A model generated the notes under the pieces. It worked only from the letters and a program-made list of their open reading frames with translations. It ran no database searches and was not told where the DNA came from. A program made the translations under genes and the position numbers. A stretch of 64,000 nt of DNA from a virus, in the IMG/VR virus record IMGVR_UViG_3300046777_001715, positions 42,257 through 106,256 of that record; one strand, 5' to 3'. Position 1 is the stretch's first letter. Every line of letters starts with the position of its first letter. Positions 1 through 64,000 of this stretch are shown here, one piece after another.

Positions 1-1
1 T

Positions 2-331
2 GAGGCTGGGATTAAGGACGTAATCAAGGACAACGATCTAGTTGAGGTTGTAACCACAATTAAGTATGATTCTAACACAGAAAGATTGCTTTCAGTAGAG
101 CCATATGTAGATGGAAAGAAAGTGTATTCTGTTAAAAAAGAAAAGCTTTCTCAAGAAGACATTAAGGCAAATATTGAAGCCCACGTAAATTTTGAACTTC
201 TTTCAATGGAGGGCAGAAAAGACAAGGCAGCCAAGGACTATATAAAGGCGCTTGAATCTATTAAAAAGTCAGCAGAGACAATCTCAGAGATTGAATGGCC
301 AAACAAGCCATTGGAGGAATCAGCAGAATAA
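2..331 (+). CDS. Hypothetical protein, 5'-truncated by window edge
   Basis: The frame is open from base 2 to the TAA at 329-331, so the true start lies before the window. The 109 visible residues are charged and lysine/glutamate rich, with a C-terminal part that looks helical. No family is recognised. The stop overlaps the ATG of the next gene (TAATG), as in a translationally coupled operon of virion surface genes, so a virion or assembly role is possible but not shown. Confidence 0.6.
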   Translation, partial: EAGIKDVIKDNDLVEVVTTIKYDSNTERLLSVEPYVDGKKVYSVKKEKLSQEDIKANIEAHVNFELLSMEGRKDKAAKDYIKALESIKKSAETISEIEWPNKPLEESAE

Positions 332-1059
332 TGTTAGGTAATCAAAGATCTGTTTTTAGAAGAAATCGTTTTACACAAAGAGGACTACAGCTTTGGGTAG
401 ATGCAGCATTGCCAGGAACAGTTACAAGAGACGGTTCTAATAAAGTTTCTGTTTGGAGAGATAAGACTCTTAACGCTAGAAACTTTTCTCAACCTACAGC
501 AGCTCAGCAGCCAACATATCTTCCTACTGGAATTAATGGTTTGGGAGCAGTTTACTTTGATGGAGCTGCATTTAATATGCCATTCTCAGACCAGGCCATG
601 CCTTACATTGCAAACAGCTCATTTACAATTGCATATGTTGCAACAAAAACAGCTGGAACAGCAAACCAATACGTAATTGGTGGACAAGGAACTGGAACAA
701 GAAACAACCTTATTATGGGATATGTTTCAGCTAACACATATAAGTTTGGTCTAGGAAATGATGATCAGAACGCAATTGTTAACGTTGTTAATGCAGGTGT
801 TCCAGAACTTTATCTAGTAACATTTGACTCAACAACATTTGAAAGAAGAATTAGAAGAAATACAGCAGACGAAGGTCTTGGAGCAGCATCTGGAGCACTT
901 TCAGGAATGTCTGGACAAGCACTTGGAAAGTATCTATCATCATTTGGAAACTTTGCACTAGGAGAACTTTTAATTTATAACAGAGTGTTGACTGCATCTG
1001 AAATTTCAGGCGTTGAGCGTGACATGATGTCAAAGTGGTCAATTTCTTACGGTAGCTAG
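331..1059 (+). CDS. LamG/concanavalin-A-like virion protein
   Basis: This 242-residue protein has the pattern of phage LamG-like (concanavalin A-like lectin/glucanase) domains: GLQLWVDA near the N terminus, a VSVWRDK segment, then GAVYFDG and a C-terminal GELLIYNRVLT strand typical of the last strand of the jelly roll. Such domains usually bind glycans or build virion surface decorations. ATG at 331 was chosen because GGAGG lies 11 bases upstream and the start overlaps the previous stop; an in-frame TTG at 295 would extend into the upstream gene. Its position in a run of adhesion-like genes suggests a structural protein that contacts the host. No catalytic residues are evident. Confidence 0.7.
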   Translation: MLGNQRSVFRRNRFTQRGLQLWVDAALPGTVTRDGSNKVSVWRDKTLNARNFSQPTAAQQPTYLPTGINGLGAVYFDGAAFNMPFSDQAMPYIANSSFTIAYVATKTAGTANQYVIGGQGTGTRNNLIMGYVSANTYKFGLGNDDQNAIVNVVNAGVPELYLVTFDSTTFERRIRRNTADEGLGAASGALSGMSGQALGKYLSSFGNFALGELLIYNRVLTASEISGVERDMMSKWSISYGS

Positions 1060-1067
1060 GAGGGGCA

Positions 1068-1424
1068 ATGACAGTATCATATGAGTACTATTCTCCACAA
1101 AGATTTGGAGATCCTACTACACTTACAACAACCCCAGTAAATATTTATACATTTGATGAAAAATCAATTATTAAGCAGCTACTTGTTTCAAATATTTTTA
1201 ATGGCTTGCTAACGTTTTCTTTATATCTTGTACCTTCTGGCCAAGTTCTAAAAGAGCAGTACAAGCTTTTTGGAGATGTGCAGGTTGATGCAAATACAGT
1301 TTTAACAATTGACCTTAATCAGGTTGTATATGATGGTGAGGCTTTATATGCTCACGCAAATGTTGCTAATGGTCTAAACATGATTATTTCTGGAGTGGAA
1401 ATATTTAATCCAGTTGAGTTATAA
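1068..1424 (+). CDS. Small predicted virion protein, beta-rich
   Basis: The 118-residue product follows the LamG-like gene after 8 bases and is preceded by AGGAGG. It is rich in predicted beta strands with alternating hydrophobic residues (for example KQLLVSNIFNGLLTFSLYLV) and has no signal peptide or catalytic motif. It resembles small phage decoration or tail-accessory proteins in size and composition, but no family can be named. Context supports a structural role. Confidence 0.55.
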   Translation: MTVSYEYYSPQRFGDPTTLTTTPVNIYTFDEKSIIKQLLVSNIFNGLLTFSLYLVPSGQVLKEQYKLFGDVQVDANTVLTIDLNQVVYDGEALYAHANVANGLNMIISGVEIFNPVEL

Positions 1425-1448
1425 ACTAGGGTTAAATGGTGAATACCC

Positions 1449-3740
1449 ATGGCATACAGACAATATGGAAACGTAATAAATACACTAAATATAAAAGCTA
1501 AAAATATATTTAATTGGAACACTAATTATCCAGATACATACGGATACACAAATTTAAACTCAGTAAATGCCCACACAATTATTAAAAGATCTGGAATTAA
1601 AGTTGCTACTGGTACAGGGCAACTTCTTGGATTCGTGCCTTCTTTAATTGGACTAAATTTTGACACAGCATCACTTATTCTTAGAAATGCTGGATTCACA
1701 CCAGACCCAAACTATATATTTTCAAATAGTATAGGCTTTCAGCAATATCTTGCTCAGGGTGGTTATGTTTCTGCACAGGCCCCCGCACCTTCATCATCTT
1801 CTGGAACACTTCTGGCTTTTGGTTCTAGCGTTAGAATGGACGTAATCCTTTATACAACAAATCCAATTGATAACAGCACTGTTCCAAATGCACCGTTATG
1901 GTCAAACGCAACATCTGGAGATTCTTCTGTTACTTTAACATTTTTAACACCAGCAAACGGTGGCTCACCAATTACAAGATATGAATATTCTATAACAAAC
2001 GGAGCAACTTGGATAAATGTAAATCTTCCAATAGATAACACGTTTACGGTTTCAAGTTTAAGTAATGGAGTTAATTACACTTTTTATATTAGAGCAGTTA
2101 ATGCTAAAGGAAACTCTGCATCATCTTCTGGTGTAACTAAAGCTCCTAGCAGCGGAAGTGGTGGAGGTCAGCTAACTGTTCCAGGCGCACCAACATTTAC
2201 AGTGTCATTTATTACCAACACATCATTTAGAATTGATTTAACTCCACCAACAAATAACGGCGGAGCAGAAATTATTAGATACCAGCATACATTAGATAAT
2301 GGAGTTAGCTGGACAAATGATTTTACAAATACAGGACCAATTACAGTTTCTTCATTAAGCCCAGGTTCAACTTTTCAGGTTGGATTAAGAGCTGTTAACT
2401 CTGTTGGAAGCGGAAATTCAAGTCCTATACAATCTGTATCAACAACACAAGTAGTTCCAGATCTTACTGGTATATCTGTAAACTCAGCCAAATCAATTAT
2501 TACAGCTTCTGGTTATGTATATGGAGATGGAACAATCTCTGCTTCAAATAACCAATTTTTTCTTGATTATCCTGGAGGGTATGTTACAGCACAATCTCCA
2601 ACGGCAGGAGCAACCTTAGCTGGCGGCGGAACAGTAAGACTTGACTTTACTCAATATTTGTCAGCACCATCTTTTGGAACGGTTCCAAACGTTATTGGCC
2701 TAACTCTTTCAGAGGCAGTTACAAGAATACAGCAGGCTGGATATTCAAATATATCTTATGTTACAACTTCAGATCCAAACAGAGTCTATCAACAGATTTA
2801 TGCACAAAACCCAGTTTCTGGAACAGCAGCACTTGTTAATACTCAAATTACAATTAGTTATTCAGATTATACTGGATCAATTGCAATTCCAACTAATACA
2901 GTTCTTCCAAGTATTACATATGACAATCTTTATATTGGCTCAAGATTTGCTGCCGTTCCTGGATCTTGGACAGACAGCCCTACATCCTACGCATATCAGT
3001 GGTTTGACTCAAACGGAAACAATTTTATAAACGCCACAAGCGCAACGTTTATTGCAGGTGCTTCAGCAATTTCTAGATCGGTAAGATTAAAGCTTGCAGC
3101 AACAAATGCAGTTGGAACAAGCTCATACGTTTCAGCATTAAATTCCTACGGACCAATTAAAGATTTATTTCAGCCAACATCAATTGAATATGGACTAACA
3201 AATCCAAGACAAAAAACACAGCTTAATATAAGATGGTCTGGAGGAGACGCTCCATTTTATTTTGTTGGTGTGTATAAACCAGGCACCTCTTCTTATGTAA
3301 CAACTAGAATTGTTACAACAGAATCAGCTTCAATAACAGGACTTTTTGAAGGGACAAATTATTACATTCAAATTTTTGCCAACAATAACAATGAATATTC
3401 AACTGGTTCAAAAACAAGTCAAGTTTTGTCAACTGTGTATCCAGCCGCCTCAGCAACACCAGTTCTAAATACAGCCACAAAGTCTGGAAATGCAATTAAT
3501 TTTACAGCAACAAAAGGTTCTAATACTGGAGCTCTTTATATGATATTGGAAACAACATCTGGGGGTTCCGTGTCTAATGCAGTTGCTCAATATTTTGGAT
3601 ATGATCAGTCCACAAACAGTGTTTCTGGTTCATACGATATAACAAATATTGAATCTGGAACATACAGGCTAACTGCTTATGGATGGAATGAAGACTACAA
3701 TACTTCATTAGCTGGTTCTTCTGTACAACTTACGATATAA
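1449..3740 (+). CDS. PASTA and fibronectin III multidomain virion adhesin
   Basis: This 763-residue protein is a string of small beta domains. A PASTA-like unit spans about 62-135 (VPSLIGLNFDTASLILRNAGF), two fibronectin III-like units cover about 144-232 and 243-333, two further PASTA units lie at about 335-400 (VVPDLTGISVNSAKSII) and 411-470 (TVPNVIGLTLSEAVTRI), and Ig/Fn3-like units fill about 475-763. PASTA domains in bacterial kinases and penicillin-binding proteins bind peptidoglycan fragments, so this protein may bind the cell wall of a Gram-positive host. No signal peptide is present, consistent with a virion component rather than a secreted host-type protein. The start has only a weak ribosome site. 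Confidence 0.7.
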   Translation: MAYRQYGNVINTLNIKAKNIFNWNTNYPDTYGYTNLNSVNAHTIIKRSGIKVATGTGQLLGFVPSLIGLNFDTASLILRNAGFTPDPNYIFSNSIGFQQYLAQGGYVSAQAPAPSSSSGTLLAFGSSVRMDVILYTTNPIDNSTVPNAPLWSNATSGDSSVTLTFLTPANGGSPITRYEYSITNGATWINVNLPIDNTFTVSSLSNGVNYTFYIRAVNAKGNSASSSGVTKAPSSGSGGGQLTVPGAPTFTVSFITNTSFRIDLTPPTNNGGAEIIRYQHTLDNGVSWTNDFTNTGPITVSSLSPGSTFQVGLRAVNSVGSGNSSPIQSVSTTQVVPDLTGISVNSAKSIITASGYVYGDGTISASNNQFFLDYPGGYVTAQSPTAGATLAGGGTVRLDFTQYLSAPSFGTVPNVIGLTLSEAVTRIQQAGYSNISYVTTSDPNRVYQQIYAQNPVSGTAALVNTQITISYSDYTGSIAIPTNTVLPSITYDNLYIGSRFAAVPGSWTDSPTSYAYQWFDSNGNNFINATSATFIAGASAISRSVRLKLAATNAVGTSSYVSALNSYGPIKDLFQPTSIEYGLTNPRQKTQLNIRWSGGDAPFYFVGVYKPGTSSYVTTRIVTTESASITGLFEGTNYYIQIFANNNNEYSTGSKTSQVLSTVYPAASATPVLNTATKSGNAINFTATKGSNTGALYMILETTSGGSVSNAVAQYFGYDQSTNSVSGSYDITNIESGTYRLTAYGWNEDYNTSLAGSSVQLTI

Positions 3741-3749
3741 TGGAGAGAT

Positions 3750-5504
3750 ATGTCATACTATCTAAATGTAATAAAAGATAATCCACTAGGCCTCTGGCCA
3801 CTGGATGAGTCTGTATTTACAACAGCAAATGATATCTCTGGGTGCGGAAACCACGGATTGTACAACGGAACATTTAATTCAAATATAATGCCACTGGTGT
3901 ATGGAGGATCCTTTGCTACAAAAATTACCAACACCTCTTCTATTTCTTATAACACAAATAAAAACTTTTATAAAAACGTTGGATTTGGAGGCTTTGCAAC
4001 ATCCGAATATTCAGACAATGATTTTTCTTTAGAGATATGGTTTAAGCAGAATATATCTACCTCTGAGCTTACTCCAATTTTGGGAGATCCTACAAATTCT
4101 ATCGGCTTGTTTTATAAAGACGGAAATATAATTTTTTCTTTAGGTGTGGAGTCTTTAACCCACAAACTTTCTTTTTCACAAAAATCAATGCATATTGTTG
4201 CCAAATATAATGTTCGCACAATGGAAATTTATATTGACGGTACACTTGTGTCCTCAAAGTCTTTGTATAACTTTAAGTTTGCTAATACCTCGGTTTCATT
4301 TATTTCTGGCCCAACAACAAACGTTCTAGATAGCTTTCTTGTAGATGCTCCAGCAATTTATAGATATGGACTTTCAGAAATGCAAGTCTACAAGCATTAC
4401 TATGCTGGCCTAGATCATACTCAGCCAGTCCATGTTGTTGCTCCAGACGATGGTTTGCTTTTGGGATTGCATGGCCAAAACATTGCACCAATATTTGTTT
4501 ATGAATATACTAAAGATTCTCAGTGGCAATTATTCTTAGATGAAAATACATATTATGACGAAAAGAAAAAATATATAGGATTTAATCAAACAGAAGCTGC
4601 AGAGCCTAAGCAATTTACAATTAATGATGTTTTCCACATACCAGCTGGAATACCAATTGTATCTTCCAAAGTTGAATGGAGGGGGGATAAAAATGTTTCT
4701 GTGGAAACATCTTTAGATGGCATAACTTATGAACCATGCATAAATGGATCATCTCTTCCACAATTTAATAAAGAATCATACACTGGCAGCAACATACTTT
4801 ATGTAAGAATAACTATGGTTACACAGGATGCTTCAAAAGATTTACCAAGACTGTCTTTGTTTAAGATTTCTTTTTATTCTAAAAAAGAGTCCTATGCACA
4901 TAATTATGGGTATTACGCAGAATCAAGCAAAGAATACGACCTTGCTAATTTTAGCTACCCAGTTTTACTTAGACACCCAAATGTAGGATTAAAGACAAAA
5001 GGAACTGGTGGATTTAATGTGTCTGTAGACCAAGAGATAAGATCAATTGAGTTTATGTTTACTCCGTCTTCTATTTCAAATAATACAGTTTTTTACTCTT
5101 CCCTATCTGGCTCATACCCAGAAACTAAATTTGGCTGGAATGGGTCTGGATCCCTTAAGTCTAATATATCTAAGGTTTATATAAATGGGGTAGACAAAAC
5201 ATCAGCCTCAAATATTCAAAATGAGTTTGTTGTGAATGAGCCACACCACCTAGTCCTTGTTTTTACAGACCCAATTTTAAATGTATTACAGTTTAATTAT
5301 TTATCTTCCTCAAGTTATGGGCCAGCATGTAATTATCAGAACATAGCTTTGTATAAATATGACCTATCTCAGGCATTAGTCTTAAATCACTACAACCTAT
5401 ATTGTGGCAAACCTGCTATCTCGTCGTCAGATTCGTCACTTCAGCTGACAGAATCTTCAGTATCAACCTACAACCAAGACTATTTAGTAGTCTCTAGCGC
5501 CTAA
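3750..5504 (+). CDS. Large LamG-like virion protein
   Basis: The 584-residue product opens with NPLGLWPLDE and continues with GNHGLYNG and FSLEIWF, the usual signature of an N-terminal LamG/concanavalin-like domain (about residues 5-220). A second lectin-like region is likely near 390-560 (IRSIEFMFTP, HLVLVF). GGAGAG lies just before the ATG. It closes the first block of surface proteins and ends about 60 bases before the portal operon. A tail-fibre or capsid-decoration role is inferred from domain type and context only. Confidence 0.65.
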   Translation: MSYYLNVIKDNPLGLWPLDESVFTTANDISGCGNHGLYNGTFNSNIMPLVYGGSFATKITNTSSISYNTNKNFYKNVGFGGFATSEYSDNDFSLEIWFKQNISTSELTPILGDPTNSIGLFYKDGNIIFSLGVESLTHKLSFSQKSMHIVAKYNVRTMEIYIDGTLVSSKSLYNFKFANTSVSFISGPTTNVLDSFLVDAPAIYRYGLSEMQVYKHYYAGLDHTQPVHVVAPDDGLLLGLHGQNIAPIFVYEYTKDSQWQLFLDENTYYDEKKKYIGFNQTEAAEPKQFTINDVFHIPAGIPIVSSKVEWRGDKNVSVETSLDGITYEPCINGSSLPQFNKESYTGSNILYVRITMVTQDASKDLPRLSLFKISFYSKKESYAHNYGYYAESSKEYDLANFSYPVLLRHPNVGLKTKGTGGFNVSVDQEIRSIEFMFTPSSISNNTVFYSSLSGSYPETKFGWNGSGSLKSNISKVYINGVDKTSASNIQNEFVVNEPHHLVLVFTDPILNVLQFNYLSSSSYGPACNYQNIALYKYDLSQALVLNHYNLYCGKPAISSSDSSLQLTESSVSTYNQDYLVVSSA

Positions 5505-5529
5505 TTTTGTCATTTTAGTTGACAAGATA

Positions 5530-5558
5530 TGGACTTATATAACATGAAATGGTAAAAT
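5530..5558 (+). promoter_or_regulatory. Leaderless promoter for portal operon
   Basis: TGGACT (5530-5535), a 17-base spacer and TAAAAT (5553-5558) precede the ATG at 5565 by 6 bases, with no ribosome-binding site. The transcript should begin at or next to the start codon. Immediately upstream, 5512-5526 carries CATTTTAGTTGACAA, which resembles the palindromic element in the terminase promoter at 47873. Confidence 0.55.
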
Positions 5559-5564
5559 AAAACA

Positions 5565-5900
5565 ATGGACATTAAAAGCATGAAGAAGCAGATCGTCGAA
5601 GAGACGACTTTGGGCATTTACGTATGGGAAATGCCAGATGGACGATGGATTGGTGACGACGACGGCAACTTCCTTTCTGTTACTTCAATGAAGGGCAACC
5701 GTGTAAAAATGGACATGCTTGCCAGAGAAGTCCGATCTTACGGAATTTATGAGGGGCAGCCAAAATTTCTTTCTGGTCGCAGAAAAATTGACGACGAAGA
5801 ATTTGAGTATCAAAAGCAAAGACTTGAGTGGGGCCTAGTTCCAGATCAGTTAGATATTGGCGTCTATAAAGACGAAATGAAAAAGGCAGGAAATAGATGA
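5565..5900 (+). CDS. Hypothetical protein upstream of portal
   Basis: The 111-residue protein is highly charged, with GIYVWEMPDGRWIGDDDGNF near the N terminus and a C terminus rich in K/E/R. I recognise no family. The ATG is probably leaderless: TAAAAT ends 6 bases upstream and no Shine-Dalgarno is present. It overlaps the portal start by 4 bases (ATGA), so it is translationally coupled to the portal gene and probably acts in packaging or virion assembly. Confidence 0.7.
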   Translation: MDIKSMKKQIVEETTLGIYVWEMPDGRWIGDDDGNFLSVTSMKGNRVKMDMLAREVRSYGIYEGQPKFLSGRRKIDDEEFEYQKQRLEWGLVPDQLDIGVYKDEMKKAGNR

Positions 5901-7489
5901 AAGCTCAATACGAAGAAGACACAGAGTCCCTAGAAAACGAAATCAGATTAAGCACATATGCTGACATGGTTCGTTTTACAAAAGCTCAGGAGTCTGGATC
6001 TCCAGACGAGTTTAAGATTTCTGCAGAAGAGATGCAGAAGATGTCTGGAATGTCTCCAGCGTTTAGAAGAAAGCTTAGCAGAGAACTTTCAAAAGCTTTT
6101 ACTGGAAAAGATGGGGCGGAAACACAGCAGAGCCTTTTAGCACAAGCAATCACAGGGTATGCATTCCTTGATGTTATTGAGCCAGTATATAACCTAGAAT
6201 ACCTTTCAAGACTTTACGAAATCTCTACATATAATTATGCAGCATGTAATGCTAAAACCTCAAACATTGTTGGTCTAGGATATCAATTTTTAGAAACAAG
6301 AAAAACAAACGATGCGCTTGATGGAATCAGCGATGAGAAGCAGTTGGAAAGAGCACGTAGAAAGCTTTCAAAGCTTAAGCAAGATCTTCAAGACTGGCTA
6401 GATCAGTGCAACAGTGAAGACACATTCCAAGAAACTCTGATTAAAGTCTGGACAGATTACGAAGCAACAGGTAACGGATACTTAGAAGTTGGCAGAACTG
6501 TTCGTGGAGACATTGGATATATTGGACATATTCCAGCAAAGACAATGAGAGTCCGAAGACTAAGAGACGGATTTGTTCAGCTTCTTTTTGGTAAGATTGT
6601 TTTCTTTAGAAACTATGGAGACCAAGAAACCCCTAATCCAATTTTGGGTGGGAATGACAGGCCTAATGAAATTATTCACCTTAAGAAGTACACTCCAGTA
6701 AATCAATACTATGGAGTGCCAGACATTGTTGCAGCCCAAAACTCTTTGGCTGGAAATGAATTTGCTGCAAAGTACAACCTTGACTATTTTGAGAATAAAG
6801 CGGTTCCAAGATATATTATTACAGCAAAGGGAGCAAAGCTTTCACCAGAGTCAGAAAGAAAGCTTCTAGAGTTTTTCCAAGTTGGACTTAAGGGAAAAAA
6901 TCACAGATCCCTGTATATTCCTCTTCCAGCAGATACTCCAGAATCTAAGGTTGAATTTAAGATGGAGCCAATTGAGGCTGGCACACAGGAAGGCTCATTT
7001 GATAAATACCGTAAGGCAAATAGAGATGAAATGCTATTGGCTCACCGTGTTCCAATTAACAAGGTTGGAACTCCAGAGGGGGTTAATTTAGCGGTAGCCC
7101 GTGATGCAGATAAGACATTTAAAGAGCAGGTATGTCGTCCAGCACAGATGAGACTTGAAAAGAAATTAAATGCAATTATCGAAGAAAAGACGGATGCTCT
7201 AGTAATTAAATTTAATGAGTTAAGTCTTACTGATGAAGATACTCAGTCTAAGATTGACGAGAGATATTTGAGAATGCAGGTAATTACCCCTAATGAAGTT
7301 AGAATTAGAAAGGGTATGATCCCTCTAGACGGAGGAGACGAAGTCGTAGATTTAAAGGGTGAAGCTGCTGCAGAGCAAACAGCTCAGGCTGGAAAAACTA
7401 GAGCCAGAGATGGAGAAAGAGCAGCAAATTCCCCAGATAAATCTGGAGAAGGTAGAAATGCAAAGGGCGACGGAAGGCAAGTAGAGTAA
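5897..7489 (+). CDS. Portal protein
   Basis: The 530-residue protein matches the PBSX/HK97-like portal family in length and pattern: an N-terminal clip-like region, GYLEVGR and GYIGHIPAKTMRVRR in the middle, then KKYTPVNQYYGVPDIVAAQNS and a long helical C-terminal region. The portal forms the dodecameric ring at one capsid vertex through which DNA enters and leaves and to which the terminase and connectors bind. The tail end (residues about 490-530) is low complexity and charged. It sits directly before the prohead protease and capsid genes, the standard order. Confidence 0.88.
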   Translation: MKAQYEEDTESLENEIRLSTYADMVRFTKAQESGSPDEFKISAEEMQKMSGMSPAFRRKLSRELSKAFTGKDGAETQQSLLAQAITGYAFLDVIEPVYNLEYLSRLYEISTYNYAACNAKTSNIVGLGYQFLETRKTNDALDGISDEKQLERARRKLSKLKQDLQDWLDQCNSEDTFQETLIKVWTDYEATGNGYLEVGRTVRGDIGYIGHIPAKTMRVRRLRDGFVQLLFGKIVFFRNYGDQETPNPILGGNDRPNEIIHLKKYTPVNQYYGVPDIVAAQNSLAGNEFAAKYNLDYFENKAVPRYIITAKGAKLSPESERKLLEFFQVGLKGKNHRSLYIPLPADTPESKVEFKMEPIEAGTQEGSFDKYRKANRDEMLLAHRVPINKVGTPEGVNLAVARDADKTFKEQVCRPAQMRLEKKLNAIIEEKTDALVIKFNELSLTDEDTQSKIDERYLRMQVITPNEVRIRKGMIPLDGGDEVVDLKGEAAAEQTAQAGKTRARDGERAANSPDKSGEGRNAKGDGRQVE

Positions 7490-7509
7490 GGATTTTAGTC
7501 AATCATTAT

Positions 7510-7538
7510 TTGCCTTTTTAAGCACAGATTGATAAACT
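7510..7538 (+). promoter_or_regulatory. Weak promoter candidate before protease gene
   Basis: TTGCCT (7510-7515), 17 bases and TAAACT (7533-7538) lie 9 bases before the ATG at 7548, which has no ribosome-binding site. The upstream ATTTTAGTC at 7492-7500 matches the left half of the terminase-promoter palindrome. The -10 is a poor match, so this is tentative. Confidence 0.3.
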
Positions 7539-7547
7539 TTATACAGT

Positions 7548-8876
7548 ATGAACATTGAAAAAACAAATTGGTCTAGTAATGGCAATCGCCTGTCTATAGG
7601 CGTCCCATTTAGCAAGGTCAATAAAGAAAATAGAACTGTTTCAGGTTTTGCTACATTGAACAATGTAGACCAAACAGGCGATGTTGTCACAGCGGAAGCG
7701 AGCCTTAAAGCGTTTGAAAACTTTAGAGGCAACATTCGTGAAATGCATCAGCCAATTGCCGTAGGCAAGATTTTGTCATTTAAGTCAGAGACATTCTTTG
7801 ATCCAATCTCAAAATCATTCTATGATGGAATTTGGGTGAGTACATACATTTCAAAGGGTGCTCAAGCAACTTGGGAAAAAGTGCTTGATGGCACTCTTTC
7901 TGGTTTCTCTATTGGCGGCAGAATTAATGATGCAGACACAGAGGTAAACAAGTCAAACGGTGAGTCTGTAAGATTTATTAAAGATTACGATCTTGTCGAG
8001 CTTTCTCTTGTAGACTCTCCAGCAAACGAACTTTGCAATGTTCTTTCAATTGAAAAGGTAAACGGTCAATTGGTATTTAAAGGTCTTGCAGCAGAAACAT
8101 TGGCGGCTAATGTATTTTTCTGTTCATCAGACAACATCGTTGTTTCAGAGACTGTTGAGTCTCGTGATTGCACAGCGTGTGGCAATTCAATGGAGATTAT
8201 TGGTTGGGTTGAAAACAATGAGGTTAATAAGGCGGACGCAGTTCGTTACGTATACGAACAACATATAAATAAGATTTCTAGTTCTGCAAATGAACTTGAA
8301 AACAACACCGAAGTAAATAAAGGAGGTACAACAATGTCAGAAGAAACAACAATGACAGAAGAAACAACAGTTGATGCACCAGTCGCAGAAGCAGTAGCAG
8401 AAGCTCCAGTAGCAGAAGCACCAGCAGCAGAAGAGGCGCCAGCAGTTGCAGAAGAATCAGCACCAGCTGAGGATTCAGTTGCCGCCGATACCGCAGGAGA
8501 ACCAGCAGCAGAAGCAGCTTCAGAAGAGCTTGATTTTGCAAAGATGCTAGGGGACCTTAAGGGCTTCTTGTCCGATACACTTAGCAAGGCAGCAGAAACA
8601 AATGCAGCACAGGTTGCAGAAGTTAAAAACACTGTGGAGTCCTTTAGCAAGAGTGTTGAAGCAAGAATCGTCGATTTGGCAGAACAGCACAATAATTTAA
8701 GCGAGACCGTAAAGGGTATTCGTGAAACAATCGGTTCAGTAGAAAAAAGAATCGACGCAGTAGAGGGCGAGACTGCAATTAAGAAGTCTGCTGACCTTGG
8801 CGGGTCAACAGAGTTTGTAAAGAAATCAAAATGGAGCGGCGCTTTCCTCGGTTCCGTGAACGACATTCTAAATTAA
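7548..8876 (+). CDS. HK97-type prohead protease fused to scaffold domain
   Basis: Residues about 15-165 form an S78-type prohead protease: the histidine motif REMHQP (His67), the serine motif LSGFSIGGR (Ser121) and a conserved ELSLVDSPAN near 151-160. This serine protease removes scaffold and capsid N-terminal segments during maturation. After a short cysteine-containing stretch (FFC, then CTAC near 190-215) the protein becomes A/E/P rich and then a coiled coil (about 350-430), typical of scaffolding proteins. An internal ATG at codon 263 with a strong ribosome site would make the scaffold part alone. The gene lies between portal and major capsid genes. Confidence 0.85.
   Translation: MNIEKTNWSSNGNRLSIGVPFSKVNKENRTVSGFATLNNVDQTGDVVTAEASLKAFENFRGNIREMHQPIAVGKILSFKSETFFDPISKSFYDGIWVSTYISKGAQATWEKVLDGTLSGFSIGGRINDADTEVNKSNGESVRFIKDYDLVELSLVDSPANELCNVLSIEKVNGQLVFKGLAAETLAANVFFCSSDNIVVSETVESRDCTACGNSMEIIGWVENNEVNKADAVRYVYEQHINKISSSANELENNTEVNKGGTTMSEETTMTEETTVDAPVAEAVAEAPVAEAPAAEEAPAVAEESAPAEDSVAADTAGEPAAEAASEELDFAKMLGDLKGFLSDTLSKAAETNAAQVAEVKNTVESFSKSVEARIVDLAEQHNNLSETVKGIRETIGSVEKRIDAVEGETAIKKSADLGGSTEFVKKSKWSGAFLGSVNDILN
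8334..8876 (+). CDS. Nested in-frame scaffolding protein
   Basis: An AAGGAGGT sequence at 8320-8327 lies 6 bases before an in-frame ATG at 8334, inside the protease reading frame. Translation from it would give a 180-residue protein: an A/E/P-rich N-terminal half followed by a predicted coiled coil and a basic C terminus. This mirrors the lambda C/Nu3 arrangement, in which a scaffold is made from the 3' part of the protease gene. The Shine-Dalgarno is one of the best in the window. Expression is inferred from this, not shown. Confidence 0.65.
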   Translation: MSEETTMTEETTVDAPVAEAVAEAPVAEAPAAEEAPAVAEESAPAEDSVAADTAGEPAAEAASEELDFAKMLGDLKGFLSDTLSKAAETNAAQVAEVKNTVESFSKSVEARIVDLAEQHNNLSETVKGIRETIGSVEKRIDAVEGETAIKKSADLGGSTEFVKKSKWSGAFLGSVNDILN

Positions 8877-8896
8877 AAAGGCAGGTGAAAAAATAA

Positions 8897-9946
8897 ATGA
8901 GCAATGAACTATTAGAAAAGGCAGTAGCAGCAAATACTACTGTATCTACAGGCATGAACGGTGGATCCATTACAGGATCTGGCATTCACGTCGGAGCTAC
9001 CCAAACAGGTGGTCTCCTCAACCCAGAGCAGTCAGCTCGCTTTCTAGATTATGTATTTGATGCAACCGTTATCGGTAAAGTAGCACGTACAGTTAGAATG
9101 AAGGCAGACACAACTGAGATTGATCGTATCGGAGTAGGCGAGAAGTTGATGAGAGTCGCTTCAGAAGCTGAAGATACAGGATCAAACGCAGGCGTTACAT
9201 TCTCCAAGATTTCTTTGACCACAAAGAAGCTTCGTCTTGATTGGGAACTCTCAACAGAGTCTCTAGAAGACAACATCGAAGGTCCAGATCTTGAAGATCA
9301 TATTGCACGTCTTATGGCAACACAGGCAGGTAACGACATTGAAGACCTAGTCCTCAATGGAGATTCCTCACTATCATCAGATAACCTATACAAGGCATTT
9401 GATGGTGTTGTTAAGAGAGCAAAGGGCAATGGACATGTTGTAGATGCAGCGGGAGCTAATATCTCTCGTGCAGTATTCAACAGCGCACTTAAGGCACTTC
9501 CACGTAAGTACAAGCAACGTCGTACAGACCTACGCTTCCTTGCAGGATCTAACCTTATTCAGGACTTCCTATACCAGCAAAGCATTGGTACAAATCAGAC
9601 AATCCCACAAGATATCGCATCAAGCGTTATCCGTGGCGATGTGGCTCCACTTGGTGGACCAGCTGGTTATGTAGCACCATTTGCATTCGGTATTCCAATT
9701 GTTGAAGTTCCACTTCTAAAGGAAACTCAAACTGGTACACATACAGGTGCATCAGGAGATCATGGTGACATCCACCTTTCATTCCCAAATAACGTAGTTA
9801 TTGGAATTAAGCGTGATGTAACTGTATACAGATTCTTCTGGCCACGTAAGGACTCAGTTGAGTACACACTCTACACTCGTGTAGGCGTTCAGATTGAACA
9901 AGCAGATGCTTGGGTAGTCGTAAAGAACGTTAAGGTAGCTTCTTAA
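8897..9946 (+). CDS. Major capsid protein, HK97 fold
   Basis: The 349-residue protein has the features of phage major capsid proteins of the HK97 fold: GGLLNPEQSARFLDYVFDAT, a central ELSTESLEDN / DLEDHIARLMATQAGNDIEDLVLNG helix region and a C-terminal NVVIGIKRDVTVYRF segment. No long cleaved delta domain is visible, which agrees with a separate scaffold upstream. Arginine is coded mostly by CGT/CGC and C-ending codons are common, unlike neighbouring genes, a sign of selection for high expression. A terminator follows directly. Confidence 0.9.
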   Translation: MSNELLEKAVAANTTVSTGMNGGSITGSGIHVGATQTGGLLNPEQSARFLDYVFDATVIGKVARTVRMKADTTEIDRIGVGEKLMRVASEAEDTGSNAGVTFSKISLTTKKLRLDWELSTESLEDNIEGPDLEDHIARLMATQAGNDIEDLVLNGDSSLSSDNLYKAFDGVVKRAKGNGHVVDAAGANISRAVFNSALKALPRKYKQRRTDLRFLAGSNLIQDFLYQQSIGTNQTIPQDIASSVIRGDVAPLGGPAGYVAPFAFGIPIVEVPLLKETQTGTHTGASGDHGDIHLSFPNNVVIGIKRDVTVYRFFWPRKDSVEYTLYTRVGVQIEQADAWVVVKNVKVAS

Positions 9947-9963
9947 TTTAAGGAATTACTATT

Positions 9964-9999
9964 AAAGACCCCTGGAATTTAATTTCGGGGGTCTTTACC
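9964..9999 (+). terminator. Terminator after capsid gene
   Basis: AAAGACCCC (9964-9972) pairs perfectly with GGGGTCTTT (9988-9996) around a 15-base loop, followed by ACCTTTT. It should separate the abundant capsid transcript from the next unit. Its right arm supplies the TTTACC -35 box of the following promoter. Confidence 0.75.
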
Positions 10000-10022
10000 T
10001 TTTAACATTCAAATGCTATAAT
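9994..10022 (+). promoter_or_regulatory. Promoter for connector genes
   Basis: TTTACC (9994-9999), a 17-base spacer and an extended -10 TGCTATAAT (10014-10022) precede the gene at 10045, which also has AAAGGAG. The -35 overlaps the terminator stem. Confidence 0.7.
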
Positions 10023-10044
10023 TAATGAGAACAAAGGAGAATGT

Positions 10045-10443
10045 ATGTCATTCACGACATTAAAAATTGCTGAGCTTCGTCAAATTGCCGAAGATTTTGC
10101 AGTTGATTTACCAAACTCAAAGAACAAAGCGGAAATCGTTGCAGCCCTCGCAGAAGAAGGCGTTACATGGGATGTATACCAAAAAACAATTAAAAATATT
10201 GAAGAAGAAGCAGTAGAGATGGAAGAGGTCCTTCCAAAGTTTGACCCAAAGAAGGAGCAGCCAGAGAATACTGTTCTCGTAAAGATGACAAGAGCTAACT
10301 TTAGATATGACGCCCTTGGATTCACATTTACAAAGGAACACCCATTTGTGGCAATGCCTTCAGAGCAAGCAGAAGAAATTTTTGAAAAAGAGGAGGGTTT
10401 TCGTTTAGCAACAGCAACAGAGGTTCAAGACTTCTACGCTTAA
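10045..10443 (+). CDS. Small protein with SAP/HeH-like N-terminal helix domain
   Basis: The 132-residue protein starts with LKIAELRQIAEDFAVDLPNSKNK...EIVAALAEEG, a helix-extension-helix pattern like SAP/HeH or Rho N-terminal domains, which bind nucleic acid. The C-terminal half contains strands (VLVKMTRANFRYDALGFTFT). Similar proteins are often found just after capsid genes in phages as head-associated proteins. Of two ATGs in ATGTATG, the one at 10045 is in frame; AAAGGAG precedes it. Function is inferred from position. Confidence 0.65.
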   Translation: MSFTTLKIAELRQIAEDFAVDLPNSKNKAEIVAALAEEGVTWDVYQKTIKNIEEEAVEMEEVLPKFDPKKEQPENTVLVKMTRANFRYDALGFTFTKEHPFVAMPSEQAEEIFEKEEGFRLATATEVQDFYA

Positions 10444-10455
10444 CGAAAATTTAAA

Positions 10456-11448
10456 ATGGCAGAATTATATGTAAACAGTAACGGAGCAATTCGTCAAAAA
10501 ATTTACTGGGGAGGTCAGCCAGTAGATGCAGACGGAAACGTAACCGTTACTGTTTACGATATAACCGAAGATCCAGCCATTAGCCCATCAATTAATCCAG
10601 CAGTGGCAATTGGAACATATACTGCTACTAACCTAGAAACAGATAATGGCAACTATGAGCTGGTTATGCCTTTTTCAATTACCTCTAGAAATAGAAAGTT
10701 AAAACTTGTTTGGTCGTACCAGGTTCAAGGAAACGCTGGTTCAAATACAACTCATGTAGATGTTGTTACGCCGTATGTAAATATTTCAGAAGCAATAGAT
10801 GCTCTTGGAATTGGCGTTGACCCAAGCGATGAAAATTACAAGTCATACGAAGAGCTAATGCTTGCAGAAAAATATGCAAGAAAGCTAATTGAAAGCTATA
10901 CAAATGATTTATTCTATACTTATGATGATGCTGTTACAGTATACGGCGGCGGAGATGATTCATTACAGACCCTTTATAAGGTTAACGAGCTTCATGAAGT
11001 GTATGCAAATGACATATTGTTAATTGACAATCCAAACAATGTTAATAATATTGGATACGATTTAATTCCAGTTTCTAGCGGATATGGAATTAAGGTTGAT
11101 CGTGGAGCGGCTTTAAATAGAGACAACACAGTCTATCTTGCAAACGGAATGGTTTCTCCAACCGTGTACGATATCGGATTTCAAGGGTTCTTTCAAAAAA
11201 ATGTAGCATATAGAATTCAGGGTAAATTTGGCTGGGACTATGTTCCAGACGAGGTATCAATTGCAACAATTGAATTGATGAAAGATTTCTTTAATAAAGA
11301 TACTCAATGGAAGCACAAATACGTAAAAAATATACAGACATTTGACTGGCAATTTGAATTTGACCCACAGGTCTATAATGGAACAGGAAACTTTTTTGTA
11401 GATAATATCCTTTCTGGATATGTTATCAAGCAGATGCTGGTGATCTAA
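10456..11448 (+). CDS. Head-tail adaptor (connector) protein
   Basis: The 330-residue protein combines an N-terminal beta domain (QKIYWGGQPVDADGNVTVTVYD, residues about 10-105) with a helical gp6/gp15-like adaptor region (YEELMLAEKYARKLIESYTNDLFYTY, about 130-160) and a C-terminal part ending in a helix that would sit against the portal. Adaptors form the first ring below the portal. Order (capsid, adaptor, stopper, terminator, tube) supports this. The ATG has only a weak ribosome site; its stop overlaps the next ATG. Confidence 0.7.
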   Translation: MAELYVNSNGAIRQKIYWGGQPVDADGNVTVTVYDITEDPAISPSINPAVAIGTYTATNLETDNGNYELVMPFSITSRNRKLKLVWSYQVQGNAGSNTTHVDVVTPYVNISEAIDALGIGVDPSDENYKSYEELMLAEKYARKLIESYTNDLFYTYDDAVTVYGGGDDSLQTLYKVNELHEVYANDILLIDNPNNVNNIGYDLIPVSSGYGIKVDRGAALNRDNTVYLANGMVSPTVYDIGFQGFFQKNVAYRIQGKFGWDYVPDEVSIATIELMKDFFNKDTQWKHKYVKNIQTFDWQFEFDPQVYNGTGNFFVDNILSGYVIKQMLVI

Positions 11449-11876
11449 TGAGCGTAGACCTAGTTGGCTCAATTCTGTCAATGAAGGCAGATGTTTACTC
11501 TCAGATGGATTCTCAAGATGAAGACACTGGCGCACTCAGAAAAACTTGGGCTTTTACAAAAACAGTCTCGTGCTTTGCCAAGGGAAGTATCAGCTCTACT
11601 GGTGGTCGTGGGTCGGATAAACAAAAGTATGCAACCAGATTTAAAGACACTGAGGCTATTCAAATTCGTGTAGATCAATTTGTTTCGCATAGAGATAAAA
11701 TAACTAATATTAGAAATAATGAAGGCAAGGTTATTTGGTTTGAATTAAATTATCCAACGAATACGCCAACAGTATTTGAGATAGTTGGGAATACCCCAAT
11801 TACTGATCCATTTGGAAATGTGCTTGGATATAATCTTTTAGCACAGAGATCGGAGAATCAGACAATTGGCGAGTAA
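11448..11876 (+). CDS. Head closure (stopper) protein
   Basis: The 142-residue product has the length and pattern of head-tail joining/stopper proteins: a strand-rich domain with WAFTKTVSCFAKGSI, a KYATRFKDTEAIQIRVD segment and IVWFELNYPTN... strands ending in a turn that closes the portal channel after packaging. It starts by TAATG overlap with the adaptor gene. Family assignment rests on size, beta content and gene order. Confidence 0.6.
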   Translation: MSVDLVGSILSMKADVYSQMDSQDEDTGALRKTWAFTKTVSCFAKGSISSTGGRGSDKQKYATRFKDTEAIQIRVDQFVSHRDKITNIRNNEGKVIWFELNYPTNTPTVFEIVGNTPITDPFGNVLGYNLLAQRSENQTIGE

Positions 11877-12660
11877 TGCAGCGGCTCTACAGTCAGCTTC
11901 TAACGCCCTAGGAGGCCTTATGAGAGGCTCAAAGCCGTCTGGGGTCATAGACCATGGGGGAACTGTCCAAAAAATTTCTGCGGCCCTTTATTACCAAACA
12001 CAAGTAATGTCACACATGGTAACAGAAGCAACAATTCAAGAGGGTTTTGTTAATAGGATATATAATCAGATAAACAAAGATCTTGGAAATTACATTGATA
12101 TGCAGGCAAGATCAAAGCCAAAATATCTGCACCATGTTTATGAGTGGGGAAAAACTGGAGAAAAGTCTGGCAGATTGTTTGAATTAACAAAAGAAAATAA
12201 AGGCGGATTTAATTTTTCAATGTCTTACAAGTTTAAGATGTCTAAAACATCAGTTCCAAAACAATCAACTAAAGGAAAGAATTACGTATTTAAAAATAAA
12301 GCATTTGTTATGGAAGCTGGAAATCCAGTTTTAATTACCCCAAGGACTCCAAGCGGAAGACTTGCTTTTGTTATAGACGGCAAAAATGTTGTTCTTCAGC
12401 CAGGCAGATCAGTAAGGGTGCAAAGCCCAGGAGGTAAGTACGTAAAGATGGGATTTGGAAACACATACAAATTCTTTGTCCGTGGAAACCTTATTCAAAA
12501 TTCAATTAAAAGCTCTGGCGTGGAGCAGGCATTCCACCTTGTAACCAGACAATCTATGATGTTGCCACCACTGGTAAGAGCAAAGGCTTATAGCTATTCT
12601 CCAGCATCCGTAAGAAATCTTGCACAGGCAGCAGTTCAAACAAACGGGAGGAACATGTGA
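11866..12660 (+). CDS. Head-tail connector / tail completion candidate
   Basis: The 264-residue protein starts at a TTG (11866) that overlaps the previous gene by 11 bases; no in-frame ATG lies nearby. It contains basic, strand-rich stretches (HHVYEWGKTGEKSGRLFEL, LITPRTPSGRLAFVIDGKNVVLQPGR). Its place between the stopper and tail terminator matches HK97 gp10-like proteins, but it is longer than most of them. The function is therefore a contextual inference. Confidence 0.55.
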   Translation: MASNAAALQSASNALGGLMRGSKPSGVIDHGGTVQKISAALYYQTQVMSHMVTEATIQEGFVNRIYNQINKDLGNYIDMQARSKPKYLHHVYEWGKTGEKSGRLFELTKENKGGFNFSMSYKFKMSKTSVPKQSTKGKNYVFKNKAFVMEAGNPVLITPRTPSGRLAFVIDGKNVVLQPGRSVRVQSPGGKYVKMGFGNTYKFFVRGNLIQNSIKSSGVEQAFHLVTRQSMMLPPLVRAKAYSYSPASVRNLAQAAVQTNGRNM

Positions 12661-13169
12661 TGGCAAACTATAAGCTAGATGCAGTAAATGAGCTTAGAAA
12701 ATTCCTATGGAACGAATTTAAAGAGGCAGAGATTTTTGATGAGACAGACTATTACTCAGACAATATAAATGAGACCATTGTCCCGCTTATCCCAGTTCAG
12801 CAATTACCAGAGCTCAATCAATTCTTGAGCGGGAAGAAGCACATAGTCTATGATAAAACTGGAATTACCTATGATGATACATGGCTTATATGCAATGAGC
12901 AGGTTATGTTTACCCTATATTCAACAGACATCTCAGAAATCAATGAAATGAGAAACTTTATCATTGATTTATTTAGAAGATCAGACGAATCTGCCAGAGA
13001 TATTAACAATTTTATTGGAAATTCTTCAAAGTTTAGATTTCATACTGTCTATATTGGAGATATTTCACCAACTGCCCCATCAGATGAGGTCCTAGGGTTC
13101 CTTTCTACAGATGTAATAGTAGAAATCAAGTATTCTAGGGATGTATCTGTCAGTGGCAGGTTCAACTAG
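12657..13169 (+). CDS. Probable tail terminator protein
   Basis: The protein is 170 residues from the GTG at 12657, or 169 from the adjacent ATG at 12660; GGAGG at 12647-12651 suits either. A helix (LDAVNELRKFLWNEFKEAEIF) is followed by strands and the motif YSTDISEINEMRNFIIDLF and a final FLSTDVIVEIKYSR strand, as in tail terminators that cap the tube and join it to the head. It precedes the tail-tube gene, the usual order. Confidence 0.6.
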   Translation: MMANYKLDAVNELRKFLWNEFKEAEIFDETDYYSDNINETIVPLIPVQQLPELNQFLSGKKHIVYDKTGITYDDTWLICNEQVMFTLYSTDISEINEMRNFIIDLFRRSDESARDINNFIGNSSKFRFHTVYIGDISPTAPSDEVLGFLSTDVIVEIKYSRDVSVSGRFN

Positions 13170-13171
13170 CC

Positions 13172-13200
13172 TTGCTTTATGAACCAATTTGGCCTATTAT
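13172..13200 (+). promoter_or_regulatory. Promoter candidate for tail-tube gene
   Basis: TTGCTT (13172-13177), 17 bases and TATTAT (13195-13200) lie in the 104-base gap before the tube gene. The remaining leader of about 65 bases ends in CAGGAGGTG, a strong ribosome site 7 bases before the ATG. Confidence 0.45.
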
Positions 13201-13273
13201 TGTACTAAGAGGAAACCCGCCTAGCCAGCATTGATTTTACAAAAATTTTTAACTTTCCAGGAGGTGGAAATAA

Positions 13274-13915
13274 ATGGCATTTGAAGCTAAGAATATTATC
13301 GTTGGAGCAGCACCTATGTTCCTATCAAAGAAGGATTCAACAGAATCAACTTACGCAACTGTTCTTCCAGAAGGATCAAACGTAACAGCTAACACATCAA
13401 TCTACGACCCAGCAACCCGTGAACTCACAGGTGCACTAGGTACAGCTTATGCAAACGTTGGTTACACAAATAACGGTCTTCAGATTACTTACAACCCAAC
13501 ATACGGTTCAGTAACAGTAGATCAGCTTCTTGATACAGCAAAGTTGTTCAAGGAGTCTATGGAAGTTATGCTTGCAACTGAATTCACTGAAGCAACACTT
13601 GAGAACGTTCTTAAGGTATTTGGTCAGGGAGCAGCAACTCTTTCAAACGACGCACTCGGATTGGAAGCAGGAGCTCTTGGACAGGAGCCTACAGAGCGTC
13701 AGCTAATCGCTGTCGGTCTTGCACCACGTTCAGCAGCTAACAAGAAGCGTGAGCGTGTATATTATGCACGTCGTGTACTTTCTGTACAGCAATCACAATT
13801 CACACTAGCACGTAACAACCCAACAGTATTTCCAGTAACCTTCCGTCTTCTTCCTGATGCAGCATACGCAGGGGCAGAATACGGTAAGATTATTGACCGT
13901 TTGATTGAAGCGTAA
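13274..13915 (+). CDS. Major tail (tube) protein
   Basis: The 213-residue protein has the pattern of phage tail-tube subunits: an early beta hairpin (KNIIVGAAPMFLSKKD), GYTNNGLQITYNPTYGSVTVDQLLDTAKLFKESMEVMLATEFTEAT-type core segments and a C-terminal TFRLLPDA strand. It uses CGT arginine codons and C-ending codons like the capsid gene, in keeping with a highly expressed structural protein. It has its own GGAGG ribosome site, a candidate promoter upstream and a strong terminator just downstream. Confidence 0.85.
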   Translation: MAFEAKNIIVGAAPMFLSKKDSTESTYATVLPEGSNVTANTSIYDPATRELTGALGTAYANVGYTNNGLQITYNPTYGSVTVDQLLDTAKLFKESMEVMLATEFTEATLENVLKVFGQGAATLSNDALGLEAGALGQEPTERQLIAVGLAPRSAANKKRERVYYARRVLSVQQSQFTLARNNPTVFPVTFRLLPDAAYAGAEYGKIIDRLIEA

Positions 13916-13949
13916 TTACAATTAAATAACAATTTAATATTGAGAGCAG

Positions 13950-13970
13950 ACCCCCAGAAATGGGGGTTTG
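13950..13970 (+). terminator. Terminator after tail-tube gene
   Basis: ACCCCCA (13950-13956) pairs with TGGGGGT (13961-13967) around a GAAA tetraloop, followed by TTGTTATTTGCTT. It should end the tail-tube transcript. Confidence 0.7.
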
Positions 13971-13973
13971 TTA

Positions 13974-14002
13974 TTTGCTTATGCTGGTATTTTTGCTATA
14001 AT
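13974..14002 (+). promoter_or_regulatory. Promoter for tail chaperone/tape-measure unit
   Basis: An extended -10 TGCTATAAT (13994-14002) with a weak -35 (TTTGCT, 13974-13979, 17-base spacing) follows the terminator. CTAGGAGG precedes the TTG start at 14029. Confidence 0.65.
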
Positions 14003-14028
14003 GATAAGGACGATCCTAGGAGGATAAA

Positions 14029-14361
14029 TTGGCAACAACAGTGTACGACGTACAAGAAATTGAACTACAAAATGGCGCAAAGGTGAAGTTAAAGCCACTC
14101 ACAATTAAGGAACTTAGAAAGTTCATGACTGTCATTCAGAAGACAGCAGAAGTTACAGGAGAAGACGATACTCTAAACATTCTTATTGAAGCATGTGGTG
14201 TCGCACTAGAGAAGCAGCTACCAGAGCTTGTCGCAGACAAAGATGCATTTGAAGATGCGTTGGATGTTCCAACCATTAATCGCATTCTTGAAGTTTGTGG
14301 CGGAATGAAGATGGACGACCCAAATCTTCTGGCGGCAGCAGTTCTGGCTGGTCAGAACTAG
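14029..14361 (+). CDS. Tail assembly chaperone, short form (gpG-like)
   Basis: The 110-residue product begins at TTG 14029 behind AGGAGG. It has a beta-helix layout common in lambda gpG-like chaperones: VQEIELQNGAKVKLKPLTIKELRKF then helices to the stop at 14359-14361. Together with the frameshifted long form it binds the tape measure during tail assembly. The overlap with the next frame contains a canonical slippery heptamer. Confidence 0.8.
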   Translation: MATTVYDVQEIELQNGAKVKLKPLTIKELRKFMTVIQKTAEVTGEDDTLNILIEACGVALEKQLPELVADKDAFEDALDVPTINRILEVCGGMKMDDPNLLAAAVLAGQN

Positions 14362-14699
14362 ATCTAGCCGCCTTAGAAGCGCAAGTTTTTCTAATTGGTA
14401 AATGGAAAAACTTTGAAGAGTTAGAAGATAGTCTTTCTATGCCAGAGCTTGTACAATTATTAAAGGGTATAAGTAAAAAGGAAGATGAAGATAGAAAGTT
14501 CCAAGCTTCATTGCAAGGAATAAATCTAGGGGAGGATGCAACGGTTGAGGAAGAAAGTGAACACCCAACTTTTGAAGAGATTCAGATGAGAGCACAAGGA
14601 ATCAACGGACTGCAAAACGATATCATCGGACTTCGTGGTCAAGCCGCTGCAACAAAAGGTTTCGGTATAAATCAAGGACTGGGGTATACCGAGGAGTAA
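14029..14699 (+). CDS. Tail assembly chaperone, -1 frameshift long form (gpGT-like)
   Basis: The second reading frame (to the TAA at 14697-14699) has no convincing start of its own and continues the chaperone. A -1 slip at CCCAAAT (14319-14325) joins 99 codons of the first frame to 124 of the second, giving about 223 residues; the join reads DDPN then SSGGSSSGW. Programmed -1 shifting here is conserved in long-tailed phages, in which a minority of ribosomes make the long form. The T-like part is acidic and helical and ends 3 bases before the tape-measure start. Confidence 0.8.
14319..14325 (+). other. Ribosomal -1 frameshift site CCCAAAT
   Basis: The heptamer is C CCA AAT in the zero frame, the X XXY YYZ form required for simultaneous -1 slippage. 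It lies within the 67-base overlap of the two chaperone frames. A GGCGGCAGCAG stretch follows within 10 bases and could help pausing. Confidence 0.82.
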
Positions 14700-14702
14700 T
14701 AA

Positions 14703-17700
14703 GTGGCAGAGAATATTAATACTAATATAACCGCTAATGCTGATTTTTCTGGCTTAATAAGTCAGATACATAAAGCAGTATCACAGCTCACACTTTTACA
14801 GCAAAAATTAGGGTCTTCAAATGTTGCGCTTACTCAACAGATTGCTGCAACAAACAATGCTTTTTCAGACGTACTTAGAAAAAGCAATCAATTTAATACC
14901 CACTTTGTAACACTAGCAAGTGACACTGAAAAGTTTGGCAAAGCTTTAGATTCAGGAAAATTAAAATTAAGAGATTACTATCAGCACTGGCAGCAATACC
15001 ATCGCCAGGCTGGTGGTATGATCCGTGATCTTGCTAAGCAACAGACAGCTCTACAAAACGCAATTGTTCAGCCAATGGGAAGAAACCAAAAGGGACAAAT
15101 GCAGTTCAATGTTCATGTTCCAACTGGAATTGACGAGCTGGCCAATAAGACAAAACTTGCAAGAACCGAAATGTCTATCCTTAATAAGGTTATGCAAGAT
15201 GGATCAAACAGCTTAATTAACTGGGGTAAGAATACGCAGTGGGCTGGACGTCAGCTGACTGTTGGCCTTACGGTTCCAATGGCAGCATTTGGCGCTGCAG
15301 CTGCTAAGGCTTTTAGAGAAGCAGATCAAGAGCTGGTAAGACTTACAAAGGTTTACGGCGGACTTTCAAAAACTTCAGACGCAGAGCTTGGTAAAGTAAG
15401 AGCAGATGCAGTTGCAACAGCAAGAGAGCTTTCTTCAGCATATGGTGTTTCTTTTAAAGAGACATTGTCTTTAGCAGCAGATATTGCTGCTACAGGAAAA
15501 ACAGGCAACGAGCTTTTGGGTTCTATTCGTGAAACTACAAGACTTACCGTGCTTGGTGAAATTGACAAGCAAGAGGCAATGAAAGCAACTCTTGCAATTC
15601 AGAATGCTTTTAAGCAGAACACAGACGAGCTTGCAAAATCAATTAACTTCTTGAACGCAGTAGAAAACCAAACATCTACAACACTTGAAGATTTGGTTGA
15701 AGCAATTCCTAGAGCAGGTACAATTGTTAAAGGTCTTGGCGGCGGAGTAGAAGATTTAGCTTTGATGATGGTGGCGATGAAAGAAGGCGGAGTTGATGCA
15801 GCTTCAGCAGCTAACGGATTAAAGTCAGCACTTGGTTCTCTTATTAATCCAACAAAAGTTGCAAAAGAACAGTTTGCTGGATTTGGAATTAATTTAACTC
15901 AAATTGTAGAAGGAAATGCTGGCAACATTACAGCAACAATTATGGAGTTGCAAAAGGCGATGGAAAAGCTTAATCCATTGCAAAAGCAACAGGCCATTGA
16001 AACTCTTTTTGGTAAGTACCAGTTTGCTCGTATGGGAGCTTTGTTTGACAACCTAGGAAAGCAAGGAAGCCAGACACTACAAGTATTAGATTTAATGAAG
16101 GCAAGCACAGACGATCTTGCTCAAGTAGCAGGTCGAGAATTAGGGATGATTACAGAGTCTGCTTCTGGTAAATATAGAAGAGCCCTAGAATCTTTGAAAG
16201 CAGATTTAGCAACAGTTGGAGAACAGTTCTTAGGAATTGCAACAGGCCTTCTTAATTTTGCTAATGGGGTTGTAAACGCATTTAATAAAATGCCAGAACC
16301 AATTAAAAAGATGGTTACTTTATTAGGCGGACTTACAGCAGTAGCTGGTCCAATCATCATGTTGACTGGTGTATTTGCTAACTTCCTTGGATATGTGATG
16401 AAGGGCTTTTCAGCAATTAGAGCTTTCTTTAGTCACGCAGAAGGATTTAAATTACTTACTCCAGAAATGATGGCAGCTAATCAAGCTGGTACATTAGTAG
16501 AAAAAACATTTTATTCAGATGCAACAGCCGCAAAAGTTTTAACAACCGCATTAAACGGAATGCGTTTAGAAATGCAACAAATTGCAACTCTATCAAGAAG
16601 CGGTACGGTTACAGCAAAACCAATTATCGCAGGTGCAGCCGAAGGAGTCGGCATTGCTTCCTATGACTTTGCACACTATAACCCTCAATCTAAGTTATCC
16701 GAAGAAGCAAGACTTGCACAGACATTCCACACATCAGTTCCTTTAGACCCTTCAACAAATAAAAAGATTGGTCAGAATCCACAAATGATGGCAATGCCTG
16801 GAACAACTCTTCCAAATGTTCCTGGTCTTACAACAATCAATGGCGCAAGCACAGCAATTAATGCTAAAGAGGCAGCAAAATGGCATACTCAAATGACCGT
16901 TATGGCAATGCGTTCAAAAGATGAAATTATGGCAGTGGAAAAGATTATTGATTCAACTGGCAAGTTGCCAGCAGAATTTATGGCAGACTTTAGCCACATT
17001 CTCCCAAAGATGGAAGCAATTACTTCAACAGCAGCTGCGTCAAGTGCTCGTGTAGCGGCAGCAGCACAAGCTGGAATACTTACAGTAGAAAAATCACAAG
17101 CAGCACTTACAGCAATCAATGCAAAGATGATTGAAAGAATGAATGCTTTGTCTATTGCTTCTGGTGTACCTTTAGATAGAATGACAGTTGTTCCTGGAAC
17201 AGGAACTACAATTGCAACTGGTACAGCAATTGATAAAAATACAGATTACAATATGCGTTCAACTCTTCGCTCAGGCGCAGGAAGAGCTGGATCAATTACA
17301 AGTAAAATTGCTAAAGCAGTAGGAACATCTGTAAGAAGAATCAAGTTTGCAACTGGTGTAACAGCTTTAGGCAAGTTCTTGCCTAAGTTTACAGACATGA
17401 GAAAAGCAGCAGCTGCTGCAAAAATGTTAAGAGAATATTCCACAAGATCTGGTGGAATTGGTGGAACAAGAACTCCAAACTTAAGGCCACCAAAGCCTGG
17501 TAAGCGTGGAAGGAGTGGTGCTTCAACTGGAAAAGCTAGCGAATCTGGCATGGGAACATCCTTTAGAGACTTTTCAAAAAGAGATAGCGATTTGTATGAA
17601 GATTCTTGGTGGAAGGAAGTTGGTGTAACTCCTACAGCTAAAGGTATAGGAGCTGATGATGAATATCTAGTTCACGCAATTACTCCTGCATTTAAAAAGA

Positions 17701-20700
17701 GAACAGCAAGCTTACCAGTTATGGGAAAGCAGTCCACCCCGTCATTACCTAGAGAAAGATTTGATGAATTTAATATTTCAACAACATCAAAAGCTCCTTA
17801 TCTTCAAGTTCTCCCTACAACATTTATAAAGAATACAAAAAGATTTAATGATGCATTAAAAACTGGAGCAAGTCCAGATGATTTTAGAGAAGTAACTGGA
17901 TCCGATATGGTCAGCTTCTTGGCCTTTTTAAAGGATCAAGGATTAAGGCCAGCACAAGCAAAAGCTTTAGCAGACAGAGCTGCAACACTTTTAAATCAAA
18001 AGGTTAAAAATTCCACAAACCCTATAACAGAAGAAGTATTTGGAGCAATGTTTAACCAATCAACTGTTAGAGCATTGCGTTCTGGGTTTATGCCTTCAAT
18101 GCGTCCAGTAGTAAATACTTTTGGTTACGATAGACATTCAAGAAACCGTGGACTTGAGCCAATGCCTTTCCAAAATGGAGTTACAAGACTTCCTGGTTAT
18201 GGCGGAGGAGATACAATCCCAGCACTTCTTGAGCCAGGAGAGTCTGTTGTTACAAAAACAGCAACTGCTGGTAACGAAGGCGCAATTGCATTTATGAATG
18301 CTGGAGGAAAGATCCCTGGATTTGCTGGAGGAATTACAGCAATTGGAACTAAGATTAGTGCAATGAGAGCATCAAGAGCGGAAAAGCTTGCAGAGAATCC
18401 ATTCTATAAGCCAATGGGAATGGGTGGAAATATTGCTGGATCTATTGGCGGAGGAATAGCTGGAAGAATGACTGGGCTTCCAGGAGGAGAAATTGTAGGT
18501 TCAATAATTGGACCAGCAATTCTTTCAAGAATTATGGGTGTAACAAAAGCTCTTTCTCTTGGAATTAAAACGGGAGCAGGATTTGTAAATACTCTTAAGA
18601 TGATGGGAACTGCACTTAGAATAACTCCATGGGGATTGGCGGCAACTGGTGTTGCAGCACTAGGACTTAAATTATTTAATATGTGGAAAACAGCTAAAGC
18701 GCAAAGCGATGCCGCAGCTCAATCATTTAAGGTAAATGAAAAGCTTGCAGGCCAATTGGGAATTAAATACACCACTTTGTCTGGAAAAATAAAATCTGCA
18801 CAAGAAGATGCTAAGAGACAAAAGCAAATACTTCAAGCCGTTCTTGAAACCAATAGATTGGCAGGCGGAACAGGCGGACTTTCTATGACTATTAAAGAGC
18901 TTAAGGATATGCAGGCTCAAGCAAAGAAGTCTCAACCAGACGTAATCAAGCTATTTGATGCAATGGATAGAAAAGATGTTGTTGCTAATGCTGCAGCAAT
19001 GAAAGCACAATTAGTTGCAGGAGGAATGGCTGCAGATAAAGCAGCAAAGATGATATTTGCAATTATTACAGAATCTAATAAAGCATCTCAAGCAGTTGCT
19101 GCAATTTCTTCTAAGCCGTTTATGGAAATTAAAGATAAGGTTTCTGCAGCAACAGTTTCAGTAAGCACATTTAATAAAGCTATGGGCGTATATGGTGTAA
19201 ATGGAAATGAATTGGCAGCAGCATTTGAAGGATCAATGGATGCAATTGATGCTTACTACAATAGCTTAGTTGGGTCAAAAGACGAAACTGGAAAGATTAT
19301 AACAGAAACAGAAGCTTTAAGAATGACAATGGAAAAGCTAAATGGTTCTGCTGCAACGAATAGGCAACTTGGACAATACAATTTAAATCTTATCCTTAAG
19401 CAAAAGCCAGAGCTTAAGGGAATTCTTTCTGCAACAGATTCAACTGCAGATGCATATGCAAAGATTAAGCTATACACATCTGGAGTAGTAGATGATCTAA
19501 GCAAGATAAGTGGAATGCAAGCTCAAGCAATGCTTGCAGTTCAAAATGCTGTATCTCAAAATGCTACCGCTATGACAACAGATACCTCTATTAAGAATAA
19601 CCCACTAGCTAGCTTAGCAGGACTCGGTGCAGAAGCAGCAAAAGCTTCTAAGACAGCTGCAGCACAAGCAGCCGCAGCATCAAGAGCTGCACAAAGAGAT
19701 ATCTCAAAAGAAGCAGCACTAATTGATAAGAAGATTGCTGCAATTAAAAAAGAGGCGGATGCAAGAAAGAAAGCGCTTCAAGAGCAGCAAGATGCTGCAG
19801 ACGTAGGACTTGCAATACAAGAACAGCAGCTTAGGTATCAAAATGCTTTAGCAACTGGCAATATGAATGAGGCAGCTTCAGCTCAAATTGAAATTCAAAG
19901 ACTTAGTGGTCAACATCAAAATAAGTTGGCTCAAACAGCAATTGAAGATAAGGCAAATAAAGATACAGAAGCTCTTCAAAATAAAAAGGCTGGACTGGAA
20001 GCATCACTTGCAGCTGCACAAAAAGCAGCAGCAGCAGCGGCAGAAAAAGCTTCTCTTGCTGCTGAAAGAGATTCAACAATTAAAACAATTCAGTCAACAA
20101 TTGGAACTCTTATTACAAATGCTGGTCTTACAAACGATAAGGACAAGATTGAGGCATACGGATACCAACTAAGAGATCAACTAGATGCACTCAGAAAGCT
20201 TGGAAAGGCTGGTGTAGCAGCAGCTAACGCTATTGCAATGCCAACAACAATGTCTTACAACGGTTCATCATTAACAACAAAGCCACAGGATTATTCAAAG
20301 GTCATACAAGAACTTGCAAAGAAGAATCTTGAGTCTACAGCGGCAACTGGAAAGTTTAGTGGTTCTGTAGACGACTTTAAAAAAGCTGTTTCAGATTTCC
20401 AAATTGCAGCAGGTGGCGGAACATCAAAGTCAAGCGCTATCTCAATTGATTACAATGCTAAGTATAGAAAAGACCCTAAAAAACAAAATATTCTAGATGA
20501 TGATTCAAAGAAAGCAATTGTAAAAGATTATGGATTTAAGGCTGGACAGTATTTTGAATACGACGGAAGAGTTTATCGTGTTAAGTCAGCCACAGATATT
20601 GTGGCACAAAATTACGCAGAAGGTGGAGCAATTTACGGAGCAGGATCATCAACATCAGATTCAATTCCAGCAATGCTTTCAAACGGAGAATTTGTTGTAA

Positions 20701-20993
20701 AGGCTTCAGCTGTTCAAAAGTATGGTGTCGGAACAATGGAAGCAATTAATTCTATGAAATATGCTGCTGGAGGAATGGTTTCTTCATACGGTAGCGCAAA
20801 TAAATATGCTACTGGAGGAAGAATTAGATTCAACGATGGCGGTATGGCAGGAAATGCTATTGGAACTAATGTGGTAATAAATAATGACATTACTGTTAAT
20901 GGAACTAATTTGACTGGACAAGAAATTGCACAGGCTATAATGGTAGAACAAAACAGACAAATTTCAATGTCTGGAAAGCAGAGGAACTTCTAA
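14703..20993 (+). CDS. Tape measure protein
   Basis: At 2096 residues this is by far the longest gene, as usual for tape measures, and it directly follows the tail chaperone. It starts at GTG behind GAGGAG. The N-terminal part is coiled coil; RQLTVGLTVPMAAFGAAAAKAFREADQELVRLTKVYGG marks the conserved tape-measure core. Hydrophobic segments occur near 540-570 and between about 1240 and 1340. Two related Gly-rich loops (DTIPALLEPGESVVTK near 1170 and DSIPAMLSNGEFVVKA near 1985) flank a long helical region. No muralytic domain is evident. At about 0.15 nm per residue a tail near 300 nm is expected. Confidence 0.92.
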   Translation: MAENINTNITANADFSGLISQIHKAVSQLTLLQQKLGSSNVALTQQIAATNNAFSDVLRKSNQFNTHFVTLASDTEKFGKALDSGKLKLRDYYQHWQQYHRQAGGMIRDLAKQQTALQNAIVQPMGRNQKGQMQFNVHVPTGIDELANKTKLARTEMSILNKVMQDGSNSLINWGKNTQWAGRQLTVGLTVPMAAFGAAAAKAFREADQELVRLTKVYGGLSKTSDAELGKVRADAVATARELSSAYGVSFKETLSLAADIAATGKTGNELLGSIRETTRLTVLGEIDKQEAMKATLAIQNAFKQNTDELAKSINFLNAVENQTSTTLEDLVEAIPRAGTIVKGLGGGVEDLALMMVAMKEGGVDAASAANGLKSALGSLINPTKVAKEQFAGFGINLTQIVEGNAGNITATIMELQKAMEKLNPLQKQQAIETLFGKYQFARMGALFDNLGKQGSQTLQVLDLMKASTDDLAQVAGRELGMITESASGKYRRALESLKADLATVGEQFLGIATGLLNFANGVVNAFNKMPEPIKKMVTLLGGLTAVAGPIIMLTGVFANFLGYVMKGFSAIRAFFSHAEGFKLLTPEMMAANQAGTLVEKTFYSDATAAKVLTTALNGMRLEMQQIATLSRSGTVTAKPIIAGAAEGVGIASYDFAHYNPQSKLSEEARLAQTFHTSVPLDPSTNKKIGQNPQMMAMPGTTLPNVPGLTTINGASTAINAKEAAKWHTQMTVMAMRSKDEIMAVEKIIDSTGKLPAEFMADFSHILPKMEAITSTAAASSARVAAAAQAGILTVEKSQAALTAINAKMIERMNALSIASGVPLDRMTVVPGTGTTIATGTAIDKNTDYNMRSTLRSGAGRAGSITSKIAKAVGTSVRRIKFATGVTALGKFLPKFTDMRKAAAAAKMLREYSTRSGGIGGTRTPNLRPPKPGKRGRSGASTGKASESGMGTSFRDFSKRDSDLYEDSWWKEVGVTPTAKGIGADDEYLVHAITPAFKKRTASLPVMGKQSTPSLPRERFDEFNISTTSKAPYLQVLPTTFIKNTKRFNDALKTGASPDDFREVTGSDMVSFLAFLKDQGLRPAQAKALADRAATLLNQKVKNSTNPITEEVFGAMFNQSTVRALRSGFMPSMRPVVNTFGYDRHSRNRGLEPMPFQNGVTRLPGYGGGDTIPALLEPGESVVTKTATAGNEGAIAFMNAGGKIPGFAGGITAIGTKISAMRASRAEKLAENPFYKPMGMGGNIAGSIGGGIAGRMTGLPGGEIVGSIIGPAILSRIMGVTKALSLGIKTGAGFVNTLKMMGTALRITPWGLAATGVAALGLKLFNMWKTAKAQSDAAAQSFKVNEKLAGQLGIKYTTLSGKIKSAQEDAKRQKQILQAVLETNRLAGGTGGLSMTIKELKDMQAQAKKSQPDVIKLFDAMDRKDVVANAAAMKAQLVAGGMAADKAAKMIFAIITESNKASQAVAAISSKPFMEIKDKVSAATVSVSTFNKAMGVYGVNGNELAAAFEGSMDAIDAYYNSLVGSKDETGKIITETEALRMTMEKLNGSAATNRQLGQYNLNLILKQKPELKGILSATDSTADAYAKIKLYTSGVVDDLSKISGMQAQAMLAVQNAVSQNATAMTTDTSIKNNPLASLAGLGAEAAKASKTAAAQAAAASRAAQRDISKEAALIDKKIAAIKKEADARKKALQEQQDAADVGLAIQEQQLRYQNALATGNMNEAASAQIEIQRLSGQHQNKLAQTAIEDKANKDTEALQNKKAGLEASLAAAQKAAAAAAEKASLAAERDSTIKTIQSTIGTLITNAGLTNDKDKIEAYGYQLRDQLDALRKLGKAGVAAANAIAMPTTMSYNGSSLTTKPQDYSKVIQELAKKNLESTAATGKFSGSVDDFKKAVSDFQIAAGGGTSKSSAISIDYNAKYRKDPKKQNILDDDSKKAIVKDYGFKAGQYFEYDGRVYRVKSATDIVAQNYAEGGAIYGAGSSTSDSIPAMLSNGEFVVKASAVQKYGVGTMEAINSMKYAAGGMVSSYGSANKYATGGRIRFNDGGMAGNAIGTNVVINNDITVNGTNLTGQEIAQAIMVEQNRQISMSGKQRNF

Positions 20994-21451
20994 TGGCTAC
21001 AGTATATCTTCCACAAGGGTCAGTATTGTTTATTGATAATTCAACATCTGGCGCTGCAACATGGCAAAAGGTTACAGAGCATAATAGGTCTGCAATTGCA
21101 ATGGATACAGAAAGATTTGAAAAGGTTCAAAGAATGTCCAACGGAACATTGAGAAAGATATTTATAGCTGACAAAAAAACATTTAATACTGCCTGGTCAA
21201 TGTTGCCTTCATATAGTACAATGACAGTAGATGGTGGTTGGGGAGCAGAAGACATTAGGTCTTTCTATCATAGCGCAAAAGGTCAAGGAACATTTAAAAT
21301 TAAGATTGCATATAGTGCAGCAAGAACTGAAGAATTTACAGTTTCGTTTACATCGGCTAACTTTACTATTGTAAAAAGAAACGTTAAGGCAAAAACATCT
21401 GACGCTGCACAAGAATTCTGGGATGTTAACTTTGCACTGGAAGAGGTATAA
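20993..21451 (+). CDS. Distal tail-type minor protein
   Basis: The 152-residue protein starts by TAATG overlap with the tape measure. It is beta-rich (MATVYLPQGSVLFIDN; FTVSFTSANFTIVKRNVK) and of the size of small distal tail subunits that attach below the tube. No catalytic motif is seen. Assignment rests on position between tape measure and tail hub. Confidence 0.55.
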   Translation: MATVYLPQGSVLFIDNSTSGAATWQKVTEHNRSAIAMDTERFEKVQRMSNGTLRKIFIADKKTFNTAWSMLPSYSTMTVDGGWGAEDIRSFYHSAKGQGTFKIKIAYSAARTEEFTVSFTSANFTIVKRNVKAKTSDAAQEFWDVNFALEEV

Positions 21452-23433
21452 TGATTCCAGTTGTGCAAGGGGTAAAAGACCTACTAAATAAAAATACATC
21501 TTTATCCATAGGGGCTGGTGCCACAATGGATATTAATGTCAACTCCATGGTTTCATTTACACCCACATCAATTACTGGAACAGAGTATCAAACAATTAAT
21601 GGGCGTCAGCCATTTAAAAAGTTATTTCCTTTAGATACAATTATTAAGCCTTCAAGACCACAGCTTGCTGGAATTAAATATGGAATTTCTGGAGACATTC
21701 AAACTAAAACATATGCTGATCCAAAATCGGTTGACTATAAGCCATCTGCTCAATCTGCAAATGTTATTAAGTATAGAACTTACTTTCCAGGAAATTCTGT
21801 ATACTATAAGTATTGGCTTACGCCTTTAAATACACCAGCATCAGTTTCAATTACTTACCCCAAAACAGTATACGCAAACAAGGTAACCCTTAAGTTTGAG
21901 ATCAGCCACGCAACACCATCTGCTTGGACAATTAATATTGGCGGGACAACAGTGTCTGGTACTGCTGCAGACATTAAAAGCTTTACAAGTACTGGAAATG
22001 ATGCAGGAACAGTTTCAATATATTACAATGGAACAACATGGTCAAAGAATGTTTCAGACTTAAACCTATCATCATTTAAATCATTTACCACTTTGGCTAT
22101 GACAGCCACAAACCCAGGCGGATACATTGGGGTAATTGAACTGGCACCACATTATGTAACAGACATTTCCCAGTACATAGTGGACTTTGACCTAAGAAAA
22201 GAATCTTCTGCAAGTACAGAAGCGCTTGTTCCAGTTGGAAATATTACTGCAAACTCACTAACCTTGAACTTAAACGCATATAGGGGAACAACTTCTTCAG
22301 GCACAATTCCATTTAAATCGTATTCCAAATCAGATGTGATTGATACATCAAATATTTATTTTCACAAAAATGCTGAAGTAAATCTATTTATTAAGCTGTA
22401 TGATGCAGCAGGAGAGTCTTTAGATACTCGTGGAAAATATTATAGAATTCAGCAAGGAATATTCTATTTAGATCAATGGAGTATATCTGAGTTTGGAGAT
22501 GCAACACTAGACTTACTAGATGCTGCAAAAACTTTGCAAGACACACTTGCTCCAGATTTATTGTGTGAGGGATACTCATCTATTGCGATTATTAGAAGGC
22601 TATTGGATTCTGTTGGATTTACAAATTACACTTTTAAGTACAAAGAAAATGATAACTCTATAATCTCTCCAAATTATTGGTGGTCGGATAGCACAGCAAC
22701 TGTTTGGGAAAATCTTCAATCGTTGTGCAGGGACTCACAAATGAGTGCCTTTGTTGATGAATTTGGAACACTTCAGTTCTACACAAGGGAATACCTTTTT
22801 GGCACAGCTGACACATCCTGGACTTTTAGATATGATGCACTTAAAGATGCACAGCAAAACATATTAGAACATGCCAACATTGAATCTTTTAACAAGGTAG
22901 ATCTTCCTTCAGCAAATCAGGTAAAGGTTGTTTACTACAGCACAGTTACATCTTCTTATGAGCAAAGCAGCGCACCTCTTTGGTCTTCTGGCACTTCTTG
23001 GCTTGCGGCGGCGGCCCTTACAGAAAATTTATTGGCAACAGACTTACCTACAACTACAACAAAAGTTTATATGACAATTAAACCAATAACATTAAATACA
23101 CTTTCAGAAGAGCAGACTGTTTATAGTTTTTCTGGACATTTCCTTTTGGGGTCAGAAGTAATTGAATATGACGCAATTCAATATCAGTACACTGATATAT
23201 CAACTGGATTACCAGCAACAATAGATGTTACTGGAGAGTCAGATTTGTTAAAATATCGTGGCAAGGCAGCGATTGTACAAAATGGTCCAAAGTTTTCAAC
23301 TACATTTGTCCCAAGCGGAAAATACAGAGTTAAAACAAGAGGAGCATTTGGAACAACAGTTGAAAATCACTATGTGAATGCAAAACAAGAAGCAGCTGGC
23401 TGGGTAGGAAAATCAGGGGCGGTGTGGAAATAA
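21451..23433 (+). CDS. Minor tail protein, probable tail hub
   Basis: The 660-residue protein starts at TAATG. The N-terminal half is made of beta domains (about 1-260, including a jelly-roll-like NKVTLKFEISHATPSAWTIN). The middle region (about 260-500) resembles Tal/gp27-like hub folds: a SDVIDTSNIYFHKNAEVNLFIK segment, WSISEFGDATLDLLDAAK, then a helical YSSIAIIRRLLDSVGF and VWENLQSLCRDSQMSAFVDEFGTLQFYTRE. Tail hubs close the tube tip and hold fibres. No lytic domain is visible. Confidence 0.6.
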   Translation: MIPVVQGVKDLLNKNTSLSIGAGATMDINVNSMVSFTPTSITGTEYQTINGRQPFKKLFPLDTIIKPSRPQLAGIKYGISGDIQTKTYADPKSVDYKPSAQSANVIKYRTYFPGNSVYYKYWLTPLNTPASVSITYPKTVYANKVTLKFEISHATPSAWTINIGGTTVSGTAADIKSFTSTGNDAGTVSIYYNGTTWSKNVSDLNLSSFKSFTTLAMTATNPGGYIGVIELAPHYVTDISQYIVDFDLRKESSASTEALVPVGNITANSLTLNLNAYRGTTSSGTIPFKSYSKSDVIDTSNIYFHKNAEVNLFIKLYDAAGESLDTRGKYYRIQQGIFYLDQWSISEFGDATLDLLDAAKTLQDTLAPDLLCEGYSSIAIIRRLLDSVGFTNYTFKYKENDNSIISPNYWWSDSTATVWENLQSLCRDSQMSAFVDEFGTLQFYTREYLFGTADTSWTFRYDALKDAQQNILEHANIESFNKVDLPSANQVKVVYYSTVTSSYEQSSAPLWSSGTSWLAAAALTENLLATDLPTTTTKVYMTIKPITLNTLSEEQTVYSFSGHFLLGSEVIEYDAIQYQYTDISTGLPATIDVTGESDLLKYRGKAAIVQNGPKFSTTFVPSGKYRVKTRGAFGTTVENHYVNAKQEAAGWVGKSGAVWK

Positions 23434-24833
23434 TGGGAGTAGCATGGGATGTACTAGATGGCGGTTACGCAGGATATACTTCTGCTGGTTCATATGGAGT
23501 AACTGATACTTCTTCTGCAACATATGATGGGGTTGAAGAAATTTCTTCTTATAATATAGACAAAGAATTTACTGTAGAAAGATCTTTGCTAACAGTAAAT
23601 ACAGATCAATCTGATAAAACAGTTTCAATTGTTTCTAAGGCTACGTCTATATCAACAACAAGCCAGTACTACGCATTTGGAACAACAATGTTCTTTAAGC
23701 CTACACTAGAAGACTTAAAGCAGAATGCTGGGTTAGGATTTTTTATTAGCGGGTCAGGAACAACTGGTTACTATGTTCAGATCAAAACCACATCTACTGC
23801 TGCAGCTCAAGGCGGTAACGAATTTAAATTTTTAAAGGTCTACAAAGGCAATATAACTCCTTTAGAAGATTCTCAGGGAGTTAAGGATGCCCAAAAATTA
23901 ACTGCAGTATACAGTGGCTCTGCATATAAAATAGATGTTTACGTAAAAGTATCAGCAAATAGAATTGATTTTGTTGGATATGTAAATGGATTTAAAATAA
24001 CAGCATCTGATACTGGAACAAAGTATACTGCTGCAGGAGTTACTTCTACAATAGCAAAGTTGCCAACCACTTCAAATGTTGGAATTTATGCAAGACAGGG
24101 TTCAGCGTCATTTGACTATGTTTACGCAATTCCAATTACAAAAGACCAGTACGAAAATGCAGAGCTGTTTAATGTTTACCAAAGACAGTTCGCTAATACC
24201 GCAGTAACAAATTCATACGGCGACCTTTTTGTTACTGGAATTGGAAAGGTTGAACAAACAGAAAAGGGATACATAGAAGAGTTTGGCCCAGTTGCAAGAG
24301 AAATCAGAACCGTTAAAGTAAGGTATGATGCTACACCAGCGTATCCAAAATATGCAACAACTGGAGTAAATAAAGCCGTAACAGTTATTGCTTCAAATCT
24401 TTCAACTTTTACTGGAGAAATGTATGTCCTAAATAATTCTGGAACCTATGTTCCTCTGGATGATTCAGCAGGCACCTCCTTTGCTATTATTGGAAATAGC
24501 GTTGTTCAGTCTAGCCCACTTACATATACTGAGGAGACTTCAGACCCATATTCTCCAGTAGAGCCAGTATCTTTTGATTCTCAATGGATTCAAAAAATAG
24601 ATGACGCTAAAAATTTATATGACTGGATTACAAATCAGTGGAAAAATAAGCAAAGCGTAGTAAAGATAAAGACCTTTGCAAACCCACTAATTTCTGTTGG
24701 GGATGTAATATCGGTTAATTATCCATTTAATGGTTTAGACGGAACTCAAAAATTTGTAGTAACAAATGTAACTCAATCATGGGGGGATGGATTAAATACC
24801 GAATTAGTAGCTAGATCTATTTATAGCTCATAA
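23433..24833 (+). CDS. Concanavalin-like minor tail protein
   Basis: ATG at 23433 overlaps the previous stop (TAATG) and is preferred over an in-frame GTG at 23424. The 466-residue product contains a lectin-like beta sandwich (about 40-235: TTMFFKPTLEDLKQNAGLGFFISG, then IDFVGYVNGFKIT), followed by a strand-rich region ending in ISVGDVISVNYPFNGLDG. It lies between the hub and a proline-rich linker protein, so a baseplate or fibre-base role is likely. No enzyme motif is seen. Confidence 0.55.
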   Translation: MGVAWDVLDGGYAGYTSAGSYGVTDTSSATYDGVEEISSYNIDKEFTVERSLLTVNTDQSDKTVSIVSKATSISTTSQYYAFGTTMFFKPTLEDLKQNAGLGFFISGSGTTGYYVQIKTTSTAAAQGGNEFKFLKVYKGNITPLEDSQGVKDAQKLTAVYSGSAYKIDVYVKVSANRIDFVGYVNGFKITASDTGTKYTAAGVTSTIAKLPTTSNVGIYARQGSASFDYVYAIPITKDQYENAELFNVYQRQFANTAVTNSYGDLFVTGIGKVEQTEKGYIEEFGPVAREIRTVKVRYDATPAYPKYATTGVNKAVTVIASNLSTFTGEMYVLNNSGTYVPLDDSAGTSFAIIGNSVVQSSPLTYTEETSDPYSPVEPVSFDSQWIQKIDDAKNLYDWITNQWKNKQSVVKIKTFANPLISVGDVISVNYPFNGLDGTQKFVVTNVTQSWGDGLNTELVARSIYSS

Positions 24834-24834
24834 A

Positions 24835-24843
24835 TGGTATAAT
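24835..24843 (+). promoter_or_regulatory. Leaderless extended -10 promoter
   Basis: TGGTATAAT (24835-24843) ends 6 bases before the ATG at 24850 with only adenines between. No -35 box or ribosome site is seen, so an extended -10, leaderless promoter is inferred. Confidence 0.55.
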
Positions 24844-24849
24844 AAAAAA

Positions 24850-25290
24850 ATGGCCAAAGATAATGTTTCAAGTAATGAAGTCGGGAAGAATGCCCCGATA
24901 TTCCTTGTTGAAGGCTCCCCAGAATTAGTAGATATTGATCCTTTATTTGTTAGAATAGTAGGATCTGGAAAACTAAAAAACTATGGTGGAGACGCATATT
25001 GGGGAAGCGGAGAATCTCTTGGCGGAAGTAGCGGTAACCCAAGCCCAATTCCAGTTCCAATTCCAAGCCCAGGTGAACCACCAGTAGACCCTTGGTTAGA
25101 CCCAGATCCAGGAAAAGCAGATTACGTAATTACAGTAGTTGGTTTTCCGCCAGATCTTTCAGATATACAAATAAAAAGCCAGGAGGTTGATTTCAGCGTT
25201 ACACCACCAAGAATTAATGTAACATTTAGAGTACGTAATTCAACTGGAAGACAAGTCGTAGGACTGAATGCGCTGGTGCCAAAACAATGA
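24850..25290 (+). CDS. Proline-rich linker-type tail protein
   Basis: The 146-residue product has an N-terminal segment (APIFLVEGSPELVDIDPLFVRIVGSGKLKNYG), a Gly/Ser/Pro-rich linker (about residues 55-90, repeating PIPVPIPSP), and a C-terminal beta domain (DYVITVVGFPPDLSD onward). It looks like a flexible adaptor that joins two virion parts. The ATG is probably leaderless. Its stop overlaps the next ATG by 4 bases. No family is recognised. Confidence 0.55.
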   Translation: MAKDNVSSNEVGKNAPIFLVEGSPELVDIDPLFVRIVGSGKLKNYGGDAYWGSGESLGGSSGNPSPIPVPIPSPGEPPVDPWLDPDPGKADYVITVVGFPPDLSDIQIKSQEVDFSVTPPRINVTFRVRNSTGRQVVGLNALVPKQ

Positions 25291-26162
25291 TAACTAAATT
25301 TGGAAAAAGATTTTTAGCACAATACTTAGCTGGCAATGTTAGATTTCCTGCACAGGATCTAGCCGTTGGAATTGATTCAACTGCAGCAAACACAAACGGT
25401 AATGATACAAGGCTAGGATTTGAATTTTACAGGCTGCCAGTAACACTGGGTACAATTGACATTCAGACAGACGAAAATGGAAATAGTACATACGCTGTAG
25501 TTTATAAAACAACACTTCCTCAAGACGTTGCTGGTAAAATTACAGAGATAGGGCTATATCCTTCATCAAGAGATTCCATAAATAACTTCGACAGCAAGTT
25601 TATTTCAGACTTTGAGAATAATTTGGTTTGGGTAGACGAGAATGAAATTAATCCAGAAATTGTAAGTACACCTTCTCCAAGAATTGGTGCAACAATGTTT
25701 AAGGTTGAAGCACCTTCATCTTCAAGTAAGGAATATAAATCAAAATATGATTCATTCAATATGTCTGGGTACAGCACAAACGACACCGTCACCCTTGCAT
25801 TTAATCAGGCGGATTTAAATCTTTTATCTATTAAGATTAAGTTCTATAGTTCAGATACAAGCTATTTGTATGCAACATTAAATAATCTAACAACAGTTGG
25901 CGAAAATATAAAAAGCATTAGCGTTGGTTCTTTGTTGACTTCTGGAACTCCAGACCTAACTTCTATTACAAAAGTTGGCTTAGAAGTAACGGCAAAAAGC
26001 ACTGGCACCACAGTTGTTTATTTAGATGGATTAAGAATTAATGACGAGGACACCTTTGACCCAAGATTCGGATTGATTGCACGTTCTGTTTTATCATCAA
26101 CTTTAGAAAAGAAAGCTGGAAGACCAGCAGACATTGAATATAGAATGGGACTTAATTTCTGA
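25287..26162 (+). CDS. Tail fibre-type structural protein
   Basis: The 291-residue protein begins MITKFGKRFLAQYLAGN, continues with GIDSTAANTNGNDTRLGFEFYRLPV and AVVYKTTLPQDVAGKITEIGLYP, a pattern known from N-terminal, baseplate-attached parts of tail fibre proteins. A central beta sandwich (about 125-260) looks lectin-like. It ends TGATGG into the next fibre gene. Host-binding or fibre attachment is inferred. Confidence 0.55.
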   Translation: MITKFGKRFLAQYLAGNVRFPAQDLAVGIDSTAANTNGNDTRLGFEFYRLPVTLGTIDIQTDENGNSTYAVVYKTTLPQDVAGKITEIGLYPSSRDSINNFDSKFISDFENNLVWVDENEINPEIVSTPSPRIGATMFKVEAPSSSSKEYKSKYDSFNMSGYSTNDTVTLAFNQADLNLLSIKIKFYSSDTSYLYATLNNLTTVGENIKSISVGSLLTSGTPDLTSITKVGLEVTAKSTGTTVVYLDGLRINDEDTFDPRFGLIARSVLSSTLEKKAGRPADIEYRMGLNF

Positions 26163-28528
26163 TGGCAAATGTAACAGTCCCAGCGGATCTAAGTTTTAGC
26201 GGAACACCAGATCCGTCAGATAAAAACTATTGGGATGTAAAGATACCAGGACTTAAGCCAAGCCAGCTCTACGGAATTCAATTTCAGTGGCTGTTTGCCG
26301 ATGGAACAAAAAGCGGTTGGTCTGCAAACAGAGAAATTTTAACTTCTCAGATTACAGCCCCTGGTCAACCAGCAATGACGGCGGTAGGTGGCCCAGGTTA
26401 TATAGCGGTTAGCTATTCTGGGCTAGATAGCAGCGGCGGCACAATCAAAGACGTTTCAAGAGTTGATGTTTATATAAGCGGAGCACCATTTGATGGATCA
26501 AAGCCAGCAGACTCATTTACTTCGCCTGGAACAAAAACTATCACAGCTCCAGCAGGTGATTACATTGTTAAGCTTAAAGCCGTAAGACCAGACGGAACAA
26601 CAACATCTTTATTTAGCTCAACTTCTACAGTAACAGTTCAAGGAGTTGGAACAGTTGTACAGAAGCCGACATTGCCAAGCGGCCTAGCCGTTACTCCAGT
26701 AGCATTTGGAGTTAGAGCCACATGGGACGGATCTTATGCAGATCAATCATTTGCAGGGTTTCAGTCTATTATTATTAACGCTTCTACATCTAATCTAGGA
26801 CCATCAGTCACAACAGAACCAGGTGCACCAGTTGCACAACTATCGGTTAACAATTCTTTTAATGCAGCAAATATTGGTTTAAGCGCCTTTGTAGGATATG
26901 ATTTTGATACTTACTTTTATTACATTGCATCCAATACAGACGGAACTTTATATAAAGATGAGTCTAATGTAACAAGGTGGACAAGAATTAATGCAGTTGG
27001 TGTTAGACCAATTAAAGCAAATATTGTTGATCTTGCAAATGGGTTGATTTCTATTGAAAATCTTGTTGCTGGAAACGGAAACTTTACAACCTATTTGTTG
27101 GCAGGAACACCAGGCGGGGCAAGAGTAACTCTTAGTGGACTTACAACAACATATAATGGTGTAGAGCCTGGATTTAGAATATATAAATCAAATGGAACAA
27201 CAGAGGCATTTAGTGCAGACCTTGCTGGTAACGTTAAGTTTGGCGGAGAACTTACAGGGGCAACTGGAACATTTACAGGTGCTTTAAATGTTGGCGCAAT
27301 ATCAAATAATAAATATCCTTTTAGCGTAAGTTCTAGTGGAGTACTCAGAGCAGTCTCTGGCGCTATTGGTGGATTTACAATTGATGAAACTTCTCTTCAA
27401 GCAAACAATAATACCTTTCAGTTGGACAGCACCAACGGAAGACTTTCTACTGGAACTTTAAGCGGATCACATATTGAGATAGATGGAACAAATGGAATTA
27501 TCCACAAGAGCAGTTCCAGTGCTACTGGTAATTTTCAATTAACTCCTTCAGGAACACTTACATTAGGAACAGACCAAGGAACAAATCATTACTTCCAATG
27601 GAATGGCTCTACCTTAAATATTAAGGGAGCAATGACTATAACTAGTGGTACAACATATGACGATATCCAGTACTCAAAAAATAATGTAGGAGGAATTGTA
27701 ACTCTAACTTCTGCTCTTACAGAAAAAAGTAAAACATTACAAGGTCTTGTAAACTTCTATGATGGACTAGACACCCTTCTTTATGGCGACTATACAAAAA
27801 TTGATGGCGGAAGAATTACAACTGGAATAATTAAATCAACACAAAACATTACAATTGACGGAGCTTCATATCCAGTGAGCCAAATTAATTTAAATACTGG
27901 AGAGTTTTTATTTGGCGGAGGATCATTAGCTTTTAATGCAGACACAACATCTGCTTCGCTTGTATTTAATAAGCAGCACATGAACCCATTTGAAATTAGA
28001 GCAATGGCTGGAACTGGATTTAGTTCTTCTTATGACTATTTCAATTGGGATGGAACTTCTGGATTTTCTGAAGATGATGAAACAGATATATCTACAACAA
28101 TTTCAACAGTTGCAAATACTTCGGTAACATTGGCAAAATCAGAAACAATAGGAATTATTAAAAGTGGCAGTAATGGAACAGATGGTCCGTACATGCTGAT
28201 GTCATCTGGAAATGGAGGCCTTGCAAAATTTGGTGCAACAGATGGAACATATAACTCTTATATAAACTTTAATAGTGGAGTAATATCATTGTATACAAAC
28301 AGAACTGGCGGAATTAAGATCTACGGTCTTGGTTCAACTCCACACTATAACTATAGCTATGTTGATATTCCAACTACACTTAATATTAATTCTCAGGGTA
28401 CACTTAGCAGAGGAAGAACTTTCTTTAGATCTAGAAATTCAGAAACAAACATTTTGACTGGTTATGGTGGCAGTGGCTACGCATGGATTGGTCAATCTGG
28501 AGACATTATATTTAGCACGTCGGATTAA
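26162..28528 (+). CDS. Large tail fibre/tip protein
   Basis: The 788-residue protein starts with fibronectin III-like domains (about 1-165 and 170-290) and continues into a repetitive beta region with GNVKFGGELTGATGTFTGALN and SGAIGGFTIDETSLQANNNTF, typical of trimeric phage tail fibre and tip shafts. The C-terminal part (about 650-788) repeats NGTDGPYMLMSSGNGGLAKFG-like strands. It lies between the fibre-base protein and a giant adhesin, so it probably forms the stalk of the receptor-binding apparatus. Confidence 0.65.
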   Translation: MANVTVPADLSFSGTPDPSDKNYWDVKIPGLKPSQLYGIQFQWLFADGTKSGWSANREILTSQITAPGQPAMTAVGGPGYIAVSYSGLDSSGGTIKDVSRVDVYISGAPFDGSKPADSFTSPGTKTITAPAGDYIVKLKAVRPDGTTTSLFSSTSTVTVQGVGTVVQKPTLPSGLAVTPVAFGVRATWDGSYADQSFAGFQSIIINASTSNLGPSVTTEPGAPVAQLSVNNSFNAANIGLSAFVGYDFDTYFYYIASNTDGTLYKDESNVTRWTRINAVGVRPIKANIVDLANGLISIENLVAGNGNFTTYLLAGTPGGARVTLSGLTTTYNGVEPGFRIYKSNGTTEAFSADLAGNVKFGGELTGATGTFTGALNVGAISNNKYPFSVSSSGVLRAVSGAIGGFTIDETSLQANNNTFQLDSTNGRLSTGTLSGSHIEIDGTNGIIHKSSSSATGNFQLTPSGTLTLGTDQGTNHYFQWNGSTLNIKGAMTITSGTTYDDIQYSKNNVGGIVTLTSALTEKSKTLQGLVNFYDGLDTLLYGDYTKIDGGRITTGIIKSTQNITIDGASYPVSQINLNTGEFLFGGGSLAFNADTTSASLVFNKQHMNPFEIRAMAGTGFSSSYDYFNWDGTSGFSEDDETDISTTISTVANTSVTLAKSETIGIIKSGSNGTDGPYMLMSSGNGGLAKFGATDGTYNSYINFNSGVISLYTNRTGGIKIYGLGSTPHYNYSYVDIPTTLNINSQGTLSRGRTFFRSRNSETNILTGYGGSGYAWIGQSGDIIFSTSD

Positions 28529-28530
28529 TT

Positions 28531-31500
28531 ATGCCTGGTAAATCATATATAAAGACAGGAAGTACCTGGAAAAAAATTAAACGGATGTATATTAAAACAG
28601 GCCCAGCCTGGTCATCCATTAAAAAAGCATATATAAAAACTGGTAGCGTATGGAAAAAAGTTTTTGATAGCACAAGTAGTGCTCCATACTCTACAGAGGT
28701 TCCAACAATTAGATTAGATTCATATACTGGAACAATTAAGTCTGCTGCCTCTATAAGCATATATGACCCAACTGGAGAATCTAGAGTTGGAATAAAGCTT
28801 TATGGAAGAGAGAATCCAAGTTCTTGGCGGAATGGTCCATTTACATCTCAAAAATATCAATGGTGGATATCAAGCTTTGCTAATGGTCAAGATGGATACA
28901 TGATTAAAGAAACAACGGATACTTTCTATTCCTTATCATCAGAACTTGATGATTACTACGATGGCATGTATTTATTTTTTAGAGCAATTTATACCAATAC
29001 TGCTAATAAAACTGGAACGGCAAATAGCTTGCCAGTTTACCTACGTAAAAACTCTCCATCTAAATATACAGCAAGTGGTGGCTGGTCTACAAATGGAATA
29101 ACCTCTACTCTTACTCAAACTGGAACACCTATAAAGTTTAACTACTCTTGGAAAAACGAATATTATAGATCTATAGATAGATATGATTCTGTAATAGAAT
29201 GGTATAGAGGTTATCCAGCAAACGATAAAAGCAATTTAATTCAGTCTACAGAATTTATTTATACAACAAATGAATATGACGACGGCACAGAATATTCTGG
29301 ATATGATGAATATGTTCCAGTAGTTGCAGATGTTGGGTCATATATATATGTAAAAACAACGGTAACCAACTCTTATACAAAAGCTCCTATGTACGGATCT
29401 CCAATTCAAGATATATATAGCACAACTAATGCAGTTACAGCAAGACCAGTAATTGTCACAATGCCATCTATTTCAAAGGTTGATGGATATCAAACTGTAA
29501 ATTATTTAATTCGTGGAAATACTGGAACTTATAACATAACTCCAACAAGAGTTTATTGGGGTTTTCAATATGCATCCTCAGCAACTGCAGCAAATAATCA
29601 ATGGTCAACATTTCAAACTAGAGTTTATAACCCAATAACATTTAGCTATACATATGTAACTCAAGGAGGAAATGAAACTTCTCAAAATGTAAATCATGAC
29701 CTGTATCTCCCCTCTTCAGTTTGGGTAAATGGAACTCAGATAAGTTTAATTGGAAAATATTTAAGGTTATACTCCATTGCAGATGGGGCTGGAAGCCAGT
29801 CTGACACATACTATTCAGAGGTAATAGGGCCAATATATGATTATCCAACTGCCGCAGGAACCCCATCTTTCTTATTTGGTTCTCCTTACAATAGCTCTTA
29901 TGCATACATAAGGGCATATTGGGATCCAGCAACATGGACACTAGATTACACACTTCAGTATAAATCTGGATCAAATTGGATTGATCTGGGAACAACTGTT
30001 ACTGCACCCCAGTACCTATCTCAAGACTACTTGGTTCCTACTGGAAACCAAACTTTTAGAGTTAGAACAAGAAATGAAGAAAACATCTATGCTTATTCTG
30101 CAGAAGCTACATTCAACGTTCCAAACTCGTACTCTTTTGCATTTGGAAATTATTTATATCCAAATACAAATGGTCAAATTGGACTAGATAATGGAACAAC
30201 TTCAATTACTCCTTCTGGAGGAAGGCTTATAGCTGTATATCCAAAAGATTTAGCAGAAACAACTACTGGATACTATTCTGACGGAAGATATTATTATATT
30301 CAGTTTTCTGGACACCAGTATGATCAAGTTGGTGTTGGCGCATATGCTCTAAGATATCAAGTTAGATTTGACTCCTTGAATCCAGGATACGCAGACGTTT
30401 TAATATGTAATAGAGGGTCATCCCTTACTTTAAGCGGATCAATAGGCTTATATAATGGATCAACTCAATTGTCTGGATTGCCAGGCCCATACGTTATTTC
30501 CACAAATACGACTTACAGAATTCCGTTAGATGGATCAACAGGAAGCTTTGGTCATACTCAAGCACAAATTCCTTCAGCAAATTTTGTAACCCACGCAAGA
30601 GATTTTGGCACCGCAGACGATGGATACCACAGCATTTTGACACAAACAAATCAGTATCAAACAAACATGCTCTCAGTAACATCAGCAACAGTAAATTCTT
30701 CTGGAATATCAATATCGTTTAATGGATTGAATGGGTATTCATATTACAATTACGAAGTTAGAACTGGAAGCTACTTTGGATCACTTTTTTCTTCTGGTAA
30801 CTCACAGACTGCAAACCCTTTAACTGTTGGAAGCTTAACTGGTGGAACAAGATATTATGTAACAATAACTCCATACAATTCATTAAATCAATCTGGTGAC
30901 CCATACCAGAACTTCTTTGATGCCCCAAGTGCACCAAGTGCTTTTACAACAAGCTCTGGTTCCAAAGGATTTCCTTCTGGTGCAATACAAAGCTCTTCTC
31001 AGCCAACTGGCAATAGAACCCTTAATGTTTATTGGAACGCTTCTACAAATGGACCAAACTATGAAGTACAATACGAAGGAAGTAATGATAACTCTACATG
31101 GACAGTTTTACAAAGTTTAGCTGGTTCAACTTATAAAACAGTCACATATGATACTTATACTGCAGCATATTATAAATTTTATAGATTTACTGTACGTGCA
31201 AGAGGAGCAGATTTAGCACTTGGTAACGCTGCATACTCCGACGGAGGAACTTCAGCAAGTTACGTTTATAGAACAATTGATGGAACAGCTCCAAGTGCAC
31301 CTACGATTAACTCTGTTGTAGTTGGGACTGGATCTTCATATAACACAGCAACGGTTAACTTTACAATAACTTCAAGTCCAGGCTCAAATACAATTGACTG
31401 GAATCAATATTCTTTAGATGGATCAAACTGGTCAAACATATATACTAGTCCAATATCTTTATCTGGGTTGTCAGCAAGTACAGGGTATTACATATATATG

Positions 31501-32640
31501 AGGTCTTTAAACTATGACGGACTATATTCTGGAACCACCTCACAATATTTTGTAACAAATGCTGCACCAGTTTATTTAACAGCTCCTACTCCAAGTAGCG
31601 TAGTTAAAAGTGGATCTGACTTCTTGCTTTATTTTTCTGGTGGATCTGGTCCCTACTATCAGGCTTGGTGGGTTGGTACTCCTGGGCAACCTACTGCTAC
31701 TGGATATGATGCTTCTAGATCCTTTTCTCCAATTATTATTACAAATTTAACTTCTCCATCTGGAGGAACAACTTATTACTTTTCGGTAAGATCTGTTGAT
31801 TCTTTAACAACTACTGGAACTGGAACTACAACATCTTTATCTATAAGTCCATGGTCAACAACTCAAGCAACTTACTATGCCCCAATTACCCCAACAATAA
31901 CTACACCAACTGTTACTGGAATTACTCAAACACAAGCTACAATTAACTGGACATCAACAAACCAATCTTATGCCTATGTAGATGGAACATATGTTGGAAA
32001 CGTAACAAGTTATACAAGAACTGGTCTTAGTGCATCAACTCCTTATAGTGGAACTGTTACAGTTTATTCTACTGATGGTGTTACAGCTTCTGCTAACTAT
32101 AGCTTTACAACCGCATCATTAGTCTCTTATACAATCACATACAGCGGTAATGGAAATACTGGAGGAAGTACAACATCAACAACTGGAAATGGATCAGTTA
32201 CATTAAGGTCAAACGGATTTACAAGAACCAACTGCACCTTTGCAGGATGGAATACAAATGCAGCGGGTACAGGTACAAATTACTCAGCTGGAGGATCCTA
32301 TAACTTAACTTCAGACGTTACTCTATATGCAAGATGGACAGCAGATACAGTTACGTGGACTAACCCAACTGTAACTTTTACTGGAACATCTGGATCTGGA
32401 TCAACTACACAAAGAAGCTGGTCATGGACAACTGGATCAGTATCTGGAGCAACTGCCGTAGGATATCAGTGGGCAATAAGCTCAACAAGCTCAACCAGTG
32501 GTTTTGGTGCATTTTCTGCCACAACTACAGCGAGAACATTGACGGTGACAGCCAGCACACCAAGATGGCTAAAGGTTAGAAAGGTTGCTACAGACGGACT
32601 TGGAGCAACAGTAGTTAGCGGTACAAATAACGGAGTTTAA
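28531..32640 (+). CDS. Giant Fn3/InlB-repeat adhesin, likely receptor-binding protein
   Basis: This 1369-residue protein opens with three copies of a roughly 14-residue repeat (YIKTGSTWKKIKR, YIKTGPAWSSIKK, YIKTGSVWKKVFD), which may anchor it to the tail. A string of Ig/fibronectin III-like domains follows (for example GLSASTGYYIYMRSLNYDGLYSG). Near residues 1205-1270 comes an InlB B-repeat/Listeria-Bacteroides unit: YTITYSGNGNTGGST, CTFAGWNTNAAGTGTNYSAG, VTLYARW. Such repeats occur in bacterial surface adhesins. The protein has no signal peptide and ends the tail operon, so a receptor-binding role on the virion is likely. Confidence 0.65.
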   Translation: MPGKSYIKTGSTWKKIKRMYIKTGPAWSSIKKAYIKTGSVWKKVFDSTSSAPYSTEVPTIRLDSYTGTIKSAASISIYDPTGESRVGIKLYGRENPSSWRNGPFTSQKYQWWISSFANGQDGYMIKETTDTFYSLSSELDDYYDGMYLFFRAIYTNTANKTGTANSLPVYLRKNSPSKYTASGGWSTNGITSTLTQTGTPIKFNYSWKNEYYRSIDRYDSVIEWYRGYPANDKSNLIQSTEFIYTTNEYDDGTEYSGYDEYVPVVADVGSYIYVKTTVTNSYTKAPMYGSPIQDIYSTTNAVTARPVIVTMPSISKVDGYQTVNYLIRGNTGTYNITPTRVYWGFQYASSATAANNQWSTFQTRVYNPITFSYTYVTQGGNETSQNVNHDLYLPSSVWVNGTQISLIGKYLRLYSIADGAGSQSDTYYSEVIGPIYDYPTAAGTPSFLFGSPYNSSYAYIRAYWDPATWTLDYTLQYKSGSNWIDLGTTVTAPQYLSQDYLVPTGNQTFRVRTRNEENIYAYSAEATFNVPNSYSFAFGNYLYPNTNGQIGLDNGTTSITPSGGRLIAVYPKDLAETTTGYYSDGRYYYIQFSGHQYDQVGVGAYALRYQVRFDSLNPGYADVLICNRGSSLTLSGSIGLYNGSTQLSGLPGPYVISTNTTYRIPLDGSTGSFGHTQAQIPSANFVTHARDFGTADDGYHSILTQTNQYQTNMLSVTSATVNSSGISISFNGLNGYSYYNYEVRTGSYFGSLFSSGNSQTANPLTVGSLTGGTRYYVTITPYNSLNQSGDPYQNFFDAPSAPSAFTTSSGSKGFPSGAIQSSSQPTGNRTLNVYWNASTNGPNYEVQYEGSNDNSTWTVLQSLAGSTYKTVTYDTYTAAYYKFYRFTVRARGADLALGNAAYSDGGTSASYVYRTIDGTAPSAPTINSVVVGTGSSYNTATVNFTITSSPGSNTIDWNQYSLDGSNWSNIYTSPISLSGLSASTGYYIYMRSLNYDGLYSGTTSQYFVTNAAPVYLTAPTPSSVVKSGSDFLLYFSGGSGPYYQAWWVGTPGQPTATGYDASRSFSPIIITNLTSPSGGTTYYFSVRSVDSLTTTGTGTTTSLSISPWSTTQATYYAPITPTITTPTVTGITQTQATINWTSTNQSYAYVDGTYVGNVTSYTRTGLSASTPYSGTVTVYSTDGVTASANYSFTTASLVSYTITYSGNGNTGGSTTSTTGNGSVTLRSNGFTRTNCTFAGWNTNAAGTGTNYSAGGSYNLTSDVTLYARWTADTVTWTNPTVTFTGTSGSGSTTQRSWSWTTGSVSGATAVGYQWAISSTSSTSGFGAFSATTTARTLTVTASTPRWLKVRKVATDGLGATVVSGTNNGV
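28540..28665 (+). repeat. Triple YIKTG-W-K repeat at adhesin N terminus
   Basis: Three consecutive units of about 45 bases encode YIKTG..W.KI.. motifs within the first 45 codons of the giant adhesin. They are diverged in DNA sequence but conserved in protein, which suggests functional selection. Confidence 0.6.
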
Positions 32641-32648
32641 AATAGGCA

Positions 32649-32677
32649 TTGACCTGTTAGGGTTAATTTGCTATAAT
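32649..32677 (+). promoter_or_regulatory. Strong promoter for small tail-end gene cluster
   Basis: TTGACC (32649-32654), 17 bases and TGCTATAAT (-10 TATAAT at 32672-32677) precede AAAGGAGG and the ATG at 32695. Near consensus at both boxes. Confidence 0.75.
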
Positions 32678-32694
32678 ACTAAAGGAGGAAACAA

Positions 32695-32928
32695 ATGACA
32701 ACACTACTAACAACTGAGGATAAACTTAATATCCTTAATCAGCACATCAAAAATATTGAATATGCAACCTATGGTTTGCAGTTAGATATTCTTGAGTATG
32801 AAGCATCAGATGAAATTGAAGCATCTTATTTAGCTAAGCTAAATGCCAGACTTGTAGATCTAAATTCAAAGAAGGCAGTATTGGATGCAGAAAAAGATGC
32901 TCTAAACGGAACAGCAACAGGAGCATAA
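32695..32928 (+). CDS. Small coiled-coil protein
   Basis: The 77-residue protein is almost wholly predicted helix with heptad-like hydrophobics (LNILNQHIKNIEYATYGLQLDILEYEA). It has a strong ribosome site (AAAGGAGGAAACA) and a near-consensus promoter of its own, so it is probably well expressed. The next gene, also a coiled coil, follows by one base. A structural or chaperone role for the tail fibres is possible; no family is recognised. Confidence 0.65.
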   Translation: MTTLLTTEDKLNILNQHIKNIEYATYGLQLDILEYEASDEIEASYLAKLNARLVDLNSKKAVLDAEKDALNGTATGA

Positions 32929-32929
32929 A

Positions 32930-33130
32930 TTGGATAAATCACAGCTTGTGATAACTGCTTTACAGCAAAGAATTGGCGAGATTGTCTCAAATTATGAGAC
33001 ACAAATTGCAGTTCTTAGAGCAGAAATAACAACACTAGTGCAAGAAAAAGAAGATAAGGCCTCGGCAGTTGCAGAGTATAACCAAGAACTGTTAGAGCAA
33101 ATGGAAGCAATTGCTGACCTGGAGGTATAA
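32930..33130 (+). CDS. Small coiled-coil protein
   Basis: The 66-residue product starts at TTG 32930, one base after the previous stop, with AGGAG upstream. It is a near-continuous predicted coiled coil (ITALQQRIGEIVSNYETQIAVLRAEITTLVQEKED). Its stop overlaps the next ATG (GGAGGTATAATGG). Together with the preceding gene it may form a hetero-oligomeric coiled coil. Function unknown. Confidence 0.6.
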   Translation: MDKSQLVITALQQRIGEIVSNYETQIAVLRAEITTLVQEKEDKASAVAEYNQELLEQMEAIADLEV

Positions 33131-33561
33131 TGGCAGACACATTTAACTTTGAGGATGGTGCACCAATTAGTGCATCTGAATTAAGAAAGCTTGTAGAGTA
33201 TGTGAATAAAGTTAATTCACAGGCTTTATCCCTGCCAGGACAGTTTGGAACTTTAGCAGACAAAGCAATTGCACAAAAAATGACAATGGGAACAGTTTCT
33301 GTTCCTGGGCTTAACCTTACATCTGGATTTAAGGAAGTTCCAATTTCTTTTACCCCGCCTCTAACTGCTGCACCAGCATCAATTCAATTAACGGTTGAAA
33401 CAAGTTCCACAGATTCAGAAATCATTGTTTTCCTTAAAAGTGGAGCAACATCAAGTGGGTGTACAGCAATATTGACTAGATCAGCTAATGCTACTGGAAA
33501 AGCAATTACATCTCCATCTGGAGTAAAAGTACACTATTTTGCAATAGCAAAGTCCTCTTAG
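33130..33561 (+). CDS. Small predicted virion protein
   Basis: The 143-residue protein has a short helical N terminus (ISASELRKLVEYVNKVNSQAL) followed by a beta-sandwich-like region (VPISFTPPLTAAPASIQLTVETSS ... IVFLKSG), similar in layout to small phage trimeric tip or collar proteins. It has a GGAGG ribosome site and ends the structural block. Role inferred from context. Confidence 0.55.
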   Translation: MADTFNFEDGAPISASELRKLVEYVNKVNSQALSLPGQFGTLADKAIAQKMTMGTVSVPGLNLTSGFKEVPISFTPPLTAAPASIQLTVETSSTDSEIIVFLKSGATSSGCTAILTRSANATGKAITSPSGVKVHYFAIAKSS

Positions 33562-33564
33562 GGC

Positions 33565-33592
33565 TTGACAAACCAGTAAATAATAGTAAAAT
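33565..33592 (+). promoter_or_regulatory. Promoter directly before a terminator hairpin
   Basis: TTGACA (33565-33570), 16 bases and TAAAAT (33587-33592) begin four bases after the structural block ends. The predicted start (near 33599) is only a few bases before a strong hairpin with a T tract. Confidence 0.5.
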
Positions 33593-33601
33593 AATATAAC
33601 C

Positions 33602-33626
33602 AAAGTCACGGACTCGTGACTTTTTT
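33602..33626 (+). terminator. Terminator closing the structural block
   Basis: AAAGTCACG (33602-33610) pairs with CGTGACTTT (33615-33623) around GACT, followed by a T run to 33626. It is one of the best intrinsic terminators in the window and separates structural from DNA-metabolism genes. Confidence 0.8.
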
Positions 33627-33641
33627 CGTGTTAGGAATATA

Positions 33642-34445
33642 ATGAGTAATGATTTAAAATGGATGTTATCATCCGACCAGCAGTTCCCTTATCAAGATGA
33701 TAAGATGATTGCTTTGTGGTTTAAGGTAATGAAGTGGTTTAAGCCAGACGTTGTTGACTATTTAGGAGACACGGATGATCAGGCATGCTACAGCAAGTAT
33801 ACAGAAGGCCGCTCAGCAGAGTTTTTACAACTACATAAGGACGATAGTCGTGATCTCATTGTTCCTATGATGCGACATGAGGCCAAGGGCGCAAGAGATT
33901 TCTACGCTAAAACTAGAGAGATGCTTCCAGACGCACAATTATTTTCTGCTCTTGGAAATCACGACGTAAGAATTTTTAATTATGTTGATGCAAAGCTTCC
34001 AGACTATCTAAAAGAAGTTACGCCAGAATCATTGTGGTCTTTAGACTCACTGGGCTACGACTATATTTATTACGACTCTTTGCCTAAGCGCAGGTTTGGA
34101 GACATTCACGTACACCATGGAATTTCAATTTCAGCAACTGGCTCAGTGCGAAAAGATATGGAAGACATGCAGGTTTCTTTGATTCGTGGGCACTCACACA
34201 GAATTGCTTCGCACATGGTTACATATGAGTTAAGAAATAATGGAGAGGGAGAAACTCTTCGTGGATATGAGATTGGACACATGTGTGATGAAAAGGGTCC
34301 AGGAATGAAATATACACAACACCATGATTGGCAAAAGGGCTTTGCAATAGCTCACATTGAGAACGGAGAATACCCTCACGTACAAATGATTCACGTTTCG
34401 CCAAACTATACATGTGTAGTTGACGGAAAGTTGTTCTCGCTATGA
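33642..34445 (+). CDS. Calcineurin-like metallophosphoesterase
   Basis: The 267-residue protein carries the metallophosphoesterase motif series: SSDQQ near the N terminus, YLGDTDDQ (about 40-47), SALGNHDVR (about 105-113), VHHG and RGHSH (about 183-187). These Asp/Asn/His residues coordinate two metal ions for phosphoester hydrolysis. Related enzymes in phages act on nucleic acid or nucleotide substrates; the substrate here is unknown. It leads the DNA-metabolism block behind the terminator; TAGGA is the ribosome site and its stop overlaps the next start. Confidence 0.8.
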   Translation: MSNDLKWMLSSDQQFPYQDDKMIALWFKVMKWFKPDVVDYLGDTDDQACYSKYTEGRSAEFLQLHKDDSRDLIVPMMRHEAKGARDFYAKTREMLPDAQLFSALGNHDVRIFNYVDAKLPDYLKEVTPESLWSLDSLGYDYIYYDSLPKRRFGDIHVHHGISISATGSVRKDMEDMQVSLIRGHSHRIASHMVTYELRNNGEGETLRGYEIGHMCDEKGPGMKYTQHHDWQKGFAIAHIENGEYPHVQMIHVSPNYTCVVDGKLFSL

Positions 34446-34630
34446 TGACCTGTAAAAATTGTGGAGGGAGAGTATTTGTAGATAGAGTATTCTCTCAAAA
34501 GTTGCACATGGAAGTCTATTGCTTGTTGTGTGGAAAACGTTGGATGATAAATAAAGAAACGAGTGCTTTTGGAAAATGGCTAGACAAAAGAGAAGCAGAC
34601 CACAGAAAAGCTTTCGGTATTTCTTCCTAA
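34442..34630 (+). CDS. Small zinc-ribbon protein
   Basis: The 62-residue protein has CKNCG at residues 4-8 and CLLCGKRW at about 27-34, a two-knuckle treble-clef or zinc-ribbon pattern. It overlaps the phosphoesterase stop (ATGA) and is overlapped by 55 bases at its 3' end by the next gene. It may bind DNA, RNA or a replication protein. Two adjacent ATGs (34442, 34445) are possible starts. Confidence 0.65.
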   Translation: MMTCKNCGGRVFVDRVFSQKLHMEVYCLLCGKRWMINKETSAFGKWLDKREADHRKAFGISS

Positions 34631-35064
34631 ACGGAAAACTACATAAAGTTTTAAAGTCTTCCAGGGTTAAGGATCAAATGATTGCTTGGTCATATCAAGA
34701 TAAGTCTAGGGTTCTTTATTCTAATGCTGACGTAATTAAGTATATGCAAAATGCCTACACTATGACTCAGGTTTCAACGATGATTGGAAAGCATAAGGTT
34801 ACTATAGAGGATTATATTTTAGAGGGCAAAATAAAAGCCCCTCAAAAAGTATATCCAATTGGAAACTCAGAAAGCAAAGCTTGGTCTCAGTATATGTTTA
34901 GCGAGGATGACGTGCTTGACTTGCATGAATATATTCTTTCTGCAGGAAGAGAGATTGAAAAATTGCCTACAAAAAATGAGCTAAAGGCCTTGATGAAACA
35001 CAACGTTATATTGTATACTAAGACAACATCAGGGGAATTTGTTCCAGTCTGGAAAGCAGAATGA
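34576..35064 (+). CDS. MerR/excisionase-like HTH protein
   Basis: The 162-residue basic protein contains YTMTQVSTMIGKHKVTIEDYILEGKI (about 55-80), the pattern of a MerR/excisionase-type winged helix in which the recognition helix is followed by a short wing, and a SQYMFSEDDVLDLHEYIL segment typical of such proteins. The N terminus (MARQKRSRPQKSFRYFF) is very basic. It could act as a transcriptional regulator or replication accessory. The 55-base overlap with the upstream zinc-ribbon gene is unusually long for this window. Confidence 0.6.
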   Translation: MARQKRSRPQKSFRYFFLNGKLHKVLKSSRVKDQMIAWSYQDKSRVLYSNADVIKYMQNAYTMTQVSTMIGKHKVTIEDYILEGKIKAPQKVYPIGNSESKAWSQYMFSEDDVLDLHEYILSAGREIEKLPTKNELKALMKHNVILYTKTTSGEFVPVWKAE

Positions 35065-35378
35065 ACGAAGAAGAAGATTTTGATATATTGAGTGAAAGTA
35101 CTGCGCTAGAACGTGCAGCAGCCAACCTTGACCTTGCATCAGTGCATGCAAATAAAAGGAAGGACATAGAGGGTTTAATAACTGTAGCAGCAGCTTGGAT
35201 GCAGGTTGCAGACAGATTGTCAGAAGAGTTTATGCCAAAGAAAAAACATTCTTTGGGCTTTGGAATAGAGGAAGAGGAAGAGGATGACAGAATCATCACC
35301 AACAAGAGTAAAGGTAGATCTTCAGTTCACGAGAAACCTGGGGAACTACGAGAGCATCAGAATAGGTATTGGCGTTGA
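35061..35378 (+). CDS. Acidic hypothetical protein
   Basis: The 105-residue product has a helical N-terminal half (ALERAAANLDLASVHANKRKDIEGLITVAAAWMQVADRL) and a poly-acidic stretch (EEEEEDD) followed by a basic tail. It overlaps the upstream stop by 4 bases and the next gene by 95 bases; the tail sequence may therefore be shaped by the overlapping frame. No family recognised. Confidence 0.55.
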   Translation: MNEEEDFDILSESTALERAAANLDLASVHANKRKDIEGLITVAAAWMQVADRLSEEFMPKKKHSLGFGIEEEEEDDRIITNKSKGRSSVHEKPGELREHQNRYWR

Positions 35379-35499
35379 GGATATTGTTCGTCAGGGTGAA
35401 AATGCAGACTCAGCTACAGACAGAGTGTATAAGTTTGTAGAGGAAAAGCTAATTGAAAAAACGGCGGAAATGGAAGAGGAATTAAAGGGTGGCAAGTAA
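35284..35499 (+). CDS. Small conserved-type phage protein
   Basis: The 71-residue protein (VKVDLQFTRNLGNYESIRIGIGVED, ATDRVYKFVEEKLIEK) has the strand-rich N terminus and helical C terminus seen in small actinophage proteins with a LGNYES motif. It starts inside the preceding gene behind GAAGAGGAAGAGG, which may act as the ribosome site while also coding for the acidic run of that gene. Function unknown. Confidence 0.6.
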   Translation: MTESSPTRVKVDLQFTRNLGNYESIRIGIGVEDIVRQGENADSATDRVYKFVEEKLIEKTAEMEEELKGGK

Positions 35500-35866
35500 G
35501 GCAGATAATAAGCAACCACACTCCTTGCTAACATTTTATATATCTTTATATAAGGATAGATATAGCAAAGACCCAGTCCTTAATAGATTTAGGGAAAAGT
35601 GGGGAATGCAAGATGTTATTGATACCGTAGGGTATGAACGTGCAAGGGATTTGATTGAATATTATTTTACCTTAAATAAATTTGGTCACCCACTACAGTG
35701 GTTCTTTTATAATTTTGATAAGCTTGATAAGCTTTGGAAAGATATAGAAGATGACAAAGTGCATAGAGATATGCTAAGATCTAAGACTAAGGCAATGGTG
35801 GAAGAAAGAGAAAGGCGGTTAAGTGAACACGGAAGCAACGCTGATATCAGCAATCTGCAAGAATAA
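35489..35866 (+). CDS. Hypothetical protein before helicase
   Basis: The 125-residue product begins at a GTG behind AAAGGGTG, overlapping the previous gene by 11 bases. It is helical and aromatic/charged (LLTFYISLYKDRY, ARDLIEYYFTLNKFGHPLQWFFYNFDKLDKLW). It overlaps the helicase start by 44 bases. The location suggests a helicase loader or partner, but no motif confirms that. Confidence 0.55.
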   Translation: MASKADNKQPHSLLTFYISLYKDRYSKDPVLNRFREKWGMQDVIDTVGYERARDLIEYYFTLNKFGHPLQWFFYNFDKLDKLWKDIEDDKVHRDMLRSKTKAMVEERERRLSEHGSNADISNLQE

Positions 35867-37049
35867 AGACATATCAACAATACTTGCAGACAATGTTGAT
35901 GACCTATTTACTTCCCACAAAGACGTCTGGGATGGGCTTAAGTCTTATTACTATAAATTTAAGGCAGTTCCAGAAGTTGGCGTACTAACAGATAGATTTA
36001 GAGACTTTGAATCTACAGAAGTAAAGGCAGAAACTGGATACTACCTAGAGCAACTTAAGGCAGAGTATTTAACAAGTAAGCTTAAGACTATTATTTTGCG
36101 TTCAGGCGCAGGACTAAAAGAAGATGCTCCTTCAAGAGTTATTGCACAAATGCAAGCAGACCTTGCAAGTCTTTCTAAGTTTACAAGTAATGTTAGAGAT
36201 TTAGATGTAACAGATTTTGAGTCTGCAGAAAAGTATTTTGAGCAAGTTAGACAACGTGCCAGCATAATGGGAGGAAGCCCAGGAATCCCAACAGGATTCA
36301 AGGCAATGGATACTGCATATGCAACTGGTATGGCACCAGGACATTTAATTGTTGCAATTGGTTGGCCAGGTCGTGGTAAGACATGGTTCACATCATACCT
36401 TGCATGTAAAGCTTGGGAACAAGGATTCAAGCCGATGATCATTTCCCTTGAAATGTCACCAGAAGACATGCGTAACCGTATCTATACAATGATGGGTTCT
36501 GGTCTGTTTAAGGCTAGTGATTTTTCAAGAGGTGACGTAAACGTTGACGACTTCAGATCATGGAGTAAGAAGAATTTTGAGGGCAAGAACGGATTTGTTC
36601 TTGTCTCAAATGAAGGAATGGGTTCTGTAAATGCTAATACTGTTCAAGCAAAAATTGACCAGCATAAGCCAGACCTAGTAATTCTGGATTACCACCAGCT
36701 ATTCTCAGATACCAAGGGAAGCACTGGGGCTACAGAGAGAAATATGAACGTTTCTCGTGAATTCAAGATGCTTGCAATGAACAATAATATTCCAATTATT
36801 GATATCACTGCAGCAACAATGGACGATGTCTCAGACCAAGACAATCCACCAATGCTTTCGCAGGTGGCATGGTCAAAGGCTATTGAATATGATGCTGACA
36901 TGGCAATCGCCATCCATAGATACACTGACACAAATATGATTGAAATTGTGTCCAGAAAGAACCGCCATGGAGATGGCTTTGGATTCTATTTGGACTGGGA
37001 TATCAATCGGGGTATAATTAAGGAGATATATGAAAATATTCAGAAATGA
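35823..37049 (+). CDS. DnaB-like replicative helicase
   Basis: The 408-residue protein has an N-terminal helical domain (about 1-100) and a RecA-like ATPase core: Walker A in AIGWPGRGKTWF (about 178-189), IISLEMSPEDMRNRIY, Walker B-like DLVILDYHQLF (about 281-291), and RKNRHGDGFGFYLDWD at the end. This is the DnaB/DnaB-C (SF4) layout of hexameric helicases that unwind DNA ahead of the polymerase. GTG at 35823 is the start. Primase, SSB and polymerase genes follow. It is shorter than cellular DnaB because the N domain is reduced. Confidence 0.85.
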   Translation: MNTEATLISAICKNKDISTILADNVDDLFTSHKDVWDGLKSYYYKFKAVPEVGVLTDRFRDFESTEVKAETGYYLEQLKAEYLTSKLKTIILRSGAGLKEDAPSRVIAQMQADLASLSKFTSNVRDLDVTDFESAEKYFEQVRQRASIMGGSPGIPTGFKAMDTAYATGMAPGHLIVAIGWPGRGKTWFTSYLACKAWEQGFKPMIISLEMSPEDMRNRIYTMMGSGLFKASDFSRGDVNVDDFRSWSKKNFEGKNGFVLVSNEGMGSVNANTVQAKIDQHKPDLVILDYHQLFSDTKGSTGATERNMNVSREFKMLAMNNNIPIIDITAATMDDVSDQDNPPMLSQVAWSKAIEYDADMAIAIHRYTDTNMIEIVSRKNRHGDGFGFYLDWDINRGIIKEIYENIQK

Positions 37050-37348
37050 CCCATCAGCGTATACAGAGATTCCAGGTCAGAGCACAATTTAATAGTGATG
37101 CAGATATCATTAGAGTCCGTGCTCAATATGAGTCACTCTTAATTCAGGAAATGCGAGATAAAGGATTTGTCAGAGTTCTTGACATTGATCCTACATTCTC
37201 TGTATCATATGACCAAGAAGTTTGGTCCTTTATATTAACAATGCACAGTGTGCACGTAGGAAAGAAGAAGGCATGGCAATCAGAGGGTATTACGCAAGGA
37301 AAATTGATTCCACGAGATACACGCCCTCACACATTAAGTCAATTTTAA
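37046..37348 (+). CDS. Small hypothetical replication-region protein
   Basis: The 100-residue protein starts by a 4-base overlap with the helicase and its last 76 bases overlap the primase start. A FQVRAQFNSDADIIRVRAQYESLLIQEMRDKG region is helical, followed by strands (SYDQEVWSFILTMHSVHVGKKKAW). No family is recognised; position between helicase and primase suggests a replisome accessory. Confidence 0.55.
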   Translation: MTHQRIQRFQVRAQFNSDADIIRVRAQYESLLIQEMRDKGFVRVLDIDPTFSVSYDQEVWSFILTMHSVHVGKKKAWQSEGITQGKLIPRDTRPHTLSQF

Positions 37349-38268
37349 AATCTCTTAATGTTTCAGTGGTGGGTGAGACTGGTAACGATTTTTTGGCATA
37401 CTGTCCATTTCATTCAAATAGACACAGCTCAAGCTTTAGCGTAAGCAAAGAGTTTGGCGCATGGTTGTGTTTTAATCCTGCATGCGGAGAAAGTGGAACG
37501 TTAATAGATTTAGTAAAAAGAATAACAAACAGAAACGACTATGAAGCACTTAGATTTATAAGTGTTAAAGAAGCAGAAGTCCTTGCAGACTTTGATGATC
37601 TTTTAGAAGACACATTGGAAGAGAAGCCAGACTTTATTGAGTTTGATTCAACAACAATTGAAAAGCTTACATCTGAAATGAAGCAGTATGATGATGGAAG
37701 AGTTTATATGCATGGTCGTGGATTCACAGACGAGACTTTGGAGTATTTTAATGTTGGCTATTCTAGCAACCGCAATATGGTTACAGTTCCTGTGCACAGT
37801 CCAGATGGGACTTGTGTTGGGGTTGTTGGCCGCAGTATCAAGGAGAAGGAGTTTAAGAACTCACCAGGACTCCCTCGTAATTCTACTCTTTTCAATATTC
37901 ATCGTGCTAAACGCATTGGTGCAACTTGTATCATTGTGGAGTCTAGTTTCGATGCAATGAGAGTACATCAGGCGGGATTCCCAAATGTTGTAGCAACTCT
38001 TGGAGGTCATATATCTTCAAATAACCTTTCTTTATTAAATAGGTATTTCAATAGAATAATTATAATGACAGATAATGACCAAGCAGGCAGAGCCCTTGGC
38101 AATAACATATTTAATAAACTACGTAATAAAGATGTATTGTGGGCTTCTTATGAATATGGTAAGATATATCCACATGATGCAAAAGACGCAGGAGATATGA
38201 CTGATCAAGAAATTAAAACCTGTATAAATAACTCAGTGTCGCATATTGAATATGTCAGCTGGGAATGA
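37273..38268 (+). CDS. DNA primase (CHC2 zinc finger + TOPRIM)
   Basis: From the ATG at 37273 the protein has 331 residues. A DnaG-type zinc-binding domain appears at about 43-72 (YCPFH, then CFNPACGESG), followed by a catalytic core: IIVESSFDAMR (the TOPRIM glutamate, about 220) and IIIMTDNDQAGR (the DxD motif, about 260). It makes RNA primers for the DnaE polymerase. The open frame extends upstream to 37222, but the ATG at 37273 with AGGAAAGAAGAAGG upstream fits better. It is smaller than bacterial DnaG and lacks a helicase-binding C domain. Confidence 0.82.
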   Translation: MAIRGYYARKIDSTRYTPSHIKSILKSLNVSVVGETGNDFLAYCPFHSNRHSSSFSVSKEFGAWLCFNPACGESGTLIDLVKRITNRNDYEALRFISVKEAEVLADFDDLLEDTLEEKPDFIEFDSTTIEKLTSEMKQYDDGRVYMHGRGFTDETLEYFNVGYSSNRNMVTVPVHSPDGTCVGVVGRSIKEKEFKNSPGLPRNSTLFNIHRAKRIGATCIIVESSFDAMRVHQAGFPNVVATLGGHISSNNLSLLNRYFNRIIIMTDNDQAGRALGNNIFNKLRNKDVLWASYEYGKIYPHDAKDAGDMTDQEIKTCINNSVSHIEYVSWE

Positions 38269-38274
38269 TATAAT
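38246..38274 (+). promoter_or_regulatory. Promoter for ssDNA-binding protein gene
   Basis: TTGAAT (38246-38251), 17 bases and TATAAT (38269-38274) overlap the end of the primase gene. The roughly 45-base leader holds a small hairpin (GATGG ... CCATC, 38285-38301). Confidence 0.65.
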
Positions 38275-38326
38275 AATTACATAGATGGATATACACCATC
38301 AACTACATTAGAAAAAGGAATATATT

Positions 38327-39001
38327 ATGGGTATCGTAAAAGGATTAAAGGATTTAAATAAGACATTAGACAAGCCACAGTCTTCAGGTGGCGATAGCGT
38401 TAAGGGCCGTTGGGTAAAGCTAGAGGACGGCGAGAGCGTAAAGGTAAGATTTCTTCAGGAGCTTGATCCTGATTCACCAACATACAACGATAAGTTAGGT
38501 CTAGGATTTATTGCAGTAGAACACACAAACCCAAAGGATTATCGTCGTAAGGCGTTATGCTCAATTGACGACCAAGGAAAGTGCTGGGGTTGTGAGCAAC
38601 ACCGCAAAGACTACAAGGCTGGCTGGAAGGGTCGTTCACGACTTTACATTAATGTGTTGGTTGATGACGGCAAGGAAGAGCCATACGTTGCAATTCTTTC
38701 ACAAGGAAGCAGCGGAAAAACAATTACACCTACACTAATTGAATATGCTGGAGAAATGGGAAGCATCACAAATCTCATGTGGCGTATTAAGCGTTCTGGA
38801 ACAAAGACAGACACAAGCTACACAATCATTCCGCTTGCAAAGGATGAGGTTGAATTTGATTCCTCTAAGCTTGAAATCTTTGAGCTAGAAAAGACCGCAG
38901 TTCGTGATCTTCCTTATGCAGATCAAGAGTCATTCTATCTGTTTGGCGACAATGACAAGAGCGAAGGCTCAGAGTCAACTGGTAGCAATTTAGAGTGGTA
39001 A
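38327..39001 (+). CDS. ssDNA-binding protein, gp32-like
   Basis: The 224-residue protein looks like phage single-strand-binding proteins of the gp32 type: an OB-fold-like core with GRWVKLEDGESVKVRFLQEL, a zinc-like cluster CSIDDQGKCWGCEQHR (about 73-88), and an acidic C-terminal tail ending GSESTGSNLEW for protein contacts. It would coat single strands during replication and recombination. It has its own promoter and a terminator, and prefers CGT arginine codons, both signs of high expression. Confidence 0.75.
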   Translation: MGIVKGLKDLNKTLDKPQSSGGDSVKGRWVKLEDGESVKVRFLQELDPDSPTYNDKLGLGFIAVEHTNPKDYRRKALCSIDDQGKCWGCEQHRKDYKAGWKGRSRLYINVLVDDGKEEPYVAILSQGSSGKTITPTLIEYAGEMGSITNLMWRIKRSGTKTDTSYTIIPLAKDEVEFDSSKLEIFELEKTAVRDLPYADQESFYLFGDNDKSEGSESTGSNLEW

Positions 39002-39014
39002 TCTTTATAACCTG

Positions 39015-39036
39015 GGGCCAGTCTATTGACTGGCCC
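39015..39036 (+). terminator. Terminator hairpin overlapping next promoter
   Basis: GGGCCAGTC (39015-39023) pairs perfectly with GACTGGCCC (39028-39036) around TATT. The following tract (TAAGTTATTT) is only moderately T rich. The -35 box of the next promoter (TTGACT) lies in the loop and right arm. Confidence 0.65.
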
Positions 39037-39054
39037 TAAGTTATTTAGTAGAAT
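39026..39054 (+). promoter_or_regulatory. Leaderless promoter embedded in terminator
   Basis: TTGACT (39026-39031), 17 bases and TAGAAT (39049-39054) lie 7 bases before the ATG at 39062, without a ribosome site. The -35 is inside the terminator hairpin of the SSB gene. Confidence 0.6.
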
Positions 39055-39061
39055 TTATCAA

Positions 39062-39268
39062 ATGAGATCGTACGAGATACCAGACCCATTTGAAACATTT
39101 GTTTCAAACAAGTATCGTAACTATACTGGAGCGGTATATGATTTTTTTGCCAGAGAATGGCATATGAAATGTGGCTGCTGCAAAGAAGATTTGTATGCAC
39201 CAAATAAAAAAACAATGACAAAAATTAGACTTTACCATACAAGAAATGAATGCACAGGAGGCTACTGA
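39062..39268 (+). CDS. Small cysteine-containing protein before polymerase
   Basis: ATG 39062 is chosen because a promoter -10 ends 7 bases upstream; the open frame extends back to a TTG at 39026 that lies in the promoter. The 68-residue protein contains MKCGCCKEDLYAPNKK and a downstream HTRNEC, possibly a zinc-binding knuckle. Its stop overlaps the polymerase ATG (TGATG), and the AGGAGG ribosome site of the polymerase is in its last codons. Confidence 0.6.
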   Translation: MRSYEIPDPFETFVSNKYRNYTGAVYDFFAREWHMKCGCCKEDLYAPNKKTMTKIRLYHTRNECTGGY

Positions 39269-42200
39269 TGAATTTTACGCATCTTCATGTTCACAGTTAT
39301 TACAGCCTAATGGATGGATACAACTCTCCAAAAGAATTGCTTCAAGCAGCAAAAGATTTAGGTCAGACAGCTCTAGCTGTTACTGATCACGGCACCCTAT
39401 CGTCTCATAGAGATATGCAGATTGCGGCAAAAGAGCTTGGCATGAAGCCCATCCTTGGCGTAGAGGCATACATATCTCCAACAGATAGATTTGATAGATC
39501 ATCTAAAACAGATAAAACAATTCAGGCATACAACCACATCATCTTGCTTGCAAAAAATCAAAATGGATTAAACAATATTAACAAGCTACAGGAATTAGCT
39601 TGGACAGAAGGTTTTTATCACAAACCACGTATTGATAGAGAAATCCTTAAAGAGTTTGGCGAAGATATTATTATTTTGTCAGGCTGCCTAAACGGTCTTA
39701 TAACAAAGGCAATTGAAAAGAATGAGTTTGCAGATGCAAAAATGATGCTCAAATGGTTCAAGACAAACTTTGGAGACAACTTTTATGTTGAGGTTCAGCC
39801 TGCAAATCCACCTGAGATAAATAAAAAGCTTCTGGAACTTGCAGACGAAATTGGAATTAAGCCTGTTGCAACTGCAGATGCACACTTTTCTAAAGAAGAA
39901 GAGCGGGTTGTAGAAGAGGCCATGCTTATTCTATCAACATCCCCTAAAGTAAATAAAGATCTTGATTTTGATAAGTCACGTACATTTGAAAATATGTTTG
40001 ACAGATTTAATTATCTTTGGCCAGACCGTAGAATTTCATTTGAACATTTAGATTTGTATATTATGAGCAGAGAAGAAATGTCTGCTGAATTTAATAAACA
40101 AGGAATTACCAGAACTGATATCTATGACAATACTGTGCATATTTCAAACCAAGTTGAGGAATATTCATTTGGGCAGGGCTTGGACCTGCTTCCAGTCCCA
40201 AAGACCAATGCTGATAAAAAGCTTAGGGAGCTGGCTGAGGCTGGCCTAGAAAGGCTCGGAAAAGCCTCTGAAGGGGTCTATAAGGACCGTTTGGACGAAG
40301 AGCTAGGTGTTATCAAGGACAAAAATTTTGCCTCATACTTCCTGATTGTTTCAGATATGATTAATTGGGCTAAAGAGCAGGGTATTAAGGTCGGTCCAGG
40401 TCGTGGCTCCGCTGCAGGCTCTTTGGTTTGCTATGCCCTAGGAATCACAGAAGTAGATCCAATTAAATATGACCTTTTGTTTTTCAGATTTATTAACCCA
40501 GAGCGTAATGACTTTCCAGATATTGATACGGACTTTGAAGACCGTAGACGTAAAGAGGTAAAGGATTATTTAAAGAAAAGATTTAAAAACGTTGCATCTA
40601 TTTCTACATTTACTTATTTTAAAGATAAGGGTGTAGTTCGTGATGCTGCTCGTGTATTTATGATTCCTCTTCAAGAAGTTAACCGTGCTCTAAAGTCCGT
40701 TGACACATTTGAAGACTATATGGAGTCTCCAAATACAAAAGAATTTAGAATGAAGTATCCAGAAGTTGGCTGGCTTGCAGAAAATTGGCGTGGAAGAATT
40801 AGAAGTACAGGTGTTCACGCAGCTGGAGTTGTTGTTGCTAAAGATGATTTAAGAAATTATGCGCCAATTGAAACTCGTGAAGATCCAAAAGATAAAGTTT
40901 CTGGAAGAATTCCAGTAGTTGCTTATGAGATGGAGACGGTTGCAGACATTGGCCTTATCAAGATGGATGCTCTGGGTCTAAAAGCCCTATCTATTTTGTC
41001 TGACACATTGGCATCTATTAAAGATAGATACGGAAAAGAAATTGTACTTAACGATATTAATCTTGAAGACCCTGAAGTTTATAAGAATTTAAGTCAAGGT
41101 TATACCAAAGGTGTATTTCAGGCTGAAGCAACTCCATACACAAACCTTTTAATTAAAATGGGTGTGGATAAATTTGAAGACTTGGTTGCATCAAATGCTT
41201 TGGTGCGTCCAGGAGCAATGAACACCGTAGGTGCTTCATACATTAACAGAAAAAACGGCAGAGAAGCGGTTGACTATACTCACCCGATCATGCGTCCTTT
41301 TACAGAAAACACATATGGTGTTATTATATATCAAGAGCAAGTTATGCAAGCATGCGTACACTTGGGAGGGATGTCTTGGTCTGAAGCTGACAAGGTTCGC
41401 AAGATTATTGGTAAGAAAAAGGATGCAAAAGAATTCGACCAGTTCAAGGATAAGTTCGTTGCTGGCGCTTCAAAACACATTTCTAAGAAGCAGGCCGAAG
41501 ACCTCTGGCATGCCTTTGAAGCTCACGCTGGCTATTCCTTTAACCGTTCTCACGCCGTTGCTTATTCCATGGTTTCTTTCTACACTGCTTGGCTTAAGAC
41601 TTATTACCCTCTTGAGTTCATGTTCGCTATCCTTAAGAATGAAACAGATAAAGACGCAAGAACAGAATACCTAATTGAATCAAAAAGATTGGGTTTGAAA
41701 GTTTTACTTCCACATATTAATGAATCTGAAATTGATTTTTCTTTACAGAAAGACTCAATGAGGTTTGGTCTTGCGGATGTAAAATACATATCGGATAATA
41801 TAGCAAGTAAAATAATTAAGGGAAGGCCGTATTTACACTATGAAGATTTCATGGAAAAAAGCTCTGTTAAAAACAGTGGCGTTAACAGTCGTGCTATTGG
41901 GGCTCTTAATGCTATTGGGGCAGCAGCTTTTAAAGACAATCCAAGAACAGGATTAGAGCAAGAAAGTTTTTACGAGTATCTTGGTATACCTCAGTTTAAT
42001 TTGCAAGATTTGCCACCAGTAATTAAAGCTCAGGCAAGACCTATTGAAGAGTTTGACGACCTAGGATCTTTTGTTATGTTTGGCATGGTTAAAGGAATTA
42101 AACGTGGCACAGGCTGGGCAAGAATTGAATTGGTTGACGAAACTGGATCAATTGGTTTATTCCATACAGAGCAAACTCAAATTGAAGTTGGCCAAATGTA

Positions 42201-42540
42201 CTTTATTTTGGTTGGAGATAACAGAATTGCAAGGTATGTAAAGGTGTCTGAGATCAAACAAGACAGCGAAGATTTGTTTGTAGACTATTTATATCGTCAA
42301 GAATATGACAATATTCCTGAAGACAAGTATATGGTTCTAAATTTTACACCTTATAAAACAAAGGCTGGAAAAACAATGGCTCATATAGTCTTTACAAATA
42401 AAGACAAAGAGTTGACAAGAGCAATTGTGTTCTCAACAATGTATAAGATAGCTTTAGCAAAGCTAAGAGAAGGAATGGTCTGTGATGTTGTCTTGTCAAA
42501 ACTAGATGATGGAACACTTATGGTAAAGGAAATAAAATGA
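39268..42540 (+). CDS. dnaE: DNA polymerase III alpha subunit (DnaE-like)
   Basis: The 1090-residue protein begins with a PHP domain (HLHVHSYYSLMDG; VTDHGTLS) and contains the palm catalytic motif PDIDTDFEDRR (about 417-427), with a third aspartate in LIKMDALGLKALSIL (about 565). VHAAGVVV and HAGYSFNRSHAVAYS blocks match bacterial DnaE. An OB-like C-terminal region (about 920-1090) closes the protein. This is the replicative C-family polymerase, unusual in that the phage uses a cellular-type enzyme rather than family A or B. ATG 39268 has AGGAGG 8 bases upstream and is preferred over an upstream ATG at 39250. Confidence 0.92.
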   Translation: MNFTHLHVHSYYSLMDGYNSPKELLQAAKDLGQTALAVTDHGTLSSHRDMQIAAKELGMKPILGVEAYISPTDRFDRSSKTDKTIQAYNHIILLAKNQNGLNNINKLQELAWTEGFYHKPRIDREILKEFGEDIIILSGCLNGLITKAIEKNEFADAKMMLKWFKTNFGDNFYVEVQPANPPEINKKLLELADEIGIKPVATADAHFSKEEERVVEEAMLILSTSPKVNKDLDFDKSRTFENMFDRFNYLWPDRRISFEHLDLYIMSREEMSAEFNKQGITRTDIYDNTVHISNQVEEYSFGQGLDLLPVPKTNADKKLRELAEAGLERLGKASEGVYKDRLDEELGVIKDKNFASYFLIVSDMINWAKEQGIKVGPGRGSAAGSLVCYALGITEVDPIKYDLLFFRFINPERNDFPDIDTDFEDRRRKEVKDYLKKRFKNVASISTFTYFKDKGVVRDAARVFMIPLQEVNRALKSVDTFEDYMESPNTKEFRMKYPEVGWLAENWRGRIRSTGVHAAGVVVAKDDLRNYAPIETREDPKDKVSGRIPVVAYEMETVADIGLIKMDALGLKALSILSDTLASIKDRYGKEIVLNDINLEDPEVYKNLSQGYTKGVFQAEATPYTNLLIKMGVDKFEDLVASNALVRPGAMNTVGASYINRKNGREAVDYTHPIMRPFTENTYGVIIYQEQVMQACVHLGGMSWSEADKVRKIIGKKKDAKEFDQFKDKFVAGASKHISKKQAEDLWHAFEAHAGYSFNRSHAVAYSMVSFYTAWLKTYYPLEFMFAILKNETDKDARTEYLIESKRLGLKVLLPHINESEIDFSLQKDSMRFGLADVKYISDNIASKIIKGRPYLHYEDFMEKSSVKNSGVNSRAIGALNAIGAAAFKDNPRTGLEQESFYEYLGIPQFNLQDLPPVIKAQARPIEEFDDLGSFVMFGMVKGIKRGTGWARIELVDETGSIGLFHTEQTQIEVGQMYFILVGDNRIARYVKVSEIKQDSEDLFVDYLYRQEYDNIPEDKYMVLNFTPYKTKAGKTMAHIVFTNKDKELTRAIVFSTMYKIALAKLREGMVCDVVLSKLDDGTLMVKEIK

Positions 42541-42776
42541 TTGAAGTTATATTAACAGAGCAAGAGGCTAAAGAACTTGAAGACGCTCTTGTTTATCACA
42601 TGGAGCAGTGCTTTAACACTCTTTATGATACCGAAGAGGTTGCAGAGGACTGGGAGCCATACCAGCCGTTTGACGGTTGCTCAAATTGTGAGACAAGAGA
42701 AATGCTTATGAAAACATTTGAGTGGCTTAGAAATAATAAAGATCTAGCAGTATATGTAGGAGAGAATGATGAGTGA
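42537..42776 (+). CDS. Small acidic hypothetical protein
   Basis: The 79-residue acidic protein overlaps the polymerase stop (ATGA). It is helical at the N terminus (VILTEQEAKELEDALVYHMEQCFNTLYD) with a CSNCETREM pair of cysteines in the middle. It resembles small phage proteins of unknown function. Translational coupling to the polymerase suggests a replication accessory, with no stronger evidence. Confidence 0.6.
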   Translation: MIEVILTEQEAKELEDALVYHMEQCFNTLYDTEEVAEDWEPYQPFDGCSNCETREMLMKTFEWLRNNKDLAVYVGENDE

Positions 42777-42972
42777 AGATAAAGCAGATATATCTCAGGA
42801 TATTAATGTAACAAATTTATTGGTGGCTATACTAAAAACAATTAAAACTGTTGATGTGCCTTCTGAGCTTGTTTTAAATCCAGCAGAAGAAGACACTGGG
42901 TTAATGGTTTCATACAATGAGTCTGATAATACATTTACAATTGCGTTAGGAGAATACAATGGGAGTAATTAA
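42769..42972 (+). CDS. Small hypothetical protein
   Basis: Two ATGs stand in tandem (42766, 42769). TAGGAGAG is better spaced for the second, giving 67 residues. The protein has an amphipathic helix (NVTNLLVAILKTIKTV) and an acidic C-terminal half with strands. It overlaps the previous gene by 8 bases and the next by 14. No family recognised. Confidence 0.55.
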   Translation: MSEDKADISQDINVTNLLVAILKTIKTVDVPSELVLNPAEEDTGLMVSYNESDNTFTIALGEYNGSN

Positions 42973-43363
42973 AACTGATAATTTTAGAACGCCTCCAAAC
43001 ACAGAAAAGACTACACAGACAGCATCGAGCACACTGCTCGATCATGGCTTAGATGAGTTGGCCCACATTCTTCATGAATCTGCAATTGAAAAAGGTTTTT
43101 GGGAGGGCGAATACAACTTTGATAAGATTGGAAATAAACTAGCTTTAGTTCATTCAGAAGTAACTGAAATTTTAGAAGCTATCAGAAAGAGTAAAGGTAG
43201 TCGTGAAATTGTTGAAGAAACAGCAGACGTTTTAATTAGATTACTAGATGTTTATGCTGCTCTTAAACAAATGGGGCTTGTAGAAGATTCTCTAGACGAG
43301 ATCCTAGATTTTAAAGTTGATAAAAATAGAGGAAGACCAAGACTTCACGGCAACCTGTTTTAA
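42959..43363 (+). CDS. MazG-like nucleotide pyrophosphohydrolase
   Basis: The 134-residue protein contains the all-alpha NTP pyrophosphohydrolase pattern: LALVHSEVTEILEAIR followed by REIVEETADVLIRLLDVYAALK, providing the acidic EVxE and EExxD residues that bind magnesium. MazG enzymes hydrolyse nucleoside triphosphates or alarmones; phage versions are thought to tune nucleotide pools or host stress signals. It lies between the polymerase and recA genes. Confidence 0.75.
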   Translation: MGVIKTDNFRTPPNTEKTTQTASSTLLDHGLDELAHILHESAIEKGFWEGEYNFDKIGNKLALVHSEVTEILEAIRKSKGSREIVEETADVLIRLLDVYAALKQMGLVEDSLDEILDFKVDKNRGRPRLHGNLF

Positions 43364-43372
43364 TGGTATACT
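43364..43372 (+). promoter_or_regulatory. Extended -10 promoter before recA
   Basis: TGGTATACT (43364-43372) with a weak TTCACG -35 (43344-43349) lies 24 bases before the recA ATG. The leader has TATCTAGATA, a short palindrome. Confidence 0.5.
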
Positions 43373-43396
43373 ATCTAGATAATAGAAAGAGTTCAA

Positions 43397-44395
43397 ATGA
43401 ACATTGAAGAAATTTTAGCTGGGCTAGACCCAAAAACTCGTAAACGAGTACAAATTGCAACAGAAGTAGACAATCAAAAACAAAAAACGCCTAGCGTGGG
43501 CCTAACACTGGCCTTAAAAGGTGGTTTTGGTTATGGCAGACAAGTCCTAGTTTGGGGAAACAAGTCTGCTGGAAAGTCATCGTTTTGTTTACAAATGATT
43601 GCTTTAGCACAAAAAGAAGGAAAGACATGTGCTTGGATTGACGCAGAAGATTCATATGACCCAGCATGGGCAGAACTTCTTGGTGTTGACTCAAGTCAAT
43701 TAATTTATTCTCCAGCCAAGTCTGTTAATGACATGGTGGATATTGCTACACAGTTAATGGAAGCAAACGTAGACATAATTGTTGTAGATTCAATTTCGGC
43801 TCTGCTACCTGCCATCTACTTTGAAAAAGATAGCACTGACTTGAAGAAGTTAGAAGATACAAAACAAATTGGAGCAGAAGCAAAGGATATGACCCATGCG
43901 GTCAAAATGTTAAATTATGCAAACAAAAACACACTACTTGTTCTCATCTCACAGCAACGAAATCAATTTGGATCTATGCATGCTTCACACATCCCCACAG
44001 GTGGCATGGCAGTCAAGTTCTTTTCAACCACTGTTGTCAAGCTTTGGTCTTCTGAAGCTGAAGCTAATGCTATTAAAGCTGGCGTTAAAGTTGGCGACAA
44101 AATTATCGAACAGAGAGTCGGAAGACCAGTTAATTGGATTATTGATTACAACAAACAAGGCCCCCCAAATCTATCAGGACAATACGACTTTTACTACCAA
44201 GGGGAAACTATTGGTGTAGATGGTGTTGGAGAAACACTAGATGTTGCAGAGATGTATGGAATTATTGAAAAGGGTGGAGCATGGTACACCATTGGTGAAG
44301 AAAGGTTCCAGGGTCGTGCTAAGGCAGTACAATACCTTAGAGATAATCCAGAAGTTGTAGAAGAGTTAAGGGAAAAAATTTATGCCAGATCTTAA
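43397..44395 (+). CDS. recA: RecA-like recombinase
   Basis: The 332-residue protein shows RecA/UvsX hallmarks: Walker A GNKSAGKSSF (about 54-63), AWIDAEDSYDPAWAELLGVD, Walker B IIVVDSISALLPA (about 126-138), LVLISQQRNQFGS (about 178-190) and VKFFSTTVVKL. It would form filaments on single strands for recombination and repair. It has a short C-terminal region. A promoter of the extended -10 type precedes it and the next small gene overlaps it by 14 bases. Confidence 0.88.
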   Translation: MNIEEILAGLDPKTRKRVQIATEVDNQKQKTPSVGLTLALKGGFGYGRQVLVWGNKSAGKSSFCLQMIALAQKEGKTCAWIDAEDSYDPAWAELLGVDSSQLIYSPAKSVNDMVDIATQLMEANVDIIVVDSISALLPAIYFEKDSTDLKKLEDTKQIGAEAKDMTHAVKMLNYANKNTLLVLISQQRNQFGSMHASHIPTGGMAVKFFSTTVVKLWSSEAEANAIKAGVKVGDKIIEQRVGRPVNWIIDYNKQGPPNLSGQYDFYYQGETIGVDGVGETLDVAEMYGIIEKGGAWYTIGEERFQGRAKAVQYLRDNPEVVEELREKIYARS

Positions 44396-44597
44396 CGATT
44401 TTATTAATGATGTTACTTCAGATAAAAAAGAGGTCGTAGAAGAATTAGTTATTGATTCTGACCTACCAGTTTTTGGCGGAACATTTCAATGCCAAGAATG
44501 TAGCAATGAAGTAAACAGCGCAATGTTTAAGTCTAAGGAGGAAAAGCTTACGTGGACTTGTCCAGATGGACATGTTTCGTCAGTTCCATTTAAATAA
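44382..44597 (+). CDS. Small zinc-binding protein
   Basis: The 71-residue acidic protein has CQECS and, about 20 residues later, CPDGH, a possible C2CH zinc site. It overlaps recA by 14 bases and shares its stop with the next ATG (TAATG). A regulatory or recombination-accessory role is possible. Not recognised by family. Confidence 0.55.
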   Translation: MPDLNDFINDVTSDKKEVVEELVIDSDLPVFGGTFQCQECSNEVNSAMFKSKEEKLTWTCPDGHVSSVPFK

Positions 44598-44905
44598 TGT
44601 CAGAGAGAGCAGAAATTAAAAGAGATGGCGCAAAAGGGCACAAGAATTCTGGTCGTGGGAATTACCAAAAAGCAGATGCTACCTGGCGTAATTTTGTAGT
44701 AGACTATAAAGAATACTCCAAATCAATCTCTATTTCACAAGACATATGGGCAAAGATTTGTACAGATACTTTTAAAGTAAGTAGGGACAAAAGCCCAGTA
44801 CTCAAGCTAATACTTGGCGGAGAAGGCTCTAAAACCAGACTTGCAGTAATTGAGTGGGCACTACTAGAGCAATTAATAGAATGTTGGGAGACACACAATG
44901 AGTGA
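44597..44905 (+). CDS. Possible PD-(D/E)XK resolvase-like nuclease
   Basis: The 102-residue protein has SGRGNYQKADATWRNFVVDYKEYSKSISI, in which D, then VDYK could represent the D...(D/E)xK catalytic core of small Holliday-junction or restriction-like nucleases, and LAVIEWALLEQL at the end. The family is common near recA in actinophages. The catalytic assignment is by pattern only and the protein is short for a complete fold. Confidence 0.45.
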   Translation: MSERAEIKRDGAKGHKNSGRGNYQKADATWRNFVVDYKEYSKSISISQDIWAKICTDTFKVSRDKSPVLKLILGGEGSKTRLAVIEWALLEQLIECWETHNE

Positions 44906-45233
44906 TAAAAATACACTGGAGCTTATAAGCGAAATTACAGAATTTAATGACTTGCATGAATTTATGTCTGACGAACAGTTAGATAGAGCCCTTGCAATTC
45001 TGGTAAAATTAATTATGAACCCAGAAGTTCCTTCCGCTAAAGCTCCAATGCTAATTATAGAATTGCAGGCAATTAGTGCCAAACTTGCCATTTTAGCCTC
45101 ATTTTACTCAACTATTGCCAAAGATAAGGCTGGAACTGTAAACAACAACAAAAAGAATGTCTACTACTCAGTCAAAGAAGCTCTGGATAGATTAGTTGAT
45201 GCACTTAAGTATTCTGCGAGGTATAGCCTTTAA
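44898..45233 (+). CDS. Hypothetical protein beside Cas4-like gene
   Basis: The 111-residue product is all-helical (ELISEITEFNDLHEFMSDEQLDRALAILVKLIMN). It overlaps the previous gene by 8 bases and the Cas4-like gene start by 1 base. This triple arrangement (small protein, helical protein, Cas4-like nuclease) suggests a recombination module. No domain recognised. Confidence 0.55.
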   Translation: MSDKNTLELISEITEFNDLHEFMSDEQLDRALAILVKLIMNPEVPSAKAPMLIIELQAISAKLAILASFYSTIAKDKAGTVNNNKKNVYYSVKEALDRLVDALKYSARYSL

Positions 45234-46018
45234 TGGGTAAAGCAATTATAAGTAATTTAAAGTTTAAAAAGTATGTTGGAAAATTTGATCCAGCATCTTT
45301 TGGCCAGCAACTAGATGACGCCTACCTTGCCACAAAAAGACCAGATGGAGAAATGACAAAGTATTCTTTTAGTCCTAGCACAATTGGATATGGTCATGGA
45401 AATTGTCCAAGATACTGGTACATGGCATTTAGTGGTGCAGAATTTATTGATGACAACAGCGCAGTAAATGTTGCTAACATGGCTGTTGGAACACAGTCTC
45501 ATGAAAGACTTCAAGGTTTAATTAAAACCTTCCCAGAGTTTGTTGAAGAAGAAAAAGAAATTAAAAACGAATATCCACCAATTCGTGGTTTCATAGACCT
45601 AGTTATGAATTACGACGGAGAAACTGTTATTGGAGAAATTAAAACTGCAAAGCAGGAGGTCTGGGATACCAGACAAGCAGAGATGAAGTCTTCAACAAAC
45701 CATATGCTTCAGCTTCTTACTTATATGAAGCTAACAAATGCCAAAGAGGGATTCTTTTTGTATGAGAATAAGAACACACAAGAGGTGCTTGTAATTCCAA
45801 TTCAAATGAATGATAGAAACTCAAAGATTATTAACGACACATTTGATTGGCTATGCAAGGTTTGGGACAACTTTAAGGAAGGAGATCTTCCAGTCATTCC
45901 AGACGGGTATACAAAGTCAAAGTCTCCATGCAAGTATTGCCCATTAAAGAAGTCTTGCTGGTCAAAAACTGCAGACGAAGGTTCTGTACACATATCTCCA
46001 ATGGATGTGACAGTGTAA
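45233..46018 (+). CDS. Cas4/RecB-like exonuclease
   Basis: The 261-residue protein has the PD-(D/E)XK nuclease series of Cas4/RecB: an N-terminal cysteine in NCPRYWY (about 60), GTQSHERLQ, IRGFIDLVM (Asp near 123), VIGEIKTAK (Glu-x-Lys, about 133-141), MLQLLTYMK (Gln), and a C-terminal CKYCPLKKSCW cluster. The four cysteines would hold an iron-sulphur cluster as in Cas4 and AddB. Phage Cas4-like enzymes usually act in recombination or end processing. No CRISPR array or other cas gene is present. Confidence 0.78.
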   Translation: MGKAIISNLKFKKYVGKFDPASFGQQLDDAYLATKRPDGEMTKYSFSPSTIGYGHGNCPRYWYMAFSGAEFIDDNSAVNVANMAVGTQSHERLQGLIKTFPEFVEEEKEIKNEYPPIRGFIDLVMNYDGETVIGEIKTAKQEVWDTRQAEMKSSTNHMLQLLTYMKLTNAKEGFFLYENKNTQEVLVIPIQMNDRNSKIINDTFDWLCKVWDNFKEGDLPVIPDGYTKSKSPCKYCPLKKSCWSKTADEGSVHISPMDVTV

Positions 46019-46293
46019 TGATTTGTGCAAACGGTGATTGCAAGCAAAAGTTTGAGCCAAAAACTCATAATCAAAAATATTGTTCTGATGAATGTTGCAG
46101 AATCGCAACAAACAAAAGGATTATGGAAAAGTATTATGAAAAGAAAGCTATTAGAAATGGCGCAGTAAGGCTTTGCAAATGCGGCGGACAACTAAGCAGA
46201 TACACTGAAAAAACTGTATGCACTATGTGCGTTGATAAGCAAAAGCGGGAAACAAGGGCAAGACTAAAGGAGATGCTTGATGGGATTAGCTAA
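46018..46293 (+). CDS. Cysteine-rich zinc-finger protein
   Basis: ATG at 46018 overlaps the Cas4-like stop (TAATG) and is chosen over the longer open frame beginning at 45928, which would lie inside that gene. The 91-residue product has a first knuckle CANGDC...KYCSDECC (like MYM/HNH-associated fingers) and a second CKCGGQ...CTMC, with a basic helix between (RIMEKYYEKKAIRN). DNA or RNA binding is likely. It precedes the RuvC-like gene. Confidence 0.6.
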   Translation: MICANGDCKQKFEPKTHNQKYCSDECCRIATNKRIMEKYYEKKAIRNGAVRLCKCGGQLSRYTEKTVCTMCVDKQKRETRARLKEMLDGIS

Positions 46294-46846
46294 TCTTGTT
46301 AAGTCTAAAGCCGTAAGAGTTTTAGGCATAGATGCGTCTACAAACTCAATAGCGTTTTGTCTCATGGACAATAATGTCCCAATAAAATGGGGCAAGCTTG
46401 AACTTAAAGGGCAAGACATATACGAAAAAATATATGATGCCAAAAGAAAAATGCATGCAATGATAGATGAGCTTAAGGCTGACTACATTGTAGTTGAGGG
46501 TGCGGTATTTGTTAAGTCTGCTGACGCTGTGATAAAATTATCATATGTCTATGGAGTTGTTATTGCTGAGCTTATGTCTACTGGTGCTAAGGTTATCACT
46601 ATTAGCCCATCCTCGTGGCAGGCGTACATTGGCAACAAAAATCCGACGAAAGATGAGAAGTCTGCAATAAGATTGAAAAATCCAGGTTACGCAGACTCTT
46701 GGTATCAAAACCAGTTAAGAAACATGCGTAAGCAAAGAACAGTAGACTTCTTTAATAACAAATACGGAAATAAGATCACAGACTTTGATGTAGCTGATAG
46801 TTTTGGAATTGCATACTACGGGAATCAGGTTTTAACAGAACGATGA
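46280..46846 (+). CDS. RuvC-like Holliday junction resolvase
   Basis: The 188-residue protein shows the RuvC RNase H-like series: RVLGIDASTNSIAF (Asp near 17), DYIVVEGAVFVKS (Glu near 75), ITISPSSWQAYIG, and DFDVADSFGIAYYG (C-terminal Asp pair near 173). It would cut four-way junctions before packaging. ATG at 46280 has AAGGAG 7 bases upstream and is preferred over TTG at 46277. Confidence 0.78.
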   Translation: MGLANLVKSKAVRVLGIDASTNSIAFCLMDNNVPIKWGKLELKGQDIYEKIYDAKRKMHAMIDELKADYIVVEGAVFVKSADAVIKLSYVYGVVIAELMSTGAKVITISPSSWQAYIGNKNPTKDEKSAIRLKNPGYADSWYQNQLRNMRKQRTVDFFNNKYGNKITDFDVADSFGIAYYGNQVLTER

Positions 46847-46989
46847 AATTATATCAAAGTAAAGATTGGCTGCACAGAAGGTACATAGTGCAAAAGAAAA
46901 CGGTTACAGAAATTGCTGCTGAATGCAAGGTTTCTGCAATGACAATACAAAGATACCTAGAACAGTTTGGATTGATTAAAAAAAGATGA
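46843..46989 (+). CDS. Small HTH protein (48 aa)
   Basis: The ATG overlaps the resolvase stop by 4 bases and the stop overlaps the next ATG by 4 bases, which marks it as a real gene in a coupled chain. The 48 residues contain KTVTEIAAECKVSAMTIQRYLEQFG, a typical helix-turn-helix. It could be a small regulator or recruit a partner to DNA. The same kind of domain occurs at the end of some phage endonucleases, but here it stands alone. Confidence 0.65.
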   Translation: MKLYQSKDWLHRRYIVQKKTVTEIAAECKVSAMTIQRYLEQFGLIKKR

Positions 46990-47549
46990 TACTTTATGGT
47001 GGAAGCTACAGTCAGGCTGGGCAGGAGTCTTTTGTTATAAATTCCCTAAAAGAAAAAAGAAACGGATTTTATGTAGAGATAGGTGCTTATGACTCAAAGA
47101 TTATGAGCAACACCTACCTACTTGAAACAGAATATGGTTGGTCTGGCATTGCACTAGAAATCGATCCAGCTAGATCAAATGAGTATAATTCTAATAGGTC
47201 TAATAAGTGTGTGACTGCAGATGCTACAACATTTAATTATTTAGATTATTTTATAGAAAACAATGTTCCAGAAAGAGTAGACTATTTACAGGTAGACATA
47301 GAGCCTGCACCACAATCTTTACAGGCTCTCAGAGCACTACCTCTTGACAGATACAGGTTCTCTATAGTAACATTTGAGCATGACCTTTACGTGGACCCAA
47401 GCAATGCCTTGGTAAAGCAAGAGGCTATAGAAATTTTAACCAAATATAATTATAAGCTTGTTAAAGAAAATGTTATGCACGAAGGTAATATTTTTGAAGA
47501 CTGGTGGATAGACAGAGAGATTCTAGAAGAAGTGGGTGTAATATGCTAA
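46986..47549 (+). CDS. FkbM-type SAM methyltransferase
   Basis: The 187-residue protein matches the FkbM family: AGQESFVINSLKEKRNGFYVEIGAYD (SAM-binding GxxD-like loop), MSNTYLLETEYGWSGIALEIDP, and VDYLQVDIE followed by FSIVTFEHD. FkbM enzymes O-methylate sugars and small metabolites. In a phage this might modify glycans on virion or host surface, or DNA-linked groups; the substrate is unknown. It lies in the replication block next to an HTH protein. Confidence 0.72.
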   Translation: MILYGGSYSQAGQESFVINSLKEKRNGFYVEIGAYDSKIMSNTYLLETEYGWSGIALEIDPARSNEYNSNRSNKCVTADATTFNYLDYFIENNVPERVDYLQVDIEPAPQSLQALRALPLDRYRFSIVTFEHDLYVDPSNALVKQEAIEILTKYNYKLVKENVMHEGNIFEDWWIDREILEEVGVIC

Positions 47550-47872
47550 AGCCAGTATTTGAAGATGTAAGAGACTTTAATTGCTCAGATCTATATTTAA
47601 AATCAGTTAGTGCTCCTTCAGGCGCTAAAATTTGGGGAGCATGCCATGAAATTGCACATCTTTTGATTGAAAAAAATATCTCATATGGTGATTCAGCGCT
47701 AAACCCTGCACGTATATTTTCTTCGGCGGATGCAACAGAACAATTAAAGGTCCGTATTGATGATAAATTAAATAGAGTTATGCATAATCAAGGCTATGCT
47801 GGAGATAACGATATTGATGATTTAATTGGATATTTGGTTTTATATAAGATTGCAAAGGCTCAACTCAATTGA
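47543..47872 (+). CDS. Hypothetical protein (DUF-type, phage)
   Basis: ATG at 47543 gives 109 residues and a 7-base overlap with the methyltransferase gene; the longer frame from 47504 would overlap more and lacks a good ribosome site. The sequence (AKIWGACHEIAHLLIEKNISYGDSALNPARIFSS ... LKVRIDDKLNRV) is typical of small phage proteins with a conserved YGDSALNP motif. The next gene begins at a perfect promoter that overlaps this stop. Confidence 0.6.
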   Translation: MLKPVFEDVRDFNCSDLYLKSVSAPSGAKIWGACHEIAHLLIEKNISYGDSALNPARIFSSADATEQLKVRIDDKLNRVMHNQGYAGDNDIDDLIGYLVLYKIAKAQLN

Positions 47873-47897
47873 CATTTTAGTCGACTAAAAGTATAAT
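47869..47897 (+). promoter_or_regulatory. Consensus leaderless terminase promoter with operator-like palindrome
   Basis: TTGACA (47869-47874), a 17-base spacer and TATAAT (47892-47897) match consensus fully. ATG 47904 follows the -10 by 6 bases without a ribosome site. The spacer is occupied by TTTTAGTCGACTAAAA (47875-47890), a perfect 16-bp palindrome well placed to act as a repressor or activator site. Confidence 0.8.
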
Positions 47898-47903
47898 ATA
47901 GTA

Positions 47904-48443
47904 ATGGCTGAGATAGAGTTAGCGGATCATTTTGACCGCATGAACAAAGTAGTTTCTGAACTACTCAAAGGAAATAACCCCACCCAAATTGCTACCCTGA
48001 CTGGTTTTAAAAGAGCAGAAGTTGTTGAGCTAATTGATGAGTGGAAGTCAGTCGTACACAATGATCAGAACGCTAGAGAGAGGGCTAAAGAAGCCGTATC
48101 TGGCGCTGATCAACATTATGCAATGCTTATTAAAGAGGCATGGAAAACTGTTGAGGATGCAGACACCCAAGGACAGCTTAGCGTAAAAGCTGGGGCGCTA
48201 AAGCTAATTGCGGACATTGAAACAAAAAGAATTGGAATGCTTCAGCAGGTAGGACTGCTTGACAATGCAGAGCTGGCAGGGCAGATTGCAGACACAGAAC
48301 GCAAGCAAGAGATCCTTGTTGGCATATTAAAAGAGGTTACAGCCACATGCCCAAATTGCAAAATGGATGTAGCACGTAGACTTTCGCAGATAACTGGAGT
48401 AGTAGAGCCTGTACAAATAGTAGAGGAGCGAGATGTCATTTGA
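47904..48443 (+). CDS. Probable terminase small subunit
   Basis: The 179-residue protein starts with an HTH-like segment (MNKVVSELLKGNNPTQIATLTGFKRAEVVELIDEWK), then a helical region (QGQLSVKAGALKLIADIETKRIGMLQQVGLL), and a CPNCKMDVARRL knuckle near 150. It directly precedes and overlaps the large terminase gene, so a role in recognising phage DNA for packaging is likely. The ATG is leaderless behind a consensus promoter. Confidence 0.65.
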   Translation: MAEIELADHFDRMNKVVSELLKGNNPTQIATLTGFKRAEVVELIDEWKSVVHNDQNARERAKEAVSGADQHYAMLIKEAWKTVEDADTQGQLSVKAGALKLIADIETKRIGMLQQVGLLDNAELAGQIADTERKQEILVGILKEVTATCPNCKMDVARRLSQITGVVEPVQIVEERDVI

Positions 48444-50229
48444 TTTTAGTGATCTTATTGACATGCTCGATGGCGAAGAGTTTGATGAGCGTCCAGTAGA
48501 CTTAAGAACATTTGTTACTAGCCCAGACTATTTAGGCTTACCACCGTTATCCGAATACCAATACACTTTAATTGAAAAGTCTTCACAGATTTATAAAGAA
48601 TCAACATTGAAGAAGCTCTTTGGTGAAGAAGAGGGCGGAAGAATGTTTAAGCAAACTTGTAATGAAGTTATAGCACAGCTTGGTAAGGGTTCAGGAAAAG
48701 ACTACTCTTCTACAATAGCAACCGCATATATAGTTTATTTGTTACTATGTCTAAAAGATCCAGCAACATATTATGGCAAGCCTCCTGGAGACTCAATTGA
48801 TATTCTAAACATTGCTATTAACGCACAGCAAGCAAACAATGTTTTCTTTAAAGGATTTAAAACTAGAATTGATCGCTCACCATGGTTTGCTGGAAAATAT
48901 GAATCTAAAGCTTCAGAAATGAAGTTTGATAAAGCTATTACTGTTCACTCAGGTCACTCTGAAAGAGAAGCTTGGGAAGGATATAACGTAATTATAGTTA
49001 TCCTTGATGAAATTTCAGGATTTGCTACAGAAAATACAACTGGTCATGATCAAGCAAAAACAGCTGACGCTATATATGACATGTATCGTGCCTCAGTTAT
49101 GTCACGTTTCCCAGACTTTGGAAAAGTTATTCTTCTATCTTTTCCACGCTTTAAAAACGACCCAATTCAAAAGTTTTATGAATCCGTAATTGCAGAAAAA
49201 GAAACTGTAATTCAAACTAAAGTTTTAAAGATGGACGAAGATCTTCCAGACGGAATTGAAGGAAATGAAGTAACTGTTGAATGGGAAGAAGATCACATTA
49301 AGGCATATAAATATCCAAAAACATATGCGCTTAAAAGGCCAACATGGGAAGTGAATCCAACAAAAAAGATTGAAGACTTTAAGGTTGATTTTTATAGAAA
49401 TCCATTAGATGCACTTGGAAGATTTGCATGCATGCCGCCAGAAGCTGTAGATGCTTTTTTTAAGTCAAGAGAAAAAGTTGAAAAAGCATTTAGCAATACT
49501 GGAATTGCAGTAGATAAGTTTGGAAGACTGGAGAATTGGTTTAAGCCACAAGAGGGCACAGATTACTTTATCCACGTAGACCTTGCACAAAAGCATGACC
49601 ACTGTGCAGTTTCTCTAGCACATGTTCGTGACTGGGTTAACGTAAGGGTTACAAATGAATATTCTCAGCCAGCACCAGTTGTTGAGGTTGATGCAGTAAT
49701 GTATTGGACCCCAACATCTGATAAGTCTGTAGATTTTACAGAGGTTAAAGACTATATCTTGTCTTTGAAGAGTGCTGGATTTAATATAAGAATATGTACG
49801 TTTGACAGATGGAACTCTCATGATATGATGCAACAACTAAAACAATACGGCATCAATACAGAGATTCTATCTGTCGCTAAAAAGCATTACGATGACATGG
49901 CAATGGTTGTGCTAGAGGAAAGAGTTAAGGGTCCTCACATACCATTGCTTATTGATGAATTGCTTCAGCTTAGAATTATGAGAGATAAAGTAGATCACCC
50001 AAGAAAAGGCTCTAAAGACTTGTCTGACGCAGTTTGTGGATCAATATACAATGCTATTTCAAGGTCTTTGGTTCCAACGGATAGAGAGATTAGGGTTCAT
50101 ACATATGAATCAATGAGTTATGACGCAGACTTTGGGGAGGCTAAAGAAGAATCATTTAATCTTATTAAGCCACCTAAATCTATGCCAAATGACTTGCAGG
50201 ACGCAATAGGAAGAATGATGACAATATGA
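48433..50229 (+). CDS. Terminase large subunit
   Basis: The 598-residue protein has an N-terminal ATPase with a Walker A variant QLGKGSGKDYSS (about 75-86) and Walker B VIIVILDEISGF (about 185-196), then a RNase H-like nuclease with FIHVDLAQKHDHCAVSLAHV (about 378-397), ICTFDRWNSHDMMQQL (about 455-470) and a C-terminal DLSDAVCGSIYNA motif (about 535). It packages DNA into the prohead and cuts the concatemer. The Walker A carries Asp after the invariant Lys, as in some actinophage terminases. Confidence 0.9.
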   Translation: MSFDFSDLIDMLDGEEFDERPVDLRTFVTSPDYLGLPPLSEYQYTLIEKSSQIYKESTLKKLFGEEEGGRMFKQTCNEVIAQLGKGSGKDYSSTIATAYIVYLLLCLKDPATYYGKPPGDSIDILNIAINAQQANNVFFKGFKTRIDRSPWFAGKYESKASEMKFDKAITVHSGHSEREAWEGYNVIIVILDEISGFATENTTGHDQAKTADAIYDMYRASVMSRFPDFGKVILLSFPRFKNDPIQKFYESVIAEKETVIQTKVLKMDEDLPDGIEGNEVTVEWEEDHIKAYKYPKTYALKRPTWEVNPTKKIEDFKVDFYRNPLDALGRFACMPPEAVDAFFKSREKVEKAFSNTGIAVDKFGRLENWFKPQEGTDYFIHVDLAQKHDHCAVSLAHVRDWVNVRVTNEYSQPAPVVEVDAVMYWTPTSDKSVDFTEVKDYILSLKSAGFNIRICTFDRWNSHDMMQQLKQYGINTEILSVAKKHYDDMAMVVLEERVKGPHIPLLIDELLQLRIMRDKVDHPRKGSKDLSDAVCGSIYNAISRSLVPTDREIRVHTYESMSYDADFGEAKEESFNLIKPPKSMPNDLQDAIGRMMTI

Positions 50230-50477
50230 CAAATATATACCAAGAGAGAGCAAAAGAATGCAAGTGCTGTGGAAAGCATGTTCCGCTTCCTACAGTTTTA
50301 CGTGAATTTAATGGAACCATGATGTGTCCTACTACATACGCAAACGTGTTGGAGTATACTAGGATATGGAAGCAAATTGGTTCTAGACCAACTGGAAGTA
50401 TTAGAAAGCATTTTTCTGAATATGTACAGCAAGTTGTTGAATCAACTATTGACAAGAGTGATGAGGCAAACGTATAA
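50226..50477 (+). CDS. Small cysteine-containing protein
   Basis: The 83-residue product overlaps the terminase stop by 4 bases. CKCCGKHVPLP and a later MCPTTYANVLEYTR indicate a zinc-binding knuckle similar to those in small phage DNA-binding proteins. The C-terminal half is helical. It ends 9 bases before a tRNA gene. No family recognised. Confidence 0.6.
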   Translation: MTNIYQERAKECKCCGKHVPLPTVLREFNGTMMCPTTYANVLEYTRIWKQIGSRPTGSIRKHFSEYVQQVVESTIDKSDEANV

Positions 50478-50486
50478 TTAAGCTAC

Positions 50487-50560
50487 GTGGTAGTAGCTTA
50501 GTCGGTTAAAGCCCCGAACTCATAATTCGGTAATCGTAGGTTCGAGTCCTACCTACCGCA
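50487..50560 (+). tRNA. tRNA-Met (CAT anticodon)
   Basis: A complete cloverleaf: acceptor GTGGTAG/CTACCGC, D arm with AGTCGGTTAA loop, anticodon stem CCGAA/TTCGG with loop CTCATAA (CAT at 50521-50523), T arm GTAGG-TTCGAGT-CCTAC. Discriminator A; CCA is not encoded. It could be elongator tRNA-Met or a tRNA-Ile with modified CAT; sequence alone does not decide. Confidence 0.9.
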
Positions 50561-50573
50561 CAAGGAGAAAGAA

Positions 50574-50885
50574 GTGGAAGACAATATGTCAGATCTAGAT
50601 CACTACATTGAAATTGGCGCTATTGAAGTTGCTGGTGTTGATGAAAGTGGAGAATTTATATTAAGCATTACGGAAGCGGCAAAAGAGTTGGCTCCAGAAC
50701 TTTGGGCAGCTCATGTTAATCATATAGACGAAACTTTAGTGGCGCTTTATGAAAAAGGGCTTATGTCTGTAGACTATGACGAAAATCTAGAGGCCACATT
50801 TTCCTTGAGCGAAGAAGGCATGAAGGTTGCAAAATCTTTTGGGCTTCTTCCAATGGATGTAGAAAAAGATATACCAAACAATTAA
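50574..50885 (+). CDS. Small winged-helix-like protein
   Basis: The 103-residue protein starts at GTG behind AAGGAG that overlaps the end of the tRNA transcript. ILSITEAAKELAPELWAAHVNHIDETLVALYEKGLMSVDYDENLEATFSLSEEGMKVA resembles a winged helix with a final wing strand. Such proteins often regulate or aid packaging. It sits between tRNA-Met and the small RNA candidate. Function unknown. Confidence 0.6.
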   Translation: MEDNMSDLDHYIEIGAIEVAGVDESGEFILSITEAAKELAPELWAAHVNHIDETLVALYEKGLMSVDYDENLEATFSLSEEGMKVAKSFGLLPMDVEKDIPNN

Positions 50886-50908
50886 ATGAGTTTTTAAAAA
50901 AAACGTAA

Positions 50909-50914
50909 TATAAT
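50909..50914 (+). promoter_or_regulatory. -10 box for small RNA candidate
   Basis: TATAAT (50909-50914) stands about 7 bases before the predicted 5' end of a structured RNA. No clear -35 box; an A/T-rich upstream stretch may help. Confidence 0.45.
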
Positions 50915-50920
50915 TATCCT

Positions 50921-51009
50921 GTAGGAGCTAACCCCCCTACGCATTCGGGCTCGCTACCTTGGGATGATTATGGTTACGTAAAGGCTAACAGTCGTTAGCC
51001 TTTACTTTT
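50921..51009 (+). ncRNA. Putative structured small RNA with terminator
   Basis: This non-coding stretch between a gene and tRNA-Arg is preceded by TATAAT and ends in a strong hairpin (TAAAGGCTAAC, 50979-50989, with GTTAGCCTTTA, 50994-51004). GTAG-GAGC (50921-50928) can pair with GCTC-CTAC (50949-50957, one bulge), and TAACC (50929-50933) with GGTTA (50972-50976), making a pseudoknot. GCTAAC occurs twice (50927, 50984), so the first copy could compete for the terminator arm GTTAGC, like an attenuator. No known family is recognised. Confidence 0.5.
50979..51009 (+). terminator. Strong terminator before tRNA-Arg
   Basis: Eleven base pairs, TAAAGGCTAAC (50979-50989) with GTTAGCCTTTA (50994-51004), loop AGTC, then CTTTTG. 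The tract runs directly into the tRNA-Arg gene. Confidence 0.75.
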
Positions 51010-51082
51010 GCCCTTGTAGCTCAGCGGATAGAGCGAGACTCTTCTAAGGTCTGCGTCGGAGGTTCGATTCCTTCCAGGGGCG
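51010..51082 (+). tRNA. tRNA-Arg (TCT anticodon)
   Basis: Acceptor GCCCTTG/CAGGGGC, anticodon stem AGACT/GGTCT with loop CTTCTAA (TCT at 51043-51045), T arm GGAGG-TTCGATT-CCTTC. Discriminator G; CCA not encoded. It reads AGA, the dominant arginine codon in most genes of this window, so it probably supports late translation. Confidence 0.9.
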
Positions 51083-51087
51083 CAAAA

Positions 51088-51096
51088 TGCTATAAT
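51088..51096 (+). promoter_or_regulatory. Extended -10 promoter for endolysin
   Basis: TGCTATAAT (51088-51096) lies just after the tRNA, followed by a leader with TAGGAGG before the ATG at 51125. Confidence 0.65.
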
Positions 51097-51124
51097 TAAA
51101 TTAATCTATTCCATAGGAGGAAAA

Positions 51125-51694
51125 ATGGCAGAAGAAACAAGACACCCAAATGCAGTAAAGGTTTTGGCGGCAGCCAGAAAGTATGCTGAAGAAGGGTACA
51201 CAGAAGGACCAAACAACGATACAATTTTTGGAAAGCGCTATGGCATGAACAATCAACCATGGTGTGCAATGTTTGTATCAGGTTGTTTTGATGATGCAGG
51301 GCTAGTTCATCTAGTTGCGGCATCTACAAAGAAGGGCTTTGCATCTTGCGATGCAGGAGCACAGTGGTTTGCAAAGAACAAGAGAATTGTTCCGATTGGG
51401 CAAGCACAAGCAGGAGACGTAGTATTCTTTAACTTTGACAAGACACCAACTGACACAGAGCATGTTGGAATTGTAATTTCAAATGATGGAAAAAATCTTA
51501 TTACTTACGAAGGAAATACATCTGGAGATTCAAAGGGATCGCAGGCAAATGGTGACGGCGTATTTAAGAAGAAAAGAGCCTACAGCCTTGTAATGTCAGT
51601 TGCAAGACCAGATTGGGATGCACCAGCACCAGCTGCTAAGCCAGCAGCTAAGAAGGCAGCTCCAGTCAAGAAGGCAGTTGCAAAGAAGAAGTAA
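51125..51694 (+). CDS. CHAP-domain endolysin
   Basis: The 189-residue protein has a CHAP amidase/endopeptidase domain: NQPWCAMFVS with catalytic Cys47, TEHVGIVIS with His113, and YEGNTSG with the third polar residue near 129-131. It would cut peptidoglycan peptide bonds to release virions. The C-terminal 35 residues are Ala/Pro/Lys rich (PAAKKAAPVKKAVAKKK) and could bind the acidic cell wall. No signal peptide, so a holin is needed; candidates lie at 56.1-56.5 kb. It has its own promoter and a good ribosome site. Confidence 0.82.
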   Translation: MAEETRHPNAVKVLAAARKYAEEGYTEGPNNDTIFGKRYGMNNQPWCAMFVSGCFDDAGLVHLVAASTKKGFASCDAGAQWFAKNKRIVPIGQAQAGDVVFFNFDKTPTDTEHVGIVISNDGKNLITYEGNTSGDSKGSQANGDGVFKKKRAYSLVMSVARPDWDAPAPAAKPAAKKAAPVKKAVAKKK

Positions 51695-51698
51695 GTTT

Positions 51699-51707
51699 TG
51701 CTATAAT
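51699..51707 (+). promoter_or_regulatory. Extended -10 promoter for Hsp20 gene
   Basis: TTGCTATAAT with TATAAT at 51702-51707 begins right after the endolysin stop. The predicted RNA starts within a 10-bp perfect stem. Confidence 0.6.
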
Positions 51708-51740
51708 AATATACGGGTCGCCTTCGGGGGCCCGTATATT
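51708..51740 (+). terminator. Hairpin at start of Hsp20 transcript / end of endolysin
   Basis: AATATACGGG (51708-51717) and CCCGTATATT (51731-51740) form a perfect 10-bp stem; the loop contains a further CC-TTCG-GG turn. It overlaps the predicted transcription start. It could end the endolysin transcript, or cap and stabilise the Hsp20 mRNA, or both. The following AATTTATTT is only weakly terminator-like. Confidence 0.6.
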
Positions 51741-51769
51741 AATTTATTTGCTTAAAAAGGAGAAATAAA

Positions 51770-52195
51770 ATGGTAACACAATTTGCTATGGATTTTTTTA
51801 ATGATCCATTTTTTATCGGGTTCAATCGTGATTTTGACAAGTTGTCAAGAATCCACACCCACGCTACAGGAACAAACTATCCACCTTATAACGTAATTAC
51901 AACAGATGATGAAGATGTATTCTTTATCGAACTTGCGGTTGCGGGATTTGCAAAGGAAGACCTTGAAGTTTCAGTAAAAGAACAGGTTCTCACCGTAAAG
52001 GGAGAAATCAAGGATACTAAGGATGAGCCAAAATATGCTCACCGTGGAATTGCAACAAGAAAGTTTACTCGTGAATTTGCCCTAGGTGAATTTATTGAGG
52101 TAACTGGGGCGGTTGCAGAAAATGGTATGCTCAAGATTTCATTAGAGCGTATTGTTCCTGAAGACAAAAAGCCAAAATCAATCAAGATCAAGTAA
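51770..52195 (+). CDS. Small heat-shock protein (Hsp20/alpha-crystallin)
   Basis: The 141-residue protein has the alpha-crystallin fold: YNVITTDDEDVFFIELAVAGFAKEDLEVSVKEQVLTVKGE (about 42-82) and a strand ending AENGMLKISLERIVPEDKKPKSIKIK. Hsp20 chaperones hold unfolding proteins; in phages they are thought to help virion protein folding. Hsp20 genes are a recurring accessory gene in aquatic phages. Strong AAGGAG ribosome site; CGT arginine codons are common, so expression may be high. Confidence 0.85.
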   Translation: MVTQFAMDFFNDPFFIGFNRDFDKLSRIHTHATGTNYPPYNVITTDDEDVFFIELAVAGFAKEDLEVSVKEQVLTVKGEIKDTKDEPKYAHRGIATRKFTREFALGEFIEVTGAVAENGMLKISLERIVPEDKKPKSIKIK

Positions 52196-52202
52196 AAAAC
52201 AC

Positions 52203-52231
52203 TAGACAATCCTATTTACATAGGGTATACT
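52203..52231 (+). promoter_or_regulatory. Promoter for 2OG-oxygenase unit
   Basis: TAGACA (52203-52208), 17 bases and TATACT (52226-52231). The spacer has a 5-bp inverted repeat CCTAT/ATAGG. The roughly 75-base leader is structured. Confidence 0.65.
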
Positions 52232-52237
52232 TATATT

Positions 52238-52311
52238 GTGCACCACTTAATGTGGGCATGAGGGACCTGAGCATTGTCCACGTAAACGGCTCATTTTAAA
52301 ATTGGAGACTC
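52238..52311 (+). promoter_or_regulatory. Structured 5' leader with possible pseudoknot
   Basis: The leader of the oxygenase gene can form CCAC/GTGG (52243-52246, 52252-52255). GGAC/GTCC (52263-52266, 52276-52279) and TGAGC/GCTCA (52268-52272, 52289-52293) cross each other, as in an H-type pseudoknot. TTTTAAAA and the GGAG ribosome site follow. Such a structure could control translation, possibly as a riboswitch. No known class matched. Confidence 0.4.
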
Positions 52312-53034
52312 ATGGAGATTATTGATCTGCAAAAGCCAAATGTGCTAATCGTTAAAGATTTTTTTGATAAGGATCAGGTTAATACAGTTCTTAATATACT
52401 AAAGAGTATATCAGAAGAAGAATGGTATTTTGAAGCAGATAAAAAAAGAGAGCTTGGAACCAATATACATGAAGAGCTTCGTGAAAGTTCTCACAAAAGT
52501 TGGGACGGGATGTCTCTTGGTTTGACATCAAGGGTAGATGCAAAAAAAATGTATCCAACATTACCACATGAAATGTTGATAGATCAAGAACACAAGATAA
52601 AAAAGCTTACAGAAAAAAGATTTAACCAAAATTTGATTTTGCAATTGTCTGGATTAAATAGATGGAGACCAGGAAGAGAACAGCTCCCACATATAGACTA
52701 TTATGATTCTTCAGAAGATCACGACTTTGAAATGCTAGAAAAGTACAATCTTCCTAAAAATAGATTAGAGCAGTTTGAAAAAGGTTTTAACGATAAACAT
52801 TTTTCTTCTTTGGTTTATTTTAACGATGACTATATTGGTGGAGAATTGTATATGCCACAGTGGGATTGGGAGATGAAACCAGAGCCTGGAATGCTAATAT
52901 GTTTCGAGGGAAACGAAAATCATCTTCACGGCGTAAAAATGATGGAAGAAGGAATCAGATACACTTGGTCTTTATTTTGGACAAAGTTTGATTGGGCAAT
53001 GAAAAATAAGCTGGAGGCAATGAAAAATGTATGA
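52312..53034 (+). CDS. 2OG-Fe(II) oxygenase
   Basis: The 240-residue protein has the double-stranded beta-helix with HxD...H: LPHIDYYD (His127, Asp129), NENHLHGVK (His206) and IRYTWSLFW with the 2-oxoglutarate-binding Arg216. These enzymes hydroxylate proteins or small molecules using 2-oxoglutarate and oxygen. Similar genes are common in aquatic phages, often near Hsp20 as here; the target is unknown. The start overlaps nothing and has GGAG behind a structured leader. Confidence 0.8.
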   Translation: MEIIDLQKPNVLIVKDFFDKDQVNTVLNILKSISEEEWYFEADKKRELGTNIHEELRESSHKSWDGMSLGLTSRVDAKKMYPTLPHEMLIDQEHKIKKLTEKRFNQNLILQLSGLNRWRPGREQLPHIDYYDSSEDHDFEMLEKYNLPKNRLEQFEKGFNDKHFSSLVYFNDDYIGGELYMPQWDWEMKPEPGMLICFEGNENHLHGVKMMEEGIRYTWSLFWTKFDWAMKNKLEAMKNV

Positions 53035-53434
53035 GTATAGAGTAAAAAAGGTATTAAATGTTGTAGACGGAGATACAATTGATGCAGATATCGACCTAGG
53101 GTTCGACATCTCTTTGGCTAAAAGAGTTAGAATGGCTGGCATAGATACTCCAGAGTCTCGCACCACGGATAAGTTTGAAAAGACACTAGGGCTTGAGTCA
53201 AAAGAATACCTAAAGAAACAGTTAAAAGACGCTAAGGATGTTGTCATTAAAACGGAACTTCCAGATTCTTCAGAAAAATATGGACGCATACTTGGTTGGG
53301 TTTACATTGACGGAGCAACAAAGTCTATTAATGAGATTATGATTGAAGAAGGATATGCTTGGGGCTACATGGGAGATACAAAGGTTAAAGACTTTGCTGC
53401 TTTAGCTGAAAAGAGAAAAAAGAGCGGTAAGTAA
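53027..53434 (+). CDS. Staphylococcal-nuclease-like (SNase) protein
   Basis: The 135-residue protein has the SNase OB-fold nuclease pattern: VVDGDTIDADID (Asp residues near 14-21), KRVRMAGIDTPES (Arg near 36, Glu near 43) and SEKYGRILGWVYIDG (Arg near 90). These residues bind calcium and cleave DNA or RNA. No signal peptide is visible, so it acts inside the cell or with the virion, perhaps degrading host DNA. It overlaps the oxygenase stop by 8 bases. Confidence 0.82.
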   Translation: MYEYRVKKVLNVVDGDTIDADIDLGFDISLAKRVRMAGIDTPESRTTDKFEKTLGLESKEYLKKQLKDAKDVVIKTELPDSSEKYGRILGWVYIDGATKSINEIMIEEGYAWGYMGDTKVKDFAALAEKRKKSGK

Positions 53435-53616
53435 TGCCTACATACGAGTATTCTTGCATTCAGTGTGATGTGACAAAAGAGATTATAAAGTCTTTTGAAC
53501 AAGCAGACTCTTTAGAGGTTTGTGAAAAGTGTGGATACAACATGACTAAAGTTTACGGATCTTTTGGTATTCAGTTTAAAGGTTCTGGCTTTTATAAAAC
53601 AGATAATCCTAAATAG
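53434..53616 (+). CDS. FmdB-type zinc-ribbon protein
   Basis: The 60-residue product starts MPTYEYSCIQC and contains CEKCG, then the ending GSGFYKTD, which are the family marks of FmdB-type putative regulatory zinc ribbons. The stop of the SNase gene overlaps its ATG (TAATG). Its function in phages is unknown; binding of a nucleic acid or metal-dependent regulation is possible. Unusually clear family match for a gene this short. Confidence 0.75.
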   Translation: MPTYEYSCIQCDVTKEIIKSFEQADSLEVCEKCGYNMTKVYGSFGIQFKGSGFYKTDNPK

Positions 53617-53621
53617 CTACA

Positions 53622-53630
53622 TGCTATAAT
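53622..53630 (+). promoter_or_regulatory. Extended -10 promoter, leader with hairpin
   Basis: TGCTATAAT (53622-53630) precedes a leader in which TGTAATG (53631-53637) pairs with CATTACA (53651-53657). GGAGAG then leads to the TTG start at 53672. Confidence 0.6.
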
Positions 53631-53671
53631 TGTAATGTAAACAAAATTTGCATTACATAGGAGAGTCCTAG

Positions 53672-56080
53672 TTGACTGGAAAGGTTAAACTTCTCTTAAC
53701 CAGCCTTATTGTTATAGGCTGGCTTTTCCTTTTTGGGCCAACTAATGCACATGCTGAAGAGGTTACAGTTCAAGTAACGCCAGCAAATCCATCTTCAGAT
53801 ACCGCCACAGCAACCACTCCTGTTACAGTTGAGATAGTTGCAAATAAAGTAGAGGCGGCAGAAACAACGCTACAGGCGGCAGCTCAAACACAGGCAAATA
53901 CGATCATATCTACAATCCAATCAAATGTGCCAAATACAGATACTCAGACTGCTACCCAAATTGCTACAACTCAAGAGCCAATTGCAACTGCAGTTGCAGA
54001 GGCTACAGTCAAGGTTCAAGAGGCTAACAATGCAATACAATCTGCTGAAACAGCAGTCACAGTTGCAGCAACAGCTCAAGCAGCAGTTGAATCACAAACT
54101 GCAGTAGTTGCCACAGCAACAACAAATTTAAATAATGCTCAAACAAATTTAAATACAGTAACTCAACAGGTTGAGTCTCAAACTGCTGTAGTTGCTACAG
54201 ACACCACAAACCTTGCTACAGCTCAAGCTGCAGCCGATGCTTCAGCCGTAGAAACAACAACTAATGGAATTGAGGTAACAACATACGCATCACCTGGAGG
54301 ACAGCAGCCACCACTTCCAGCAGAAAATGCGACACCACTTTCAACCACAACAGTTCCTTATATTGCTCACCAATTTGGAAGCGGACAGGTATTTAATTCT
54401 GGCAGAGTAGACAATGTAATTGTTAAATTTGAAGGAACAATTACTGTTCCAGAAGAAGCAGTAACAGTAAAGTATGCAATTCATTCAGATGACGGCGCAA
54501 AGATGTATGTAGACGGGCAACTTGCAATCAATGAATGGATTGATAAAGGTGGAGGATGGAGTCAATATTCTCCAACTTATAATACAACTACAGACAAGCA
54601 ACAGGACTTTACTATTTGGTACTATGAAAATGGTGGAGGGTCACAAGTTATACTTGGCTGGCTAATAATGAGACAAGATGGAAGTGGATATTTTACTACT
54701 CCAAATCAAACGGCATTTGCAACTACAGTAGTAACAAAAGACCCAGTATTAGTTGCTGCAGTTGCTACCGCACAGACAACTCTCAATAATGATACTGCAG
54801 TTCTTAATACTCTTACTGCACAAAAGACTGCAGCAGAAGAAGTAGTTGCAGATAAGACAGAGGTAAAGGCAGAAGAAGTTGCTACATTAAATCAGCTTAC
54901 AGAAACTGCTACAGCAACAGTTCAAGCAGCAGACACCCTTGCTAACACAGCAACAACAAAAGTAAATGAAGCAGTAACTGCAATGACAAATGCAGCACAG
55001 GTTACAGTTAATTATTATGCAGAGCAACAAGCAGCAGCGCAAGCCGCTGCAAATGCCGCAGCCGCAGCTGCAGCAGCACAAGCAGCACAAGAAGCGGCAG
55101 CAGCGGAAGCTGCAGCACAACAAGCAGCTGCACAAGCAGCAGCTGCAGAAGCAGCAAGAGTTAAAGCAGAAGCAGAAGCCAAAGCAGCAGCCGAAGCTGC
55201 TGCAAAAGCAGAAGCAGAAGCCAAAGCAGCAGCCGAAGCTGCTGCTAAAGCAGAAGCAGACCGTATAGCAGCAGAAGAAGCCGCTGCTAAAGCAGAAGCT
55301 GATCGTATAGCTGCAGAAGAAGCAGCAGCTAAAGCTGAAGCAGAAGCAAAAGAAAAAGCAGAGGCAGATGCAAAAGCAGAAGCAGACAGACTAGCAGCAG
55401 AGGCAGAAGCTAAAGCGCAAGCAGAGGCAGATGCAAAGGCTGAAGCAGAGGCCAAGGCTCAAGAGGAAGCAAACGCAAAGGCTGAGGCAGAAGCTAAAGC
55501 GCAAGCAGAGGCAGATGCAAAAGCAGAAGCTGAAGCAAAGGCTGCGGAGGCAGAAAAAGCTAAGGCAGAAGAAGAAGCATTAAAGAAAGCAGCAGAAGAA
55601 GGCAAACTAACTGAAGAGCAAAAAGAAGTTGTAGTAGAAAAACTTATACAAAATCTTGCTCCAGGAGAATCTATTTCAGTAGCAGAAATTAAAGCAGCAG
55701 GAGTTTCTTATTCAGATTTGCCACCATCAACACCAGTTGAAGTTCGTACAGATGAAAATGGAAACGCTCTTGTAATTACTGCAGCTGTCGCTGCACAAGT
55801 TGAGCTTGTGCAAAATCCAGCAGCTTTGGTAGAAGAATTATTTACTAATCCAGCAGCGGCAATAGCAGCTCTTGGAAGCATTGGTGCAGATATGACTGAA
55901 GAAGAAAGAGAAGAAGCAACAGATATGGTTGTTGCTACAGTTGTTGCAGCAGGTGCCGCTATTAATGCAGTAGGAGCGGCAGCAGGAGGCGCCACTGGAG
56001 GTGGCACAGGCGGAGGAGGAAGTTCTGGTGGAGGCTCAGGAGCTAATTCACCAGGTTCACGAGGAGGAAGAAGATGGTAA
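53672..56080 (+). CDS. Secreted PA14/alanine-rich coiled-coil protein
   Basis: The 802-residue protein starts at TTG behind GGAGAG. A signal peptide is seen (hydrophobic core LLLTSLIVIGWLFLFG, cleavage after AHA). A PA14/GLEYA-like beta domain lies near 215-350 (KYAIHSDDGAKMYVDGQLAINEW; FTIWYYENGGGSQVILGW), flanked by helices. Residues about 450-650 are an Ala/Lys/Glu coiled coil built from AEAKA and AEADRIAAEE repeats. Near 740-775 a hydrophobic stretch precedes a Gly/Ser-rich tail ending RRW. It is probably exported and may span the cell wall; an adhesin, lysis accessory or superinfection-blocking role is possible. Confidence 0.7.
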   Translation: MTGKVKLLLTSLIVIGWLFLFGPTNAHAEEVTVQVTPANPSSDTATATTPVTVEIVANKVEAAETTLQAAAQTQANTIISTIQSNVPNTDTQTATQIATTQEPIATAVAEATVKVQEANNAIQSAETAVTVAATAQAAVESQTAVVATATTNLNNAQTNLNTVTQQVESQTAVVATDTTNLATAQAAADASAVETTTNGIEVTTYASPGGQQPPLPAENATPLSTTTVPYIAHQFGSGQVFNSGRVDNVIVKFEGTITVPEEAVTVKYAIHSDDGAKMYVDGQLAINEWIDKGGGWSQYSPTYNTTTDKQQDFTIWYYENGGGSQVILGWLIMRQDGSGYFTTPNQTAFATTVVTKDPVLVAAVATAQTTLNNDTAVLNTLTAQKTAAEEVVADKTEVKAEEVATLNQLTETATATVQAADTLANTATTKVNEAVTAMTNAAQVTVNYYAEQQAAAQAAANAAAAAAAAQAAQEAAAAEAAAQQAAAQAAAAEAARVKAEAEAKAAAEAAAKAEAEAKAAAEAAAKAEADRIAAEEAAAKAEADRIAAEEAAAKAEAEAKEKAEADAKAEADRLAAEAEAKAQAEADAKAEAEAKAQEEANAKAEAEAKAQAEADAKAEAEAKAAEAEKAKAEEEALKKAAEEGKLTEEQKEVVVEKLIQNLAPGESISVAEIKAAGVSYSDLPPSTPVEVRTDENGNALVITAAVAAQVELVQNPAALVEELFTNPAAAIAALGSIGADMTEEEREEATDMVVATVVAAGAAINAVGAAAGGATGGGTGGGGSSGGGSGANSPGSRGGRRW
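55163..55245 (+). repeat. 42-base tandem repeat in coiled coil
   Basis: Two near-perfect copies of a 42-base unit (14 codons, KAEAEAKAAAEAAA) are followed by two diverged AKAEADRIAAEEAA units. This in-frame tandem repetition extends the coiled coil of the secreted protein and could vary in number between relatives. Confidence 0.65.
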
Positions 56081-56253
56081 GAGTAATAAAAAATATCTTA
56101 AAGGATATGGTTGACCAAGCATGGACGCTTCTCGGAATGTTTATTGCTTGGGTAGTTCTGGACGGAAGTGCAAAGACTGTTGTTGGTTATGGAATTGTGG
56201 CAACAACTGCTCTTTGGATAATTACAAGTCCGATCAGAAATAGGGAGGATTAA
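56074..56253 (+). CDS. Small two-helix membrane protein, holin candidate
   Basis: This 59-residue frame begins at ATG 56074 inside the end of the secreted protein gene (7-base overlap) and ends 2 bases before the next start. It has two hydrophobic segments, AWTLLGMFIAWVVL and VVGYGIVATTALWIIT, and charged ends, like short class II holins. GAGGAGGAAG lies upstream. Translation is plausible but the gene is short. Confidence 0.55.
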   Translation: MVRVIKNILKDMVDQAWTLLGMFIAWVVLDGSAKTVVGYGIVATTALWIITSPIRNRED

Positions 56254-56255
56254 AA

Positions 56256-56546
56256 ATGGCAAAAGCACATATTGAAGAGCCAACACAGGTTGGATCTGGA
56301 GCAATTGCAAGCATTAATAATATTTTTATGAGAATTGTTGCTGTATTTGCAGCATCAGGTCTTTCAGTAATTGGAGCAGGAGCAGTAGTCGGAATTGAAA
56401 CATACAAGGCTGTCATTCTTGCAGGAACATTAGGGGTAGCAACAGTTGTTGAAAAGCTAGCTCGTGGATTCCTAGATGATGGAAAGCTAACTATTGACGA
56501 AATTAATAATGCATTTTCAGCAGTAGATAAAAAAGCTCAAAAGTAG
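56256..56546 (+). CDS. Holin (two-TM) candidate
   Basis: The 96-residue product has GGGAGG 7 bases before its ATG. Two hydrophobic helices, IFMRIVAVFAASGLSVIGAGAVVGI and AVILAGTLGVATVVEKLA, are followed by a charged C terminus (DDGKLTIDEINNAF). This layout is standard for actinophage holins that form the membrane lesion for the endolysin. It lies 5 kb after the endolysin, together with another small membrane protein. Confidence 0.65.
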   Translation: MAKAHIEEPTQVGSGAIASINNIFMRIVAVFAASGLSVIGAGAVVGIETYKAVILAGTLGVATVVEKLARGFLDDGKLTIDEINNAFSAVDKKAQK

Positions 56547-56552
56547 TATAAT
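56547..56552 (+). promoter_or_regulatory. Leaderless promoter for 48-aa protein
   Basis: TATAAT (56547-56552) overlaps the holin stop and is 6 bases before ATG 56559. No ribosome site; -35 is weak. Confidence 0.5.
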
Positions 56553-56558
56553 ATATAC

Positions 56559-56705
56559 ATGGACCAATATAAGGTAAAAATAGAAGCAGATCTAGAAATA
56601 GAGGCATTTTCTGCCGAAGATGCTGCAGACTATGTAAAAGATATTATTGGTACTGACCAAGAGGTAAAAGCAGTAAATATTAAAAAAATTACAAAAATTA
56701 ATTGA
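56559..56705 (+). CDS. Small leaderless protein (48 aa)
   Basis: The frame MDQYKVKIEADLEIEAFSAE... runs to TGA at 56703-56705. The sequence has a beta-alpha-beta character (YKVKIEADLEIEAFSAEDAADYVKDII ... VKAVNIKKITKIN) like small ferredoxin-fold domains. It is placed 6 bases after a TATAAT without ribosome site, the same geometry as seven other genes here, which supports it. Function unknown. Confidence 0.5.
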   Translation: MDQYKVKIEADLEIEAFSAEDAADYVKDIIGTDQEVKAVNIKKITKIN

Positions 56706-56712
56706 AATTTGA

Positions 56713-56742
56713 TTGACAAGGCCCCGTAGCAAACAGTATAAT
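56713..56742 (+). promoter_or_regulatory. Promoter inside terminator loop, drives tRNA-Asn
   Basis: TTGACA (56713-56718), 18 bases and TATAAT (56737-56742). The spacer contains the left arm of the hairpin below and the -10 is in its loop. The RNA should start near 56749 and run into tRNA-Asn. Confidence 0.7.
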
Positions 56743-56759
56743 AGATACTACGGGGCTTT
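56718..56759 (+). terminator. Terminator wrapped around a promoter
   Basis: AAGGCCCCGTAG (56718-56729) pairs with CTACGGGGCTTT (56748-56759) with an 18-base loop containing the TATAAT. RNA from upstream can fold the full hairpin; RNA started from the internal promoter has only the right arm, so it escapes termination. Confidence 0.7.
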
Positions 56760-56764
56760 GCTAT

Positions 56765-56837
56765 TGGCTCATAGCTCAGTCGGCAGAGCGGGAAGCTGTT
56801 AACTTCTAGGTCCCTGGTTCGAGTCCAGGTGGGCCAG
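56765..56837 (+). tRNA. tRNA-Asn (GTT anticodon)
   Basis: Acceptor TGGCTCA/TGGGCCA, anticodon stem GGAAG/CTTCT with loop CTGTTAA (GTT at 56798-56800), T arm CCTGG-TTCGAGT-CCAGG. Discriminator G, no encoded CCA. Confidence 0.92.
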
Positions 56838-56854
56838 CAAAAGAAAAGGAAAAT

Positions 56855-57085
56855 ATGAACATCAAGGAAAACAAAGTTAATCAATTTATTAAAAACTTTA
56901 AGACAGATTATCAAGAAGCTTTTTGGGATGGATATACTTTAATTGTTTGGAAGAAAGATGCAACAGGTTTTTCAAACAAAAGAGGAATGTTTAGAAACAA
57001 TACTTGGGGGCTGACCAACAGATTCCCTTTAACTAATGGCGGAGATTGGGATCTCCCTGACAGATATGTCAAATATATTAAGTAG
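56855..57085 (+). CDS. Small hypothetical protein before WhiB
   Basis: The 76-residue protein has AAAGGAAAA upstream. FIKNFKTDYQEAFWDGYTLIVWKKD and NTWGLTNRFPLTNGGDWDLPDRYVKYIK give an aromatic, basic domain. It overlaps the WhiB start by 20 bases. Conserved in layout with small actinophage proteins but no family can be named. Confidence 0.55.
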   Translation: MNIKENKVNQFIKNFKTDYQEAFWDGYTLIVWKKDATGFSNKRGMFRNNTWGLTNRFPLTNGGDWDLPDRYVKYIK

Positions 57086-57377
57086 TCTAGGCGTAGACCC
57101 AGATGATTTTGAATGGTGGCATCTTGCGGCATGCAATGGGATGGACACAAACTTATTTTACGATAAGTATGAAGCAGATTTTAATATAGCAAAAAGTGTA
57201 GACGAATGTTGTTTAACATGTCCAGTAGCAAAAGATTGTTTAAGAGCTGGAATTGAAAACAATGAATACGGAGTATGGGGCGGGATATACTTAAACTCTG
57301 GTTCAACAGACAAAGCACGTAATATTCATAAAACAGAAGAAGTATGGAATAGGTTTAAGGTGAAGCATGGACATTAA
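57066..57377 (+). CDS. WhiB-family iron-sulphur regulator
   Basis: From ATG 57066 the protein has 103 residues. The four cysteines follow the WhiB pattern: HLAACNG, then CCLTCPVAKDC about 30 residues later, followed by GVWGG, the turn typical of the family. WhiB-like proteins hold a 4Fe-4S cluster and bind the primary sigma factor region 4 in Actinobacteria; phage copies can alter host transcription or superinfection. This is the strongest single sign of an actinobacterial host. The C-terminal basic tail (RFKVKHGH) may touch DNA. Confidence 0.88.
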   Translation: MSNILSSLGVDPDDFEWWHLAACNGMDTNLFYDKYEADFNIAKSVDECCLTCPVAKDCLRAGIENNEYGVWGGIYLNSGSTDKARNIHKTEEVWNRFKVKHGH

Positions 57378-57654
57378 TCAGTGGACAGGCGAATTAAATA
57401 AACCAGTTTTCTATACCAAAGAAATGGCTACAAAAGTAAGAGAACTTAAGCAACCAGTTCATGGACTACAAATGGACATAGTTAAGTTTCCAGAATTTTT
57501 GGCCATTAGGTTATATGAAGGAAATTTCATGCAGTATGGCGATTCTGAAAGAATGAGAATCATTGACTACATTGAAATGGTAAAACGTGTACTAGAATCC
57601 TACGGGGTTCGTGTTGAACTTGAGGGAGCAAAAGGTGAAAGAATATTACGATAA
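57367..57654 (+). CDS. Small hypothetical protein
   Basis: The 95-residue protein overlaps WhiB by 11 bases. It has YTKEMATKVRELKQPVHGLQMDIVKFPEFLAIRLYEGNF and a helical RMRIIDYIEMVKRVLESYGVRVELEG, a ferredoxin-like alternation of strands and helices. No family known. It lies in an operon of short genes after tRNA-Asn. Confidence 0.55.
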   Translation: MDINQWTGELNKPVFYTKEMATKVRELKQPVHGLQMDIVKFPEFLAIRLYEGNFMQYGDSERMRIIDYIEMVKRVLESYGVRVELEGAKGERILR

Positions 57655-57829
57655 AGTTTGTATTGTATTTTTGCACGAAGATCAGGTATATGGGGACGTA
57701 GAGTCTCTTGGAACGTATGCGTCAGTGGTGAGATACACCAAGGACGGAATAGATTATGAAGAGCTTGTAGAGAATAGCGAATTTACTATAATGGATGAAT
57801 TCGTATTGTCACATGTAGAGGAAGAATAA
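57635..57829 (+). CDS. Small hypothetical protein
   Basis: GTG at 57635 behind GAGGGAG is chosen over an in-frame GTG at 57611. The 64-residue protein (VVRYTKDGIDYEELVENSEF) is beta-rich and acidic at the end, like small phage proteins that may adopt an SH3-like fold. It overlaps the previous gene by 20 bases and its stop overlaps the next ATG. Function unknown. Confidence 0.5.
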   Translation: MKEYYDKVCIVFLHEDQVYGDVESLGTYASVVRYTKDGIDYEELVENSEFTIMDEFVLSHVEEE

Positions 57830-58065
57830 TGGAAAAGATTTTATGTTACTCTTGCAGCAAAAGCAAGAATAAACTAAATACAAGAAAATCAGCGCTATTA
57901 ACAATTAATTTGTTAATGTGCGAGACATGTATTGTATCTAAGTTTGAGCCACGCTGGGTAGTTATTTTGGCTGGAAGACAATTTGGATCTGATCATGTTA
58001 AAGAATATATCATTAAAAAGAGATATATTGGTCAACCAATATTAGCAGATGAGTTGCTAGTTTAG
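57829..58065 (+). CDS. Small zinc-ribbon-like protein
   Basis: The 78-residue protein has CYSCSKSKNKL and, 25 residues later, CETCIVSKFEPRWVVILAGRQFG, a two-CxxC zinc-binding pattern followed by a conserved-looking strand. Such short zinc proteins are common in actinophages next to WhiB-type genes. No function known. Confidence 0.6.
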   Translation: MEKILCYSCSKSKNKLNTRKSALLTINLLMCETCIVSKFEPRWVVILAGRQFGSDHVKEYIIKKRYIGQPILADELLV

Positions 58066-58076
58066 CATACATTTGT

Positions 58077-58085
58077 TGGTATAAT
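58077..58085 (+). promoter_or_regulatory. Leaderless extended -10 promoter
   Basis: TTGGTATAAT (-10 at 58080-58085) is 6 bases before ATG 58092, with no ribosome site and no convincing -35. Confidence 0.55.
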
Positions 58086-58091
58086 TAATAT

Positions 58092-58385
58092 ATGCCAATG
58101 ACAAGAGAACAAATGATATTAATGCTGCTTATGGCAGTATTAGGTGGCACTGGCGCAAGATTTATAGAGTTTCTTGGGAAAAGAAAATCTGAAAAATTGT
58201 ATCAAAATGAGATAGACCACAGCAAGGTTGAGCTCAGGCTTGAGCTGGAAAAGCTTAAAAATAAGCTGCTGGTCTCTGAAAATGAATTATTAGTTTGGCA
58301 GGCTAAATACTATGAAACCCTTGAGAAATTAGCCAAAGTTAACTATGAATTAAGCGAATTACTGTCTAAATTAAAAATACATTAA
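58092..58385 (+). CDS. Membrane-anchored coiled-coil protein
   Basis: The 97-residue product has an N-terminal hydrophobic helix (MILMLLMAVLGGTGARF) and a long coiled coil (VELRLELEKLKNKLLVSENELLVWQAKYYETLEKL). The topology resembles small spanin- or Rz-like or anti-holin proteins, but actinophages rarely need spanins. It has a leaderless promoter. Role in lysis or membrane protection is possible. Confidence 0.55.
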   Translation: MPMTREQMILMLLMAVLGGTGARFIEFLGKRKSEKLYQNEIDHSKVELRLELEKLKNKLLVSENELLVWQAKYYETLEKLAKVNYELSELLSKLKIH

Positions 58386-58391
58386 TTAGAC

Positions 58392-58420
58392 TGGACATCG
58401 AATTTTAAATATTATAGAAT
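58392..58420 (+). promoter_or_regulatory. Leaderless promoter
   Basis: TGGACA (58392-58397), 17 bases and TAGAAT (58415-58420); ATG 58427 lies 6 bases further, with no ribosome site. Confidence 0.65.
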
Positions 58421-58426
58421 GGTACT

Positions 58427-58663
58427 ATGATATCTGAGAAAAGACTTAAGTGGTATGGCCTTGGGCTGACCATAGTAACAAATATTTTCATTGTGTGGTT
58501 TATGTGGCACAGGTGGAAAACTGGGCAGGATCTTTTAATTCCGATCATCTTGCTACTGGTTCTTAAAATTAGAATCAATCAATACCTGCAAGAACAAAAG
58601 GTAGAGAACTTAATACAACTTCTTAATAAAGCAGCAAAGCCTAGATCAAGGAAGATTACATAA
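58427..58663 (+). CDS. Small two-TM membrane protein
   Basis: The 78-residue protein has hydrophobic helices WYGLGLTIVTNIFIVWFMW and LIPIILLLVLKI and a basic C terminus (KAAKPRSRKIT). It is leaderless and lies between another membrane protein and an Ntn hydrolase. Could be a holin, antiholin or membrane-remodelling protein; sequence does not decide. Confidence 0.55.
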   Translation: MISEKRLKWYGLGLTIVTNIFIVWFMWHRWKTGQDLLIPIILLLVLKIRINQYLQEQKVENLIQLLNKAAKPRSRKIT

Positions 58664-58666
58664 GAA

Positions 58667-59227
58667 ATGACATGCGTCGTTGGGTTGGTAAAGTCGGGTA
58701 AAATCTACATGGGCTCTGACTCATCGGCAGTTGATGTTGCAGGCGGACATATCTTTGCACAAAAAAATCCAAAAGTATTTATGGTTGGACAGTATGGAAT
58801 AGCTTTTACCGATTCTTTTAGAATGGGGCAAATTCTTCAATACGACTGGACGCCACCAAAATTTACTGGAAACTCTAGAACCCTAGACAAATTTATGAGA
58901 ACTAAATTTGTAGAATCTGTTAAAGAAGCATTTAAGTCTGGCGGATACGGAAATATTGGTAATCAGTCTGAAAATGAAGACAGTGGCGGAGTATTTTTAA
59001 TTGGGGTAAAAGGAACTGGAAGATTATTCTATATGGATGACGACTTTCAGATTGGAGAAAACATACTTCCTTATTATGCAGAAGGAATTGGAATGGATTT
59101 TGCCCTAGGATCTCTTTACTCTACTCAAACCATGAGGGACCCATTTAAGAGGCTTGAGATAGCCTTAGCAGCGGCATCACAATTCTCCATAGGAGTATGT
59201 CCACCATATCACTATATAGAGCTTTAA
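58667..59227 (+). CDS. Proteasome-like Ntn hydrolase
   Basis: The 186-residue protein starts MTCVVGLVKSGKIYMGSDSSAVD, the proteasome-beta/HslV pattern in which Thr2 becomes the N-terminal nucleophile after loss of Met. KVFMVGQYGIAFTDSFRMGQIL (Lys near 36) and the later YAEGIGMDFALGSLYSTQ (a G-x-G-x-x-x-A-x-G segment near 145-160) match the core of the fold. Such enzymes are peptidases or amidohydrolases. Lack of a propeptide suggests direct activation by methionine aminopeptidase. An actinobacterial host may itself have a proteasome; a phage homologue could compete with or replace it. No hslU-like ATPase is nearby. Confidence 0.7.
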   Translation: MTCVVGLVKSGKIYMGSDSSAVDVAGGHIFAQKNPKVFMVGQYGIAFTDSFRMGQILQYDWTPPKFTGNSRTLDKFMRTKFVESVKEAFKSGGYGNIGNQSENEDSGGVFLIGVKGTGRLFYMDDDFQIGENILPYYAEGIGMDFALGSLYSTQTMRDPFKRLEIALAAASQFSIGVCPPYHYIEL

Positions 59228-59231
59228 ACTA

Positions 59232-59260
59232 TTGACAAACCCCTACTCATTTTATAGAAT
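59232..59260 (+). promoter_or_regulatory. Consensus leaderless promoter for subtilase
   Basis: TTGACA (59232-59237), 17 bases and TAGAAT (59255-59260), 6 bases before ATG 59267. Confidence 0.7.
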
Positions 59261-59266
59261 AGAGAC

Positions 59267-60196
59267 ATGAATAAAATAACCAAGGCTCTTGTAGCCATAC
59301 TAATTACAGCAAGTACTACAGCAGGATATACTGCAGTCACGGCTCATGCTGAGCCAACTAAAACATCAGTAGTTGTTATTGATACAGCAATTGATGCATC
59401 ACTTCCAATTTTTAAGGGAAGACTTGTACAAGAAGTTTGTGCAATGGAATGGAATCTTTGTCCAAATGGAACTGGTTTTCAGGAAGGCCCTGGATCAGCA
59501 TCAACAATTCCTTTTACAGCTTTAAGATCTTCTTCTTTTAATCATGGTACACAAATGGCTTCAATTGCGGTAAACGCAAATGCCAATGTCAGCATAATTT
59601 TTATTCGTATTGTTGGTTTAACTAAAGAAGGTTACCGTGCAAGCACAACAGAAGCTTCAGTGGTAAAAGCTTTAGACTGGGTAATTGCAAACAAAGATAA
59701 GTATGGAATTGCAGCAGTAGCGATGAGTCAAGGAAATCATGACCTTGCTACCTACAACATTCTGTGCCCAAAGAGTAATCTGATTAAATATATTGACACA
59801 TTAAAGTCTATTGATATTCCTTTAATGCTACCAGCAGGAAATGATGCGGATATTACAAGAGTTGATTATCCAGCATGCATTCCACAAGCAGTAACAATTG
59901 GTGCTGTTGATAAATTTAACAATATCAATACTTATAGCAATGGAACACCATTGCAAGTTGATTTCTATACACCAGGAACAGTAAAAGCAATTCTTCCAGG
60001 TGGAACACAAACAACCGTTGCTGGAACATCTGCATCTGTGCAAAGTGCAGCCGTGCATTGGGCAACAGTAAAAATGGTTAAGCCAAACTTAACTTATGAT
60101 CAAATTTATACACTCTTAAAGACCACATCTACATTAACAAGTAATGCTAAGGTAAAGAATGGATCTTTAATTAATATAGAAAAGGCGACAAAATAA
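59267..60196 (+). CDS. Secreted subtilisin-like serine protease (S8)
   Basis: The 309-residue protein has a signal peptide (ALVAILITASTTAGYTAVTAHA, cleavage near 28) and a complete S8 catalytic set: Asp39 in VVVIDTAID, His93 in FNHGTQMAS, Asn193 in LPAGND and Ser256 in VAGTSASVQSA. It should be exported and cleave extracellular or cell-surface proteins. A propeptide is not obvious, so maturation may be simple. Leaderless promoter. A secreted protease is rare in phages; it may act on the host surface or on competing material. Confidence 0.82.
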   Translation: MNKITKALVAILITASTTAGYTAVTAHAEPTKTSVVVIDTAIDASLPIFKGRLVQEVCAMEWNLCPNGTGFQEGPGSASTIPFTALRSSSFNHGTQMASIAVNANANVSIIFIRIVGLTKEGYRASTTEASVVKALDWVIANKDKYGIAAVAMSQGNHDLATYNILCPKSNLIKYIDTLKSIDIPLMLPAGNDADITRVDYPACIPQAVTIGAVDKFNNINTYSNGTPLQVDFYTPGTVKAILPGGTQTTVAGTSASVQSAAVHWATVKMVKPNLTYDQIYTLLKTTSTLTSNAKVKNGSLINIEKATK

Positions 60197-60450
60197 TGGA
60201 AAAAGATCCAATGATTGAAAAACAACAGTCAATGCTGGAAGGAATTGTGGCAGATATTGTTGTTGAGCTTTACCAAAAGTGGTTTAATCAAATGCCAGAA
60301 GAGCAACAGAAGGACGAGCAGGCAATTGCCGTACTGGGCGGTAACGCTTCAGAGGCAACATATTTTGTTGTCCAGCGCTTTATGGAAAAGTTTAACGCTG
60401 CAGCAGAGCAGGTTAAGCAGGAAGAAGAGCAGTCTAAGGATAATGCCTAA
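60196..60450 (+). CDS. Small acidic helical protein
   Basis: The 84-residue protein starts by 1-base overlap with the protease stop. It is helical and Gln/Glu rich (EGIVADIVVELYQKWFNQMPEEQQKDEQ ... FVVQRFMEKFNAAAEQVKQEEEQ). It overlaps the next short gene by 8 bases. No family recognised. Confidence 0.55.
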   Translation: MEKDPMIEKQQSMLEGIVADIVVELYQKWFNQMPEEQQKDEQAIAVLGGNASEATYFVVQRFMEKFNAAAEQVKQEEEQSKDNA

Positions 60451-60625
60451 GATAGCACTTGTAAATTCAGCAATATATGATATCATTGAACCTGACAGTT
60501 CTTTTGAAACAGAGCTTGTAGACATCCCTCAACCTATACTTGATAGATATGACAGGGTAATGAAAGATTTCTGGGACATTCAAAACGAACTAGAACAATA
60601 TCAAAGAGCACAGGAGAATGACTAA
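60443..60625 (+). CDS. Small hypothetical protein
   Basis: ATG 60443 behind TAAGGA is chosen over a longer open frame that starts at 60215 inside the preceding gene and is improbable in composition. The 60 residues (MPKIALVNSAIYDIIEPDSSFETELVDIPQPILDRYDRVMKDFWDIQ) end in a helix. It is followed within 1 base by thioredoxin. Function unknown. Confidence 0.55.
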   Translation: MPKIALVNSAIYDIIEPDSSFETELVDIPQPILDRYDRVMKDFWDIQNELEQYQRAQEND

Positions 60626-60928
60626 GTGATTGTTACTGACGCAAACTTTGATGTTGTTATTGCTGAAAACAAAATAGTTTTGGTAGATTTTTGGGCAGAA
60701 TGGTGTGGTCCTTGTAAAAAGGTTTCACCAATTCTAGATGAGATTTCTCAAGAAAAGAATCTGCTAGTGGCTAAGGTTAACATTGATGATAACCAAATTA
60801 AGCCAAAAGATTATGGTGTGGCTTCAATCCCAACTATGATCTTGTTTAAAGATGGACAACCAGTAACTACAATTATTGGTGCAAAACCGAAACATGTTCT
60901 GCTAAAAGAATTGGCAGAATACATTTAA
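60626..60928 (+). CDS. Thioredoxin
   Basis: The 100-residue protein begins at GTG one base after the previous stop. It has the thioredoxin fold with FWAEWCGPCKKV (active site CGPC near 29-32), a cis-proline in VASIPTMILFKDG, and the ending LKELAEY. It reduces disulphides; in T7 the host thioredoxin is a polymerase processivity factor, but here a redox or halogenase/Fe-enzyme support role is as likely. Genes around it encode secreted proteins and a flavin enzyme. Confidence 0.85.
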   Translation: MIVTDANFDVVIAENKIVLVDFWAEWCGPCKKVSPILDEISQEKNLLVAKVNIDDNQIKPKDYGVASIPTMILFKDGQPVTTIIGAKPKHVLLKELAEYI

Positions 60929-60970
60929 AATTCTGTGCTCACAAAGAGGCAGATAAACTAAGGAGAAAGA

Positions 60971-61993
60971 ATGAACTCATTCAAGAAAGTATCGCTAATC
61001 ATCGCTGCAGCCCTGACTAGCACAATGCTTGTATCGCCAGCAGCTAAGGCTAACGCTGGAACTGTCACACTAACGGTGGCGGGATCTGCAGCAACAGGTG
61101 GAACAGTAGTAGGAACTCCTGTATCACTACCAGTGCCAGCAGACAACAGCATCGATGCAGCAGACGCATTGAAGATTGCTGTAACTTCTGTAGATACTGG
61201 AACAGTAGTAACAGCTGTTGCAACAAATGCAACAATTGTACCTGCTCTAGCAACATCAGCATCACCAGTAACCGCATCAAGCGGATCTTCAACGCTTTCC
61301 ATTTCAACAGGAACTGGAAACTCAGCAGACTTTTATGTATATACTAAAAGTACAGCAGTAGGAACAGTATCGATTACTCGTGCTGGGACTACAACAGTTT
61401 ACTATGTTCAGGGACAAGCAGGTGCCCTAAACTCAATCGCTTTGACTGCGCCAACATCTGGAGCAGCAGGCACAACAGCAACACTTAAGGTGACTGGATA
61501 CGATGTATTTGGAAACGCTAAGGGTGGAGCAACAATTAACACTCTAGTATCTTCAAATGGCGTTGCAACAGCAACAGCTCTTACAACAGATACAGCAACA
61601 GCAACACTTGGAACAAAGGAACAAACACTAACGCTTCCTGCTTTAGGTTCAGTTGTTGTTACAGCATACGCAACAGTTGCAACAGCAGTGACTGGTCTTT
61701 CAACACCAGTAGGTGCAGTAACTGCAACAATTACAGTTCGTGATCTTGCAGGAGAACTTGCAGCAAAGATTGCAGAACTTGCAGTAGCAAATGCAGCACT
61801 TGCAGCAGAAAAGGCTGGACGTGCAGCAGATAAGGCAGCTGCAGACTCAGCAGCAGCAAAGGCAACAGCCGATGCAGCAACAGCAAAGGCAGCAGCAGAC
61901 CTTGCTCGTGCAACATATGTTGCAGAGTACAATGCTTTGGCAAGAAAGTGGAACGCCAAGAATCCAAAGGCCAGGGTTGCACTAAAGAAGTAA
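60971..61993 (+). CDS. Secreted surface-layer-like protein
   Basis: The 340-residue protein has a signal peptide (SLIIAAALTSTMLVSPAAKA), Thr/Val/Ala-rich Ig-like domains (about 30-250) and a C-terminal coiled coil (GELAAKIAELAVANAALAAEKAGRAADKAAA) ending YNALARKWNAKNPKARVALKK. This layout resembles cell-surface proteins of low-GC freshwater actinobacteria, so it may have come from a host. It would be exported and could coat the infected cell. It has AAGGAG and CGT-biased arginine codons in the tail. Function inferred. Confidence 0.6.
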   Translation: MNSFKKVSLIIAAALTSTMLVSPAAKANAGTVTLTVAGSAATGGTVVGTPVSLPVPADNSIDAADALKIAVTSVDTGTVVTAVATNATIVPALATSASPVTASSGSSTLSISTGTGNSADFYVYTKSTAVGTVSITRAGTTTVYYVQGQAGALNSIALTAPTSGAAGTTATLKVTGYDVFGNAKGGATINTLVSSNGVATATALTTDTATATLGTKEQTLTLPALGSVVVTAYATVATAVTGLSTPVGAVTATITVRDLAGELAAKIAELAVANAALAAEKAGRAADKAAADSAAAKATADAATAKAAADLARATYVAEYNALARKWNAKNPKARVALKK

Positions 61994-62010
61994 TAAATAG
62001 TTAATTACTA

Positions 62011-62040
62011 TTGACAACAAGGCTGGGGATATTATATAAT
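62011..62040 (+). promoter_or_regulatory. Promoter inside terminator loop for halogenase
   Basis: TTGACA (62011-62016), 18 bases and TATAAT (62035-62040). The spacer carries the left arm of the hairpin described next. RNA should start near 62047. Confidence 0.75.
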
Positions 62041-62061
62041 GATTATAGTATCCCCAGTTTT
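62023..62061 (+). terminator. Terminator wrapped around halogenase promoter
   Basis: CTGGGGATA (62023-62031) pairs with TATCCCCAG (62049-62057), loop of 17 bases containing the -10, then TTTT. It terminates the upstream surface-protein mRNA while the internal promoter starts the next one past the left arm. Confidence 0.75.
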
Positions 62062-62083
62062 AACTATTAGAGAAAGAATTTAA

Positions 62084-63667
62084 ATGAATAAGGTAGATAA
62101 GGTAGTAATTTTAGGCGGAGGCTCTGCTGGTTGGATGACCGCAGCAACTTTAATTCACAATTTTCCAGAAAAAGAAATTGTTTTAGTGGAAAGCCCAGAT
62201 ACACCAAGAATCGGTGTTGGAGAAAGCACCTTAGCAGGACTACCTGCATGGCTTAGGTCAATTGATGTTGACTACAAAGATTTTATGAAGTACACAGATG
62301 CTTCTTTTAAACTCAGTATTAAGTTTACAGATTTCCACAAAGTTGGAGATGGAGGATTCCATTATCCGTTTGGACATCCTTTTCTAGGAAACACAACTCT
62401 TCCAAACGCTAATGACTGGCATATGCTAAAGCATTATGTCCCAGAAACAACAACACAAAGTTATGTAGAAGCACTATTTCCACAGTCTGTATTACTAGAA
62501 ACAAACAAGATCATGAACCCTAAAAAGCGTGAGCTTGAAGACTTCACCCTAGAAAGAGATTTTGCACTACATTTTGATGCAATTAAGTTTGCAGACTGGC
62601 TGGCTGACAAATATTCAAAGCCAAGAGGTGTAAAGCACGTAATTGGACACGTTGAAAACGTTGTCACAAATGAAGACGGTGTTGAAAAACTTGTACTGAA
62701 AGATGGTCAAGAAATATTGGCAGACTTATTCATTGACTGCACAGGGTTTAAGAGCATGCTTCTCGGTGGAGCAATGCAAGAAGAGTTTATCTCTTGTGCT
62801 GACAAGCTCCCAGTTAATAGAACTTGGGCTGTTCAAATCCCGTATGTTGATGCAGAGAATGAAATCCAAAACTTTACAGAATCAACCGCATTAGGTTATG
62901 GCTGGGTATGGAATGCTCCACTTTATTCAAGAATTGGAACTGGTTACGTATACTCTGATAGATTTACAACACCAGAAGAAGCTCTAGAAGAATTTAAGGT
63001 ATATCTAAGAAAAAGATTTGGCGAAGAAAGAATTAATGATTCTCTTAAGTTTAATGATATTAGATTTAAGTCTGGAACATATCGCAGAACTTGGGTAAAG
63101 AATGTTATTGGAATTGGTTTGTCAGCCACATTCCTTGAGCCACTAGAAAGCAACGGGCTATTCTTTATTCACGAGTCAGCAAATACGCTTGTAAAGTTTT
63201 TGCGTAGAGGCTATGTAAATGGAATTGACATTGATTTCTATAATGCTACAGTAAGAAAGCATTTTGACTTCTTTTCATCTTTCTTGGAATACCACTATGT
63301 TCTATCTCAAAGACGAGACACTTCTTTCTGGAAGTATATGACAGAAAGACCAATTGAGCCTTACTTAGCAGAACTTCCAGTGGGAGGACTTTATCAAGAA
63401 GAGCAACAAATGAAAACAACTCAACAGTCTTATCCAGTTGTTTTAACAAGCGGATTCCATTGTATTGCAGTTGGGCACGAGTACTATCCAGTAGATCCAA
63501 TTTCAATTAGCTATTGGCAGTACCATTATGATACAGACTATAAAAAGGTTGCTGGTGACTTTTATATTAAGACAGAAAAGTCTCAAAAGAACTGGCTGAA
63601 GGCTGTAGAAAATGCACCAACACATTATCAATATCTGAAAGAAAACTTTCATAAGGAAGGAATGTAA
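62084..63667 (+). CDS. Flavin-dependent tryptophan halogenase
   Basis: The 527-residue protein shows the family marks: FAD-binding GGGSAGWMTA (11-20), the GVGESTL loop (about 44-50), catalytic lysine in SFKLSIKF (Lys76), GYGWVWNAPLYSRIGTGYVYS (about 271-291; the second half of the usual WxWxIP is NAP), and LEPLESNGLFF (351-361), which carries the active-site glutamate. Such enzymes need FADH2 from a reductase and chlorinate or brominate tryptophan or related indoles. No reductase is in view. It has its own promoter, and the stop overlaps a membrane protein gene. Confidence 0.85.
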   Translation: MNKVDKVVILGGGSAGWMTAATLIHNFPEKEIVLVESPDTPRIGVGESTLAGLPAWLRSIDVDYKDFMKYTDASFKLSIKFTDFHKVGDGGFHYPFGHPFLGNTTLPNANDWHMLKHYVPETTTQSYVEALFPQSVLLETNKIMNPKKRELEDFTLERDFALHFDAIKFADWLADKYSKPRGVKHVIGHVENVVTNEDGVEKLVLKDGQEILADLFIDCTGFKSMLLGGAMQEEFISCADKLPVNRTWAVQIPYVDAENEIQNFTESTALGYGWVWNAPLYSRIGTGYVYSDRFTTPEEALEEFKVYLRKRFGEERINDSLKFNDIRFKSGTYRRTWVKNVIGIGLSATFLEPLESNGLFFIHESANTLVKFLRRGYVNGIDIDFYNATVRKHFDFFSSFLEYHYVLSQRRDTSFWKYMTERPIEPYLAELPVGGLYQEEQQMKTTQQSYPVVLTSGFHCIAVGHEYYPVDPISISYWQYHYDTDYKKVAGDFYIKTEKSQKNWLKAVENAPTHYQYLKENFHKEGM

Positions 63668-63963
63668 TGAAATTTAGAACACAATGGATAGAGGCTTTAA
63701 AGACAATGAGATACAAGTCTTATTGGAATAGGCCAAACACAGTAGAGTTTTTTGCATTTATGACTAAGATTGCAATTATTTTCCCAGGACTATTGCTTGG
63801 CAAGCAGTTTTGGTGGTTGTTTATTTTTGCATTTATTTCAAGCTTAGCTTTGATTTGGTCATCTACAGTAAAAACATTGCCAACTATTATTTGGTTTAAC
63901 ATTCTGTGGACAATCCTTGCAGCACTATCAATTGCTAAACATTTTGGATTAATCCTACAGTGA
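63667..63963 (+). CDS. Small membrane protein after halogenase
   Basis: The 98-residue protein starts by 1-base overlap. Two or three hydrophobic segments (TKIAIIFPGLLLGKQFWWLFIFAFISSLALIW; TIIWFNILWTILAALSI) indicate a membrane protein. Coupling to the halogenase suggests a shared function or simple operon packing. No family known. Confidence 0.6.
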   Translation: MKFRTQWIEALKTMRYKSYWNRPNTVEFFAFMTKIAIIFPGLLLGKQFWWLFIFAFISSLALIWSSTVKTLPTIIWFNILWTILAALSIAKHFGLILQ

Positions 63964-63971
63964 CATTGGAC

Positions 63972-64000
63972 ATGCGTGGAATACCAACAGCGGCTTGCCC
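63972..64000 (+). CDS. Start of a short protein, 3'-truncated by window edge
   Basis: ATG 63972 opens MRGIPTAAC and the frame runs to the window end. The beginning resembles short actinophage zinc-binding proteins that start MRGIPT..CP, but only nine codons are visible. Low confidence. Confidence 0.3.

Follow-up and report, generated by a model that had tools for sequence, protein, structure and literature searches.

Positions 62011-62065 of the window, the whole 64,000-nucleotide stretch of viral DNA that was analysed, most probably form a selected composite of two control elements, an intrinsic terminator for the upstream transcription unit and a promoter for the downstream one, in which RNA started at the promoter itself would escape the hairpin and the two units would be insulated from each other. 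The case is built on the anatomy of the site, its recurrence, the covariation of its arms, the T-tract behind them, its position between units and the stand-alone terminators that relatives have at orthologous junctions. The sequence-only reading of this DNA had proposed a terminator acting on upstream RNA, a promoter in its loop and self-started RNA devoid of the left arm. Comparison with related phages strongly supports this arrangement, and the RNA start and end sites, like termination efficiency and insulation in vivo, stand as predictions.

The window belongs to a virus contig of 106,256 bases, on which a portal protein, a head maturation protease, a terminase and a DnaE-type polymerase are encoded. 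Those of its relatives that bear a name are Stanwilliamsviridae phages of Streptomyces (48-51% identity in the head protease, about 50-56% in WhiB) and, therefore, actinobacterial hosts are likely for this virus family.

Architecture of the element at 62011

The element lies on the plus strand and reads TTGACA-ACAAGG-CTGGGGATATTATA-TAATGAT-TATAGTATCCCCAG-TTTTAACT. Its promoter matches the sigma-70 consensus at 12 of 12 bases, with the -35 hexamer TTGACA at 62011-62016 and the -10 hexamer TATAAT at 62035-62040, separated by an 18-bp spacer; the window holds four exact TTGACA-N16-19-TATAAT sites, against 0.14 expected. The left arm of the hairpin (62023-62036) lies within this spacer and extends into the -10, and it pairs with a right arm at 62044-62057, with one T.G pair and a loop of 7 nt, in a fold of -24.6 kcal/mol (z = -6.25 against dinucleotide shuffles). 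Transcription is predicted, from the spacing to the -10, to start near 62047, within the right arm. The T-tract TTTTAACT (62058-62065) follows 3' of that arm, and the 3' ends of upstream RNA are predicted nearby. Every part named in the sequence-only reading is present at its position and in the order given there, including the arms CTGGGGATA (62023-62031) and TATCCCCAG (62049-62057) and the TTTT at 62058-62061. The hairpin itself is borne out, with a stem of 14 bp that is longer than first reported, and the placing of TATAAT in the loop is right for its last four bases but not for the first two, which are paired at the inner end of the stem.

The site thus has a GC-rich stem of at least about 7 bp that is stable in RNA, a U-tract encoded directly 3' of it by TTTTAACT, which is short compared with textbook examples, and a location on the same strand after the last gene of a unit, as intrinsic terminators do; it also has the -35 and -10 hexamers at the 16-18 bp spacing of sigma-70-type promoters. 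A search of 56000-64000 with the Rfam 15 covariance models gave a tRNA as the sole match above gathering score, leaving the element without a family. A simple terminator scan of the window listed neither this element nor its second copy described below, probably because the scan accepts a limited range of loop lengths and of start points for the T's.

The gene upstream (60971-61993, plus strand) encodes 340 aa with an alanine-rich C terminus and no Pfam match, and its stop codon lies 17 nt upstream of the -35. The unit 5' of the element also contains genes for a subtilisin-like protease (59267-60196) and a thioredoxin (60626-60928). Downstream, on the same strand, a flavin-dependent (tryptophan) halogenase is encoded at 62084-63667, as indicated by Pfam PF04820 (E=6e-104) and by its relatives; its start codon is about 26-27 nt 3' of the stem end at 62057, and the nested promoter would serve this gene.

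Recurrence in the same genome

A hairpin scan and inspection of the sequence revealed a second promoter-in-terminator element at 56713-56764 on the plus strand, with the layout TTGACA-AG-GCCCCGTAG-CAAACAGTATAATAGATA-CTACGGGGC-TTTGCTAT. Its -35 TTGACA (56713-56718) is followed by the left arm GCCCCGTAG (56721-56729), a -10 TATAAT that is entirely in the loop (56737-56742), the right arm CTACGGGGC (56748-56756) and the tail TTTGCTAT (56757-56764), and the arms are unrelated to those at 62011. Behind it, on the same strand, come a tRNA-Asn as the first product (56765-56838, identified by tRNA match), a gene of 76 aa and the gene of a WhiB-family regulator (57036-57377; Pfam PF02467, E=2.8e-12); phage Annadreamy has the same order of tRNA, small gene and WhiB. 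Of the four exact consensus promoters in the 106-kb record, two thereby have their -10 inside a T-tailed hairpin, and no further clear nested element was found in the record's first 43 kb. The element had initially been tied to the halogenase; it does stand at that gene, but it is not special to it, as a second copy stands before the tRNA-Asn/WhiB operon and others are present in further phages.

A third fusion, in another register, was recognised from the sequence at 39007-39054 (plus strand). It consists of a terminator-like hairpin at 39007-39044, a -35 TTGACT (39026-39031) located in its loop and right arm, and a -10 TAGAAT (39049-39054) 17 nt further on; this register, with the -35 in the loop, matches that of the Streptomyces phages. 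Two other promoter sites of the window have palindromes or hairpins of a different kind. At 47869-47897, 5' of the gene that precedes the terminase, an exact promoter has the palindromic spacer TTTTAGTCGACTAAAA, the sequence of which is kept in relatives (about TTTTAGTYRACTARAA), and this palindrome looks like an operator. At 51690-51745, a TATAAT stands immediately 5' of a strong hairpin that has a 13-bp stem and a tail rich in T; here a promoter seems to run straight into a terminator, perhaps as an attenuator or to produce a small RNA.

Conservation at the WhiB junction

The orthologous WhiB junction was compared in 80 viral-contig loci, from which 44 distinct promoters were read. A nested stem is found in 26 of the 28 distinct promoters with an 18-bp spacer, the other two having no strong stem, and in essentially none of the 16 with a 17-bp spacer, lineages being counted more than once in these and the following statistics on related sequences. 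Among 25 unique rows and seven consecutive pairs (positions 9-15 counted from the start of TTGACA), a single cell out of 175 is non-standard and 52 changes are two-sided. When the downstream half of a locus was combined with the upstream half of another that had a different spacer, the proportion of strong stems fell from 75% to 7.9%. The pairing register is that of the best stem of each sequence, which favours pairing, and the swap is a fair control because the mixed halves are given the same choice.

The run of T's is retained together with the pairing. In 32 elements, the 8 nt after the GC core contain 4.8 T on average against a background of 2.2, and at least three T's are found among the first four bases after the core in 26 of them. 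These T's are kept even opposite left-arm bases that are not complementary to them, as a terminator needs and a DNA palindrome would not. The -35 is usually a few bases from the upstream stop codon, the hairpin lies close to that codon at nearly all of these junctions, and the loops reach 26 nt, longer than those of textbook terminators. Lack of conservation of the arms had been named as one observation that would speak against the element, and a search of related phages for hairpins with a -10 in the loop as a way to examine it. Such hairpins were found, and in them the letters of the arms turn over almost completely, with pairing and T-tract preserved. Since the letters change fast and pairing, promoter and T-run are kept, evolution appears to maintain a two-in-one switch. 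In a freshwater subclade with a 17-bp spacer (L386-L412, mostly with a tRNA-Leu close behind), neither a nested nor an upstream hairpin was found at the WhiB junction; this subclade would have lost the hairpin or never had one, and the terminator is therefore not essential there.

Layouts of the junction in cultured phages

The same junction is organised in several ways in cultured phages. A plain hairpin that resembles a terminator stands alone in EGole, Tomas, StarPlatinum and Rhodococcus phage Weasels2. In BillNye and Byblos a terminator comes first and a promoter distinct from it follows, the two spanning more than 100 bp. In Annadreamy, Francob, Karp and Coruscant the two are fused with TTGACA, and not the -10, in the loop; in this form the 18-bp spacer is filled by the right arm and the T-tract, and the -10 comes immediately after. 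Strong terminators with the -35 in the loop lie 5' of the WhiB operon in cultured Streptomyces phages at L774 37720-37770, L775 1593-1670, L776 1286-1363, L777 605-680 and L783 694-750, and in Gilson the element sits one gene further upstream. Some junctions have no recognisable promoter. From their sequences, all these layouts would end the upstream unit, and most of them would also start the downstream one; such a common function fits a terminator, and agrees with neither an operator nor a fixed-sequence cruciform. These junctions are, at the level of sequence comparison, the strongest argument for the hairpin as a terminator. The separate promoter of Byblos (L779 720-750; TGTTGACATTTGC...GCAAATGCTAACA) and that of BillNye (L778 725-760) are themselves within an inverted repeat, which is possibly an operator or a second hairpin.

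Halogenase loci in relatives

The nearest relative (L005) has a site identical to 62011 and is, for that reason, uninformative on conservation. In the L455 group, whose halogenase is 65% identical and in which the end of the upstream gene is similar, the arrangement is kept, with a compensated change from a C-G to a T-A pair adjoining the GGGG/CCCC core. More distant halogenase loci (L458, L468, L470, L499, L502, L516, L524 and L528) have nested hairpins with wholly different arms, and the genes upstream of distant relatives are often unrelated to that of the window. Many further halogenase loci have no nested hairpin, so the device is common and not obligatory. The L006/L014/L459 site has a T-tract and a hairpin directly behind TTGACA; it lacks a good -10 at normal distance and was left out of the clear nested promoters. 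In L499, L502, L516, L524 and L528 the right arm holds a GGAGG ribosome site immediately 5' of the halogenase ATG; because of these relatives, both uses of such a hairpin, in termination and in covering a ribosome site, may exist at one gene.

Occurrence in other sequences

Across 3.7 Mb of related phage loci, a strong stem surrounds the -10 in 10 of the 42 distinct exact TTGACA-N18-TATAAT sites. Promoter classes other than this one are at background for nested stems in the same loci, as are relaxed promoters with one or two mismatches, and a global count at a lower threshold (17, against 8-14 in permutations) is unimpressive alone; the signal is concentrated in the exact sites with an 18-bp spacer. 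The counts for unselected viral contigs and for bacterial genomes, all of them among the matches listed, are to be taken as indications and not as frequencies. In viral contigs, a strong nested stem occurs at 6 of 188 exact promoters with spacer 17 (permutation mean 0.36, maximum 2) and at 2 of 134 with spacer 18 (permutation 0.22, maximum 2). The register with the -35 in the loop is in mild excess in viral contigs at large, at the strong threshold, with 3 of 380 (0.46 expected, maximum 3). Bacterial genomes have nested sites at chance level, with 2 of 121 (shuffle mean 0.43, maximum 4).

Proposed mechanism and alternative explanations

The model proposes that a polymerase arriving from upstream would transcribe both arms, so that its RNA would fold into the GC-based hairpin with a short U-tract behind it, and that it would stop near 62060. 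A strong promoter of the sigma-70 type would share the same DNA, with the left arm in its spacer, the -10 in the loop and the start in the right arm. A polymerase starting near 62047 would make the right arm only and continue into the halogenase gene, as its RNA cannot form the hairpin because the left arm is absent. The two units would in this way be insulated with no additional DNA, and the element at 56713 would likewise separate the unit upstream of it from the tRNA-Asn/WhiB operon. The T-tracts are short, with 3-5 T that are often followed by G or C; since they are short and the loops at the WhiB sites are long, the efficiency of termination could be modest.

A chance overlap of a hairpin and a strong promoter is scarcely credible. 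AT-rich DNA commonly has short inverted repeats, and bacterial genomes show the nested design at chance level, but two of this genome's four exact consensus sites are nested, relatives show compensatory change, and viral contigs at large exceed permutation (6/188 vs 0.36, among the matches listed). Chance is refuted by covariation at the WhiB site, and at 62011 by the compensated C-G to T-A pair of the L455 group. It could also be argued that the inverted repeat is an operator, bound by a dimeric repressor that covers the -10, as a palindrome over the -10 is a common operator layout and the promoter at 47869 of the same phage has a spacer palindrome conserved in sequence. An operator would, however, keep its letters, and here the arms have almost no sequence in common from locus to locus, or from one copy to the other in a single genome, with compensatory changes and no conserved half-site; the T-tract, moreover, is one-sided, after the right arm. 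Repressor binding is for these reasons a very improbable function of the repeat.

The hairpin could also act on translation, as in gene e of phage T4, where a hairpin formed only in read-through RNA hides the ribosome site and RNA from the inner promoter is free of it. The T4 genes e, soc and I-TevI, among others, are known cases (PMC3014915, PMC2988022), and the GGAGG in the right arm of the distant relatives L499, L502, L516, L524 and L528 agrees with this mechanism. RNA from the promoter at 62011 would similarly be devoid of the 5' arm, as the left arm ends at 62036 and the start is predicted near 62047. Neither the 62011 nor the 56713 element, however, has a ribosome site or start codon in an arm: the right arm in the window ends at 62057 with no Shine-Dalgarno sequence, about 26-27 nt before the ATG, and the product after the 56713 element is a tRNA. 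A translational lock was thus rejected for the window, where it is unlikely, and it explains the relatives only. A further question is whether insulation is all that the composite was selected for, or whether it actively couples the units, either by recycling, in which a terminated polymerase would re-initiate at the promoter that it has crossed, or, as the sequence-only reading suggested, by occlusion of the promoter by upstream transcription; the element allows both equally. After intrinsic termination, Escherichia coli RNA polymerase usually stays on the DNA and is able to start again at a nearby promoter (PMC6978380, PMC6978322), and termination here would fall about 20 bp from the -10. 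Space economy accounts for the fusion equally well, though, and relatives with a separate terminator and promoter manage without it, which leaves coupling as the selected function a rather doubtful proposal. It may be suggested, with no more than slight confidence, that promoter-in-terminator elements are a selected regulatory part in which re-initiation on a consensus promoter would feed the downstream operon and keep the RNAs separate, lineages having reached two registers, with the -10 or the -35 in the loop. Insulation by a terminator with a promoter inside it stays the preferred reading of the site.

Relation to known systems and significance

The closest known parallel is the group formed by T4 genes e (lysozyme), soc, I-TevI and segB and by Aeh1 mobE, in which a late promoter lies within a hairpin that contains the ribosome site (PMC3014915, PMC2988022). 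As proposed here, read-through RNA alone has both arms, and a transcript begun at the inner promoter, without the 5' arm, escapes the hairpin. In that group, however, it is translation that the hairpin blocks, and transcription starts from a phage late promoter, whereas the element in the window has a T-tract after the right arm, no ribosome site and a host-type TTGACA/TATAAT promoter; some of the halogenase relatives L499-L528 resemble T4 in carrying a ribosome site in the arm. Another parallel is the frd/ampC overlap of E. coli (Grundstrom and Jaurin 1982, as cited in PMC11838884). In the account given by that citation, one operon's terminator shares sequence with its neighbour's control region, which makes the junction compact, as in the window, but the ampC promoter is 5' of the terminator, which attenuates ampC itself, while RNA from the promoter in the window would skip the terminator by starting inside it. 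The terminator and separate promoter of BillNye and Byblos share functions, order and junction with the nested element, but take up more than 100 bp as two distinct sequences, where the nested element needs a single stretch of about 50 bp. Finally, E. coli RNA polymerase that has terminated intrinsically usually does not leave the DNA; it diffuses and is able to initiate again at promoters close by (PMC6978380, PMC6978322). Re-initiation close to the termination site would be favoured by the nested layout, although such recycling has been shown in vitro, for E. coli, with separate elements and not with a natural nested one (PMC6978380, PMC6978322).

In the literature searched, which included few subscription journals, no account was found of a terminator whose loop contains a conserved promoter. 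Escape from a hairpin by a promoter inside it (T4) and overlap of a terminator with a promoter region (frd/ampC) are already known, and the element is not categorically new. Gene-finding and terminator programs built for short loops and separate elements will overlook it, as the standard scan missed both copies. By this conserved arrangement these phages would close one transcription unit and open the next within about 50 bp, the layout itself setting which RNA is terminated. As the element occurs in cultured Streptomyces phages, it is testable, and it would offer a natural substrate for the question of polymerase recycling after termination in vivo.
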